From: a virus
Direction: 5' to 3' (one strand)
IMG/VR virus record: IMGVR_UViG_3300029448_006048
Span: 1-39,195 of that record
Length of the DNA: 39,195 bases
Made by a program: the position numbers and the translations under genes. Shown here piece after piece: positions 1 to 39,195 of the stretch (position 1 is the first letter of the stretch; each line of letters starts with the position of its first letter). Below the pieces are notes generated by a model. The model made no database searches and was not told the DNA's origin. It saw only the letters and a list, made by a program, of their open reading frames with translations.

Positions 1-1
1 A

Positions 2-79
2 TTTTATGAACTAGCAGGAACTAATATACGAAATATGACTGCTATGGTTAATTCACAACCAAATTTATTAGGAGAATAA
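2..79 (+). CDS. C-terminal end of an upstream phage protein (partial)
   Basis: The frame starting at base 2 is open from the window edge to a TAA at 77-79 and gives 25 residues ending in PNLLGE. The start lies outside the window. The ribosome-binding site of the next gene (TTAGGAG) overlaps its last codons, and the next ATG follows after one base, which is the gene packing seen throughout this phage. The residues visible are too few to assign a family. It could be a virion or lysis protein; I do not recognise it. Confidence 0.5.
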   Translation, partial: FYELAGTNIRNMTAMVNSQPNLLGE

Positions 80-80
80 G

Positions 81-449
81 ATGAATTTCTTAGAAAACAA
101 AATAACACAATTCATAGCCTTGGTAGGTATCATTGGTACTTTAGCAGGTTTTGGATATACAGGAGCTACTTATGTGAATAGGATAGATAATCTAGAAGCA
201 AAGATCGGCGGAGTAAAAGAAGCAGATGAAGGACTCGGAGCAATCGAATTAAGAATCGAAGGCTTAGAAACTTCTATTGAGTTTTTAAACGCAGGTTTAC
301 TACAAAGTGATGATGAAGCAAATGAACGCATCTCACGTCTAGACAAAATGTCCGAAGCTGTATCAGATCTTAAATCTGATATTGCAACACTTAACGCTGA
401 AGTAAAAAATCTAAAAGAAGATACTGAAGGCAATCCATTAAGCGGATGA
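81..449 (+). CDS. Inner-membrane coiled-coil protein, spanin-like candidate
   Basis: This is a 122-residue protein. Residues about 10-32 form one hydrophobic segment (FIALVGIIGTLAGFGYTGA) preceded by a short charged N-terminus, and the rest is acidic, helical and coiled-coil-like (leucine/isoleucine heptads from about residue 36 to 115). That topology, an N-terminal anchor with a periplasmic coiled coil, is typical of i-spanins. The gene overlaps the following small lipoprotein gene by 4 bases (ATGA), and such pairing with a lipoprotein is also typical of spanins. A strong AGGAG lies just upstream of the ATG. The function is inferred from topology and context only. A structural coiled-coil or an anti-superinfection protein are alternatives, particularly because a better spanin pair occurs at 2628-3318. 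Confidence 0.6.
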   Translation: MNFLENKITQFIALVGIIGTLAGFGYTGATYVNRIDNLEAKIGGVKEADEGLGAIELRIEGLETSIEFLNAGLLQSDDEANERISRLDKMSEAVSDLKSDIATLNAEVKNLKEDTEGNPLSG

Positions 450-661
450 TTAAACTAATAGCAGTAACAGCTCTAGTAGCAAGTTGTGCCCTTCCAACTG
501 AACCACCACCAGAGAAAAAAGAATGGAACGACAAATATAATCCAGAAGATTGGAGAGCACAGTTTGAAAAATGTAGGGATAAGTTTTATACTCCTTACCC
601 AGATGAAATAATAGAAACAGACTGGCATAAATGCATGCAAAGGGACTATACTAAGGAATAA
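446..661 (+). CDS. Small proline-rich lipoprotein, o-spanin-like candidate
   Basis: This is a 71-residue protein. A short positively charged N-terminus (MIK) and hydrophobic stretch lead to a lipobox-like LVASC with the candidate lipidated cysteine at residue 14, followed by a proline-rich stretch (PTEPPPEKK). Short proline-rich lipoproteins directly after a membrane coiled-coil gene resemble Rz1-type o-spanins, the outer-membrane partners that fuse membranes at lysis. The start overlaps the previous gene by 4 bases, suggesting coupled translation. Two more cysteines (residues 43 and 63) sit in a charged C-terminal half. It could instead be a lipoprotein acting against superinfecting phages. 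The lipoprotein call is fairly sure; the lysis role is inference. Confidence 0.6.
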   Translation: MIKLIAVTALVASCALPTEPPPEKKEWNDKYNPEDWRAQFEKCRDKFYTPYPDEIIETDWHKCMQRDYTKE

Positions 662-684
662 TCTATACCATACAAAAATAGTTC

Positions 685-713
685 TTGACATGAGTCTTGA
701 ATTTTGGTATAAT
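685..713 (+). promoter_or_regulatory. Perfect-consensus extended -10 sigma-70 promoter (first of three)
   Basis: TTGACA at 685-690, a 17-base spacer at 691-707 and TATAAT at 708-713, with TGG just before the -10 hexamer (extended -10). All elements match the bacterial housekeeping consensus. It lies in the 94-base gap before the holin-like/porin/IscU run. The block TTTGGTATAAT recurs at 6154 and 29568. Transcription would begin around 720. Confidence 0.9.
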
Positions 714-755
714 TACAACATAGAATTTTAATTCAAAGCAAACGGGATAACTTAC

Positions 756-1013
756 ATGAGCGGTGCAAAGGACAACGATCACGATAGTATTATGGAAATA
801 GACGGAAGATTAACAACACACGAGGCAATTTGTGCTGAACGCTGGAAAACTGTATTCAATCAACTTGAAGGCATAGAAAGGCGGTCAGGCAAACGATTTG
901 ATGATGTTGGTGACTCAATAACTCGTTTAGAAACTATACTAATTAGTGCAGCAGGAGCAGGATTACTTGCGGCAGCAGGTTTAATTGCAAGCCATATGGG
1001 TGTATTATCCTAA
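756..1013 (+). CDS. Holin-like small protein with C-terminal membrane segment
   Basis: This is an 85-residue protein. The first 58 residues are polar and helical (HEAICAERWKTVFNQLEGIE, then RRSGKRFDDVGDSITRLE), and residues about 60-80 form a single glycine/alanine-rich transmembrane helix. Soluble coiled helix plus C-terminal membrane helix is the layout of XhlA-like holin-accessory proteins. Small proteins with the HEAICAERW type of N-terminus occur in marine phages. It is the first gene after the promoter at 685 and stands next to membrane and envelope genes. A holin or holin-accessory role is likely but not proven; the family name is from memory and could not be searched. Confidence 0.6.
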   Translation: MSGAKDNDHDSIMEIDGRLTTHEAICAERWKTVFNQLEGIERRSGKRFDDVGDSITRLETILISAAGAGLLAAAGLIASHMGVLS

Positions 1014-1025
1014 CTGGGAGAAAAT

Positions 1026-1631
1026 ATGAATAAATTATTAACTTTATTACTAGCCTTTACCATGACACCGCTTTTTGCGGGTGTTTCTGGTTCTATGGCG
1101 CTAACGTCTGACTACTTCTTTAGAGGAGAAAGTCAAACTATGGGATCATCTGCTTTACAAGGCGGAGTTGATTATAATAACGGTGGTTTTTATGCTGGAG
1201 TATGGGCATCAACCGTAGATCTTGGCATGGATACTGAAATGGAGTATGACTTCTATTCAGGATATGCTGTCGCATTAGACGATTTAGCTATTGATGTAGG
1301 TATTATTCAATACAACTACGATGGCGAAATGGATTCTGTAGAAGAATATTTTATAGTAATGAATTATGCTTGGATGTCGTTCGGATTTTGGTTTGATCAA
1401 GACAACTCGGATTCAGACTATACTGAAATTGAAGTAAATTTACCTTTTATTACATTTGCTGATGTCTCTTTTAGACATGGTGAATTTGGTGATGATACTG
1501 ACTACCAGCAAATTACTATTAGCAAAAGCTTAAACGATCATTTTACAATGGGACTAGAAGTAGTTTCAGAAGAGTCTGTTGAAATAGACCTTGATGAAAG
1601 AATGGCTTTTTACTTAAGTTACAACTTTTAG
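1026..1631 (+). CDS. TorF/Gcw_chp-family outer-membrane porin-like protein
   Basis: This is a 201-residue protein. Residues 1-18 are a Sec signal peptide with cleavage probably after LFA. The mature N-terminus has the family signature (LTSDYFFRGESQT, then ALQGGVDY and GFYAGVWAST), followed by alternating polar/aromatic beta strands. The last residue is Phe (YLSYNF), the typical beta-barrel signal for outer-membrane insertion by the BAM machinery. Bacterial members of this family are putative porins of poorly known function, usually a little longer than this copy. A GGGAG site precedes the ATG, and the stop overlaps the GTG of the IscU gene. In a phage it would be an auxiliary host-derived gene, perhaps altering uptake or receptor exposure during infection; that role is inference. 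Confidence 0.85.
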   Translation: MNKLLTLLLAFTMTPLFAGVSGSMALTSDYFFRGESQTMGSSALQGGVDYNNGGFYAGVWASTVDLGMDTEMEYDFYSGYAVALDDLAIDVGIIQYNYDGEMDSVEEYFIVMNYAWMSFGFWFDQDNSDSDYTEIEVNLPFITFADVSFRHGEFGDDTDYQQITISKSLNDHFTMGLEVVSEESVEIDLDERMAFYLSYNF

Positions 1632-2056
1632 TGGCTTATTCGCAGAAAGTTATCGACAGGTTTGAATCTGTACTTAATAACCCTGCACAAAACTCGGTCG
1701 GTAGGTTTGACCCTAAAGACCCCAATGTTGCAACAGGTATGGTGGGAGCACCTGCCTGCGGCGACGTTATGAAACTAGACCTAAAGCTAGACAATGACGA
1801 TAGAATACTAGATGTTAAGTTTAAGACTTATGGTTGTGGTTCAGCAATCGCTTCTTCTACAATGTTTGTAGAGATGTTAAAAGGAAAAACAATCGAAGAA
1901 GCAAAATTAATTAAAGACAAGGACATAGCAACAGCCCTTGAGCTGCCTCCAATTAAGCTTCACTGTTCAGTACTAGCTGAATCAGGAATAAAGAAAGCAA
2001 TAGAAAATTGGGAGCAGAAAAAAGCACACAGGCTACACAATGGAGGGCCTTTATAA
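1631..2056 (+). CDS. iscU: IscU-type iron-sulfur cluster scaffold protein
   Basis: This is a 141-residue protein closely resembling bacterial IscU, the scaffold on which IscS builds [2Fe-2S] clusters before transfer by HscA/HscB. The three ligand cysteines are present: C43 in APACGDVM with D45, C69 in YGCGSAIASS, and C112 in the H-C pair at 111-112. The LPPIK at 105-109 matches the LPPVK motif recognised by HscA. The N-terminus (MAYSQKVIDRFE) is also IscU-like, with a short insertion before the VGRFD segment. The start is a GTG overlapping the previous stop by one base; the next ATG would remove conserved sequence. No iscS, iscA or hscA lies nearby, so the product would have to use host partners. 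It is an auxiliary metabolic gene, apparently intact. Confidence 0.95.
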   Translation: MAYSQKVIDRFESVLNNPAQNSVGRFDPKDPNVATGMVGAPACGDVMKLDLKLDNDDRILDVKFKTYGCGSAIASSTMFVEMLKGKTIEEAKLIKDKDIATALELPPIKLHCSVLAESGIKKAIENWEQKKAHRLHNGGPL

Positions 2057-2277
2057 TGGAAAAAGAATATCAAACAAAAGACATTAAAGCAACGGAGACA
2101 AAAATGGAAGCACCAAAACCAAGTAAAATGGGAAAACCTGAAGAAATGGCAGATGGTCATATCTTTGAGAAAGAAGGATTATTCTTCTTTAACTGGAAAG
2201 GCGGACAATGTGGTTATGGCTGCAGAGAAGATGCAGAACTAGGACTTAAGAAAGTAAGTGGCAACCACGATAGCTAA
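2056..2277 (+). CDS. Small protein with aromatic patch and Cys pair, IscU neighbour
   Basis: This is a 73-residue protein starting at the ATG that overlaps the IscU stop by one base; an upstream in-frame start at 2008 is less likely because it runs inside IscU. The first half is charged and low in structure (KPSKMGKPEEMADG), and the second half holds GLFFFNWKGGQCGYGC, with two cysteines spaced CxxxC followed by a charged helix. I do not recognise the family. Tight coupling to iscU hints at a joint role such as metal or cluster handling, but two cysteines are not enough to claim that. Confidence 0.7.
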   Translation: MEKEYQTKDIKATETKMEAPKPSKMGKPEEMADGHIFEKEGLFFFNWKGGQCGYGCREDAELGLKKVSGNHDS

Positions 2278-2497
2278 AATTAAAGACTGGTGGTACTGGT
2301 TTCTTAGTTGGTTTATAGTTTACCATGAATTAACCGTCAGCTACAACAGTCAATGGGGAGATGCAGACGATCAAACCTTTATAGTTAGAAAATTCTATAA
2401 AAAACAACCAAACTATATCCGATTTAAAACACAAGATGGAGATATAGTCGAACTACGAGGCGCAGAAGGTCTCAATTACAGGATAAAACAAATATGA
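2258..2497 (+). CDS. Hypothetical small membrane-associated protein
   Basis: This is a 79-residue protein starting at a GTG that overlaps the previous gene by 20 bases. Residues about 10-22 are tryptophan- and aromatic-rich (WWYWFLSWFIVYHE), a likely interfacial or transmembrane anchor. The remainder looks like a small beta fold (DQTFIVRKFYKKQPNYIRF, then GDIVELRGAEGLNYRI). No strong ribosome-binding site precedes the GTG, so translation is probably coupled. Similar short proteins occur in other marine phages as I recall them, with no assigned function. Confidence 0.6.
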   Translation: MATTIAKIKDWWYWFLSWFIVYHELTVSYNSQWGDADDQTFIVRKFYKKQPNYIRFKTQDGDIVELRGAEGLNYRIKQI

Positions 2498-2631
2498 TTG
2501 AATTAATACTCATAATAACCATAGCAACTATGGCAACTTCTACAGAAACATCCACTGAAACAACAACAGTGACAGTAACAACTACAAGCACAAGTACTAT
2601 GACTAGTACTTCTACTTCAACAGGTACATGA
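2494..2631 (+). CDS. 45-residue Thr/Ser-rich mini-protein with hydrophobic N-terminus
   Basis: The ATG overlaps the previous stop (ATGA) and the TGA overlaps the next ATG, so this short frame fits exactly between its neighbours with 4-base overlaps on both sides. Residues 1-12 are hydrophobic (MIELILIITIAT), followed by about 30 residues made almost only of Thr and Ser with a few Glu, Val and Met. No family is recognised. The fit between the overlaps supports real translation; the low-complexity tail could be a periplasmic or glycosylatable stalk, which is speculation. Confidence 0.5.
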   Translation: MIELILIITIATMATSTETSTETTTVTVTTTSTSTMTSTSTSTGT

Positions 2632-3023
2632 ACCAATTACTAATAGGAATTATACTTGTTTTAGGTCTTGGAAGCTACTATCTTTACAACCAAAACCAAG
2701 TACTAACAGCCAACAATAAAGCATTAGAAGGTGCGATAGCAACTCAAGAAGAAGCTATTGCTACTATGCAAGAAGATTTTACTAATCAAACTAATCAGTT
2801 GCAAGAAATGACTTTAAGAAGTCAGCAGGCACAATTAGAATTAAACAAATATGGCGAGTTTTTAAAAAATTACGAGTTGAGTGATAAAATATTACAAGAC
2901 CCAGTAAAAATGGAAAGGAAAATAAACAATGGAACAAAACATGCATTCGAAGGCATCGAAAAACTTAGTGCTACCGTTGACGATCTTGATGATGGTCTCC
3001 AGTTGCAGTCTAATTCCAACTAA
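2628..3023 (+). CDS. i-spanin candidate (Rz-like inner-membrane coiled coil)
   Basis: This is a 131-residue protein. Residues 4-20 form an N-terminal signal anchor (LLIGIILVLGLGSYYLY), followed by a long coiled coil rich in Gln, Glu and Leu (about residues 25-95). This is the standard i-spanin layout, with one end in the inner membrane and the helix spanning the periplasm. The downstream lipoprotein gene begins inside it, in another reading frame, with a 95-base overlap, as in overlapping Rz/Rz1 pairs. The start overlaps the previous stop by 4 bases. With the lipoprotein it would disrupt the outer membrane in the last step of lysis. The pair architecture makes this the better of the two spanin candidates in the window. 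Confidence 0.75.
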   Translation: MNQLLIGIILVLGLGSYYLYNQNQVLTANNKALEGAIATQEEAIATMQEDFTNQTNQLQEMTLRSQQAQLELNKYGEFLKNYELSDKILQDPVKMERKINNGTKHAFEGIEKLSATVDDLDDGLQLQSNSN

Positions 3024-3318
3024 GGAAATACAAGTAACAGCAAAACCAATGGAAAGAACCATTGTGCAACCTGTTATGCCTAGAGAAATTTCTCTAAGCA
3101 ACCCTACTTTTATAGTGGTAACACCCGATAACTGGGAAGAACAGTTAGCACGAATAGAAGAACAAGAGGGAGAATTAGTATTCTTAGCTATGACAGTACC
3201 AGATTACGAAGTTATGTCTATGAATATTCAAGAACTGAGAAGGTATATCACAGAACTTAAGGATGTAGTAGTCTATTATAGAAAAGTTACTGCTCCTAAG
3301 AAAGATGAAGGCAAGTAG
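2929..3318 (+). CDS. o-spanin candidate (Rz1-like outer-membrane lipoprotein)
   Basis: This is a 129-residue protein in a different frame from the i-spanin candidate and overlapping its last 95 bases. A lysine-bearing N-terminus and the hydrophobic stretch LVLPLTILMM lead to a lipobox VSSC, with candidate lipidated Cys at residue 26. The mature part has a proline-containing linker and an alpha-helical C-terminal half (IQELRRYITELKDVV). At 129 residues it is longer than classical Rz1. An AGGAA lies about 10 bases before the ATG, inside the upstream gene. The lipoprotein nature and overlapping arrangement are visible; the o-spanin role is inferred from them. Confidence 0.75.
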   Translation: MEQNMHSKASKNLVLPLTILMMVSSCSLIPTKEIQVTAKPMERTIVQPVMPREISLSNPTFIVVTPDNWEEQLARIEEQEGELVFLAMTVPDYEVMSMNIQELRRYITELKDVVVYYRKVTAPKKDEGK

Positions 3319-3445
3319 ACTTAAAGTTTGTAATAGTTGTCCTCACTTAAATAAATTTAAGGTGTGTAAAGTATGCAAATGCTTTATGCCTCTTAAAGCA
3401 AGGATTAAGAGAGCTGAGTGCCCTCTTAAAAAATGGGAGAAATGA
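3305..3445 (+). CDS. 46-residue Cys-rich zinc-ribbon-like protein
   Basis: This short frame overlaps the lipoprotein gene by 14 bases. It carries six cysteines (residues 9, 12, 21, 24, 26, 39) in a VCNSC ... VCKVCKCFMP ... ECPLKKW arrangement, which looks like a small zinc-binding fold. I recall closely similar mini-proteins in T4-like cyanophages and other marine phages (DUF6171-like; name from memory). The function is unknown; DNA or protein binding is possible. The conserved CxxC spacing and C-terminal CP-KKW motif make it a real gene despite its length. Confidence 0.75.
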   Translation: MKASRLKVCNSCPHLNKFKVCKVCKCFMPLKARIKRAECPLKKWEK

Positions 3446-3625
3446 ATGGATATGGTAAACAAATGTATAGCTTGGGTAAAAGCTAGAGTATCAGAAAGAA
3501 CATCTTGGGATGGAGCTTTATTGATTCTTGTATGCGGTCTAGTATTATTTACAGGCGGCGTAGCTAAATTATTAGCGTGGGTAGGTCTTGGTTGGGGAAT
3601 CTGGACTTGTTATAAATCGGAGTAA
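3446..3625 (+). CDS. 59-residue two-helix membrane protein (possible holin)
   Basis: The ATG directly follows the previous TGA. The sequence is amphipathic for about 20 residues (WVKARVSERTSWDG) and then has two closely spaced hydrophobic segments at about residues 24-38 and 41-54 (ALLILVCGLVLF and LLAWVGLGWGIW), ending in KSE. I recall the ERTSWDG-plus-two-helices layout from small proteins of marine phages. Size and topology fit a class II/III-like holin, and the spanin pair is close upstream, but no experiment ties the family to lysis that I can cite. Confidence 0.65.
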   Translation: MDMVNKCIAWVKARVSERTSWDGALLILVCGLVLFTGGVAKLLAWVGLGWGIWTCYKSE

Positions 3626-3628
3626 ATA

Positions 3629-3712
3629 ATGCCATCAGGAAAAGGAACATACGGGAAGACTAGAGGTCGACCTAAGAAGAAAAAGAGAGGAAAGAAACGT
3701 GGCAAAAAGTAG
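3629..3712 (+). CDS. 27-residue Lys/Arg-rich mini-protein
   Basis: The ATG follows the previous stop by 3 bases. The product begins PSGKGTYGKTRGRP and ends in a lysine-arginine tail. The PSGKGTYG start is recurrent among tiny phage proteins as I recall them. Its last 14 bases overlap the GTG start of the next basic gene. The function is unknown; the charge suggests nucleic-acid binding. Confidence 0.55.
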   Translation: MPSGKGTYGKTRGRPKKKKRGKKRGKK

Positions 3713-3860
3713 GGGTTTATATGCAAATATAAATCGCCGAAAGAAAAAAGGCATAAGTAGAAGTCGTAAGAAATCTACTATATCTGCCAAGGCTTATCGC
3801 TTGATGAAATCAGGTTTTAAGAAAAAGAAGAAACGTGGCAGTAAAAAGAAGAAAAAGTAA
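3699..3860 (+). CDS. 53-residue very basic phage protein (SRGLYANI type)
   Basis: It starts at a GTG inside AAACGTGGCA and overlaps its neighbours by 14 bases upstream and 26 bases downstream. The product begins AKSRGLYANINRRKKKG, continues with STISAKAYRLMKSGF and ends in a run of lysines. The SRGLYANI ... STIS-KAY pattern is one I recognise from small proteins of many tailed phages. The function is unknown. The lysine content suggests DNA binding, possibly inside the head, but that is inference. Confidence 0.7.
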   Translation: MAKSRGLYANINRRKKKGISRSRKKSTISAKAYRLMKSGFKKKKKRGSKKKKK

Positions 3861-4140
3861 GTCTAAAAAGTCCTCACGGTTAAAAAGAGTGGGCGTATCA
3901 GGTTACAATAAACCAAAGCGTACGCCCAAGCACCGAACAAAGTCTCATGTCGTTGTAGCAAAAGTTGGTAATAAAACTAAAACTATACGATTTGGTCAAC
4001 AAGGCGTGCGAGGAGCAGGAAAATCTCCAAAATCAACCGCACAAAAGAAAAGAAGAGCTTCATTCAAGGCTCGTCATGCCAAAAATATAGCTAAAGGCAA
4101 AATGTCAGCAGCTTATTGGGCAAACAAGGTAAAATGGTAG
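3835..4140 (+). CDS. Conserved 101-residue basic phage protein
   Basis: It starts at a GTG, again inside AAACGTGGCA. After a lysine/serine/arginine-rich N-terminus come segments conserved among marine phages as I recall them: GYNKPKRTPKHRTKSHVVV, then IRFGQQGVRGAG and SFKARHAKNIAKGKMSAAYW, ending ANKVKW. This looks like the DUF6321-type family (name from memory, not searched). The function is not known. It is the largest member of a block of basic genes located just before the packaging genes, so a DNA-associated role is plausible. Confidence 0.85.
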   Translation: MAVKRRKSKSKKSSRLKRVGVSGYNKPKRTPKHRTKSHVVVAKVGNKTKTIRFGQQGVRGAGKSPKSTAQKKRRASFKARHAKNIAKGKMSAAYWANKVKW

Positions 4141-4283
4141 AAAAAATTAAAGACAAACTTAGAAAAGTTTGGAATATATTAAACGGTTCAGATAAAAACA
4201 TGGATGGAAAGGTAGATATACATGATGCAATGCTAGCAGCAGAGCAGAAAACAAAAGCCTATAGAATTCCTCGTAAAAAATAA
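4134..4283 (+). CDS. 49-residue peptide with one EF-hand/dockerin-like Ca2+ loop
   Basis: The start overlaps the previous gene by 7 bases. Residues 20-31 read DKNMDGKVDIHD, with acidic or Asn residues at positions 1, 3, 5, 9 and 12 and Gly at position 6, matching the EF-hand/dockerin calcium loop. It is flanked by helices (KIKDKLRKVWNIL before, AMLAAEQKTK after). There is a single loop, so it may dimerise or act as a small Ca2+-stabilised helix pair. I do not recognise the family; the role is unknown. Confidence 0.6.
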   Translation: MVEKIKDKLRKVWNILNGSDKNMDGKVDIHDAMLAAEQKTKAYRIPRKK

Positions 4284-4306
4284 CCAAAGTAAAATAGGAG
4301 ACAAAA

Positions 4307-4573
4307 ATGTCATCATTTAAATTTTTAGGTGCGAATGCAGCCTGTGGCGTCAATGTAGGTGCAGCTTCAACTTTTGAAGATGCAACTGAAGTAAGACTAG
4401 TAAATACTGGAGCAGCAGAAGCTCTTGTAACTATTGCAAATTCAGCAGATGCTACACTTGCAAGTTTCACACTAGAATCACTAGACAGTATCGTAGTAAA
4501 GAAAAATACTTCTGATCAGATATTTGCGGCAGCAAACACAGTAGTCGGCAGCCCATGTAACGTAGGCGGATAA
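4307..4573 (+). CDS. Small beta-rich protein, possible virion decoration protein
   Basis: This 88-residue protein is preceded by a strong TAGGAG site, as are the abundant structural genes of this phage. It is rich in Ala, Val, Thr and Ser and lacks long helices (e.g. EVRLVNTGAAEALVTIA, then IVVKKNTSDQIFAA), suggesting a small beta sandwich, with cysteines near both ends (C13, C84). Similar beta-sandwich proteins of marine phages are virion components, as I recall. It sits just upstream of the packaging genes. A decoration or structural role is inferred from fold type and strong translation signal only. Confidence 0.65.
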   Translation: MSSFKFLGANAACGVNVGAASTFEDATEVRLVNTGAAEALVTIANSADATLASFTLESLDSIVVKKNTSDQIFAAANTVVGSPCNVGG

Positions 4574-4824
4574 TGCACAGAGTTTTAGAAGAAACAAGAG
4601 ATCAGTGGCTAGACGAAGTTAAGCTGACAGCTACTGATACACTCAAAAGAGTCAAGAGTAAAGCTGAGAAACTTGGCCAGTTTAGCCCAGAAGATGATTC
4701 TGTTACAAACTTATGTATGGGATATCTATACTTACTCAGTGTATGCAACGAACATGAACTGTTTGTTCAAGAAGAACCAAGTTGGTACTTAATTAAAAAC
4801 ATAAACAAAGAAACAATTCATTAA
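4573..4824 (+). CDS. Hypothetical protein before TerL (possible small terminase)
   Basis: This 83-residue, mainly alpha-helical and charged protein starts on the base that ends the previous stop. Its stop is followed after 2 bases by the terminase large-subunit start. A position immediately before terL is the usual place for the small subunit, which binds packaging-site DNA. No clear helix-turn-helix can be seen, and 83 residues is short for that family. The call therefore rests on position; no other candidate small terminase is visible nearby. Confidence 0.55.
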   Translation: MHRVLEETRDQWLDEVKLTATDTLKRVKSKAEKLGQFSPEDDSVTNLCMGYLYLLSVCNEHELFVQEEPSWYLIKNINKETIH

Positions 4825-4826
4825 TA

Positions 4827-6128
4827 ATGTTAGAAGTAAGTAGAAAAGACGTTCTAAGCGATACGTTAATGGAATTTGATACTGAATCAAGATTTATTAA
4901 ATTACCTATTGATAGTTACCTAGACTTATTAGGTATTACACCTAATACTGCTCAGGTATCTCTTATCAATGCAATAAACAATCCAAAATATAGATTCGTT
5001 TGTGCAGCCATTTCTAGGCGACAAGGTAAAACTTATATTACAAATGTCATTGGACAGCTTGTATCTCTCGTGCCAAACTCTAATATCTTAATCATGTCTC
5101 CAAACTATGCTTTGTCTCAAATCTCATTTGATTTGCAAAGACAACTAATCAAACATTTTGATTTAGAAGTAGTAAGAGATAATGCTAAAGATAAAGTAAT
5201 TGAGCTATCTAATGGCTCAACAATAAGAATGGGATCAGTTAATCAGGTGGATTCAACTGTTGGTCGTTCTTATGATTTAATCATATTTGACGAAGCTGCA
5301 TTAGCAGACGGTAAAGACGCCTTCAATGTAGCATTACGCCCAACTCTAGACAAAGAAAACAGTAAAGCAGTATTTATTTCTACTCCTCGGGGAAGAAATA
5401 ATTGGTTTGCAGACTTTTGGCAAAGAGGATATAATGATGAATTTAAAGACTGGTGTGCTATAAGAGCCACCTATCATGAAAATCCAAGATTTAGTGAAGA
5501 AGATATTATAGAAGCAAAAAAAGCAATGTCCCAAGCTGAATTTGCTCAAGAATATTTAGCTGACTTTAATACTTATGAAGGTCAGGTTTGGAACTTTAAT
5601 TTTGAAGAGTGTGTGGCTGACTTAAGTCAACTAGATACTCGCAGGATGGATGTATTTGCAGGACTAGATGTAGGATATAAAGATCCTACAGCTTTATGTG
5701 TGATAGCATACGATTGGGACGAAGAAAAATATTATCTTATAGACGAATACATGGATGCTGAAAAAACTACTGAACAGCATGCAATACAAATTCAAGAAAG
5801 AATTCAAAAATATGGTATTGACTATATTTATATTGATTCAGCTGCTCAACAGACTAGATTTGATTTTGCTCAAAATTATGATATTTCAACAATTAATGCG
5901 AAAAAATCAGTTCTAGATGGAATTGGACATTGTTCTACTATAGTAGATAATAACAAATTAATTGTAGATCAAAGGTGTGCTAATACTCTGTCGGCAGTAG
6001 ATCAGTACCAATGGGATCCAAACCCTAATTTGATGAAAGAAAAGCCGAAACACAATATGGCAAGTCATATGAGTGATGCGCTAAGATATGCGCTGTATAC
6101 TTTTGAGACAACAGCGACTAGTTTTTAA
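4827..6128 (+). CDS. terL: Terminase large subunit (packaging ATPase/nuclease)
   Basis: This is a 433-residue protein that packages DNA into the procapsid and cuts it at start and end. The ATPase domain has a deviant Walker A (SRRQGKT, K68 T69), Walker B LIIFDE at 151-156 and a coupling motif ISTP at about 184. The C-terminal RNase H-like nuclease domain has the expected acidic residues: D281 in LDVGYKDP, D337 in IYIDSA and D417 in HMSDALRY. The length is normal for compact terminases. It is followed by an intergenic promoter and the HNH and portal genes. Confidence 0.97.
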   Translation: MLEVSRKDVLSDTLMEFDTESRFIKLPIDSYLDLLGITPNTAQVSLINAINNPKYRFVCAAISRRQGKTYITNVIGQLVSLVPNSNILIMSPNYALSQISFDLQRQLIKHFDLEVVRDNAKDKVIELSNGSTIRMGSVNQVDSTVGRSYDLIIFDEAALADGKDAFNVALRPTLDKENSKAVFISTPRGRNNWFADFWQRGYNDEFKDWCAIRATYHENPRFSEEDIIEAKKAMSQAEFAQEYLADFNTYEGQVWNFNFEECVADLSQLDTRRMDVFAGLDVGYKDPTALCVIAYDWDEEKYYLIDEYMDAEKTTEQHAIQIQERIQKYGIDYIYIDSAAQQTRFDFAQNYDISTINAKKSVLDGIGHCSTIVDNNKLIVDQRCANTLSAVDQYQWDPNPNLMKEKPKHNMASHMSDALRYALYTFETTATSF

Positions 6129-6153
6129 TTTTAGACCAATGAAAAAATAGTTG

Positions 6154-6182
6154 TTGACAAGAAGGTAAAAATTTGGTATAAT
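6154..6182 (+). promoter_or_regulatory. Perfect-consensus extended -10 promoter (second of three)
   Basis: TTGACA at 6154-6159, a 17-base spacer and TATAAT at 6177-6182, with TGG before the -10. It lies in the 72-base gap between terL and the HNH gene and would drive HNH, portal and capsid genes. The HNH ATG follows after 18 bases, so the mRNA leader would be only about a dozen bases. Confidence 0.9.
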
Positions 6183-6200
6183 TTTATTAATTAGGAATTT

Positions 6201-6572
6201 ATGGATTTAAAAAGGGATTTAGTCAAGTACGTTAGAGATAAAGCGAAAGCTAAATATAAAAAAGACACTCAGTGCTTTATCTGTGGAGAGACAGAAAATT
6301 TAGACTTTCACCACTTCTACGGAATGACCGAGCTATTGTCAAAATGGCTACAAACTAATAAAATTACGATAACATCCGCCGATGAAATAATGAATATCCG
6401 TGAACAGTTTATTGAAGAATATACTAATGAGATATATAACGAGGCTGCTACTTTATGTAAAACTCATCACATAAGGTTGCATAGTATTTATGGTAAAAGA
6501 CCAAAGCTAGTTACAGCACTTAAACAAAAACGATGGGTGCAGAAACAGAGAGATAAATATGGCATGGTATGA
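6201..6572 (+). CDS. HNH endonuclease
   Basis: This is a 123-residue protein. A zinc knuckle is formed by C25-x2-C28 (CFIC) and C86-x2-H89. The HNH core shows DFHHF at 35-39 and CKTHHIRLH at 86-94, giving the metal-binding and general-base histidines. HNH nucleases next to terminase and portal are common in HK97-type phages, where the HK97 example (gp74) supports DNA cleavage during packaging. The position between terL and portal suggests the same here, rather than a homing nuclease, although homing cannot be excluded. Its 3' end overlaps the portal start by 14 bases. Confidence 0.85.
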   Translation: MDLKRDLVKYVRDKAKAKYKKDTQCFICGETENLDFHHFYGMTELLSKWLQTNKITITSADEIMNIREQFIEEYTNEIYNEAATLCKTHHIRLHSIYGKRPKLVTALKQKRWVQKQRDKYGMV

Positions 6573-7767
6573 TAGATTTTTAGGCATCGAAAGAGAGGAG
6601 AAGTTAAATCCTGCTCAACGATACATTGGCCTAGAAGAAGGACTAGCAATAGATACTCGTGAGAAGAAAGATAATTATCGATCAGCTTACGAAGAACTAG
6701 AAGTAGTCAATCGCGCAGTCAACATGATTGTTGACGATTCTGCTGATATTAGATATACGGTAGGTACTAAGGTACAAGGAATTACACCAGTTGTAGAAAA
6801 TGTTCGAAGAACTCGTGTTGATTTGTTACTTAACAAAGAACCGAACCCTTTTCAAGATATCAATACCTTTAAGAGAAATCTAGTTATTGATTTGTTGATT
6901 GATGGAAACATATTCATTTATTATGACGGTGTCCATCTTTATCATTTACCTGCACAAAATGTTACCATAGAAGCCGATACGGATACATATGTTAGCAAGT
7001 ATGTTTATGATGGTCAAATAGACTACTCCCCAAAAGAAATTATACATATTAAGGAAAACTCATTTCATTCAATATATAGGGGAGTACCTAGACTAAAACC
7101 AGCGTACAGAACAATGTACTTAATGGATAGTATGAGAAAATTTCAGGACAACTTCTTTAAAAATGGAGCGGTTCCAGGTTTAGTACTTAAGAGCCCTAAT
7201 ACTCTTTCTGAGAAAATCAAAGAAAGGATGTTACAGGCCTGGAGCACTAGATATAATCCAAAGAACGGAGGTCGAAGACCTCTAATCTTAGATGGCGGCT
7301 TAGAAGTAGACAGTCTAACTAAAGTAAACTTTAAAGAACTGGACTTTCAACCCTCTATAGCAGCCAATGAAAAAGTAATTTTAGAAGCATTAGGTGTACC
7401 GCCGATTCTTCTAGACGGTGGGAATAATGCGAACATTAGACCTAACCATAGACTTTATTACTTGGAGACAGTTCTTCCAGTAGTAAGAAAAATAGCATAT
7501 GCCTGTGAACGGTATTTCGGATTTGAACTAGTTGAGGATGTTACTAATGTTCCAGCTTTACAACCGGAATTACGAGACCAAGCTGCATATTATGCTACTT
7601 TGGTTAATACAGGTATTATGTCACCAAACGAAGCAAGAGACGCCTTAGGAAAAGAGCCTTTAGAAGGGCACGATGACTTAAGAGTTCCAGCTAACATAGC
7701 GGGTAGCGCAGCAGACCCCACAGAAGGTGGAAGACCACCAGAAGAATCAGAGGAAAACAATGAATAA
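6559..7767 (+). CDS. Portal protein (HK97 family)
   Basis: This is a 402-residue protein forming the dodecameric DNA channel at one capsid vertex. Recognisable parts are the N-terminal YEELEVVNRAVNMIVDDSA helix region, NPFQDINTFKRNLVIDLLI, the DGNIFIYYDGVHLYHLPA strand region, a stem segment with GAVPGLVLKSP, and the [18 protein letters not shown] crown-proximal region. The C-terminus is proline/glutamate rich and disordered. Order and length fit HK97 gp3-type portals. The start overlaps the HNH gene by 14 bases. Confidence 0.93.
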   Translation: MAWYDRFLGIEREEKLNPAQRYIGLEEGLAIDTREKKDNYRSAYEELEVVNRAVNMIVDDSADIRYTVGTKVQGITPVVENVRRTRVDLLLNKEPNPFQDINTFKRNLVIDLLIDGNIFIYYDGVHLYHLPAQNVTIEADTDTYVSKYVYDGQIDYSPKEIIHIKENSFHSIYRGVPRLKPAYRTMYLMDSMRKFQDNFFKNGAVPGLVLKSPNTLSEKIKERMLQAWSTRYNPKNGGRRPLILDGGLEVDSLTKVNFKELDFQPSIAANEKVILEALGVPPILLDGGNNANIRPNHRLYYLETVLPVVRKIAYACERYFGFELVEDVTNVPALQPELRDQAAYYATLVNTGIMSPNEARDALGKEPLEGHDDLRVPANIAGSAADPTEGGRPPEESEENNE

Positions 7768-8023
7768 ACCAGCAGTATTAAAAAAACTAGTTGAATACTT
7801 TGCAGAAAAAGGACATGTTATGTCCACAGTAGAGTATAAAGCTGCAGATGACACTCCTATGAGATTCATCGTAGCAAAAAGAGCTTTTGGCTCATGGAAT
7901 CGTATGACGCAGATGGCAGAGAGACAGCTTGCCCAAATGGCACCAGCTCCAACTCCGGCCCCGGCACCAGAACCAAAGCCAAAACCAAAAGCAAAGCCAG
8001 CTCCTAAAAAAGCTGAAAAATAG
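7760..8023 (+). CDS. Small head-region protein with Pro/Ala/Lys tail
   Basis: This is an 87-residue protein. I choose the ATG at 7760, which has GAGGA just upstream and overlaps the portal stop by 8 bases, over an in-frame upstream start at 7727 that lies deeper inside the portal gene. Residues 1-58 form a small charged fold (VLKKLVEYFAEKGHVMS, then RFIVAKRAFGSWNRM), and the rest is a proline-alanine-lysine linker of about 28 residues. It sits between portal and protease-capsid genes. I do not recognise it; a minor head or assembly protein is plausible. Confidence 0.7.
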   Translation: MNKPAVLKKLVEYFAEKGHVMSTVEYKAADDTPMRFIVAKRAFGSWNRMTQMAERQLAQMAPAPTPAPAPEPKPKPKAKPAPKKAEK

Positions 8024-8031
8024 GTAAACTT

Positions 8032-10092
8032 ATGTCAGAGAAAATTTTTCATTGGTCATCTACATTTAAATCACTCGGGGAAGACGACGATGGTTCTGTC
8101 AATATCAAAGGATATGCCAGTACTAACGCAACTGACCGCGCAGGTGATGTAGTTGAACATGATGCATGGACAAAAAATGGTGGATTGGATAACTTCAAGG
8201 GTAACCCAATAATCCTATTTAACCATGACTATAACAAACCAATCGGTCGAGCAACTTCATTAGAAGTTTCCGACAAAGGTCTCGAACTTGGAGCAAGAAT
8301 CTCTAAGTCCGCAGGCGATATCAAAGATCTTATTAAAGACGGTGTACTTGGAGCCTTTTCTGTCGGTTTCAGAGTCAAGGACGCCGATTATATTGATGAA
8401 ACTGACGGGTACAAGATTAAAGACGCCGAATTATTCGAAGTGTCTGTTGTTAGCGTACCAGCTAACCAGACTGCCATGTTCTCGATTGCGAAATCATTCG
8501 ATTCTCAATCTGAATATGAGGAATGGAAAGCTTCTTTTTCAAAAAAAGAAAGTAAACAGGCTCATGCAACGGACTCAGCGAAGGCTGAAGAAATTGATGC
8601 GCCACAAGCCGTGGGTTCGCCCACTCAACAACAGGAGAGACTTATGTCTACAGAAAAAAATACTCCAAATGCTGATATCGACTTGAAAGCATTCGCTGAA
8701 GAGGTAGCAAAATCAACTGCTGCTAAAATCGCAATGCAACATGCCGAATTGAAAGCTAAAGAAGTAAGCGAAGCTGAAGAGAAAGCAGCTGCGGAAGCCG
8801 CAGACCTAGCTGAAAAAGAAGCTGAGCAAGAAAAAGTTAAAACAATCGTTGAAGTCGGAATGTCTGGAGCGGAAGCTCTTATTTCAGACGTTGAAAAACG
8901 TTTTGAAGGCAGACAAGAAGGCCTTGAAGAGATTGTTACCTCTTTGCAAACAGAACTGCAAGAGAAAAAATCTGAAATCGAAGCAATTCGTGAGTCAAAA
9001 AGAGTATTCGGTGATCGCTCAAACAGCGGTGACTGGAACAAAGCGTTTGAAGCTGATATCAACGATGCATGGACCATGGGTCTAGCAACAGGTAAAGGCT
9101 GGGATACTAAATTGGCAAATGATGTTATGGAAAAAGTTAACGCTCATTCAGGTGTTGGCGTTTCATCCGCAGATTTTGAACAAACAGTATCTACAAATGT
9201 CGAAAGAGACATTCAATTAGAGCTTACATTGGCTCCTCTATTTAGAGAAATCCCAATGCAGTCAGCTACTCAAATCATACCAATCTTACCAGATGCTGGA
9301 TATGCTGAATTTACAGCTAACCAAGCAGCTACTGGATCATCTCCACATGGTAACTTGGAAGAAAGAGGCGACACTTATGGTTCACCATATGCAGGTGTTG
9401 ACTTGACTGAAAGAACTCTTTCAACTAAAAAGCTAATTTCACAATCTTACTTAGGTAACGAAACTGAAGAAGATGCAATCTTACCGATTCTTCCTTTAAT
9501 TAGAGAGTCAATCGTAAGATCTCATGCAAGATCCATTGAAAATGCTATCCTTTTGGGTAACAACGCTGACGGTGCCTTCGGTACTGGTGGTGCGTCTTTT
9601 GACGGTCTATGGACTTTAGCTGAAGCAGATAGTGATGTAACACAATCAGCTACAGCAGTTGCTTCTGACACTGTAACAGCGTTAGAACTTCTAGCTCTTA
9701 GAAAAAATATGGGTAAATATGGAATGAACCCAAGTGAAGTTGTATATCTTGTATCACAAGGTGTGTATTTCAATCTGCTCGAAGATGCAGAATTCCAAGA
9801 CATTAACTTAGTAGGCGATATGGCTACTAAAGTACGTGGTGAGATCGGATCAGTCTTTGGCTCTAAAGTCATTGTCTGTGATGAATTCCCTACACAAGCA
9901 GCTAACATGCCAGGAGCAATTGCTCTATACGCAAGAAACTATGTAATGCCAAGACTACGTGGAGTAACCATTGAGTCTGATTACGAAGTTGCTAATCAGC
10001 GTAGAGTGCTTGTTGCTTCTCAAAGAATTGGTTTCACCGATCTAATCGATGCAGCTACTTCTAAGTGGGCATACCAATACAAAGCTAGTTAA
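8032..10092 (+). CDS. Prohead protease - scaffold - major capsid protein fusion
   Basis: This is a 686-residue protein carrying two functions that are separate genes in HK97. Residues about 5-155 are an S78-type prohead protease: H65 in LFNHDYNKPIG, S110 in LGAFSVGFR and the ELFEVSVVSVPAN strand. Residues about 205-325 are a charged coiled coil like the HK97 delta (scaffold) domain. Residues about 340-686 are an HK97-fold capsid protein (IPILPDAGYAEF, then YGMNPSEVVYLVS and VIVCDEFPT). An in-frame ATG at 8644 with a strong ribosome-binding site would yield the 482-residue scaffold-capsid part alone. An intrinsic terminator follows the gene. Capsid fold and protease motifs are clear; the dual-product model is inference. 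Confidence 0.93.
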   Translation: MSEKIFHWSSTFKSLGEDDDGSVNIKGYASTNATDRAGDVVEHDAWTKNGGLDNFKGNPIILFNHDYNKPIGRATSLEVSDKGLELGARISKSAGDIKDLIKDGVLGAFSVGFRVKDADYIDETDGYKIKDAELFEVSVVSVPANQTAMFSIAKSFDSQSEYEEWKASFSKKESKQAHATDSAKAEEIDAPQAVGSPTQQQERLMSTEKNTPNADIDLKAFAEEVAKSTAAKIAMQHAELKAKEVSEAEEKAAAEAADLAEKEAEQEKVKTIVEVGMSGAEALISDVEKRFEGRQEGLEEIVTSLQTELQEKKSEIEAIRESKRVFGDRSNSGDWNKAFEADINDAWTMGLATGKGWDTKLANDVMEKVNAHSGVGVSSADFEQTVSTNVERDIQLELTLAPLFREIPMQSATQIIPILPDAGYAEFTANQAATGSSPHGNLEERGDTYGSPYAGVDLTERTLSTKKLISQSYLGNETEEDAILPILPLIRESIVRSHARSIENAILLGNNADGAFGTGGASFDGLWTLAEADSDVTQSATAVASDTVTALELLALRKNMGKYGMNPSEVVYLVSQGVYFNLLEDAEFQDINLVGDMATKVRGEIGSVFGSKVIVCDEFPTQAANMPGAIALYARNYVMPRLRGVTIESDYEVANQRRVLVASQRIGFTDLIDAATSKWAYQYKAS
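8634..8646 (+). promoter_or_regulatory. Internal ribosome-binding site and start for capsid-only product
   Basis: GGAG at 8634-8637 is followed after 6 bases by an in-frame ATG at 8644 (Met205 of the fusion). Spacing and strength equal the best starts elsewhere in the window. It lies exactly at the boundary between the protease domain with its linker and the delta-like coiled coil. It would allow many capsid subunits per protease copy. Confidence 0.7.
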
Positions 10093-10108
10093 TAGCTTAC
10101 GTCGAATT

Positions 10109-10140
10109 TTGGTGGGGTTCATGCCCCACCAACTTTTTTT
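10109..10140 (+). terminator. Rho-independent terminator after the capsid gene
   Basis: A perfect 9-bp stem, TTGGTGGGG pairing with CCCCACCAA around a 6-base loop, is followed by C and seven T (10134-10140). It begins 17 bases after the capsid stop and is the clearest terminator in the window. Since tail genes follow without a recognisable promoter, it probably acts partially, raising capsid over tail expression. Confidence 0.92.
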
Positions 10141-10148
10141 AAAAAATT

Positions 10149-10760
10149 ATGGCAAATTTAGTAACATTACAACAGTATAAAGACTTCGCAGGACTTCAAG
10201 GTGTACAAAATGACGCAAGGATTAATGTGATTATAAGTTCCATTAGTCAACTTGTAAAAAGTTATTGTGGAACAAGCTTTGTAGATTACTATAGTAGTGC
10301 CAAAACCGAGTACTTCGACATACTCGATCCTCTTACAGATAGAGTAATGTTAGACGAAAGTCCATTAGTCGCTGTAACATCAGTACAAGAGAGAACTGAT
10401 CAAGCTAGTTCATATGTAACCCTAATCACAGAAAATTCTGACAGTAGTGGAAAATATGAATACATAGTTGATACTGTTTCTGACAGTATAATTAGAACTC
10501 AAAGCACTGGTACTAAATACTTTCCGAAAGGAAGAAAAGCTGTAAAAGTAGTATATACTGCAGGATACAGCGCAACACCAGCAGATTTAAGACTAGCGTT
10601 ATTTGATTTAATCAAATATTACTTAAAAGATGAAAGAAAAGAAAGAATGACTATTGCAGGTGCAACGGTAGAAAACCAAGTCAGTTCTAGTATAGCAGGT
10701 AACACAGGATTTCCAGATCATATCAAAAGAATACTTGATATGTACAAGATATTGAAATAA
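10149..10760 (+). CDS. Head-tail connector / adaptor protein (gp6-like)
   Basis: This is a 203-residue protein. It starts with VTLQQYKDFAGLQ and a helix-rich N-terminal region, has a central beta domain (YFDILDPLTDRVMLDESPL, then VKVVYTAGYSATPADL) and ends in a helix (FPDHIKRILDMYKIL). Short N-terminal helices, the YTAGY-PADL segment and the position after capsid fit the HK97 gp6-type connector ring. No good ribosome-binding site is seen; the gene starts just after the terminator T-run, so its expression depends on read-through. Confidence 0.8.
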   Translation: MANLVTLQQYKDFAGLQGVQNDARINVIISSISQLVKSYCGTSFVDYYSSAKTEYFDILDPLTDRVMLDESPLVAVTSVQERTDQASSYVTLITENSDSSGKYEYIVDTVSDSIIRTQSTGTKYFPKGRKAVKVVYTAGYSATPADLRLALFDLIKYYLKDERKERMTIAGATVENQVSSSIAGNTGFPDHIKRILDMYKILK

Positions 10761-12269
10761 ATGTCTGACCAAAGAATAATTGCTGGCATCAAGGGATTGA
10801 TGGACAAGTATGAAGATAAGGAAATACGAAAAAAAGAGGGAGCAAGTAAAGTACATAGAGTAAGCTTTACTACTCAAGAAACTTCAGCTGCATTTATAAA
10901 TGGAACAGATTTAGCACTAAATAAGATATTTGCGAAAGACCCTCTTTATAGAGACGCTTTCAAAAACTTTAATAGTAAGCAAGTATGGAATACTGTATTA
11001 AGAAGTATCTTTTATGACTTTGCAAATGGTGGTAAGTTCGGAGGATTAACCTTAGTACAAAAAGTACCTCTTAGAGATTTTAGTAGTTTTAAAGGAGCAA
11101 ATAAATCACAAGTATTTGTTATACCAGGATCTAGTGCAGAAAGATTTACAATAGAAATAAGACTACCTAGTGCTCAAAGAACTATTTATACTTTTTGTGC
11201 AGCTTTTAGAAAACATGCATGGAAGATGTGGTGTGATCAAGCCAAAGGAAACTTAGGTGGTTCTGGATTTGAAAAAGCAGCAGGTACAACAATGGACTCA
11301 ATGCAAGCAAATAGAGCGATAGGCAGTACTACTCATTATGCTCATGATGAAGAAAGTACAGTAGGTTTAGCTAGAGTAGATGTTCTTATTGCAGAAATGA
11401 AAGAAATGGATGGATTTGAGGCAGATGTAGGATACTATCAAGAAACAATTGATCTACCCTCTGAAATTTTAAGACTAGCAAAAATTGAAGTAAAAGCAGT
11501 TCCCGAGTATGTAAATGGAGTACTAGTAGGAGAAACAAGAACTGTAAGTGGTACAATGAAACAGCAAACTAGTAAAGAAACTACAGACTTTTCACAAATT
11601 AGAGCAAGAGTACTAAAACAATTGCCTGCTTATTTAAAAAGAAATAAAAAGGATATAAAATTTTTAGATGAAGAACAAGCTATGAATGCAAAAGGTAGTA
11701 ATGACTTAACAAAAGATGTAGCTGCCTCACACGCAAGGAACATACCAGACGAAATTGTAAGATCTTTTAAAAAAGCTGGAGTCAAGGGAAAACCCGTAGT
11801 GAGTAAAAAACCTGGACGAAAAAGACAAACAAGAAATATAGAGTATACTCACAGACCAGCAAATAAAAGTTCAATAAATAAAGGCTCAATGAAAGTATTT
11901 AGCGCAGTTTGGGAAATACAAGCCGAACAAGAAAAAGGAACAGGAAATAAGTTATCAGATTTACTAAGATTAAAAAATCAAATAAATAAAAGACTTCCAG
12001 CAGAAGTTAGACGAAACATGGGAAGACCAGCATTAATAAATAGAACTGGTAGATTTTCAAACAGTACTCAAGTACTAAACTTGAGACAAACAGCAGCAGG
12101 GATAAGCGGAGAGTATACATATCAACGTAATCCTTACGAAACTTTTGAGAATACAGGTAGAAGAAAGTGGCCAGCAGGCTATAATCCAAAACCTTTAATC
12201 ACAAAAAGCATAAGGCAGCTAGCGTTACAGTATACAGAACAAAAGTTAACAAGCCTTAGGAGAACATAA
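10761..12269 (+). CDS. Neck/tail-completion region structural protein
   Basis: This 502-residue protein starts immediately after the previous stop. The N-terminal 250 residues contain a mixed alpha/beta domain I cannot name. The middle is very basic (KKPGRKRQTRN). The last 110 residues (NRTGRFSNSTQVLNLR, then YQRNPYETFENTGRR) resemble the beta core of gp10-like tail-completion proteins. Between connector and tail terminator, such a gene is expected in siphoviruses, but 502 residues is far longer than the usual 100-200, so it may be a fusion with a second neck or virion protein. The family call is moderate. Confidence 0.6.
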   Translation: MSDQRIIAGIKGLMDKYEDKEIRKKEGASKVHRVSFTTQETSAAFINGTDLALNKIFAKDPLYRDAFKNFNSKQVWNTVLRSIFYDFANGGKFGGLTLVQKVPLRDFSSFKGANKSQVFVIPGSSAERFTIEIRLPSAQRTIYTFCAAFRKHAWKMWCDQAKGNLGGSGFEKAAGTTMDSMQANRAIGSTTHYAHDEESTVGLARVDVLIAEMKEMDGFEADVGYYQETIDLPSEILRLAKIEVKAVPEYVNGVLVGETRTVSGTMKQQTSKETTDFSQIRARVLKQLPAYLKRNKKDIKFLDEEQAMNAKGSNDLTKDVAASHARNIPDEIVRSFKKAGVKGKPVVSKKPGRKRQTRNIEYTHRPANKSSINKGSMKVFSAVWEIQAEQEKGTGNKLSDLLRLKNQINKRLPAEVRRNMGRPALINRTGRFSNSTQVLNLRQTAAGISGEYTYQRNPYETFENTGRRKWPAGYNPKPLITKSIRQLALQYTEQKLTSLRRT

Positions 12270-12721
12270 TGGCATCTACATATAGAACAGCAAGAAAAAA
12301 GATAGTTGATGCATTAGTTAAAGAATTACAAACAATTGATGGACAGTTTCCATACAATTCAAATGTATTTAACAACGTTCATGGGAATATGGTATTCTTA
12401 GATCAAATTCAAGAATACCCTAAAATTTGTGTAGTAGCAGGAGACGAAACTAGACAGTATCAACCCAATGAATTTAAGTGGAGATTTATAAGTTTAGACA
12501 TAAGAGTTTATGTTGAAGACCAAGAAGATTCACAGGAAGTCTTAGCACTTTTAATGGAAGACATTGAAAGAGTTATAGACGATAATGATGTTTTGACTTA
12601 TGATGATACCGTAAGCCCAAACTTAAAAACGACTTCCTTAACATTACAAACACTATCAACCGATGAAGGAGTACTAGCTCCTTTAGCAATCGGAGAAATA
12701 GCAGTAGTGTGTAGGTACTAA
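12269..12721 (+). CDS. Tail terminator protein (gpU-like)
   Basis: This is a 150-residue alpha/beta protein: an N-terminal helix (TARKKIVDALVKELQTI), beta strands (YPKICVVAGDET, then FISLDIRVYVED) and a helix (SQEVLALLMEDIERVID), ending in a strand (IGEIAVVCRY). The order and size fit the tail terminator ring that caps tail tube polymerisation. It overlaps the previous gene by one base. It is placed directly before the tube gene, as in lambda-like and HK97-like phages. Confidence 0.75.
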   Translation: MASTYRTARKKIVDALVKELQTIDGQFPYNSNVFNNVHGNMVFLDQIQEYPKICVVAGDETRQYQPNEFKWRFISLDIRVYVEDQEDSQEVLALLMEDIERVIDDNDVLTYDDTVSPNLKTTSLTLQTLSTDEGVLAPLAIGEIAVVCRY

Positions 12722-12786
12722 TAGAAATTGCATAACAGATAAACATCTAATAATGCACTTTCAAAGAAAATAAATAGGAGAAAGCA

Positions 12787-14412
12787 ATGGCTTTAAATCT
12801 ATCGAGAAATACCAAAGTATTTGTAAGCTCTGTAAATGGAGTTGGATCAACTGGCGGAGTTTTAACCTGCCACGTAAGTACTGTTGGATCAGGATATTCT
12901 GTAGGAGACATCTGCTCTTTTGCAAACTCTGCAGGCGGCGGAACTGGCTTTAAGTGTCACGTACTATCCCTTGGGAGTGGTGGTGCTGTAGCATCAATTG
13001 GAGTTCCTAATAACTTTAGGGGCGCTGGATATGCAGTGGATGAAACTGTTACGGAAAACGGCACAGCAGTATTAAGCGATCCATCCACTGATGCTGGCGG
13101 TTCTGGTTTAGTTGTAACTATTGATTCTATATCAGCTACTACCACACAAGATGGTACAAGAGCTGGTACAGGATTATTCAAAGGTAATGAAAAAACTGCC
13201 AACACATTTAGAGTTGGTGTACTAGACGGATATAGTTTTTCACAGGGTTCAGACTCAAGTGACGTAACAATATCAGAAGCAGGTGCAGCACCTAACAGGG
13301 GTTCAAAAAGATTCAATGATTCTTTACCACCAGCAGAATGGTCATTTGGTACATATGTACGACCATTTGTTCATGGAGCAGCTTCTTTCAGAGTTGCAGA
13401 CGATCATGACTGTGTTGAAAACATTTTATGGGCAGCTATTTCAGGTACAGCGTTACCTGATGACGCAGCAGCTAATGGACGTGGTGTAGTAGTCGGAACT
13501 ACTGCTCAAAACGGTTCAATATGTAACTTTGAAAAATCAGACGTTCACGAACTTATGAAACTTAGTATATTCTTTGCACTAGAAAATACAACATACAGGC
13601 TTAACCAAGCCCAAGTTAACCAAGCCGAGGTAGACTTTTCTATCGACGGTATTGCCTCAATTACATGGTCTGGAAACGCAACAACAATTGACCAAGTAGA
13701 GCAACCACTTGAAGATCCTTCCAAGTATATTATTCAGACTACTTCAGAAGCAGCACCAACCAGTGCTAGTACTGATACTTATGCAGAGTGCTTCAACTAT
13801 GTTGACACTACCGGTCCTCAAGATGCTGATTATTTAAGAAATAAATTATCAACACTATATCTTGATGCCGATGCACAAGGTGGTGGCGCAGCTTCAAATG
13901 GTTTAGACAACAAAACTTATGATATTAATATCACAGGTGGTTCTCTAACTATAGCAAACAACGTTACTTATGTAACACCAGAAACCATTGGTATCGTAGA
14001 TAAGCCGATTGGCTCATTTACAGGTGCTAGGGTAATTAGTGGTTCTTTAACCATGTACCTTGATACCAAATCAAATGGTTCTAACCAACTATTAACAGAT
14101 ATGGCTAACGCAACTGACCTTGTAACAAACTCTTTTGACATGAGATTGTTCATGGGCGTAGCCGGTACTGTTGCATCAGATGGTGATGCCAGTGACTCTA
14201 ACGACTTCACTGCACCAGGTGTAGAATTTAATATGCCAAGAGCTCAGTTGTCAATACCGACAATTGAAGTTGGTGACTTAGTCTCAACTACTTTAGAATT
14301 TGCAGCCCACGGGTCAGATCTTCTAACTGGTAATGAGATTTCAGTTAAATACTTAGGCGGAACTTCGCATACCCAAACAGGGTACTTAAGCGCTAGCTCT
14401 AACGCAGCCTAA
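12787..14412 (+). CDS. Major tail tube protein with inserted N-terminal repeat domain
   Basis: This is a 541-residue protein with a strong TAGGAG site after a 65-base gap, as expected for an abundant protein. The tube signature includes NTFRVGVLDGYSFSQ, PPAEWSFGTYVRPF and GARVISGSLTMYLD, then PRAQLSIPTIEVGD near the end. Residues about 18-117 interrupt the usual start (NTKVFVSS) with two pseudo-repeats of a glycine-rich beta unit (GSGYSVGD and GAGYAVDE). These are probably surface-displayed domains on the tube. The length is well above the 150-350 typical for tube proteins. The tube call is fairly sure; a sheath was considered and is not supported. Confidence 0.75.
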   Translation: MALNLSRNTKVFVSSVNGVGSTGGVLTCHVSTVGSGYSVGDICSFANSAGGGTGFKCHVLSLGSGGAVASIGVPNNFRGAGYAVDETVTENGTAVLSDPSTDAGGSGLVVTIDSISATTTQDGTRAGTGLFKGNEKTANTFRVGVLDGYSFSQGSDSSDVTISEAGAAPNRGSKRFNDSLPPAEWSFGTYVRPFVHGAASFRVADDHDCVENILWAAISGTALPDDAAANGRGVVVGTTAQNGSICNFEKSDVHELMKLSIFFALENTTYRLNQAQVNQAEVDFSIDGIASITWSGNATTIDQVEQPLEDPSKYIIQTTSEAAPTSASTDTYAECFNYVDTTGPQDADYLRNKLSTLYLDADAQGGGAASNGLDNKTYDINITGGSLTIANNVTYVTPETIGIVDKPIGSFTGARVISGSLTMYLDTKSNGSNQLLTDMANATDLVTNSFDMRLFMGVAGTVASDGDASDSNDFTAPGVEFNMPRAQLSIPTIEVGDLVSTTLEFAAHGSDLLTGNEISVKYLGGTSHTQTGYLSASSNAA

Positions 14413-14417
14413 GTCTA

Positions 14418-15329
14418 ATGTCATATAGTTTTCTCAAGGAGAGTAAGCTATACCTCGTATATGGCGGGAACAAGTATAGAATCTATACTACTACCGCCAT
14501 TACGTTTTCCCAAACATTTGCGGAAGATTCATACCCAGTAAAGACTTTGCATGATCAATCAAAAATGTTTGAAGGCTCAACGATTACAAAAGCTAACCCA
14601 GCTAATTTTTCGTTTGAAGTTCCTTTAACAGCAGAAAAAGATGAAAGCATAGTAATAACTTTGTTAAGTGATCTAACTGATGCTCAGTTAAAATCATTTG
14701 ATCTTTATGTACAAACAGGAAGTAGTACATTTAAAATAGAAAACGCAGTAATTACTAATGCCGATTTTGCTTTTGCTACAAGAGAACAATTCTCAGTAGC
14801 AATAAGTGGACAAGGGACTAAATTAACAAGAGCCGGTAACGAAAGTTACACCATTCCTGGAAGCCTTCAATCTGAATCTTCCACAAGAACGCCTCAAACA
14901 ATTTATCCAGTGGTAACAATTGACAGCTTAGATATGAGCTCGATTCTCAGTGCAAACGTAAGTATAAGCACAGAGATTAGTTGGACAAAGTATGACAATC
15001 TTCACGATAGTCTATCTGTAACCAACTCAAGTAATGCAATGTTTCCAAGTACTTACACAATAGGTAAGCGTATAGCATCGGGAGCTATAACACAGTACCA
15101 AAACGATAATAATATAACACAATTTGATGACTTTAATACTAGTAGCAATTTGATTTTAAAAGCAGTAGAAACAGGAAAAGCAAGTAGTGATAGTGGATTC
15201 TTTCAATTACAATTAAATCCAGTATCATATACAGCAAGAATGGGTGTAGCAGAAGTTTACACACAATCTTATGACTTTACTTCTACAGACAATACAGCTA
15301 TAAGTACGCGCATCACTCAATATTCATAG
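14418..15329 (+). CDS. Second tail-tube-like protein
   Basis: This is a 303-residue, beta-rich protein following the first tube gene by 5 bases. The N-terminal half has PANFSFEVPLTAEKDES and SFDLYVQTGSSTFKIEN, then REQFSVAISGQG, a pattern of tube-type beta sandwich strands. The C-terminal half seems to repeat the theme (ILSANVSISTEISWTKYD, then YTIGKRIASGAI). It may be a two-domain tube-like protein acting near tail tip or neck, or a second tube subunit. I do not recognise a specific family, so the call rests on strand pattern and position. Confidence 0.55.
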   Translation: MSYSFLKESKLYLVYGGNKYRIYTTTAITFSQTFAEDSYPVKTLHDQSKMFEGSTITKANPANFSFEVPLTAEKDESIVITLLSDLTDAQLKSFDLYVQTGSSTFKIENAVITNADFAFATREQFSVAISGQGTKLTRAGNESYTIPGSLQSESSTRTPQTIYPVVTIDSLDMSSILSANVSISTEISWTKYDNLHDSLSVTNSSNAMFPSTYTIGKRIASGAITQYQNDNNITQFDDFNTSSNLILKAVETGKASSDSGFFQLQLNPVSYTARMGVAEVYTQSYDFTSTDNTAISTRITQYS

Positions 15330-15342
15330 GAGAATATAAAAC

Positions 15343-15786
15343 ATGGAATTAAAAAGCTTATTAGTGGATACTAAAACCACTTGGGTTGAGTTTCCAGGAC
15401 TATCTGACTTTGAAGTCGAACTAGCAAACTTATCCCGAAAAGAACTCGTAGCATTACGAAAAAAATGCACAAATAACAAATTCAATCGTAAAACAAGAGG
15501 CTTTGAAGAAACTCTTGATGACGAAAAGTTCGTAAAAGAATTTACAGCAGCGACTGTAAAGAACTGGAAAGGACTTAAATTAAAATACTTAGAAGATTTA
15601 CTACTAGTTGATTTAAAAGGTCAAGATGTAAACCAAGAGTTAGAATATTCAGACGCTAATGCTGAACAACTCGTAGAAAACTCATCAGAGTTTGATAACT
15701 GGCTCAACGAGGTAGTCTTCGACTTAGAAAACTTTCGTAGCGGAAGCAAAGAACAAAATACTGGACCGACTGAAGAACTATCTTAA
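15343..15786 (+). CDS. Tail assembly chaperone, upstream frame (gpG-like)
   Basis: This is a 147-residue, acidic, helical protein preceded by AGGAGA. It begins with a short beta region (TTWVEFPGLSDFEVEL) followed by helices (LSRKELVALRKKCTNN, then FVKEFTAATVKNWKGL). The content and position, after tube genes and before tape measure, are those of siphovirus tail assembly chaperones, which coat the tape measure. The frame stops at 15784-15786. The next chaperone-like frame is already open from 15728, suggesting a frameshifted extended product as in lambda G/GT. Confidence 0.8.
   Translation: MELKSLLVDTKTTWVEFPGLSDFEVELANLSRKELVALRKKCTNNKFNRKTRGFEETLDDEKFVKEFTAATVKNWKGLKLKYLEDLLLVDLKGQDVNQELEYSDANAEQLVENSSEFDNWLNEVVFDLENFRSGSKEQNTGPTEELS
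15728..15786 (+). other. Candidate recoding (+1 or -2 frameshift) window between tail chaperones
   Basis: The downstream chaperone frame is open from 15728 (after a TAG at 15725-15727) and overlaps the upstream frame to its stop at 15784-15786. Going from the first frame to the second needs +1 or -2, not the common -1. A plausible +1 site is TTT-C at 15733-15736, where Phe-tRNA could re-pair on TTC. Codons between shift and ATG give a helical, chaperone-like sequence (KNKILDRLKNYLKHDAIG). The ATG at 15803 has no proper ribosome-binding site. Confidence 0.45.
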
Positions 15787-15802
15787 ACACGATGCTATAG
15801 GC

Positions 15803-16129
15803 ATGACTAAGGATCAATACCTTAGAATGATAGAACAAACAGGGGAAGAAATAGATTGGGATAGATGTCCTGCAGAGATAGAAGATTTTCCTGACAGTAT
15901 ACATACGGCTATGAATATATACAATTCTTGTGGCAATAGAATGGCTTCAGATATTGGATATATGGGTAAAGATTTTACAAATTTAGAAATGCTACTTGAT
16001 ATGTACAATGTAAGTACAGGAATAGAAAGAGAGTGGCAAATAGAATTACTATTATTCCTCGATGGAGAAACCATCAAAGATTCTCAGCAAAGATTAAAAG
16101 CTGAACATGATAAGTTAAGAAAGAAATAA
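15803..16129 (+). CDS. Tail assembly chaperone, downstream frame (gpT-like)
   Basis: This is a 108-residue product from the ATG at 15803. It includes MTKDQYLRMIEQTGEEIDWD, CPAEIEDFPDSIHTAMNIYN and IGYMGKDFTNLEMLL, motifs I recognise from the protein preceding the tape measure in marine siphoviruses. Only a weak TAGG two bases before the ATG is available, and the frame continues upstream to 15728, so it is probably made mainly as the C-terminal part of a frameshift fusion with the upstream chaperone. The stop is followed at once by the tape-measure ATG. Confidence 0.8.
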   Translation: MTKDQYLRMIEQTGEEIDWDRCPAEIEDFPDSIHTAMNIYNSCGNRMASDIGYMGKDFTNLEMLLDMYNVSTGIEREWQIELLLFLDGETIKDSQQRLKAEHDKLRKK

Positions 16130-19100
16130 ATGGCAGATAATAAAGTACTATTTACGTTAGAACTCCAGCAAAAAGGGAATCAAATTTCTGTCGTCCGAAA
16201 ACAGACAGACCAACTTGCAAAATCAACTTCAAATGTTGAGACTGCAGAGCGTAAAAGAAATAAAACTGCAAATACTACTTATACTCGTCAAAAACAAGGT
16301 ATTATTCAAACAGCGAATAGTACTAAAAACTTTTCAAAACTTTCACAATCAATAGACGGAGGCGGGGGTGGTCCTGGAGGACTTGTCCGCGCATACGCTC
16401 TTTTAGCAGCTAACGTTTTTGCACTTAGTGCAGCGTTTCAAGTATTTTCATCAGCTGCTCAAATAGACACCTTAACAGAATCTATGAGACAATTAGAAAT
16501 TGTTTCTGGTAGAGCTATTATGGGTGTTGCAAGAGACTTACAAGAAGCAACAGGCTTTGGTATGAGTTTTGCAGAATCTATGAGATCAACTTCTTTAGCA
16601 TTAAGTGCTGGATTTGACAGTAGTCAAATATCCGCTTTAGGTGAAGTAGCAAGAAACGCTGCTGTATCCTTAGGTAGAAACTTACCTGATGCTCTTGATA
16701 GAATCTTTCGTGGTGTAATTAAAGTAGAACCAGAACTCTTGGATGAGATTGGTTTATTTGTTCGTGTAAATGACGCATCAGCAAAATATGCAGCAACTAT
16801 AGGAAAGTCGGTTGGAGACTTAACAGAGTTTGAAAAACGACAAGCATTCTTAAACGAAGCCTTAGATCAAGGAACAAGTAAATTTGCAGCTTTTGCAGAG
16901 GTCGAAAACGATCCTTTTGCCTTGCTTGCAACAACTTTTGCGGATATTTCACAAGCTGTACTTAGTTTCCTAAATAATGCAATCGGACCAGCAGTAAGGT
17001 TTTTATCAGAGAATAAGTTAATATTTTCTACTGTATTTGCAGCAGTAGCTTTCACACTACTTAAAATGGCAATACCTGCAATGGGAGCCTTCACTAATTC
17101 ACTAGCTGTACAAGCAGCTGCAGCAAAAAAATCTATTGATAAACAGAATGAAGCAAATAAAAACAGAGCTGCATTAAGTCGTCAACAACATAAAGAATTT
17201 TTACGACAAGAAGCAGATAAAAAAGCCGCTCTTGCAGAAACAGCTAGAGCAACTTCACAAGCAGGTCCTCAAGCTAAATTAGCTGTTAGAGGAAAAGATA
17301 AATCAAAAAATTTAGAAAGCGCATTAAATAAAGAATTATCAGGAAAATCAAGATTACAAGTAGTAGAACAACGAATTACTGACTTAAAAACAAAACAAGG
17401 TTTTGCTCAAAGAATGAATAATGAAGATGCAAAAGAAGAACTAAGATTATTAGAAGCCGAGTCAGTTCTTTTAAAAGATCAACTATCAACAGAAACTGCT
17501 ATTTCTAATGTTAAAGACATGGAAGGAATTAAAGCAGGTGAACTTACAGACATAGAAACTAAAAAATTAAGTAAAAAAGCTATAGTGGCCGAAGGACTAG
17601 CTAAAGTTGTTAATACTGCACAAACTCAAGGATTTAGTGCAGCGCAAGCAGACTTAAGAATTCAGTTACAATTAACAGAAGCAGAACTTACTCAACAAGG
17701 AATTACGTTTGGATTTTTAGATAAAATAATGTTTAAACTAACAGGAACAGCTGCAAATTTAGGTGTAGCTTTCCAAAAAATGATGACAAAACTTATGCCC
17801 TTTGTTAGTGCTATTTTAATAGCTTTGCCTTTTTTACAAGGGTTTGCTAAATGGCTAGGATTTAGTGGAGCAGCAGCCCAAGCTTTAAAAGAAAGTGTAA
17901 GCGAATTAGATGATACAATGGAGCTACTAGCTCCTAGAGTAGATCATGTTAATGAACAGTTTGAAAAATTCGGAGATGATTTTGTAGCTTATAATAAAGG
18001 TTTAGAAAGTTTTCAAGAAACAATACTTACTACTGTAACAGCTATTAATAAAGCAGCAGATGCTTTAGCATATTATAGAGAAAATACAGATTTATTAATT
18101 CAAGCGTTTGATTCAGACTCTTTAAAAAAATCTATTTTTGGAATGTTTTTTGAGACTGCAGACGAAAAAGTTGCAAAAGCACAAAATGCTCTTATTAAAA
18201 CTTTAAAAGACGGTAAGTTTGGGATGACTAAAGGAATGGCTGATTTAATTAAGGAATTTGAAGCTGCAGACTCTTCATTATTTGGTGATGCAGAAAGACG
18301 TAAATTATTTCCACAAATAGCTGAAGAGGCTGAAGCAGCAGCAAAAGGCGTTAAAAATATGCGATCTGCTATTGATGGAGCAGCAGACTCAGCTAGAGCA
18401 TTTACAAATGCATTTCTAAAATCTACAGATTTTGATAAACCTTTAGCCAGTTTACGACAAATAAATGCAGCACTAGAAGCTAGAAGACAGATTGTTACTG
18501 TAGAAGATGACGGTACTATTACAAGAACTTCAGGTGAATTAGTTCTTACAGAACTTCAAAGACTAAATTATGCAAAAGAATTAAATAAGAACCAAGCTTT
18601 AAGAGCAATAATGACTCAAGAAGAACGAGATATATTAGCAGCCACAACAACAACTGGAGAAGGCTACTTAAAAGTTTTAAAAGACATAGAAAATAGATTT
18701 TTTAGACAACAACAAATTATAATTAGAATTAAAGCAGAACTAAATGAAATATCAAAAGTTTCAAAGATTTTTGAGAAAAGTCAAAAGGTAACAGCAGAAA
18801 GCGCCGAAAGAATAATAAGACTAGAATCAGCATCAGTTAATTTAAATATGCAAAAGGCTAATGCTATGTTTGAAAGTGCTAAAAGTGCTACAAACTTAAC
18901 TGAAGAACAACTACGACAGTTTGCATTGTCAAGAGACTTATTAGACTTTGAAAACGATAGCCGTTTAGAAGGAGAGAATTCAGTACAAGTTCAAGCAGCC
19001 ATATCTGCTTTTAAAGAAAAAGAGTTAATACTATTAGAAGGAATAGTTGCTAAAGCAACAGAACAACAAAGAATTGACTTAGAAAGATCAAAAATAGCAT

Positions 19101-20818
19101 TACAAAATTTAAAAATACAAGAAAAATTAAATAAATTAGAACTTGAAAAAGAAACTATTCAAAAACGAATAGCTAAGTTTGAAGCCTCAGGAGAAACTGA
19201 CTTAACAGGTGCAGAGCAAATCAAAGCTCTCATGGATGCAGAAGAAACTAGATTAAAGACCGCAAAAGAAAGAATGAGATTAGAAACTAAAATATCTAAT
19301 TTACAATTCAAAGTTTTAGAACTAGAGTTGCGAGTAATGAAACAAAGAGCGGTACAATCAAGGCAAGAAATTGCTGGAATATATGGAGAGAGTGTCGCAG
19401 GATTAGAAAAATTATTAAATGCAGCTGGAGTAGAAGCAATGGAAGGATCATTGGCTGCTCAATTCTTAGAAATGAGAGACACCATTAATAATCTAGACGC
19501 TGGAATATTAGATATAGGAAATGCCTCAGCAGATGCAGCAGCGGTTATAGCAAAAACTTTTTCTGTAGAAGGAATGAAGTTTTTAGACTCTGTACTAAAG
19601 AAAACTAAAGAGTTAGTCCCAGGTGTAACAGAAGATCCTTTTGAAAATTTAAGAGCCAGTCAAACCACTCAGGCAGCTATTGAAGCTGTAAGAGCAGTGG
19701 GCAAAAGAGAATTAAAAACTCTTCAAGACGAATTAACTACCCAAGTAGTCGAAGGCACAATGAGTGCTGACCAAGCAACAAAAGAAGAAGATGAGTTTAA
19801 AGCTGCAATTAAAGCACAAGAAACTAACATGGCTATTAATTTAATGGAAGAAAATTTACTTAACTTTGCTGACAATATAACAGAAGTATTTGGAGCAGAC
19901 GGAGTATTTGTTTCAGCACTAGCAACAGCTTCTGCAAATATTTTAAATCTTGGACAAAACTTTGGAGCAGAATTTGAAGCTGCAGAAACAACAGCAGGAA
20001 AAGTAGCAGTAGCAACTGGTGCTGCCGCATCAGCAATAGGAAATATGATTAGTCTTTCAGCCGCACAAGCTAAACAGCAGACAGGCGAAATAGACAAATT
20101 AATAGAAGCTGAAGAAAAACGAGACGGAAAATCAGCAGCTTCTGTAGCTAAAATTAAAGCACTTGAAGCTAAAAAAGAAGCAATTAAAAGAAAAGCTTTT
20201 GAGTCAAATAAAAAGATGATGCTTGCACAAGCAATTATGTCTACTGCTTCAGGTATTGCATCAGCAATGGCAGGACCTCCTGGTATGCCTTGGAGTGCTG
20301 CATTTGTAGCAGCAGCAGCAGCAATGGGTGCTATGCAAATAAAACTTATTAAAGGAATGACTTATAGTGGTGGTACTTCAGATACTCCAAAAGCTTCTAC
20401 AAATTTAACACTCGGTGGTGGTAGATCAAATAGAGTAAACTTAGCAAAACAAGCAACAGAGGGCGAGCTTTCCTACTTAAGAAACCAACGAGGTGTAGGA
20501 ACAAATGCAAATAACTTTACCCCAAGTGCAGCTTCAGGAATGAAGAATTACTCTACAGGCATGCCAATACAAGTAGGAGAACAAGGACCCGAAATAATAA
20601 CTCCACCTGTAGATATAATTCCAAATGAAGATATTGGAAGAATGGGAACAACAAATATTAATTTCAGCATCAGTGCTGTAGATGGAGCAAGTGTACAGAA
20701 CATGCTAAATGATCAACAAGGAAACATAATATCAATGATTAGACAAGCAGCAAACGAAAACGGTACAGACTTTTTACCTTCAGTAGATACAAGCGTGTAT
20801 GGGAGCTTAGCTAAATAA
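16130..20818 (+). CDS. Tail tape measure protein
   Basis: This 1562-residue protein sets tail length and is ejected with DNA. A low-complexity helical N-terminus is followed by GGGGGPGGLVRAYALLAAN and a long helical body (TMP domain about residues 90-290), with hydrophobic stretches near 90-110, 290-315 and 545-570 that may enter the host membrane. Coiled coils rich in Lys, Glu and Ala fill 330-1350. The alanine-rich helix at about 1360-1400 and GMPIQVGEQGPEIITPP near 1480 are typical tape-measure C-terminal features. At about 1.5 angstrom per residue the tail would be near 230 nm (inference). No peptidase or lytic transglycosylase motif was recognised. Confidence 0.95.
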   Translation: MADNKVLFTLELQQKGNQISVVRKQTDQLAKSTSNVETAERKRNKTANTTYTRQKQGIIQTANSTKNFSKLSQSIDGGGGGPGGLVRAYALLAANVFALSAAFQVFSSAAQIDTLTESMRQLEIVSGRAIMGVARDLQEATGFGMSFAESMRSTSLALSAGFDSSQISALGEVARNAAVSLGRNLPDALDRIFRGVIKVEPELLDEIGLFVRVNDASAKYAATIGKSVGDLTEFEKRQAFLNEALDQGTSKFAAFAEVENDPFALLATTFADISQAVLSFLNNAIGPAVRFLSENKLIFSTVFAAVAFTLLKMAIPAMGAFTNSLAVQAAAAKKSIDKQNEANKNRAALSRQQHKEFLRQEADKKAALAETARATSQAGPQAKLAVRGKDKSKNLESALNKELSGKSRLQVVEQRITDLKTKQGFAQRMNNEDAKEELRLLEAESVLLKDQLSTETAISNVKDMEGIKAGELTDIETKKLSKKAIVAEGLAKVVNTAQTQGFSAAQADLRIQLQLTEAELTQQGITFGFLDKIMFKLTGTAANLGVAFQKMMTKLMPFVSAILIALPFLQGFAKWLGFSGAAAQALKESVSELDDTMELLAPRVDHVNEQFEKFGDDFVAYNKGLESFQETILTTVTAINKAADALAYYRENTDLLIQAFDSDSLKKSIFGMFFETADEKVAKAQNALIKTLKDGKFGMTKGMADLIKEFEAADSSLFGDAERRKLFPQIAEEAEAAAKGVKNMRSAIDGAADSARAFTNAFLKSTDFDKPLASLRQINAALEARRQIVTVEDDGTITRTSGELVLTELQRLNYAKELNKNQALRAIMTQEERDILAATTTTGEGYLKVLKDIENRFFRQQQIIIRIKAELNEISKVSKIFEKSQKVTAESAERIIRLESASVNLNMQKANAMFESAKSATNLTEEQLRQFALSRDLLDFENDSRLEGENSVQVQAAISAFKEKELILLEGIVAKATEQQRIDLERSKIALQNLKIQEKLNKLELEKETIQKRIAKFEASGETDLTGAEQIKALMDAEETRLKTAKERMRLETKISNLQFKVLELELRVMKQRAVQSRQEIAGIYGESVAGLEKLLNAAGVEAMEGSLAAQFLEMRDTINNLDAGILDIGNASADAAAVIAKTFSVEGMKFLDSVLKKTKELVPGVTEDPFENLRASQTTQAAIEAVRAVGKRELKTLQDELTTQVVEGTMSADQATKEEDEFKAAIKAQETNMAINLMEENLLNFADNITEVFGADGVFVSALATASANILNLGQNFGAEFEAAETTAGKVAVATGAAASAIGNMISLSAAQAKQQTGEIDKLIEAEEKRDGKSAASVAKIKALEAKKEAIKRKAFESNKKMMLAQAIMSTASGIASAMAGPPGMPWSAAFVAAAAAMGAMQIKLIKGMTYSGGTSDTPKASTNLTLGGGRSNRVNLAKQATEGELSYLRNQRGVGTNANNFTPSAASGMKNYSTGMPIQVGEQGPEIITPPVDIIPNEDIGRMGTTNINFSISAVDGASVQNMLNDQQGNIISMIRQAANENGTDFLPSVDTSVYGSLAK

Positions 20819-21537
20819 TGGCAACTTTTACTAATTTTACAGATAGATTACCAGATCCTAATTGGGGTATTAATGATGCGGGAGATGGACATCAAACCAA
20901 TTTTACGGAAGGGCCTGGCTTCGCAAGCGTTAAATTTACAAGCGAACAACCGACTTCTTTTAGCCGTACTAACAGTGGACGCGTTACAACTAGGGCGATT
21001 GCTGGACAATATTTTAAAATGCAGATTTCATATAACCCTATGACAAGGGCTCAATTTGAGCCAATCCATAGTTTTTTAATGGAAAAAAGAGGGAGATTAA
21101 AATCGTTTTATGTCGTTCTACCTCAATATACAAACCCTCAAACTACAACCAGTGGGACAATTTCTGTACAGGGTAGTATAACTTCTGGAGATTCAAATTT
21201 TTTAGTAGATGGATTCGATAGTGTAACTGGTGGATTAAAGCCAGGAGACATGTTTAACTTTGCTGATTCATCTAATTCAAACCATAATAAAGCTTACCAG
21301 ATTGTAAGAGTAGCAACTTCTTCAGATAAGTTAGCTACTGATTCTGCACTTAATACTACAGATGAAAGAAGGTTCTATGTAGTACCACCAGTTCAAAAAG
21401 ATGTAGCAGATAATTCAACTATTGACTATGGAAACCCTATGTTTAGAGTAGTACAAACAAGTGACGTTCAAGAGTATTCTCTAGGAACAAATAACTTATT
21501 TTCGTTTTCTTTAAACTTAGAAGAAGCACAGGCATAA
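20818..21537 (+). CDS. Distal/minor tail protein
   Basis: This 239-residue, beta-rich protein overlaps the tape-measure stop. It contains [20 protein letters not shown] and [17 protein letters not shown], which resemble the conserved region of DUF2460/gpM-like minor tail proteins and lie at the tail-tip gene position. A central insertion ([19 protein letters not shown], then [18 protein letters not shown]) resembles small beta modules in tip proteins. It probably forms the ring joining tube and tip. The role is from gene order and partial resemblance. Confidence 0.65.
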
Positions 21538-21538
21538 C

Positions 21539-24500
21539 ATGACAAAACGTAGTATAAATACTTCCATAGAAGAAAGACTGGTAAGTAATGAGCCTTTTGA
21601 GTATGCGCATCTTATAAAGTTTGAAAGACCTTTTAATGTAGATCCAGATGTTGACAAGCTCTATCGTACAAATGCAAATAGATATGCGTATTATACAGAT
21701 GCAGCTAGAGACATAAGTTTTAATGATGCAAGCACAGATCATACTGGTGCTTCAAACGGAAGTCAAATATACAGAGCAAACAGAATTGAATCAATTGGAG
21801 GGTATGCTGAAACAACAGCTCCTCGTGCTACGAACATGTCTTTGAAGCTTTCTGGAAATCACTTAGGTACTTCTGTTTCTGTAACAGGAGACTTTAGTAG
21901 TGCAGCTTTTACAGTAGACTCTACTTTTCATGATGACAGAGATGCTACAGATCTAATAGACTTTGGATTTCGTGAAGGCGATAAAGTAAAATTAACAAAG
22001 AACAGCGGTACATTTAGTACTGGTGTAACTTCTGTAACTTATATTATTACTGGCTTTACAACTGATAATCGTAAAATGACATTTGCTACTACAGGAAATG
22101 ATACAGACGACACAACAACTTATCCCACAGATACAAGCGTAGCAGTAACCATATCTTTAGAGTCTGATGAGTTAAAAGCAATTTTTAACACAAGACCTAC
22201 CGAAATTTTAGCTAGTCCTAACTTCTTAAACAGAGAAGTATTTATTCACAAAGTATTTATTGACCCAGAAACAGGGGATATACTTGGTAATTCTTCTGTG
22301 CTATTATTTAAAGGTATTATTGCTTCTTGCAAAATTAATGAAGGATTACAAAGTTCTATTGTTGAATGGAATTTATCTAGTCATTGGGCAGACTTCAATC
22401 AAGTTGTTGGAAGAATAACAACAGATGAAATACATAGAGCACTAAGTTTCAAAGGTGTACCTAGTAAAGAAGACGCCCTAAAACCTGAATATGCTAGTGA
22501 TCTAGGCTTTATTCATTCAGAAACAACACTAAGTCAAATAGTAAACTATACTACTTATGAAACGGCGTATGAACAAAAAAGCAAAAAAAGAGGAGCTTTT
22601 GGATGGGGTGGACGAAAGTATTGGTTAGAAGAAAGTCAGGTACCAGTAAATAATGAAATTGACTTAAATATAGGACTTAGTGCAAAGTACTTGCCTGTAG
22701 TATATGGTGTACAAAGAGTAAAAGGAATACCTGTATTTGCAGATACAGCAGAAGAGAACGCACAAATTGTTTATATGGCTCATGCTCTCTGTGAAGGAGA
22801 GATACATGGTATCTATAATGTATATATAGGTGGAGTATCTTTAATTTGTACAGACAAACCAGACTTTACAGTAAGGAATGCAGGCAGTGGAAACGATAGA
22901 GATAATAGCCAACTACAATGTTATGGCCGAGTAGACACAGGAAATACTATAGGAGGTAAAGCTGCAGCACAGGTAGCAGCTTCTATAGGAGCATTTAAAG
23001 ACGATAATTCAGAGTTAGTTGAGGCGATAGAAGAAGCCAAGAAAAATGGAGATACTGAACTAGTTCAAACTCTTTTTGGATTACTTCAGGTTAGAGGTGT
23101 AAAGCATTATCATAATATAGCAGATTCAGCTTGGACAGGCGCTAACTCAAACAGTGTTACTGCGTCAGATGCGTTTGGAATGCAAGACAATGAATTTGCA
23201 ACAATCGATCATCCTACAAATAGTATGTTTTCTATACATAAAGGATCGTTAACACAATCAGCAAATGGAATGTTAGTTACTAGGGCAAATGGAGCAGACG
23301 GTTATCAATTTAAAAGACAAGCAGATTTTTACAGTAGCACCCTTCCTTATTGGAGCCCTAATCATAGATTACGAGATACAGCTTACACAGTTACTTCTCA
23401 TGTATTAAGCGCAGACCAAACAACCACACCAGAACTAGAATATGTTATTAAAGGAAAAGTACTTGATTGTTTTAATTATGACAACTCTTATATTCCTGAT
23501 CCAACTTTAGGCTCTAGTGACGATCATGCAGACTTCTTAGAAGGAGACACAGTAACCGTTGAAAGAAGTACTGATGGATCAAGTTGGTCTACTACTACTG
23601 TAGAAGGAGATGGAAGTGATACTAGTTTTAGAATATTACATAAATATACCTTACATACAAATAATAAAACTTCTCATTATAGATTTATACTAGACTCTGC
23701 CCCAGATTTAGACGCAGTAAATGGAATACCAGCAAAAACTTATTTAAGAATGAAGAAGACTGGTTCTAATGATTACTGGCATATGAGAACATGGAACTAC
23801 AAAAATTTTACTGGATCAACATTTACACTTCATAGAAAAAGTCCTTCTGCAATAACAGTAAATGGAGATAATGAAATAGTACTTACTTTTGGAGGTAATA
23901 GTGGAAATGACGCACTTAACTTAAAAGCAGGTTATGATGCGGAAATGACAAATGCTACTAAAGAGCCGGGAAAAGTTCTTTATGATGTTCATGTAGGCGG
24001 GATAGCTTCTTTAGGGCATCTACCACGAGGACCTATTAGAGGTGTTTGGTCTGGTACTTATGGTAACTGGGGTGATCAGTTAACTTTAAAAGGAATGAAG
24101 TACGTAGCAGCCGATAATGGTAATGTTGCGATTGATGCTATTACTGATGTATTAACAAAAGTTAAAGTATTTAAATCAAGAAACTTCTTTATGGGAGGCG
24201 GTGGTGCTTTTACTAATTTTACTAATAATTCAGATTTAACAGGGGCAAGAATAACTATTGACCAAACAGGAGAAACTAGAATTATTGATAATTATGTTGG
24301 TTCAGATAGACGAGCAGAAGTAGATGAAGCTTTTACAACTATAACAGAAACTAACTATGATACAGGATTAACATTTTCAGTCAGTGAGTTAACTGCAGAT
24401 AGACGAGCATCAAGTAATCCAGCAATGCAATTATTAGATTACATGAGTAGTGATAGGTATGGTAAAAACTTAGATACAAATAATGATGTAGATTTAGCTT

Positions 24501-27475
24501 CTTTTATAACAAGTGCAAGACTATGTGATGTTAGATCAGATGTAAAAGCAATGCTCACAGCAAATGAGTCAAGTATAGCTGTTGGAGACATTTATAAGCT
24601 TGTAGATTCTAATGGATTGCATATTGCTTCAGGAAAAGTATCAGCTGATGAAGTCCAAGACTCAAGATCAAAGATAACCTTTAGTGAAGTTTCTGGAAAA
24701 TTTTATAGACTATACTCTAGTGCAATAACGTACAAACTTGGAGAGTTTATTATAACTTCTAATGGCAATGTATATAAAGTAACTACTGCAGGTGTAAAAG
24801 ATGAACCAGTTCATGAGTCAGGCACTACAGGAGGTATGCAGTTTGTTAGTAATAAACAAATACCTTTAACTAAAGTATCAGGCTCTGGCCCTAGTAGTAT
24901 AACTATTGATGCTGCTTATGATATTAGTTATTCTTTATATGATTCTGACTTTGTAAAGTATTGGAGATATGTTGGGTGGGAAGAACCAAAACAATGTTTT
25001 GTGACTAGGCATCAAACAAATATAACAATAGATACTAGTAAATCAGTATTTTCTAATATAAATGCTTTTTTAGTGCATATGAACGGTATGTTATCATACA
25101 GCAATGGTAAATATAGTTTAGATATTGAAACACAGGCATCCGCACCAACCACAAGTTCTTCTTTTAATTCTGTTAATTATACTTGGAATGTAAATCCAGA
25201 ATATATTGATAATTCAGATATAATTGGTAGCATAGGTCTTGTTGATAATTCTCAGAAAAATGCAAAAAATACTGTAAAAGCAAGTATACCTGATCCTCAA
25301 AATAATTTTGGATCTAGAAGTGTTACTTATTTTAATGGCGAGTATCTAAAAGCGGATAGAGATGTTCCAAAAACAGCAAGCTATAATTTAAATGGTATAA
25401 CAAACTATTACAATGCTCGTTTAGCTGCAGAGTACGCTTTAAAACAAAGTAGATTTAATCAAGAAATTTCATTTACAGTTGGACAAAAAGGACTGCTTTT
25501 AAAAGCAGGTCAAGTTATAGCACTTACCTATGAACCTTTTGGTTTTTCAAGCAAATTATTTAGATTAGAAAACTTAAATTTTAATCCAAATTGTACAGTA
25601 TCAATAAAAGCAACAGAGTACAATGCAGATGCTTATGAGATAACAACTTCTAGAGCAGATGTAATTAGAAGAGAGGGAGCAACTCAAGCAGCACCATTAG
25701 CAGCACCTGATGCTCCTACTAGTTTAGCTGCAACGACAACAAAACCAGGAACAGTAATTTTAACATGGAATAATCCTTCTTCCTTTAGAGATGAAAGTGA
25801 TGATATTGAAATTTGGGCATCAGATGATAATAATAGAGCAAATGCTACTCGTATACACATCTGTGATAATGAAACAAATTTTTCATATACTACTGCAGCG
25901 GCAGGTACAAAGTATTACTGGGTACGAAACAGAAGATTAACAACAACTTTAGGAACTCAATCATCATACATTACTTCAGCATATCATCCAACAAGTGCTA
26001 CTGGTGGAGTAACAGGTACTTCAAAAATACTATCTCCAGTAGTGGATATAAATGTAGCTGCAATAATAATTAATTTTGATTCAGACGGTGTTTTAACACC
26101 TAGCGGATCAGCACAGGATGTTGCTTTAACAGTAACTAGACAAAACTTAGTATCTACTCCAACAATTCAATTACTTGATGCAGATGGTAGTTCTCAATCA
26201 GATATGCAATTTACAAATGGAAGTGTAAGTATATCAGGAACAACAGCAACGGTTGATGCAAGTACAGCTACTGCATCCACCACACCAAAAATAGTTAAAG
26301 TAACAGTTGCAGAAGGTGGAGATACTTATACTAGAACAGTTCCAATTTCAATAGCACAGTCTGGAGGTGGAGCACCAGGCCCGGCAGGACCTGCAGGACC
26401 AGCTGGTGTTCGTGATGGTGGTTTCTTCTCATATGAAGAAGCTTCTACAGGAGGACTAAGCCAGGCACAAGTAGCAACGTGGGTTGGAACTTTAGATGAT
26501 GCAACTGCAAATGCAATAGCTGCGCTAGTTATAGCTTCAGCAGCTGATAATACAATTAGACCGAACGATAGAGTACTCGTGACAGACAATAGCGAACAAA
26601 AAGCAGGTATTAGAATATACACAGCCGCTGCAACAGCAACAGCTTCAGAAGCAGATGCGGCAGACTTTAGTTCTTTAGTAGAACAACATATTAGCGGTTC
26701 TTTACTTGTTGATGGCACACTAAGTGCAGAAAAAATTACATCAAATGCAAACTTTACAAATAATTTAAGTGTATCAAGTGCACTAACACTTGGTGCTACT
26801 GGTGGAACAGGAGTATTTAAAACTCCTAATAAAGACAGCTTTACTGATACCACAGATGGATTTTATTTAGATACTAGTGGTAACTTCTATTTAGGAGATG
26901 GAACAAACTTTTTAAAATATGCAGCAGGTGGCACAGTAAGTTTAGGTGGAACACTAGATATAACAGGACCAACAGGACCAGCCGGAAGTAATGGTAGTAA
27001 TGGTAGTAATGGTAGTGATGGTGCTACAGGACCAACAGGACCAAACGGACCAACAGGGCCCGCAGGCCCAGCAGGTTCAACAGGACCTTCAGGAGCAACA
27101 GGACCTGCAGGACCGGGAGGCTCTGCAGGACAAAATGCACCAGGTTTTTACTTTATTACAAGTTCTGATACAGCTGTAACATCTGATAGAATAACAAATG
27201 CAAAAATTCAAGCTGCAACAGGTAGAACAGGTGGATTGTATGCAATAACAGGAGATACTTGTACGGTCGTTGCAAGTAATAGTTCAGCTTCAGCAGCTTA
27301 TCAATATGGTGGTAGTAGCTGGTCATCAGTAACTTCAAAAATAGACGGAAGTTTAGTTGTAACAGGAACACTTGCAGGAGATAGAATACAAGCATCTTCA
27401 ACAATAACAGTAGGTAGCGCCGCACAAATATTATTAGATGGCGGTAACAACAGGATATTAATAGCGGATTCATAA
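21539..27475 (+). CDS. Tail tip / central fibre protein (J-like) with Fn3 and collagen-like tracts
   Basis: This is a 1978-residue protein. The N-terminal part (about 1-300) looks like a fused gpL/DUF2163-type tip module ([19 protein letters not shown], then [15 protein letters not shown]). Residues about 340-480 show the J-type hub ([19 protein letters not shown], then [14 protein letters not shown]). Residues about 1220-1375 hold another conserved tip region. A fibronectin type III domain covers about 1390-1480 ([20 protein letters not shown]). A short collagen-like tract follows near 1611 and a long one at about 1810-1866, with a DUF1983-like segment ([16 protein letters not shown]) between. 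The C-terminus repeats that theme ([14 protein letters not shown]). It probably recognises the host and triggers DNA release. The boundaries are approximate. Confidence 0.87.
26369..26407 (+). repeat. Short collagen-like Gly-X-Y tract
   Basis: This codes four Gly-X-Y triplets (GAP and three GPA) plus a final Gly, in frame with the tip protein. It directly follows a beta domain and precedes a helical segment, as a trimerising hinge. Confidence 0.9.
26966..27136 (+). repeat. Long collagen-like Gly-X-Y tract, 19 triplets
   Basis: Nineteen unbroken Gly-X-Y triplets in frame, with proline-rich GPT/GPA/GPN units and three GSN repeats in a row. They should form a trimeric collagen-type stalk near the C-terminus of the tip protein. 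The DNA repeats ACAGGACC-type units and is a likely site of slippage. Confidence 0.92.
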
Positions 27476-28002
27476 TGGCAAATAGAGTATTAATGGGAAA
27501 TAGATCAAGTGGAGGATATGGACTATATGTTTCAAAAGCAAATAGTAATGTACTTACTTGTGACGATAAAGATTTATTACTTAGCAGTAATGCAAAAGTA
27601 AGTGGCGCAATGCCTGTATATGCAGGTGGTTCACAATCTTCTTTATCAGGCAGTCTAAATTTTTTAACTACAGGAAGTAAAGATAACTTAGGATATATTC
27701 CTTTAGTGATTGCAACTGAAAATGAAAATAGAGTATGGAACTGGGGAGCAAAGACATCAGGAGCAGCTGACATTCAATTAAATCAAAATAATGTATCTTG
27801 TTTTACTTATACAAGTAGCACAATAACTCCTTCACAAATAAACGCTTTCCCTGCTAACAATCCGAGTGGAGTAACAGACGGAAGAAGAACTTCATCAGGT
27901 GACTATGGTTCAAATACAGGAGGAACTCAGGCTTGTACTGGACTAGAGTTTGTTGTACTAAAAATGCCTTGTGCATTTGGACATATGAGTGGGTACTATT
28001 AA
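27475..28002 (+). CDS. Tandem paralogue 1, probable tail-tip adhesin
   Basis: This 175-residue protein begins on the last base of the tip-protein stop. Its N-terminal 20 residues ([20 protein letters not shown]) are shared with the two following genes, while the rest diverges. A conserved piece (SKDNLGYIPLVI) also recurs in paralogue 3 (HNLGYIPLFA). The C-terminal part is beta-rich, with a GGTQACTGLEFVV strand near the end. The arrangement suggests a shared attachment tag for the tail tip with different binding or folding domains. Function is inferred from position and repetition. Confidence 0.65.
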   Translation: MANRVLMGNRSSGGYGLYVSKANSNVLTCDDKDLLLSSNAKVSGAMPVYAGGSQSSLSGSLNFLTTGSKDNLGYIPLVIATENENRVWNWGAKTSGAADIQLNQNNVSCFTYTSSTITPSQINAFPANNPSGVTDGRRTSSGDYGSNTGGTQACTGLEFVVLKMPCAFGHMSGYY

Positions 28003-28448
28003 TGGCAAATAGAGTATTATTAGGAAATAGATCAACAGGTGGATACGGTTTATATGTATCTGAATCTGGACAAAATGTACTAACTTGTAGTAAAGATAAA
28101 TTATTATTTTTTACAGATTCAGGAGAGACAGGATCTTCTTTTGTAACAAAAGGTATGCATCAAGCTGTACCTTTTTCAGGAGGAACAGGAAGCACTGCTC
28201 CAGTTACAAAAAACACAGTAAACTTAAGCAGTGCAAGTACTGCAAGTTTAAGTTATCAAAACTTAGGAAGCAATAATTTTCTTTATACTGCAAAAAATTA
28301 TCAATCAAATGCAAATACAAGTAGTTTTGAGCAGGGAGCAAATTTCACTTCAGTAGGAGCAACAGGAGCCACAATCAATAGACTAGGAACAGGTCAGTCT
28401 TATGATGTGGTAGTATTTAAAAAACTAAGCAGTAATGCATTATATTAA
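28002..28448 (+). CDS. Tandem paralogue 2, probable tail-tip adhesin
   Basis: I place the start at the ATG at 28002, which overlaps the previous TAA by one base and gives the shared MANRVLLGNRSTGGYGLYVS tag; an in-frame start at 27933 lies inside the previous gene and is unlikely. The product has 148 residues, is rich in Ser, Thr, Asn and Gly (SSASTASLSYQNLGSNNF) and ends with SYDVVVFKKLSSN, similar in pattern to the end of paralogue 1. It lacks the LGYIPL segment seen in the other two. The likely role is as for paralogue 1. Confidence 0.65.
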   Translation: MANRVLLGNRSTGGYGLYVSESGQNVLTCSKDKLLFFTDSGETGSSFVTKGMHQAVPFSGGTGSTAPVTKNTVNLSSASTASLSYQNLGSNNFLYTAKNYQSNANTSSFEQGANFTSVGATGATINRLGTGQSYDVVVFKKLSSNALY

Positions 28449-28450
28449 TT

Positions 28451-28933
28451 ATGGCAAATAGAATATTAGCAGGAAACAGATCAACAGGTGGTTACGGACT
28501 TTATGTTTCAAGAACAGGAGAAGATGTTACCTCAACTACAAACGCAATGGCTTTTGATTCAAGAGCAGCAAGTTCGCCTGTAGTACATAGCGGAGGAGAC
28601 GGCACAATAGCAGGTAGTACTAATTTAGGAACTGCTACAATCGCTCATAACTTAGGATATATACCTTTATTTGCAGTGAGGTGGTGTACTCAAGACGAAC
28701 TAGATGGTAATAACAAAGCAACAAAAGTTTTTGATCCTCGATACAGTCATATGATTAGTATTACTGAACCAGAAGGAATTGAAGAAATTGTACTTGTACC
28801 TTATGGAGTTTTTGTAACTATGGATTCTACTAATTTAGTTATAAGAAAATTCATGAAAGCAAATAGTGATGATGTAAACTATGCATATATAATTTTTAAA
28901 GAGCCCGATTACACAGGAGGACTGGGACTATGA
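28451..28933 (+). CDS. Tandem paralogue 3, probable tail-tip adhesin
   Basis: This 160-residue protein has the tag MANRILAGNRSTGGYGLYVS, after which the sequence is acidic and beta-rich, with HNLGYIPLFAVRWCTQDE, IVLVPYGVFVTMDSTNLVI and the terminal YAYIIFKEPDY. It starts 3 bases after paralogue 2 and overlaps the next gene by 4 bases. The three paralogues share the tag both in protein and in most DNA positions, so they arose by duplication, followed by strong divergence of the distal parts. Confidence 0.65.
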   Translation: MANRILAGNRSTGGYGLYVSRTGEDVTSTTNAMAFDSRAASSPVVHSGGDGTIAGSTNLGTATIAHNLGYIPLFAVRWCTQDELDGNNKATKVFDPRYSHMISITEPEGIEEIVLVPYGVFVTMDSTNLVIRKFMKANSDDVNYAYIIFKEPDYTGGLGL

Positions 28934-29349
28934 TGTATCATATATTTTTTGACAGTAATAAAGACATAGCGTGGTCATGCACTGCTCCAGTTACTGAAGC
29001 AATAAAAACAGAACAAAAATCAACACACAATTACGACTACTTACAGTATGACTGTGACCATGTGCCTAATGGCGAAGACTGGTATATTAATTCAGATGGA
29101 GACGCTGTTGTAGAAAAAACAGTTTTTAACCCTACATTTAGTACTTCTACACCAAATGTTGATGATGTCATAAATGTAACAGGAGTACCAGCAGGAACTC
29201 AAGTATTTTTAGATGGAACTTCAGCAGGAACAATGTCAGATACTACACTTACATTTACAGCACAACAAGCAGGAAATTTTGAGGTAGAGTTTAAAAAAGA
29301 CAAATATAAAGACTACTATAAATCAATAACAGTAGCGAGGTACACATAA
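28930..29349 (+). CDS. Small tail protein with beta-sandwich C-terminal domain
   Basis: This is a 139-residue protein. Residues 1-60 are a mixed fold (MYHIFFDSNKDIAWSC, then NYDYLQYDCDHVPNGEDW), and residues about 75-139 are an Ig- or PEGA-like beta domain (NVTGVPAGTQVFLDGTSAG, then FEVEFKKDKYKDYYKSITV). Similar proteins occur near tail genes of marine phages as I recall. Overlaps of 4 bases and 1 base with its neighbours show coupled translation. A fibre-assembly or adhesin-accessory role is inference. Confidence 0.6.
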   Translation: MMYHIFFDSNKDIAWSCTAPVTEAIKTEQKSTHNYDYLQYDCDHVPNGEDWYINSDGDAVVEKTVFNPTFSTSTPNVDDVINVTGVPAGTQVFLDGTSAGTMSDTTLTFTAQQAGNFEVEFKKDKYKDYYKSITVARYT

Positions 29350-29534
29350 TGAATATAAATTTAACAAAAGCTGGAGCAACAGCAGTAACAAAAAGAGCTT
29401 CTTATTACGAAGCTTTAACAACTCAGTTAGATAAACTATACCATGATATAGATAATGGCAAACTTGGGGAGGATGCAAAAACTTCTACCTTTTTTCTAGG
29501 TAGGAAGGCAGTAAAGGATAAATACCCGAAATAA
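29349..29534 (+). CDS. Small tail-module helical protein
   Basis: This 61-residue protein overlaps the previous stop by one base. The motif ASYYEALTTQLDKLYHDID and the C-terminal RKAVKDKYPK resemble a small conserved protein of marine phages placed beside fibre genes (typically with a YP-x-QLD-x-LYHDI core), sometimes thought to help tail-fibre assembly. It closes the transcription unit before the next promoter. Confidence 0.65.
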   Translation: MNINLTKAGATAVTKRASYYEALTTQLDKLYHDIDNGKLGEDAKTSTFFLGRKAVKDKYPK

Positions 29535-29567
29535 TACTTCTAGCATACCCCAACTAGAAAATATTTC

Positions 29568-29596
29568 TTGACAGATACCTTAGATTTTGGTATAAT
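29568..29596 (+). promoter_or_regulatory. Perfect-consensus extended -10 promoter (third of three)
   Basis: TTGACA at 29568-29573, a 17-base spacer and TATAAT at 29591-29596, preceded by TGG. It lies in the 86-base gap before the fibre module and so probably drives 29621 onward. The mRNA leader carries GGAG at 29606. Confidence 0.9.
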
Positions 29597-29620
29597 AACA
29601 TAAATGGAGAAAATAATAAA

Positions 29621-29956
29621 ATGGCGGCAGGAACCTACAATTTTACATTAGAGCAGGGAGCGACTTTTAATCGTATTCTAACCCTGCAAGAAAACAGCTC
29701 AGCTATGAACTTAACTGGCTACTCAGTTGCGTCTAAGTTTCGAGCAACTCATGACTCAGGTACTGTAGTGGGTACGTTTACGTGCACGATCAGTGATGCA
29801 GCCAATGGTAAGATAACAATGTCTATGACTAATAGTACTACCTCTGCGATTGAGGAAGGGATTTATGTATATGATTTAGAGATAACATCAGGCGCTGGAA
29901 GCGTTACCAGAGTACTACAAGGTAAAGTAACAGTAACACCCGAAGTAACTAGATAA
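29621..29956 (+). CDS. Baseplate/tail-fibre attachment-like small beta protein
   Basis: This is a 111-residue protein. The pattern TYNFTLEQGATFNRILTL, MNLTGYSVASKFRATHD, a G-IT-S-T core, EEGIYVYDLEITSG and final VTVTPEVTR matches a small beta-sandwich family I recognise from cyanophages and other tailed phages (BppU N-terminal-like). These connect fibres to the tail. It is first in the fibre transcription unit, with a GGAG site. The family call is fairly good; the exact role is inferred. Confidence 0.75.
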   Translation: MAAGTYNFTLEQGATFNRILTLQENSSAMNLTGYSVASKFRATHDSGTVVGTFTCTISDAANGKITMSMTNSTTSAIEEGIYVYDLEITSGAGSVTRVLQGKVTVTPEVTR

Positions 29957-30357
29957 TGGCGATCACAGTAACGATAACAGAAACTCCAACCTATGTAACA
30001 GTAGAGGAGAGTACTAATAGTGTTACTTTAAACCAAAGTGATAATCCTATCACTGTTACTACTACTACAGATTTAACACTACAAGCAGGTAGTGCTAGTG
30101 ATATATCATACCTTCAAACAGGCTCGCTACCTGGTGGTAATATTCAAGAAGCGTTATCAGATTTAGCAGACCAGTTTTTTAGGCAAGCATCCACACCATC
30201 TGGGGATAATTTAGCCGAAGGAGATCTATGGTACAATACTTCATCAGAAGAATTATTTGTATATAGACAAGTATCAGGTGGATTTGAATGGCATACAATT
30301 GCCTCAGCAGGGGGATCTTCTCCCACAAGCTTCACTTTAGACGGTGGATCGTTTTAG
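29956..30357 (+). CDS. Small fibre-module protein
   Basis: This is a 133-residue protein starting on the last base of the previous stop. The N-terminal 50 residues are Thr/Val-rich beta repeats (ITVTITETPTYVTVEEST). Then comes a helical segment (GGNIQEALSDLADQFF) and the motif GDLWYNTSSEELFVYRQV, common at fibre ends and hinges in marine phages, ending SFTLDGGSF. It is likely a structural link or short fibre. No specific family is assigned. Confidence 0.65.
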   Translation: MAITVTITETPTYVTVEESTNSVTLNQSDNPITVTTTTDLTLQAGSASDISYLQTGSLPGGNIQEALSDLADQFFRQASTPSGDNLAEGDLWYNTSSEELFVYRQVSGGFEWHTIASAGGSSPTSFTLDGGSF

Positions 30358-30366
30358 GACAACACA

Positions 30367-31551
30367 ATGGCAGTAAATGTAATAAAAATTAAAAGAACAA
30401 CAGGGGCTACTGCGCCTAGTTCTTTAAACGCAGGTGAATTAGCTTTCTCAGGTGGATCAGGTTCTCAAAGTAATTTGGGACAAAGGTTATTCATTGGCGA
30501 TCCAGCAAATTCAAATGCAGTAACAGTAATTGGTGGTAATTACTTTTCTAACCTTATGGATCATGTTCATGGTACAACAACAGCAAGTTCGGGATTAATT
30601 GTAGATGCAAATAAGTCGACTTCAGAGTTAAGAACACCAGCATTATACATAGGAACTTCGGGTTCAGACACCCTCGTAACTTCTACAGCCGCAGAACTTA
30701 ACATTTTAGATGGCGTTACTTCGACAGCAGCAGAATTGAATCTAGTAGATGGCTCATCTGCAGGCTCTGTTGTAAATAACAAAGCAGTCATCTACAATGG
30801 TTCTGGAAAGATAGTCGGTGAACTAGCAACAGCAGCACAACCGGCAATAACAAGTTTAGGTACTATAGCAGGATTAACAACTTCTGGAGCATTAGATTTA
30901 AATGGTACTACTATTGATATTGATGCAAGTGATGATGTTACAATCGACACTACTGATACTACAGGTGGAATAAAAATTGGAGCAGGTGTTTCTGGAGTTC
31001 CAGTAACAGTTGGTCATGGTACTTCAGAAGTAACGATTGGCGATAACTTAACAGTCACAGGAGATTTAACAGTAAGTGGTACAACTACTACTGTAAATTC
31101 AACAACAGTAGCAATAGCTGATCCAATTTTTGAGATCGGTGAATCTGGAAGTGATGATAACTTAGATCGTGGTATTAAAATGAAGTATAACTCTGGAGGA
31201 GCAAAAATTGCTTTCTTTGGTTATGATGATTCTGATGGTAAGTTCTTGCTTATTCCAGAAGCTTCAGAAAGTGGAAATACTTTTAGCGGAACTGCAGGTA
31301 TATTAAAAGCAGATACAGAAGGTAATGCAAGTACTGCAACTACTTTATCTACTGCTTCTCATAGTGTAGTAACAGCACTAGCAAACTTAGCTACTGTTGG
31401 AACAATTACAGGTGGAACATGGAATGCTACGGCTATCGGCCCAACAAAAGGTGGAACAGGGCTAACCTCACCGGGATCTTCAGGTCAGATTGCAGTATCA
31501 ACAGGCTCAGGATTTATAATGCAACATCTTGATGGAGGTACATACAGCTAA
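30367..31551 (+). CDS. Tail fibre protein, 394 residues
   Basis: The N-terminal KIKRTTGATAPSSLNAGELA is the usual attachment start of cyanophage-type fibres. Two tandem STAAELN-(I/L)-(L/V)-DG units follow (LVTSTAAELNILDGVTSTAA), then a beta-solenoid-like Thr/Gly-rich shaft (DNLTVTGDLTVSGTTTTV) and ADPIFEIGESGSDDN. The C-terminal TIGPTKGGTGLTSPGSSGQI-like segment (ATAIGPTKGGTGLTSP) is frequent in trimeric fibres. The shaft module also occurs in the 1689-residue fibre downstream. AGGAC lies before the ATG. Confidence 0.85.
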   Translation: MAVNVIKIKRTTGATAPSSLNAGELAFSGGSGSQSNLGQRLFIGDPANSNAVTVIGGNYFSNLMDHVHGTTTASSGLIVDANKSTSELRTPALYIGTSGSDTLVTSTAAELNILDGVTSTAAELNLVDGSSAGSVVNNKAVIYNGSGKIVGELATAAQPAITSLGTIAGLTTSGALDLNGTTIDIDASDDVTIDTTDTTGGIKIGAGVSGVPVTVGHGTSEVTIGDNLTVTGDLTVSGTTTTVNSTTVAIADPIFEIGESGSDDNLDRGIKMKYNSGGAKIAFFGYDDSDGKFLLIPEASESGNTFSGTAGILKADTEGNASTATTLSTASHSVVTALANLATVGTITGGTWNATAIGPTKGGTGLTSPGSSGQIAVSTGSGFIMQHLDGGTYS

Positions 31552-31742
31552 TGTCAACTACACAAATTAAATTAAAACGAAACACAAGTAACACAACCCC
31601 TCCTACAACTGACGATATATCAGTTGGGGAAATCGCAATAAGCGCAGTAGACGGAAAGATATATATTCGTAAAACGGATGATTCAATAGTAGCTCAACTA
31701 TCAAATGATGAAGCTATAGCACTGGCTATTGCACTAGGATAA
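31551..31742 (+). CDS. Short fibre-attachment-type protein, 63 residues
   Basis: It contains IKLKRNTSNTTPPTTDDISV and GEIAISAVDGKIYIRKTDD, the same type of N-terminal tag found on fibre proteins but with no shaft, ending after a short helix (SNDEAIALAIALG). It overlaps the previous stop by one base. It may cap or link other fibre proteins, or be a fibre whose distal part was lost; the intact start and stop favour a real small protein. Confidence 0.65.
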   Translation: MSTTQIKLKRNTSNTTPPTTDDISVGEIAISAVDGKIYIRKTDDSIVAQLSNDEAIALAIALG

Positions 31743-31746
31743 TAAT

Positions 31747-32082
31747 ATGGCAAATTTTTTTAAAAATGCACAAGCATCAAGTGTAGGTACCACTGAAGTA
31801 AGTGTTTATACTACACCAAGCTCTACCACTGCAACTATTGTGGGACTTTCGTGTGCAAATATAACTTCTACAAGCCCTATTAAAGTAAGCATAAGAGTGA
31901 ATGATAATTCAGCAAGCTCTCATGCATATGTAGTAAAAGATGCGGAAATTTTTGAAGGCGGTACTCTTGTTGCCGTAGGTGGAGATCAGAAATTAGTACT
32001 AGAAGCAAGCGATATACTCAAAGTTATATCAGATACCAGTAGTTCAGTAGATGTTATACTATCGGTAATGGAGCAAACATAA
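31747..32082 (+). CDS. Small beta-sandwich structural protein
   Basis: This is a 111-residue protein: VGTTEVSVYTTPSSTTATIV, then SPIKVSIRVNDNSASSHAYV, EGGTLVAVGGDQKLVLEASD and DVILSVMEQT. This pattern recurs in small structural proteins in fibre regions of marine phages as I recall. The fold is probably a jelly-roll or Ig-like sandwich. It is placed directly before the large fibre gene and may bind or decorate it. Confidence 0.7.
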   Translation: MANFFKNAQASSVGTTEVSVYTTPSSTTATIVGLSCANITSTSPIKVSIRVNDNSASSHAYVVKDAEIFEGGTLVAVGGDQKLVLEASDILKVISDTSSSVDVILSVMEQT

Positions 32083-32083
32083 A

Positions 32084-35000
32084 ATGGCTTATATAGGTAA
32101 AAGACCAACAGATTCCTTTCCAATTAATAATGCAATTGTTAGTAGTCTTATTGCTGCAAACGCAGTAGGCTCATCAGAAATAGCTACTAATGCAGTATCA
32201 ACTTTACAAATAGCAGATAATGCAATAACAGCAGTAAAAATTGCTGAGAACATAATATCTACTAGAGAGTTAGCTGCAAATGGAATTACTTCAGCACAGA
32301 TAGCACAAAATAGTATTCTTACTAGACATATAGATGACGCACAAGTAACAGCAGATCAATTAGCTTCCGATGCAGTAATAACAGCAAAGATACTAGATGC
32401 TAATGTTACATCAGATAAAATAGCAAACAATGCTATTCTAACTCAACATATAGATGACAACCAAATAACAACAGACCAGATAGCAGATAATACTATTGCT
32501 ACAGCAAATATAGCCGACAACGCTGTAGACGGAACTAAGATAGCTTCTAATAGTATACTTACAAGACATATAGATGATGACCAAATAACTGGAGATCAAC
32601 TAGCAGATGCTATTGATGTAGTAACTTCTGTCGGAGTTGGTGGTGGCTCTACAAATGGTGTAGTCATTGAGCAAGGTGCAATTAAAATTAAAAATGGTGG
32701 TACACAGTCCTACATAGACTTATATTGTGAATCAAGTAATGCACATTATTTAAGAGTACAAGCACCAGCACATGGTAGCTTTAGTGGTAACCCAACAGTA
32801 ACTTTTCCAGCTACAGCAGGTACTATAGCTTTAACAAGTGACGTAATAGGTACAGAGGCAACACAAGATATTGTAGGAGCAATGTTCTCTAGCAATACAG
32901 AAACAGGCATAGCCGCAACTTATGAAGATGGAGATGGAACTATAGACCTAGTTATTGGTGATAACTCTATTGTAGCTTCCATGATTGCAGAAAATGTAAT
33001 CACTACTCGAGAACTAGCGGCTAATACTATTGCAACAGGTAATATAGCAGATAACGCAGTAGACTCAACAAAACTAGCACAAAATTCAATTTTAGCAAGA
33101 CATATACCTTCTGGTGGAATAACAGCAGACCATCTTGCAGCAACCTCAGTAACAGCAGCCTCTTATGGTTCTGCTACTGCAATTCCTACTTTCACAGTAG
33201 ACGCTGATGGAAGATTAACAGCAGCAGGTACTGCAGCTATAAGTTCAGCGCTAACAGTAGCTGCTGACTCAGGAAGCAATGATACAGTAACTATAGGAAC
33301 AGATACACTTACATTTGAAGGAACTGCTAATGAAATAGCAACAACCGTTTCAAATAATAAAATTAATGTAGCTTTACCAGACAATGTTGTTATTGGTGGA
33401 AACTTAACAGTTACAGGTAACTACACAGTAAATGGTACTACAAGTACTAACAATGTTACTAACATGGTTATAGCAGATAACCTTATCGAGCTAAACAACG
33501 GAGCAGGCTCAAATGCAAATGATAGCGGACTAGTAATAGAAAGAGGTAGCACAGGAGATAATGCTATCTTCATGTGGGATGAATCCGCAGATAAGTTCGT
33601 AGTAGGAACAACAACAGCAACAGGAACAAGTACTGGTAACTTAACAGTTACTACAGGAACTCTTGTAGCAAATGTAGAAGGTAATGTAACAGGTAACTTA
33701 ACAGGTACAGCTTCAGCAATCGCAGATAACTCTGTCACTTCAGCTAAGATAGTAAATGGCACTATTGTAGCAGCTGATATTGCAAATAATGCAATTTTAA
33801 CACAGCACATAGATGACAACCAGATAACAACAGATCAGATAGCTGCAAACACTATTGCAACAGGAAATATAGCAGACAATGCCGTAGACGGAACTAAAAT
33901 AGCGCAGAACTCAATACTTACCCGACATATTGATGACGCACAAGTAACAACAGATCAGCTTGGAGCAGACGCAGTTACAGCTGCTAAACTGGCTGATGAT
34001 GCAGTAGTTACAGCTAACATAGTAGACGCCAATGTGACAACAGCAAAAATAGCTGATGACGCAGTCACACTAGCTAAAATGGCAGGGCTTGCTCGTGGTA
34101 AAATAATAGTTGGAGATGCAAGTGGTAATCCAGTAGCTTTAGCATTAGGCTCTAGTGGCACAGTATTGAAATCAGACGGAACAGATTTAGCTTTTGCAGC
34201 AGATTCAGGACTAAGTACTGAACAAGTACAAGACATAGTTGGTGGCATGTTCAGTAGTAATACTGAAACAAATATAACAGCAACTTATCAAGATGCTGAT
34301 GGCACAATAGATTTAGTTGTTCCAAACACTTTAACAGGTGTTACAGAATTAGGTACACTAACAACTCTTACAGTTGATGATATAAAAATTAATGGTACAC
34401 AAATAGGACACACCTCAGATGAAGATGCAATGTCAATCGCATCAAATGGTGTTGTAACTTTTACTCAGATACCAGTCTTACCAGCTAATTCAATAGACTC
34501 AGATTTATATGTTGACGGAAGTATTGATACAGCTCATTACGCTGCTAACTCAATTACAGGAACTGCAATCGCTGATGATTTAGTACTTAGTGGTACTGGA
34601 GCACTTAGATTACCAGATGGAACAACAGCTCAGAGACCTACGGGTGCAGCAGGTATGTTCCGATATAATACTACTTTATCAAGATTTGAAGGGTATACAA
34701 GTGAATGGGGAGAAATAGGTGGAGCAGGCGCAAGTACATTTACAAGAAAAGAATTTACAGGAGATGGCAGTACAACAGCTTTTACACTAGACTCAGCTCC
34801 TTCAGATGAAAATGATTTAATAATATTTATTGAAGGTGTATACCAAAATCAAGACGCATACTCAGTAAGCGGAACAACTTTAACAATGGCCGACGCACCA
34901 GTAAGTGGTCGTGGTCTTGTAGTTTATCATGTAAGTGCAGCAGTAGCTGGAGCAGGCATGGCTGTCAATACAATGACAGGAGATAATAGTGATACTACTC

Positions 35001-37153
35001 TTACACTAGCCGTTGCACCAGGACATGTAAATAATGTACAAGTATTCTTTGATGGTGTATATCAAAAAGCTGATACATATAGTGTAAGTGGAACAACACT
35101 TACATTTGGAGTAGCGCCTCCAACAGGAGTACTAGTAGAAGCTAGAACTCACGCACAGACAGAAATTAACACATTCCCAGCAACAGGAATATCAGGACTA
35201 ACAGCCGTTACACCGGTAGCAGGCGACCACATGATGATTCTTGATGCTACAGATTCTGCACTTAAGAAAGCAGACGTAAAAGATATAATGGCAACAGCTG
35301 TAAGTATTACTTCAGCCGCAGACGCAGTTGCTATGACTTTTGACAGTTCAGAAAATGCTACATTTGCAGGCAATATTAGTTTAGCCGACAGTAAAAGAGC
35401 TAAGTTTGGTGCAGGCTCAGACTTACAGATTTATCATGATGGTTCTAATAGTCATATATATGATGCTGGAACAGGTGGATTACACATATCCACAAATCAA
35501 TTTAGAGTTTATAACAGTGCTACAGACGAATTAAGTATAACTGCAGCTGAAAATGGAGCTGTAGTTCTTTATTACGATAATTCTAAAAAGTTTGAAACAA
35601 CATCTTATGGTGTAGATATAACTGGTAGGCTTGTAACAACAAGTCATATTGATGCACCTGATGACGCAAGAATACGATTAGGGGATGGCGATGATTTACA
35701 GATTTATCATGATGGTTCTAATAGCTTTATTCAAGAGACAGGTACAGGAAATCTGTATATAGATGCAACAAGTTCAATTATATTTAGGGATTATGGCTCT
35801 GCTGAAGAAATGGCTAAATTTATTAATGATGGAGCAGTACAACTTTATTATGATAATACTTTAAAATTCTTAACATCTAGTACAGGGATTAATTTACCTG
35901 TTGATGGTGACAAGATTCAATTTGGTGCTAACAGCGAAGTACAATTAGTCCACGAACATGATGTAGGTTTGAGTTTAAATGGTGGTGGTGCTTTAATCCT
36001 AGCTGATAACAACACGGATGATACTAATAAAACATCTTATCTTGTAGCACGACAATATGATTCTGGAACAGAAACAGAAGGTTTCTTAACAATACAAACT
36101 TTTGGAAATTCATCAAGTAATAGAATAGACATAGGTGGAGGTACTTCACAACGCAATGCTTCTACTGCAATAGACTTCTATACTGCCGCAAATACTACAA
36201 CACGAACAGGTACAAAACGTTTAGGCATCGATAGCAGTGGTATAACAGTAACAGGAGAAGTAGCAGCTACTAGTTTAGATATATCTGGAGATGTAGATAT
36301 AGACGGAACATTAGAAGCTGATGCTATAACAGTAAATGGTGCTACTCTAGCTGAGACTATATCAGATACAGTCGGAGCAATGGTAACAAGTAATACTGAA
36401 ACTGGTATTACAGTAGCTTATCAAGATGCGGATAATACTTTAGACTTTACTATTGGAACACTTAACCAAGATACTACAGGTACAGCAGCTACAGTAACAG
36501 GAGCAGCTCAATCAGCTATAACAAGTTTAGGTACTTTAACTACTCTTACAGTAGACGACATAACTATTAACGGTTCTACTATATCTGATGGTGCGGATTT
36601 AACACTTGATCTTGGTGGAGATTTAATTGTTGATGTTGACGGAGATAATATTTGGTTTGATGCAGCAGGAACAAGATTCTTGTCAATTTCACAAGTTTCT
36701 TCAGATGTTTATATTGGTTCAGAAGTACAGGATAAAGATATAATATTTAGAGGTAACGATGGCGGTTCAACCATCACTGCTCTAACACTTGATATGTCTA
36801 ACCATGGACAAGCTATAGTAGAAAAGTCAGCAAGGATCAAACAAGTAGCTTTAACTTCATCAAGTAATGCAGTAGCATGGGATGCCGCCGCAGCAGCAAA
36901 TGCATATCATGTTACAACAGAAAATACAACATTCTCTGCACCAAGTAATGCAGTAGAAGGAGCAATCATACAAGTAGAACTAGCACAGGGCGGAACAGCA
37001 AGAACAATAGCGTGGAATACAGTCTTTGAATTTGCGGCAAGTACAGCACCAACTGTAACTGCTACAGCAAACAAAACAGATATTTTTACATTTAGATATA
37101 ACGGTAGCGTCTGGCAAGAAATAGGCAGAGTCCAAAACCTAGCACAGACCTAA
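32084..37153 (+). CDS. Giant repetitive tail fibre, 1689 residues
   Basis: The N-terminal YIGKRPTDSFPINNAIVSSL is an attachment-type start. Residues about 25-185 and 550-665 are ladder repeats of about 12-17 residues with the theme IADNAI-x-KIA-x-NSILTRHIDD-x-QIT, which should build an elongated trimeric shaft. Three copies of an SNTETGI-YxDxDGTIDL module occur near residues 263-295, 717-750 and 1427-1460. Around 915-1010 lie two EFTGDGSTTAF-type beta domains. Near 1115-1235 are two LQIYHDGSNS domains, a cyanophage-fibre hallmark. The C-terminus (AFSAPSNAVEGAIIQVELAQ region) ends as a small beta cap. No cleavage peptidase or sugar-degrading domain was recognised. It would serve as the main host-contact fibre. 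Confidence 0.87.
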   Translation: MAYIGKRPTDSFPINNAIVSSLIAANAVGSSEIATNAVSTLQIADNAITAVKIAENIISTRELAANGITSAQIAQNSILTRHIDDAQVTADQLASDAVITAKILDANVTSDKIANNAILTQHIDDNQITTDQIADNTIATANIADNAVDGTKIASNSILTRHIDDDQITGDQLADAIDVVTSVGVGGGSTNGVVIEQGAIKIKNGGTQSYIDLYCESSNAHYLRVQAPAHGSFSGNPTVTFPATAGTIALTSDVIGTEATQDIVGAMFSSNTETGIAATYEDGDGTIDLVIGDNSIVASMIAENVITTRELAANTIATGNIADNAVDSTKLAQNSILARHIPSGGITADHLAATSVTAASYGSATAIPTFTVDADGRLTAAGTAAISSALTVAADSGSNDTVTIGTDTLTFEGTANEIATTVSNNKINVALPDNVVIGGNLTVTGNYTVNGTTSTNNVTNMVIADNLIELNNGAGSNANDSGLVIERGSTGDNAIFMWDESADKFVVGTTTATGTSTGNLTVTTGTLVANVEGNVTGNLTGTASAIADNSVTSAKIVNGTIVAADIANNAILTQHIDDNQITTDQIAANTIATGNIADNAVDGTKIAQNSILTRHIDDAQVTTDQLGADAVTAAKLADDAVVTANIVDANVTTAKIADDAVTLAKMAGLARGKIIVGDASGNPVALALGSSGTVLKSDGTDLAFAADSGLSTEQVQDIVGGMFSSNTETNITATYQDADGTIDLVVPNTLTGVTELGTLTTLTVDDIKINGTQIGHTSDEDAMSIASNGVVTFTQIPVLPANSIDSDLYVDGSIDTAHYAANSITGTAIADDLVLSGTGALRLPDGTTAQRPTGAAGMFRYNTTLSRFEGYTSEWGEIGGAGASTFTRKEFTGDGSTTAFTLDSAPSDENDLIIFIEGVYQNQDAYSVSGTTLTMADAPVSGRGLVVYHVSAAVAGAGMAVNTMTGDNSDTTLTLAVAPGHVNNVQVFFDGVYQKADTYSVSGTTLTFGVAPPTGVLVEARTHAQTEINTFPATGISGLTAVTPVAGDHMMILDATDSALKKADVKDIMATAVSITSAADAVAMTFDSSENATFAGNISLADSKRAKFGAGSDLQIYHDGSNSHIYDAGTGGLHISTNQFRVYNSATDELSITAAENGAVVLYYDNSKKFETTSYGVDITGRLVTTSHIDAPDDARIRLGDGDDLQIYHDGSNSFIQETGTGNLYIDATSSIIFRDYGSAEEMAKFINDGAVQLYYDNTLKFLTSSTGINLPVDGDKIQFGANSEVQLVHEHDVGLSLNGGGALILADNNTDDTNKTSYLVARQYDSGTETEGFLTIQTFGNSSSNRIDIGGGTSQRNASTAIDFYTAANTTTRTGTKRLGIDSSGITVTGEVAATSLDISGDVDIDGTLEADAITVNGATLAETISDTVGAMVTSNTETGITVAYQDADNTLDFTIGTLNQDTTGTAATVTGAAQSAITSLGTLTTLTVDDITINGSTISDGADLTLDLGGDLIVDVDGDNIWFDAAGTRFLSISQVSSDVYIGSEVQDKDIIFRGNDGGSTITALTLDMSNHGQAIVEKSARIKQVALTSSSNAVAWDAAAAANAYHVTTENTTFSAPSNAVEGAIIQVELAQGGTARTIAWNTVFEFAASTAPTVTATANKTDIFTFRYNGSVWQEIGRVQNLAQT
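32161..32619 (+). repeat. First ladder-repeat block of the giant fibre
   Basis: Imperfect in-frame units coding NAI/NSI, then a T-x-HIDD-x-Q(I/V)T or KIA-x-N core. HIDD occurs three times in this block. Protein similarity between units exceeds DNA similarity because third codon positions vary. Confidence 0.8.
33727..34077 (+). repeat. Second ladder-repeat block of the giant fibre
   Basis: This repeats the first block after about 1.3 kb, including the 17-residue stretch ILTQHIDDNQITTDQIA at 33794-33844, identical in protein to 32435-32485 but with seven synonymous base changes. It ends with A-rich units (DDAVVTANIVDANVTTAKI). Confidence 0.8.
35423..35724 (+). repeat. Exact 29-base direct repeat inside duplicated LQIYHDGSNS domain
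   Basis: The 29 bases at 35423-35451 recur identically at 35696-35724, an offset of 273 bases (91 codons). They encode the core LQIYHDGSNS plus flanking bases of two successive copies of one fibre domain. Confidence 0.85.
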
Positions 37154-37154
37154 C

Positions 37155-38606
37155 ATGGAAAGCCTGCAGAGAGTTGCGAACAGAGGAAGTATATCTACTG
37201 GGTATGATGTAGATAACTCTGTAAAACTTGAAGCTGATAACACTGAATTTTTTATTAGAACAGTATCAAGTGCAGGAAGTAGAACTACAGGCACTATAAG
37301 TTTATGGCTTAAAAGAACAGAGCTAAGCACACTACAATATGTTTTTGAAATGGGTAATGTAGACAATGACAATGGTAGAACATTTGCTCGGTTTCAAACA
37401 GATGATACATTAAGGATTGCAGGTGGCTCTACTCTTTGGCTTAACACCAATAGAGTTTTTAGAGATACATATGCTTGGTATCATATAGTCGTAGCTATAG
37501 ATACAACAAGTGGAACGGCAGATAATAGAATAAGAGTTTATGTAAATGGAGTAGAAGAAACATCTTTTAGCACTAGAAACAACCCAAGTCAAAACGATGT
37601 TATGGGAACAAATTTTGGTAAACAAACTATTGGATTTAGTGAAGTAGATCAGACTGGTGGTTTTTGTGGTTATATGTGCGAGGTAGTAATTCAAGATGGA
37701 GTAGCATCAGCACCTACAGAGTTTGGTGAGTTTGATGAAGATAGTAATATATGGAAACCTAAAGATGCTAGTGGTGCAACCATGGGAACTAATGGCAGTT
37801 ATTTAAAGTTTGAAAATGCCGCAAGCATGGGTGCTGCAACAGCAGGTAATGCTTTATCAGTGCAAAATGTAAATCAAGTTGATCAAGCAACTGACACACC
37901 TACAAATAACTTTCCCATACTTGTGCCCATGTATATAACAACAGCTAATAGTACCTTGAGTGAAGGAGGATTAAAATGGGATATAAATATGCCAAGTGGT
38001 AGTGCTTTTAATCCAAATACCTCAGCAATGTCAAGTTTTCAAGTATCGGGAACAAACGGAGGGAAGTGGTATATAGAGTCAAAAATAACAAATAATGAAA
38101 GAGGATTTTCAGGCATCATATCTTCACTAGCATTGTTACAACAAACTGTAGACCCCACAGAATTTGTATATTGGGATTACTATAATGGATGGATTGGTTC
38201 TAGTTTAATTTCGACGGAAACAAACCCTCCTGGTGTAGCAGTAAATGATATAGTTGGAATTGCATTAGACTGTGACAATCAAAGAGTCACTTTCTCAAAG
38301 AACGGCGGATGGCTAGTAGCAAATGGAGATATGACAGGTACTTCTCCTTCAGATTGGAGATGGGATTGGACAAGTGATGCAAACTTTTTAGATCATCCAA
38401 ATTGTAATGGAAATATTGCATTTTGGTGTGGAATACAAACAGATTCTAACACTTTCAGACCAATACATCTAGTAAACTTTGGAGGTTATTCTCCTTATAC
38501 AATTTCGAGTGGAAACTCAGATGAAAACGGATATGGTAATTTTGAATATGCAGTACCGAGCGGATTTTACGCTCTATGTACAAAGAATTTAGCGGAGTAC
38601 GGATAA
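37155..38606 (+). CDS. LamG + SPRY-like adhesin, 483 residues
   Basis: Residues about 45-190 form a LamG/concanavalin-like domain (TGTISLWLKRTELSTLQYVF, then YAWYHIVVAIDTTSGTADN and RIRVYVNGVEET). Residues about 305-470 look like a SPRY/B30.2-type sandwich (KWYIESKI, then VNDIVGIALDCDNQRVTFSK with NGGW). Both folds commonly bind sugars or proteins, so this is a probable receptor-binding fibre tip. It starts one base after the stop of the giant fibre and ends just before another adhesin gene. The LamG call is firm; SPRY is likely, from the core motif GIALDCDNQRVTFSKNGG. Confidence 0.8.
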   Translation: MESLQRVANRGSISTGYDVDNSVKLEADNTEFFIRTVSSAGSRTTGTISLWLKRTELSTLQYVFEMGNVDNDNGRTFARFQTDDTLRIAGGSTLWLNTNRVFRDTYAWYHIVVAIDTTSGTADNRIRVYVNGVEETSFSTRNNPSQNDVMGTNFGKQTIGFSEVDQTGGFCGYMCEVVIQDGVASAPTEFGEFDEDSNIWKPKDASGATMGTNGSYLKFENAASMGAATAGNALSVQNVNQVDQATDTPTNNFPILVPMYITTANSTLSEGGLKWDINMPSGSAFNPNTSAMSSFQVSGTNGGKWYIESKITNNERGFSGIISSLALLQQTVDPTEFVYWDYYNGWIGSSLISTETNPPGVAVNDIVGIALDCDNQRVTFSKNGGWLVANGDMTGTSPSDWRWDWTSDANFLDHPNCNGNIAFWCGIQTDSNTFRPIHLVNFGGYSPYTISSGNSDENGYGNFEYAVPSGFYALCTKNLAEYG

Positions 38607-39195
38607 ATGGCTTACACAAATATAGATAACCCACAAGAATATTTTCAAACTTTTGACTACACAGGAAATGGTTCTACATCTTCAGGAATTACACGAACAT
38701 TTGACGGAAGTGTAAATTTAAAACCAGGACTTATGTATCACTTTAAATTTGCAGGTGGCGGAAACTATCAGAATATTATGGAAAATGAATACACGGGAGC
38801 AGGTACTCACTGGTTAGCTTCTAGTGGCGATTCTGTAGCGAATGATGGTCTATGTGCATCTTTTGATACTGACGGGTTTACTCATGCTACAAATAACCTG
38901 GGTGGTTATTATCATAATGAAAACAATAGTCAATATGGAATCTGGGCTTGGAAAGATATGGATGCCTCTAATGCATCAAATACAAATGGTACTATAACTT
39001 CAACTGTTCGTGCTGATACTACTATGGGATTAAGCTATGTGAATTGGACAGGTACTTCAGCAGATGGAACACTCGGACATGGACTAGGAACATTACCAGA
39101 TGCAATATGGATGTATCCAATACAAGTTGCAGCAAACAATGGTAATACTCAAAGACCACAATGGTGGAGAGGAAACTCTTGGAATCATGTATTTA
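38607..39195 (+). CDS. Fibre/adhesin protein, C-terminus beyond window (DUF7483-like)
   Basis: The ATG directly follows the previous stop. The frame is open for 196 codons to the window end. It starts MAYTNIDNPQEYFQTFDYTG, a form of the IDDPSAYFQT-type start common in marine phage adhesins as I recall them. Later it has NWTGTSADGTLGHGLGTLPD, which resembles the WTG-x-GHGLG repeat unit of that family (DUF7483-like; name from memory). A TFDGSVNLKPGLMYHF-type strand block follows the start. It is probably another host-binding protein. Confidence 0.75.
   Translation, partial: MAYTNIDNPQEYFQTFDYTGNGSTSSGITRTFDGSVNLKPGLMYHFKFAGGGNYQNIMENEYTGAGTHWLASSGDSVANDGLCASFDTDGFTHATNNLGGYYHNENNSQYGIWAWKDMDASNASNTNGTITSTVRADTTMGLSYVNWTGTSADGTLGHGLGTLPDAIWMYPIQVAANNGNTQRPQWWRGNSWNHVF

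Follow-up and report, generated by a model that had tools for sequence, protein, structure and literature searches.

HscA is the chaperone usually paired with the Fe-S scaffold protein IscU. The IscU of E. coli, which works with HscA/HscB, has the same fold and ligands as the viral protein described here and carries the motif LPPVK. The iscU gene is already known in marine phages and is not rare there. It was reported in 2017 that IscU is encoded in 6 environmental viral genomes, and SAR86 was suggested as the host for one copy, OBV_N00005 (PMC5332604); similarly, iscU together with erpA has been described in HMO-2011-type genomes (PMC9038755), and SufA has been described in OM43-type phage genomes, where a figure legend names the Fe-S scaffold protein IsuC (PMC10580990). 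In addition, the NifU-like protein of phage C48C1 (Kyanoviridae, OQ984149) is a phage-borne IscU encoded beside structural/lysis and replication genes. It differs from the IscU described here in having no N-terminal insert, the motif LPPVK and no C-terminal tail, and it was probably acquired separately.

The window analyzed here is a stretch of viral DNA of 39,195 nucleotides, positions 1 to 39,195 of the IMG/VR record IMGVR_UViG_3300029448_006048. Its iscU is the same kind of gene, an auxiliary metabolic gene, as the marine viral iscU in the relevant passages of PMC5332604 and PMC9038755; those passages mention neither the tail, nor the insert, nor the apparent absence of HscA/HscB from SAR86. 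The viral iscU itself is therefore of a known kind, and what is new is its tail and the chaperone-free background from which it appears to come.

The iscU Gene of the Window and Its Neighborhood

The initial annotation had described a phage-borne IscU with its functional residues and chaperone motif intact, and this description holds: the cluster-site residues C43, D45, C69, H111 and C112 are complete, and the motif L105-P-P-I-K109 is in place (Table 1). The protein matches Pfam NifU_N with E = 9.2e-42 (137.2 bits, cut-off 22), a score too high for a chance match, and PHROG 8429 (NifU-like Fe-S cluster assembly protein; E 4.2e-27), which belongs to the auxiliary metabolic category of PHROGs. 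The latter family is also matched by the 24 IGHNNPP proteins described below, and it gives a family name only, silent on partners. Against the IscU equivalog of NCBIfam, TIGR01999, the score of 163.7 bits lies below the cut-off of 192.4; SAR86 IscU also lies below it (178.6 in genome G001), with 1 of 151 order genomes above it, so the window protein is filed under the wider NifU_N family. An AlphaFold2 model (mean pLDDT 83.2, pTM 0.75) has among its top Foldseek matches human ISCU (5wlw; E 9.8e-18) and E. coli IscU as solved together with IscS (3lvl; E 4.3e-16). Judged by profile match and predicted model, the protein is an IscU in both family and fold.

Table 1. Features at and around iscU in the window.
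Feature	Position	Strand	Remarks
Gcw_chp / TorF family putative porin, upstream of iscU	1026..1631	+	PF09694 E 7.1e-21; TIGR02001 E 1.9e-28
iscU	1631..2056	+	141 aa; GTG start overlapping the upstream gene's stop TAG 1629-1631
SAR86-type N-terminal insert region	1667..1687	+	exceeds E. coli IscU by about 6 residues; from alignments and length counts; approximate limits
C43 and D45 codons	1757..1765	+	
C69 codon	1835..1837	+	
LPPIK (residues 105-109), then L110, H111, C112	1943..1966	+	
C-terminal viral tail HNGGPL (residues 136-141)	2036..2053	+	
GGAGG, candidate ribosome-binding site for the next gene	2042..2046	+	from the tail's two Gly codons
73-aa protein	2056..2277	+	ATG 2056-2058 overlaps iscU stop 2054-2056
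Rz-like spanin matches	2628-3023 and 2929-3318		
Small Cys-rich protein	3305-3445		6 Cys in about 46 residues; PHROG 13558 (unknown function)
Terminase large subunit (TerL), packaging module 3' of iscU	4827..6128	+	phrog_2 E 2.2e-48
Portal	6559-7767		

No Pfam, PHROG or NCBIfam match was found for the 73-aa protein, and the Cys-rich protein near iscU is a possible metal-binding protein. Among named phages, no near DNA relatives of window positions 1-25000 were found. The spanin matches, TerL and the portal gene all lie nearby, which agrees with the initial annotation in placing iscU on the lysis/structural side of the genome; the added remark that this position is unusual is not borne out, since iscU often adjoins lysis or packaging genes on other viral contigs and these recurrent settings make the structural-side position ordinary.

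IscU relatives are encoded on at least 596 viral stretches, and the sample compared here consists of the window and the best 80 of these, 81 copies in all. Neighbors were counted on 75 of the 81 contigs, after 6 without a called iscU (L039, L047, L048, L054, L065, L078) had been left out, and neighbor families were identified by profile from cluster representatives. The family of the Gcw_chp porin (family 12) lies upstream of iscU on 16 of the 75 contigs, and that of the 73-aa protein (family 17) lies directly downstream on 15; a further family (family 2) lies upstream of iscU in a TerS-to-TerL block on 23. Other settings among the 75 contigs are near PolB, SNase and RecA genes or near a PD-(D/E)XK nuclease. 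An A-type carrier gene is present on 11 of 80 viral loci, and a further setting is iscU ahead of such a gene (11), sometimes with a glutaredoxin gene as well. On contig L011, positions 2176-3957 encode a protein with CHASE2 and adenylate/guanylate cyclase domains shortly upstream of iscU, and the cluster of this protein is found on 14 of the 81 contigs.

Conservation and Selection

In all 81 viral copies (the best 80 of at least 596 plus the window), every cluster ligand is retained, and the motifs ACGDVMK, YGCGSAIASS and KxHCS are kept. A dN/dS comparison with viral homologues, as had been proposed in the initial annotation, had 805 usable pairs out of 3240 (neither saturated nor too close); their median of 0.107 indicates purifying selection on viral iscU. 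As a gene of apparent host derivation that lies in a viral genome under purifying selection, the window iscU can be classed as an auxiliary metabolic gene. Contigs binned in Sphingobacteriales, Synechococcus, Pelagibacter and Planctomycetes MAGs (L082-L086) also carry an iscU of the viral type, phage tail included; these contigs are probably mis-binned phage.

Origin of the Viral IscU

The phylogeny called for to find the donor lineage was calculated from 171 proteins; identical rows were dropped, which reduced the 81 viral copies to 68 distinct ones, L085 was left out for a masked residue, and 13 bacterial rows, all with duplicates present, were skipped. The viral IscU form one clade of the 68 distinct viral rows and 4 rows of MAG-binned phage (100/100). 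This clade is grouped with the SAR86-family and SAR86-order rows by a branch of 99/95, while the branch that unites it with 13 SAR86-order rows is weak (97/68), and the bootstrap of this tree had not settled. A tree built without the tail and with 20 further viral rows separates viral from bacterial proteins at 100/100 and by itself shows no nesting inside SAR86. The clade of the sampled viral copies is placed, on the first tree, near or inside the IscU of the SAR86 order. Since the viral rows were those closest to the window, iscU of phages farther from it may derive from elsewhere.

The number of residues before PACGD is 40 in 66 of the 68 viral rows, the other 2 being without the first two residues; it is 40 in all 21 SAR86-family rows and 39-40 in 17 of 18 SAR86-order rows. 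Class rows have 34 in 28 of 30 cases, the 2 exceptions owing their extra length to start codon choice, and all 29 phylum rows have 34. The N-terminal insert was also considered as a phage invention, which is ruled out because SAR86 IscU carries the same insert. SAR86-order IscU resembles the window protein in family, ligands, LPPIK and the insert of about 6 residues, with 68-71% identity in 4 aligned SAR86 rows; unlike the viral proteins, it has no C-terminal His-Asn extension (0/21 family rows, 0/18 order rows), and its gene sits in isc operons. Among 398 genomes of the phylum, the best match to the window IscU is from SAR86 (70% identity), and the next reaches 65%. The sole SAR86-order genome with an IscU above the equivalog cut-off (G206, locus L327) has that copy without the insert and a second copy of the SAR86 type.

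It is iscU alone that suggests a SAR86 host for the window phage. A comparison of the window TerL with 107 SAR86-family genomes gave 0 matches, an empty result that carries no weight on the host.

Partners of the Viral IscU

It had been stated that the window encodes none of the partners IscS, HscA and HscB. A tblastn search of the window with SAR86 IscR, IscS, IscU, IscA, Fdx, IscX and DnaK and with a gammaproteobacterial HscA gave one strong match, IscU itself, and 4 others at E 0.17-0.72, which confirms the statement for IscS and HscA. Since the completeness of this IMG/VR record is not given and its last ORF runs off its end, this absence applies to the fragment at hand. The initial annotation concluded that the phage protein would have to work with host partners, and one half of this conclusion stands: with no IscS of its own in the fragment, the window IscU would need a host sulfur source if it acts as a scaffold. 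The other half, the use of HscA/HscB as read from LPPIK, is not supported, because SAR86 has the same motif, yet no HscA or HscB above the cut-off.

Of the 59 rows from the class and phylum, 58 have the canonical LPPVK, and the window has LPPIK in its place. SAR86-family IscU has LPPIK in 20 of 21 rows and LPSIK in 1, SAR86-order IscU has LPPIK in 10 of 18 rows and LPSIK in 8, and LPAIK is found in 11 of the 81 viral copies (best 80 of at least 596 plus the window); judged from these rows, the motif has drifted in SAR86 and phages alike. HscA above the cut-off is found in 0 of 107 SAR86-family genomes and 0 of 151 SAR86-order genomes; HscB is found in 0 of the 107, where 8 matches below the cut-off (frames of 368-373 aa, near an HSP70 gene) are read as DnaJ. 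In the class sample, HscA passes in 31 of 94 genomes, and 30 of the 35 class genomes with IscU above the cut-off also pass for HscA; the E. coli control passed for HscA and HscB. IscU was found in 125 of the 151 order genomes, which are often incomplete, 22 of the 151 being without a strong HSP70 match. The SAR86 isc locus reads iscR-iscS-iscU-iscA-fdx-iscX-ndk (L087), and in 75 SAR86-type isc loci no HSP70 occurs among the first four downstream genes, as far as rough labels show. Unlike E. coli, SAR86 appears to be without HscA/HscB, and the likely host lineage, itself deduced from iscU, would accordingly not provide them. Within the part of the literature covered, no paper naming SAR86 in connection with HscA/HscB was found. 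LPPIK was probably inherited, and since SAR86 carries it without HscA/HscB above the cut-off, it does not speak for the use of HscA. The viral IscU is more likely to have its partners in the host, namely IscS, IscA and ferredoxin.

It had also been proposed that clusters might be diverted to a virion protein, for which the window gives no sign: no Fe-S client was recognized among its proteins by profile matches and by Cys inspection of the tail proteins. A client in the tail tip was considered and rejected, as neither candidate has a Cys cluster; in the 1978-aa tail protein, 10 Cys are scattered and no two of them lie 2-12 residues from each other, and the 239-aa distal tail protein is free of Cys. 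Separately, a stretch labeled 'Acinetobacter phage MD-2021a' (L426, CAKLQH020000011.1) contains a bacterial isc operon in full, including hscB and hscA, next to ppiD, hupB and cyaA, and looks like bacterial chromosome.

The C-Terminal His-Asn Tail

A C-terminal extension with His-Asn is present in 81 of 81 viral IscU (the best 80 of at least 596 plus the window), where His-Asn lies 1-16 residues from the C-terminus, and in 0 of 98 bacterial rows. Both synonymous codons are in play at each position over the 81 copies (49/32 at His, 54/27 at Asn), so it is the amino acids themselves that are conserved. Most sampled tails retain His-Asn only; HNGGP is found in 21 of 81, and 3 of these 21 have IGHNGGP. 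The window tail, RLHNGGPL, falls short of the full string IGHN(G/N)(G/P)P, which related viral IscU do carry. With 5 changes in the tail-less tree, the full tag is at most a candidate for the ancestral state of viral IscU. The extension is a viral trait, which was probably gained when IscU entered phages or later. No other HNGGP-like proteins were found on the 80 viral iscU loci.

Proposed Function and Alternative Explanations

The explanation that we consider probable is that the window carries a phage-owned, SAR86-derived IscU that acts as an extra Fe-S scaffold during infection, independent of HscA/HscB and with a phage-specific tail. The gene would have been captured from the SAR86 order, as family, fold, clade and shared insert suggest, and would then have been kept by purifying selection and spread through several phage groups, which is consistent with one viral clade in differing neighborhoods. 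The intact ligands indicate that the protein most likely offers an additional scaffold for [2Fe-2S] assembly; sulfur would come from host IscS, and clusters would pass to an A-type carrier, ferredoxin or glutaredoxin of the host or the phage. An HscA/HscB step would be missing, as it appears to be in SAR86. The view best supported by the comparisons made here is an extra scaffold which relies on host IscS and carriers and does without HscA/HscB, and docking through the tail is a bolder one. Because the donor lineage appears to be without HscA/HscB, the IscU of SAR86 and of these phages would represent a natural chaperone-free ISC system, and this background together with the tail makes the partners and purpose of viral iscU testable.

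The tail leads to a second explanation, which is unlikely, namely that IscU was recruited to a phage complex, its IGHN-type tail docking at a DNA-processing/packaging complex or entering the particle, where it would deliver or sense Fe-S. The string IGHNGGP was found on at least 120 viral stretches; two equally degenerate peptides with its residues reordered gave 14 and 23. All 80 matches listed, out of at least 120, lie in open frames, and 51 of these 80 are no more than 25 residues away from a terminus (22.7 expected), compared with 12 of 37 for the control peptides (14.9 expected); the enrichment is a lower bound, taken from a partial list with near-copies. After 10 of the 80 listed matches had been left out, mostly near-copies and including seven proteins of a 44-aa type, 70 carriers remained, among which Pfam recognizes up to 17 portal and up to 21 TerL proteins (sums that may count a protein twice), 7 HNH proteins, 3 DNA methylases and 2 IscU. 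The control-peptide carriers are chiefly tail-fiber proteins, as assigned by PHROGs alone, with 25 of 44 families shown and 3 short control ORFs dropped. For IGHNNPP, 6 short ORFs among the 80 listed matches were dropped, and the 74 usable carriers among the matches listed include 24 IscU (20 distinct) with the tag at the C-terminus, 23 proteins of an exonuclease PHROG and 3 late sigma factors. SMIGHNGGPK is the common ending of an unrelated 44-aa protein and of the IscU of L208 and L219. Such a peptide, common to the termini of unrelated phage proteins, is a concrete handle on where phage IscU goes, and the invariance of His and Asn in 81 of 81 copies would suit docking. On the other side, the carriers are so diverse that a shared location is a guess, no binding partner is known, and most IscU tails, the window's included, do not have the full motif. 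It is rather unlikely that the captured SAR86 IscU has become a component of phage assembly, the added peptide tethering Fe-S assembly to the DNA-processing/packaging machinery or loading the particle.

A third explanation, which is improbable, concerns translation: the end of iscU would be kept not for its peptide but for GGAGG, from which ribosomes would start on the overlapping gene that follows. The distance from GGAGG to the ATG of that gene is 9 nt in the window, and among the 21 HNGG tails an SD-like string is present in 19 and the codons GGA GGN in 18. However, His-Asn is kept in 60 of 60 tails without HNGG, and 13 of these 60 have an SD-like string; GGAGG is present in 9 of the 80 general IGHNGGP matches listed, and the codons of IGHNNPP are unable to form it there. 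A ribosome-binding site may thus account for the Gly-Gly of the window's group, but it does not account for His-Asn, which is kept without HNGG or GGAGG.

It is very improbable that the phage protein hinders host Fe-S assembly during shut-off by occupying IscS in competition with host IscU; the modeled IscS-facing fold and the ligands, both intact, would permit such binding, but assembly is better suited by the cluster ligands, which none of the 81 copies has lost, and by the genes for an IscA-type carrier or a glutaredoxin that some of the phages have alongside. An assembly artefact or host contamination, which a single IMG/VR record without read data and the occurrence of such contigs in MAG bins might suggest, is next to negligible, since 15-16 of 75 contigs, which come from many samples, have the same families on either side of iscU, and since the viral copies have a tail of their own and a clade separate from the bacterial rows. 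The chimeric assembly named in the initial annotation is unlikely, because contigs of other metagenomes repeat this gene order.

Some minor observations concern the peptide. A literature search with literal motif strings (e.g., HNGGP, GHNNPP) found no phage paper, judged by title. In 5 matching records of 13, the tag occurs once each, 4 of the 5 and probably all having been chosen for the tag; one tag per phage is not claimed, as L174 has two, L187 has both forms, and contig 3300046660_000192 comprises both L183 and L212. Across the stretches L162-L240 and L435-L513, IGHNGGP or IGHNNPP lies at the ends or in the linkers of portal, TerL, HNH, exonuclease, late sigma and IscU proteins.

Follow-up and report, generated by a model that had tools for sequence, protein, structure and literature searches.

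A conserved internal start site in the protease-capsid fusion gene of a marine phage group with T5-like head genes

The fused gene and its genomic setting

The window, meaning the whole stretch of DNA analyzed here (39,195 bases, positions 1 to 39,195 of IMG/VR virus record IMGVR_UViG_3300029448_006048), carries a T5-like head module, as recognized from its open reading frames (ORFs) and profile searches. The module comprises genes for a terminase (at 4827), an HNH-like endonuclease (6201), a portal (6559), a protease-capsid fusion (8032), a head completion protein (10149), an ORF without family match (10761), a tail terminator (12269) and a major tail protein (12787), and this order, from the terminase through the tail genes, is the one annotated in T5-like isolates. 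Between portal and protease lies a small Pro/Lys-rich ORF of 98 amino acids with a GTG start (7727-8023), for which profile searches gave no convincing family match; it occupies the slot of a Hoc-like decoration protein in T5-like phages. The window and its relatives form a clade that is a widespread and very common uncultivated marine phage group with T5-like head genes.

The fusion gene is an uninterrupted plus-strand ORF of 686 amino acids and 74.4 kDa (8032-10092), which bears out the proposal of an earlier note, made from the sequence letters, that a single frame joins an S78-like protease, a delta-like coil and an HK97 capsid domain; Pfam, NCBIfam and structure matches agree with it. Its first part (8032-8541) encodes the prohead protease domain and the C-terminal helix of that domain, matching Pfam Peptidase_S78 (PF04586) at residues 19-154 (E 7e-18, 65.8 bits, cut-off 21) and NCBIfam proheadase_HK97 (TIGR01543; 76.4 bits, cut-off 59). 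PF04586 is matched by all 74 relatives used for alignment. H65 and S110, named in the same note, are where it placed them and are invariant in the 74; from family knowledge and that note we take them to be the catalytic His and Ser of a predicted S78 protease. A linker follows (8542-8682), variable in the alignment and predicted from model confidence to be disordered. The delta (scaffold) domain, about 163 amino acids with long helices, spans 8644-9132, its end placed by comparison with T5, and the mature capsid domain of the HK97 fold, about 319 amino acids and with a start placed by homology, spans 9133-10089.

The capsid part matches Pfam Phage_capsid at residues 403-668 (E 3e-6) and, in phmmer searches against solved structures, the DT57C capsid 8ho3 (E 1.3e-56) and the T5 capsid 8zvi (E 3.6e-53). 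Fold comparison by VIA-align gave Z scores of 21.5 for 8ho3 and 20.1 for 8zvi, in a PDB comparison that covered almost only residues 349-686. By both sequence and fold, this is a capsid protein of the T5 pb8 type; the clade lacks the separate capsid gene that also belongs to that type, a difference of arrangement and not of homology. Residue 2 of 5tjt_A aligns with fusion residue 369, and the mature capsid protein would thus by T5 homology comprise about residues 368-686 (34.4 kDa). A structure model built on the 74 sequences (an earlier one built on 11 reached a pLDDT of only 42.5) places in order the protease, a disordered stretch at residues 171-220 with pLDDT below 50, long delta helices at residues 218-293 and 298-324, and the capsid fold; the delta region matches the T5-like major head protein.

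Two RNA features accompany the gene on the plus strand. Directly after it lies a strong intrinsic terminator with a 10-pair hairpin and a T-run (10109-10139), and a comparable hairpin is found 3' of the gene in 55 of the 61 relatives with enough sequence, its position kept and its sequence varying. A weak Rfam match to the Pseudomonas rpsL leader (10061-10188; 29.3 bits against a cut-off of 70) overlaps the terminator and is probably due to chance. Within the protease coding region, a candidate 12-pair hairpin lies at 8359-8409 (arms 8359-8370 and 8398-8409). Its pairing holds in 98.3% of the cells compared, with no two-sided change; since changes occur on one side only, they are compatible with a structure without proving it. 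Synonymous (third-base) variation at 8326-8440 is reduced to about half that of the gene on average, and the codons CTT 8347, TTT 8356, GGT 8365, AAG 8377 and GAA 8398 are frozen; an overlapping frame was rejected as the cause of this low variation, the other frames being closed in at least 71 of 73 relatives.

Relationship to the T5-type head module

T5-type phages (Demerecviridae) encode the protease pb11 and the capsid precursor pb8 separately, and the window's fusion is homologous to the two over nearly its full length, at 33% identity and in one BLAST piece. Both arrangements share the same capsid N terminus, a homologous Shine-Dalgarno (SD) sequence and ATG, and the capsid fold (Z 20 to 21.5 against the window). 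They differ in that the T5-type protease gene ends in a stop of its own ahead of the capsid ATG, whereas the clade of the window lacks that stop and keeps one frame in all complete members. Separate protease and capsid genes are found in the T5-like phages HMD-P2, VCPH and phiR2-01 and in four IMG/VR loci (L332-L335), and in T5-like phages the protease stop, the SD sequence and the capsid ATG are all found in a space of a few tens of bases. The protease and capsid genes of HMD-P2 even share one frame, so that one stop lost or gained separates the split from the fused arrangement. The fused arrangement either arose from the T5 arrangement or gave rise to it.

An internal start at the domain junction and its conservation

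Inside the disordered linker, at the boundary of the protease and delta domains, the sequence GGAG (8634-8637, plus strand) is followed after a 6-nucleotide spacer (AGACTT) by an ATG (8644-8646) that is in frame with the outer ATG at 8032 (a distance of 612 nucleotides, or 204 codons). Initiation there would yield a nested capsid precursor of 482 amino acids and 52.2 kDa (8644-10092). The earlier note had described this site, its position at the domain junction and the 482-residue remainder, and its description is exact to the base. Of 143 ATGs lying in frame inside the large genes of the window, none has a better predicted anti-SD energy than this site, which shares the top value of -7.4 kcal/mol. 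The in-frame ATG at 33572, within a tail-fibre-like gene (32084-37153), has an equally strong SD sequence (-7.4).

Searching viral and genome contigs for relatives gave 306 ORFs with both domains, which after removal of duplicates left 272 distinct fused sequences with 42-94% identity to the window. The fusion is present in every clade member that is complete across the junction, and members with a protease only are cut by the contig end. An assembly error or a stop lost in a single contig was accordingly rejected as its source, the same fusion being found in IMG/VR and MAG contigs alike. Two relatives deviate elsewhere, one with an in-frame stop in the capsid part (L066) and one with a frame break downstream of the junction (L163), and both look like sequence errors.

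A Met stands at the nested-start column in all 272 sequences, and GGAG precedes it in 271, with a spacing of 6 nucleotides in 270 and 9 in one; the sole exception (L164) has AGGA at 7 nucleotides. At three other Met columns, taken as controls because they are present in at least 70% of fused relatives, GGAG or AGGA occurs upstream in 0 of 266, 7 of 191 and 7 of 264 sequences, against 272 of 272 at the nested start. These comparisons rule out a chance origin of the site. The search for a conserved internal start that the earlier note had recommended thus finds it kept in all fused relatives, near and far, and the loss from close relatives that the note had named as refuting its proposal is not seen. 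Nested in-frame genes of the lambda C/Nu3 type are marked by a conserved SD sequence and start codon inside the gene, where two domains meet, and the site has both.

The nested product can be aligned over its whole length with the capsid precursors that T5-like phages encode separately, and its Met falls on the annotated major capsid protein start column of Vibrio phage VCPH and Salmonella phage HMD-P2. The aligned N termini are MSTEKNTPNADIDLKAF in the window, MSGNTPKIDLDAL in VCPH and MSDTNIDFGKL in HMD-P2. It has been proposed that ribosomes slow down at SD-like codons within genes, and the GGAG, lying as it does at a domain boundary, might serve as a pause that lets the protease fold before capsid synthesis, without any initiation. 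Such a pause would require neither an invariant ATG at 6 nucleotides nor an N terminus homologous to that of a separate T5-like capsid protein, and we regard it as highly improbable.

Selection on the mRNA

Codon -4 relative to the nested Met contributes its third base as the first G of GGAG, which allows selection on the protein and on the mRNA to be told apart. This codon appears as CAG, AAG, ACG, ATG, TTG, GAG and CCG, encoding seven amino acids, and its third base is G in 272 of 272 sequences, compared with 38% predicted from usage. On a tree of the 272 sequences, codon -4 switched its amino acid at least 24 times while its third base never changed, a pattern shown by no other of the 573 codons tested. 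Among the 226 columns with at least as many amino-acid changes, the next-lowest third-base count is 17 and the median is 50; the tree is approximate and the changes counted on it are non-independent events, but the difference is very large. GAG occupies codon -3 in 270 of 272 sequences and makes up 270 of the 271 Glu codons there, against an overall GAG share of 30% among Glu codons and 65% at the conserved Glu column that ranks next in GAG content. Since the amino acid of codon -4 varies while its third base is fixed, selection acts on the mRNA and not on the protein, and the internal site is under nucleotide-level selection.

These patterns bear on two further alternatives. If only the full-length fusion were made, E202-M205-S206 could be a protein motif, such as a self-cleavage site, and a protease would sit on every subunit. 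E202 and M205 are indeed the only invariant residues of the linker among the 74 relatives, and Gordonia phage fusions that have no start at the corresponding place exist. Selection on the protein can neither fix a third-base G through at least 24 amino-acid changes nor explain the preference of GAG over GAA at codon -3; the 6-nucleotide spacing is fixed as well, and each of about 775 subunits, if the shell is T5-sized, would be burdened with a 22-kDa protease and linker. We therefore consider production of the fusion alone very unlikely. The internal start could also be a harmless relic of once-separate genes, as T5-like separate genes have an SD sequence and ATG at the homologous place. A relic would decay, yet third-base changes here number zero where equally variable columns have a median of 50, and the third-base test on the tree rules this reading out, leaving it a next to negligible probability.

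Two probable products from one gene

With the internal site conserved and under nucleotide-level selection, the best reading is that the gene very probably gives rise to both a fusion protease of 74 kDa and a capsid precursor of 52 kDa. In the explanation that we favor as a whole, with two starts, co-assembly, a tethered protease and delta cleavage, and to which we assign a probability of roughly 0.88, one transcription unit with one frame would be read from two starts. Initiation at 8032 would produce the fusion, in which a flexible linker joins the protease to scaffold and capsid, and initiation at 8644 would produce a plain scaffold-capsid precursor, the equivalent of T5 pb8. The two would co-assemble into the procapsid. 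Because the delta domain lies inside the shell, facing inward, the protease of the fusion would hang inside as well, delivered and, as the architecture suggests, anchored by its own capsid domain. It would then cut delta off all subunits, at a putative site near residue 367/368, and free itself, directly or via the linker.

Each head needs a small but definite amount of protease within its shell during assembly. We found no answer in the open-access literature to how phages with fused genes avoid one protease per subunit, and the clade offers one that is visible in sequence. The numbers in related systems are 415 major capsid proteins to about 60 proteases in the HK97 prohead and 540 to about 90 in D3 (PMC12749128), and T5 has 775 copies of pb8, cleaved by pb11 (PMC5292684). 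The capsid gene of the clade should be annotated as two proteins.

The earlier note had further proposed that little fusion and an excess of capsid precursor are made, and here the evidence divides. In favor of it, the outer start region (8022-8034, plus strand), with AGGT before the ATG at 8032, has a weak SD sequence of -3.7 kcal/mol, so that the inner site is the stronger in the window; among 256 relatives the inner SD is stronger in 173, equal in 17 and weaker than the outer in 66. Against it, a simple correction for local RNA folding favors the outer start in 44 of 65 cases and the inner in 21, although SD and folding estimates of this kind ignore translating ribosomes that already open the RNA. 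Open RNA at the inner start was looked for and is absent, the site folding about as stably as the gene average. We still infer that capsid precursor is likely made in excess over the fusion.

Two products may also be made in a ratio that is not set by translation, through mRNA processing, short transcripts from an internal promoter, or cleavage of the fusion by itself. The inner start is the stronger one in part of the relatives only, the surrounding RNA is average to stable, and the conserved candidate hairpin lies 235 nucleotides upstream of the inner start, all of which would fit. Sigma-70-like promoters, by contrast, do not exceed chance in the protease-region stretch (3 matches, 5.0 expected), and the fixed SD sequence and ATG would be required in any case. 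Control by such means, which overlaps with the favored explanation of two starts on one mRNA, seems to us unlikely.

Other protease-capsid fusions and nested starts

Shaw and Murialdo, cited in PMC8508860, reportedly described in 1980 a nested in-frame start inside the protease gene of phage lambda (C/Nu3). Lambda resembles the window in having a protease gene whose in-frame internal start yields the downstream domain alone. It differs in that its nested product is the scaffold, its capsid protein E being encoded by a separate gene, and in that gpC is an S49-type and not an S78 protease. Fusions of protease and capsid have been published for Arthrobacter AM/AU/AN, Gordonia and Rhodococcus RRH1 phages (PMC5513430) and for thaumarchaeal proviruses (PMC6563490). 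MD8-like fusions have likewise been published (PMC8508860), and in Pseudomonas phage MD8 a single gene, that of gp5, covers the protease, scaffold and capsid functions. Thus protease-capsid fusions and the nesting of lambda C/Nu3 are already known, and what is new here is a nested start that yields the capsid protein; we found no description of one in a protease-capsid fusion in the open-access literature.

As in the window, all three functions are in one gene in MD8 gp5, and an ATG preceded by CAGGAG (M220) lies just past the protease domain. Unlike in the window, the MD8 protease is lambda-type, there is no BLAST similarity, and the strongest SD-like site is elsewhere (M185). The accessible part of PMC8508860 reports no nested start in gp5. 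The window protein also shows no BLAST similarity to the Arthrobacter, Gordonia and Rhodococcus fusions, and it scores 51.2 bits against the NCBIfam model of prohead protease/major capsid protein fusions (NF045541), below the cut-off of 525.

These fusions share with the window an S78-type protease and a capsid in one gene and are annotated as single products. Among Gordonia and Rhodococcus phages, RRH1, GMA5, McGonagall, Rahul and GRU3 have an SD sequence and ATG at a shared junction column, which is the best or tied-best internal start in four of the five. Strong start candidates at the junction are also seen in CapnMurica, Shiba, Correa and Lactococcus P092. Three Gordonia phages, SallySpecial, Emperor and EricDab (L355, L356 and L357), have no start at the junction column, the stretch being deleted, so that a fusion can apparently work without a start there. 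Repeated independent use of nested starts is plausible on the few sequences compared. The chances seem to us about evenly balanced that nested capsid starts evolved repeatedly and are common to protease-capsid fusions in general, each fusion being a protease that delivers itself, in a dose governed by two starts competing on one mRNA; such starts would have escaped notice since annotations list a single product for each gene. Many actinophage genes carry the label "major capsid and protease fusion protein" and can be checked in the same way.

The fusions L339-L348, from Arthrobacter, Curtobacterium, Gordonia, Streptomyces and Lactococcus phages, have up to two start candidates in the linker, before KTVxDV and NVFDQ, each with an SD-like sequence upstream.
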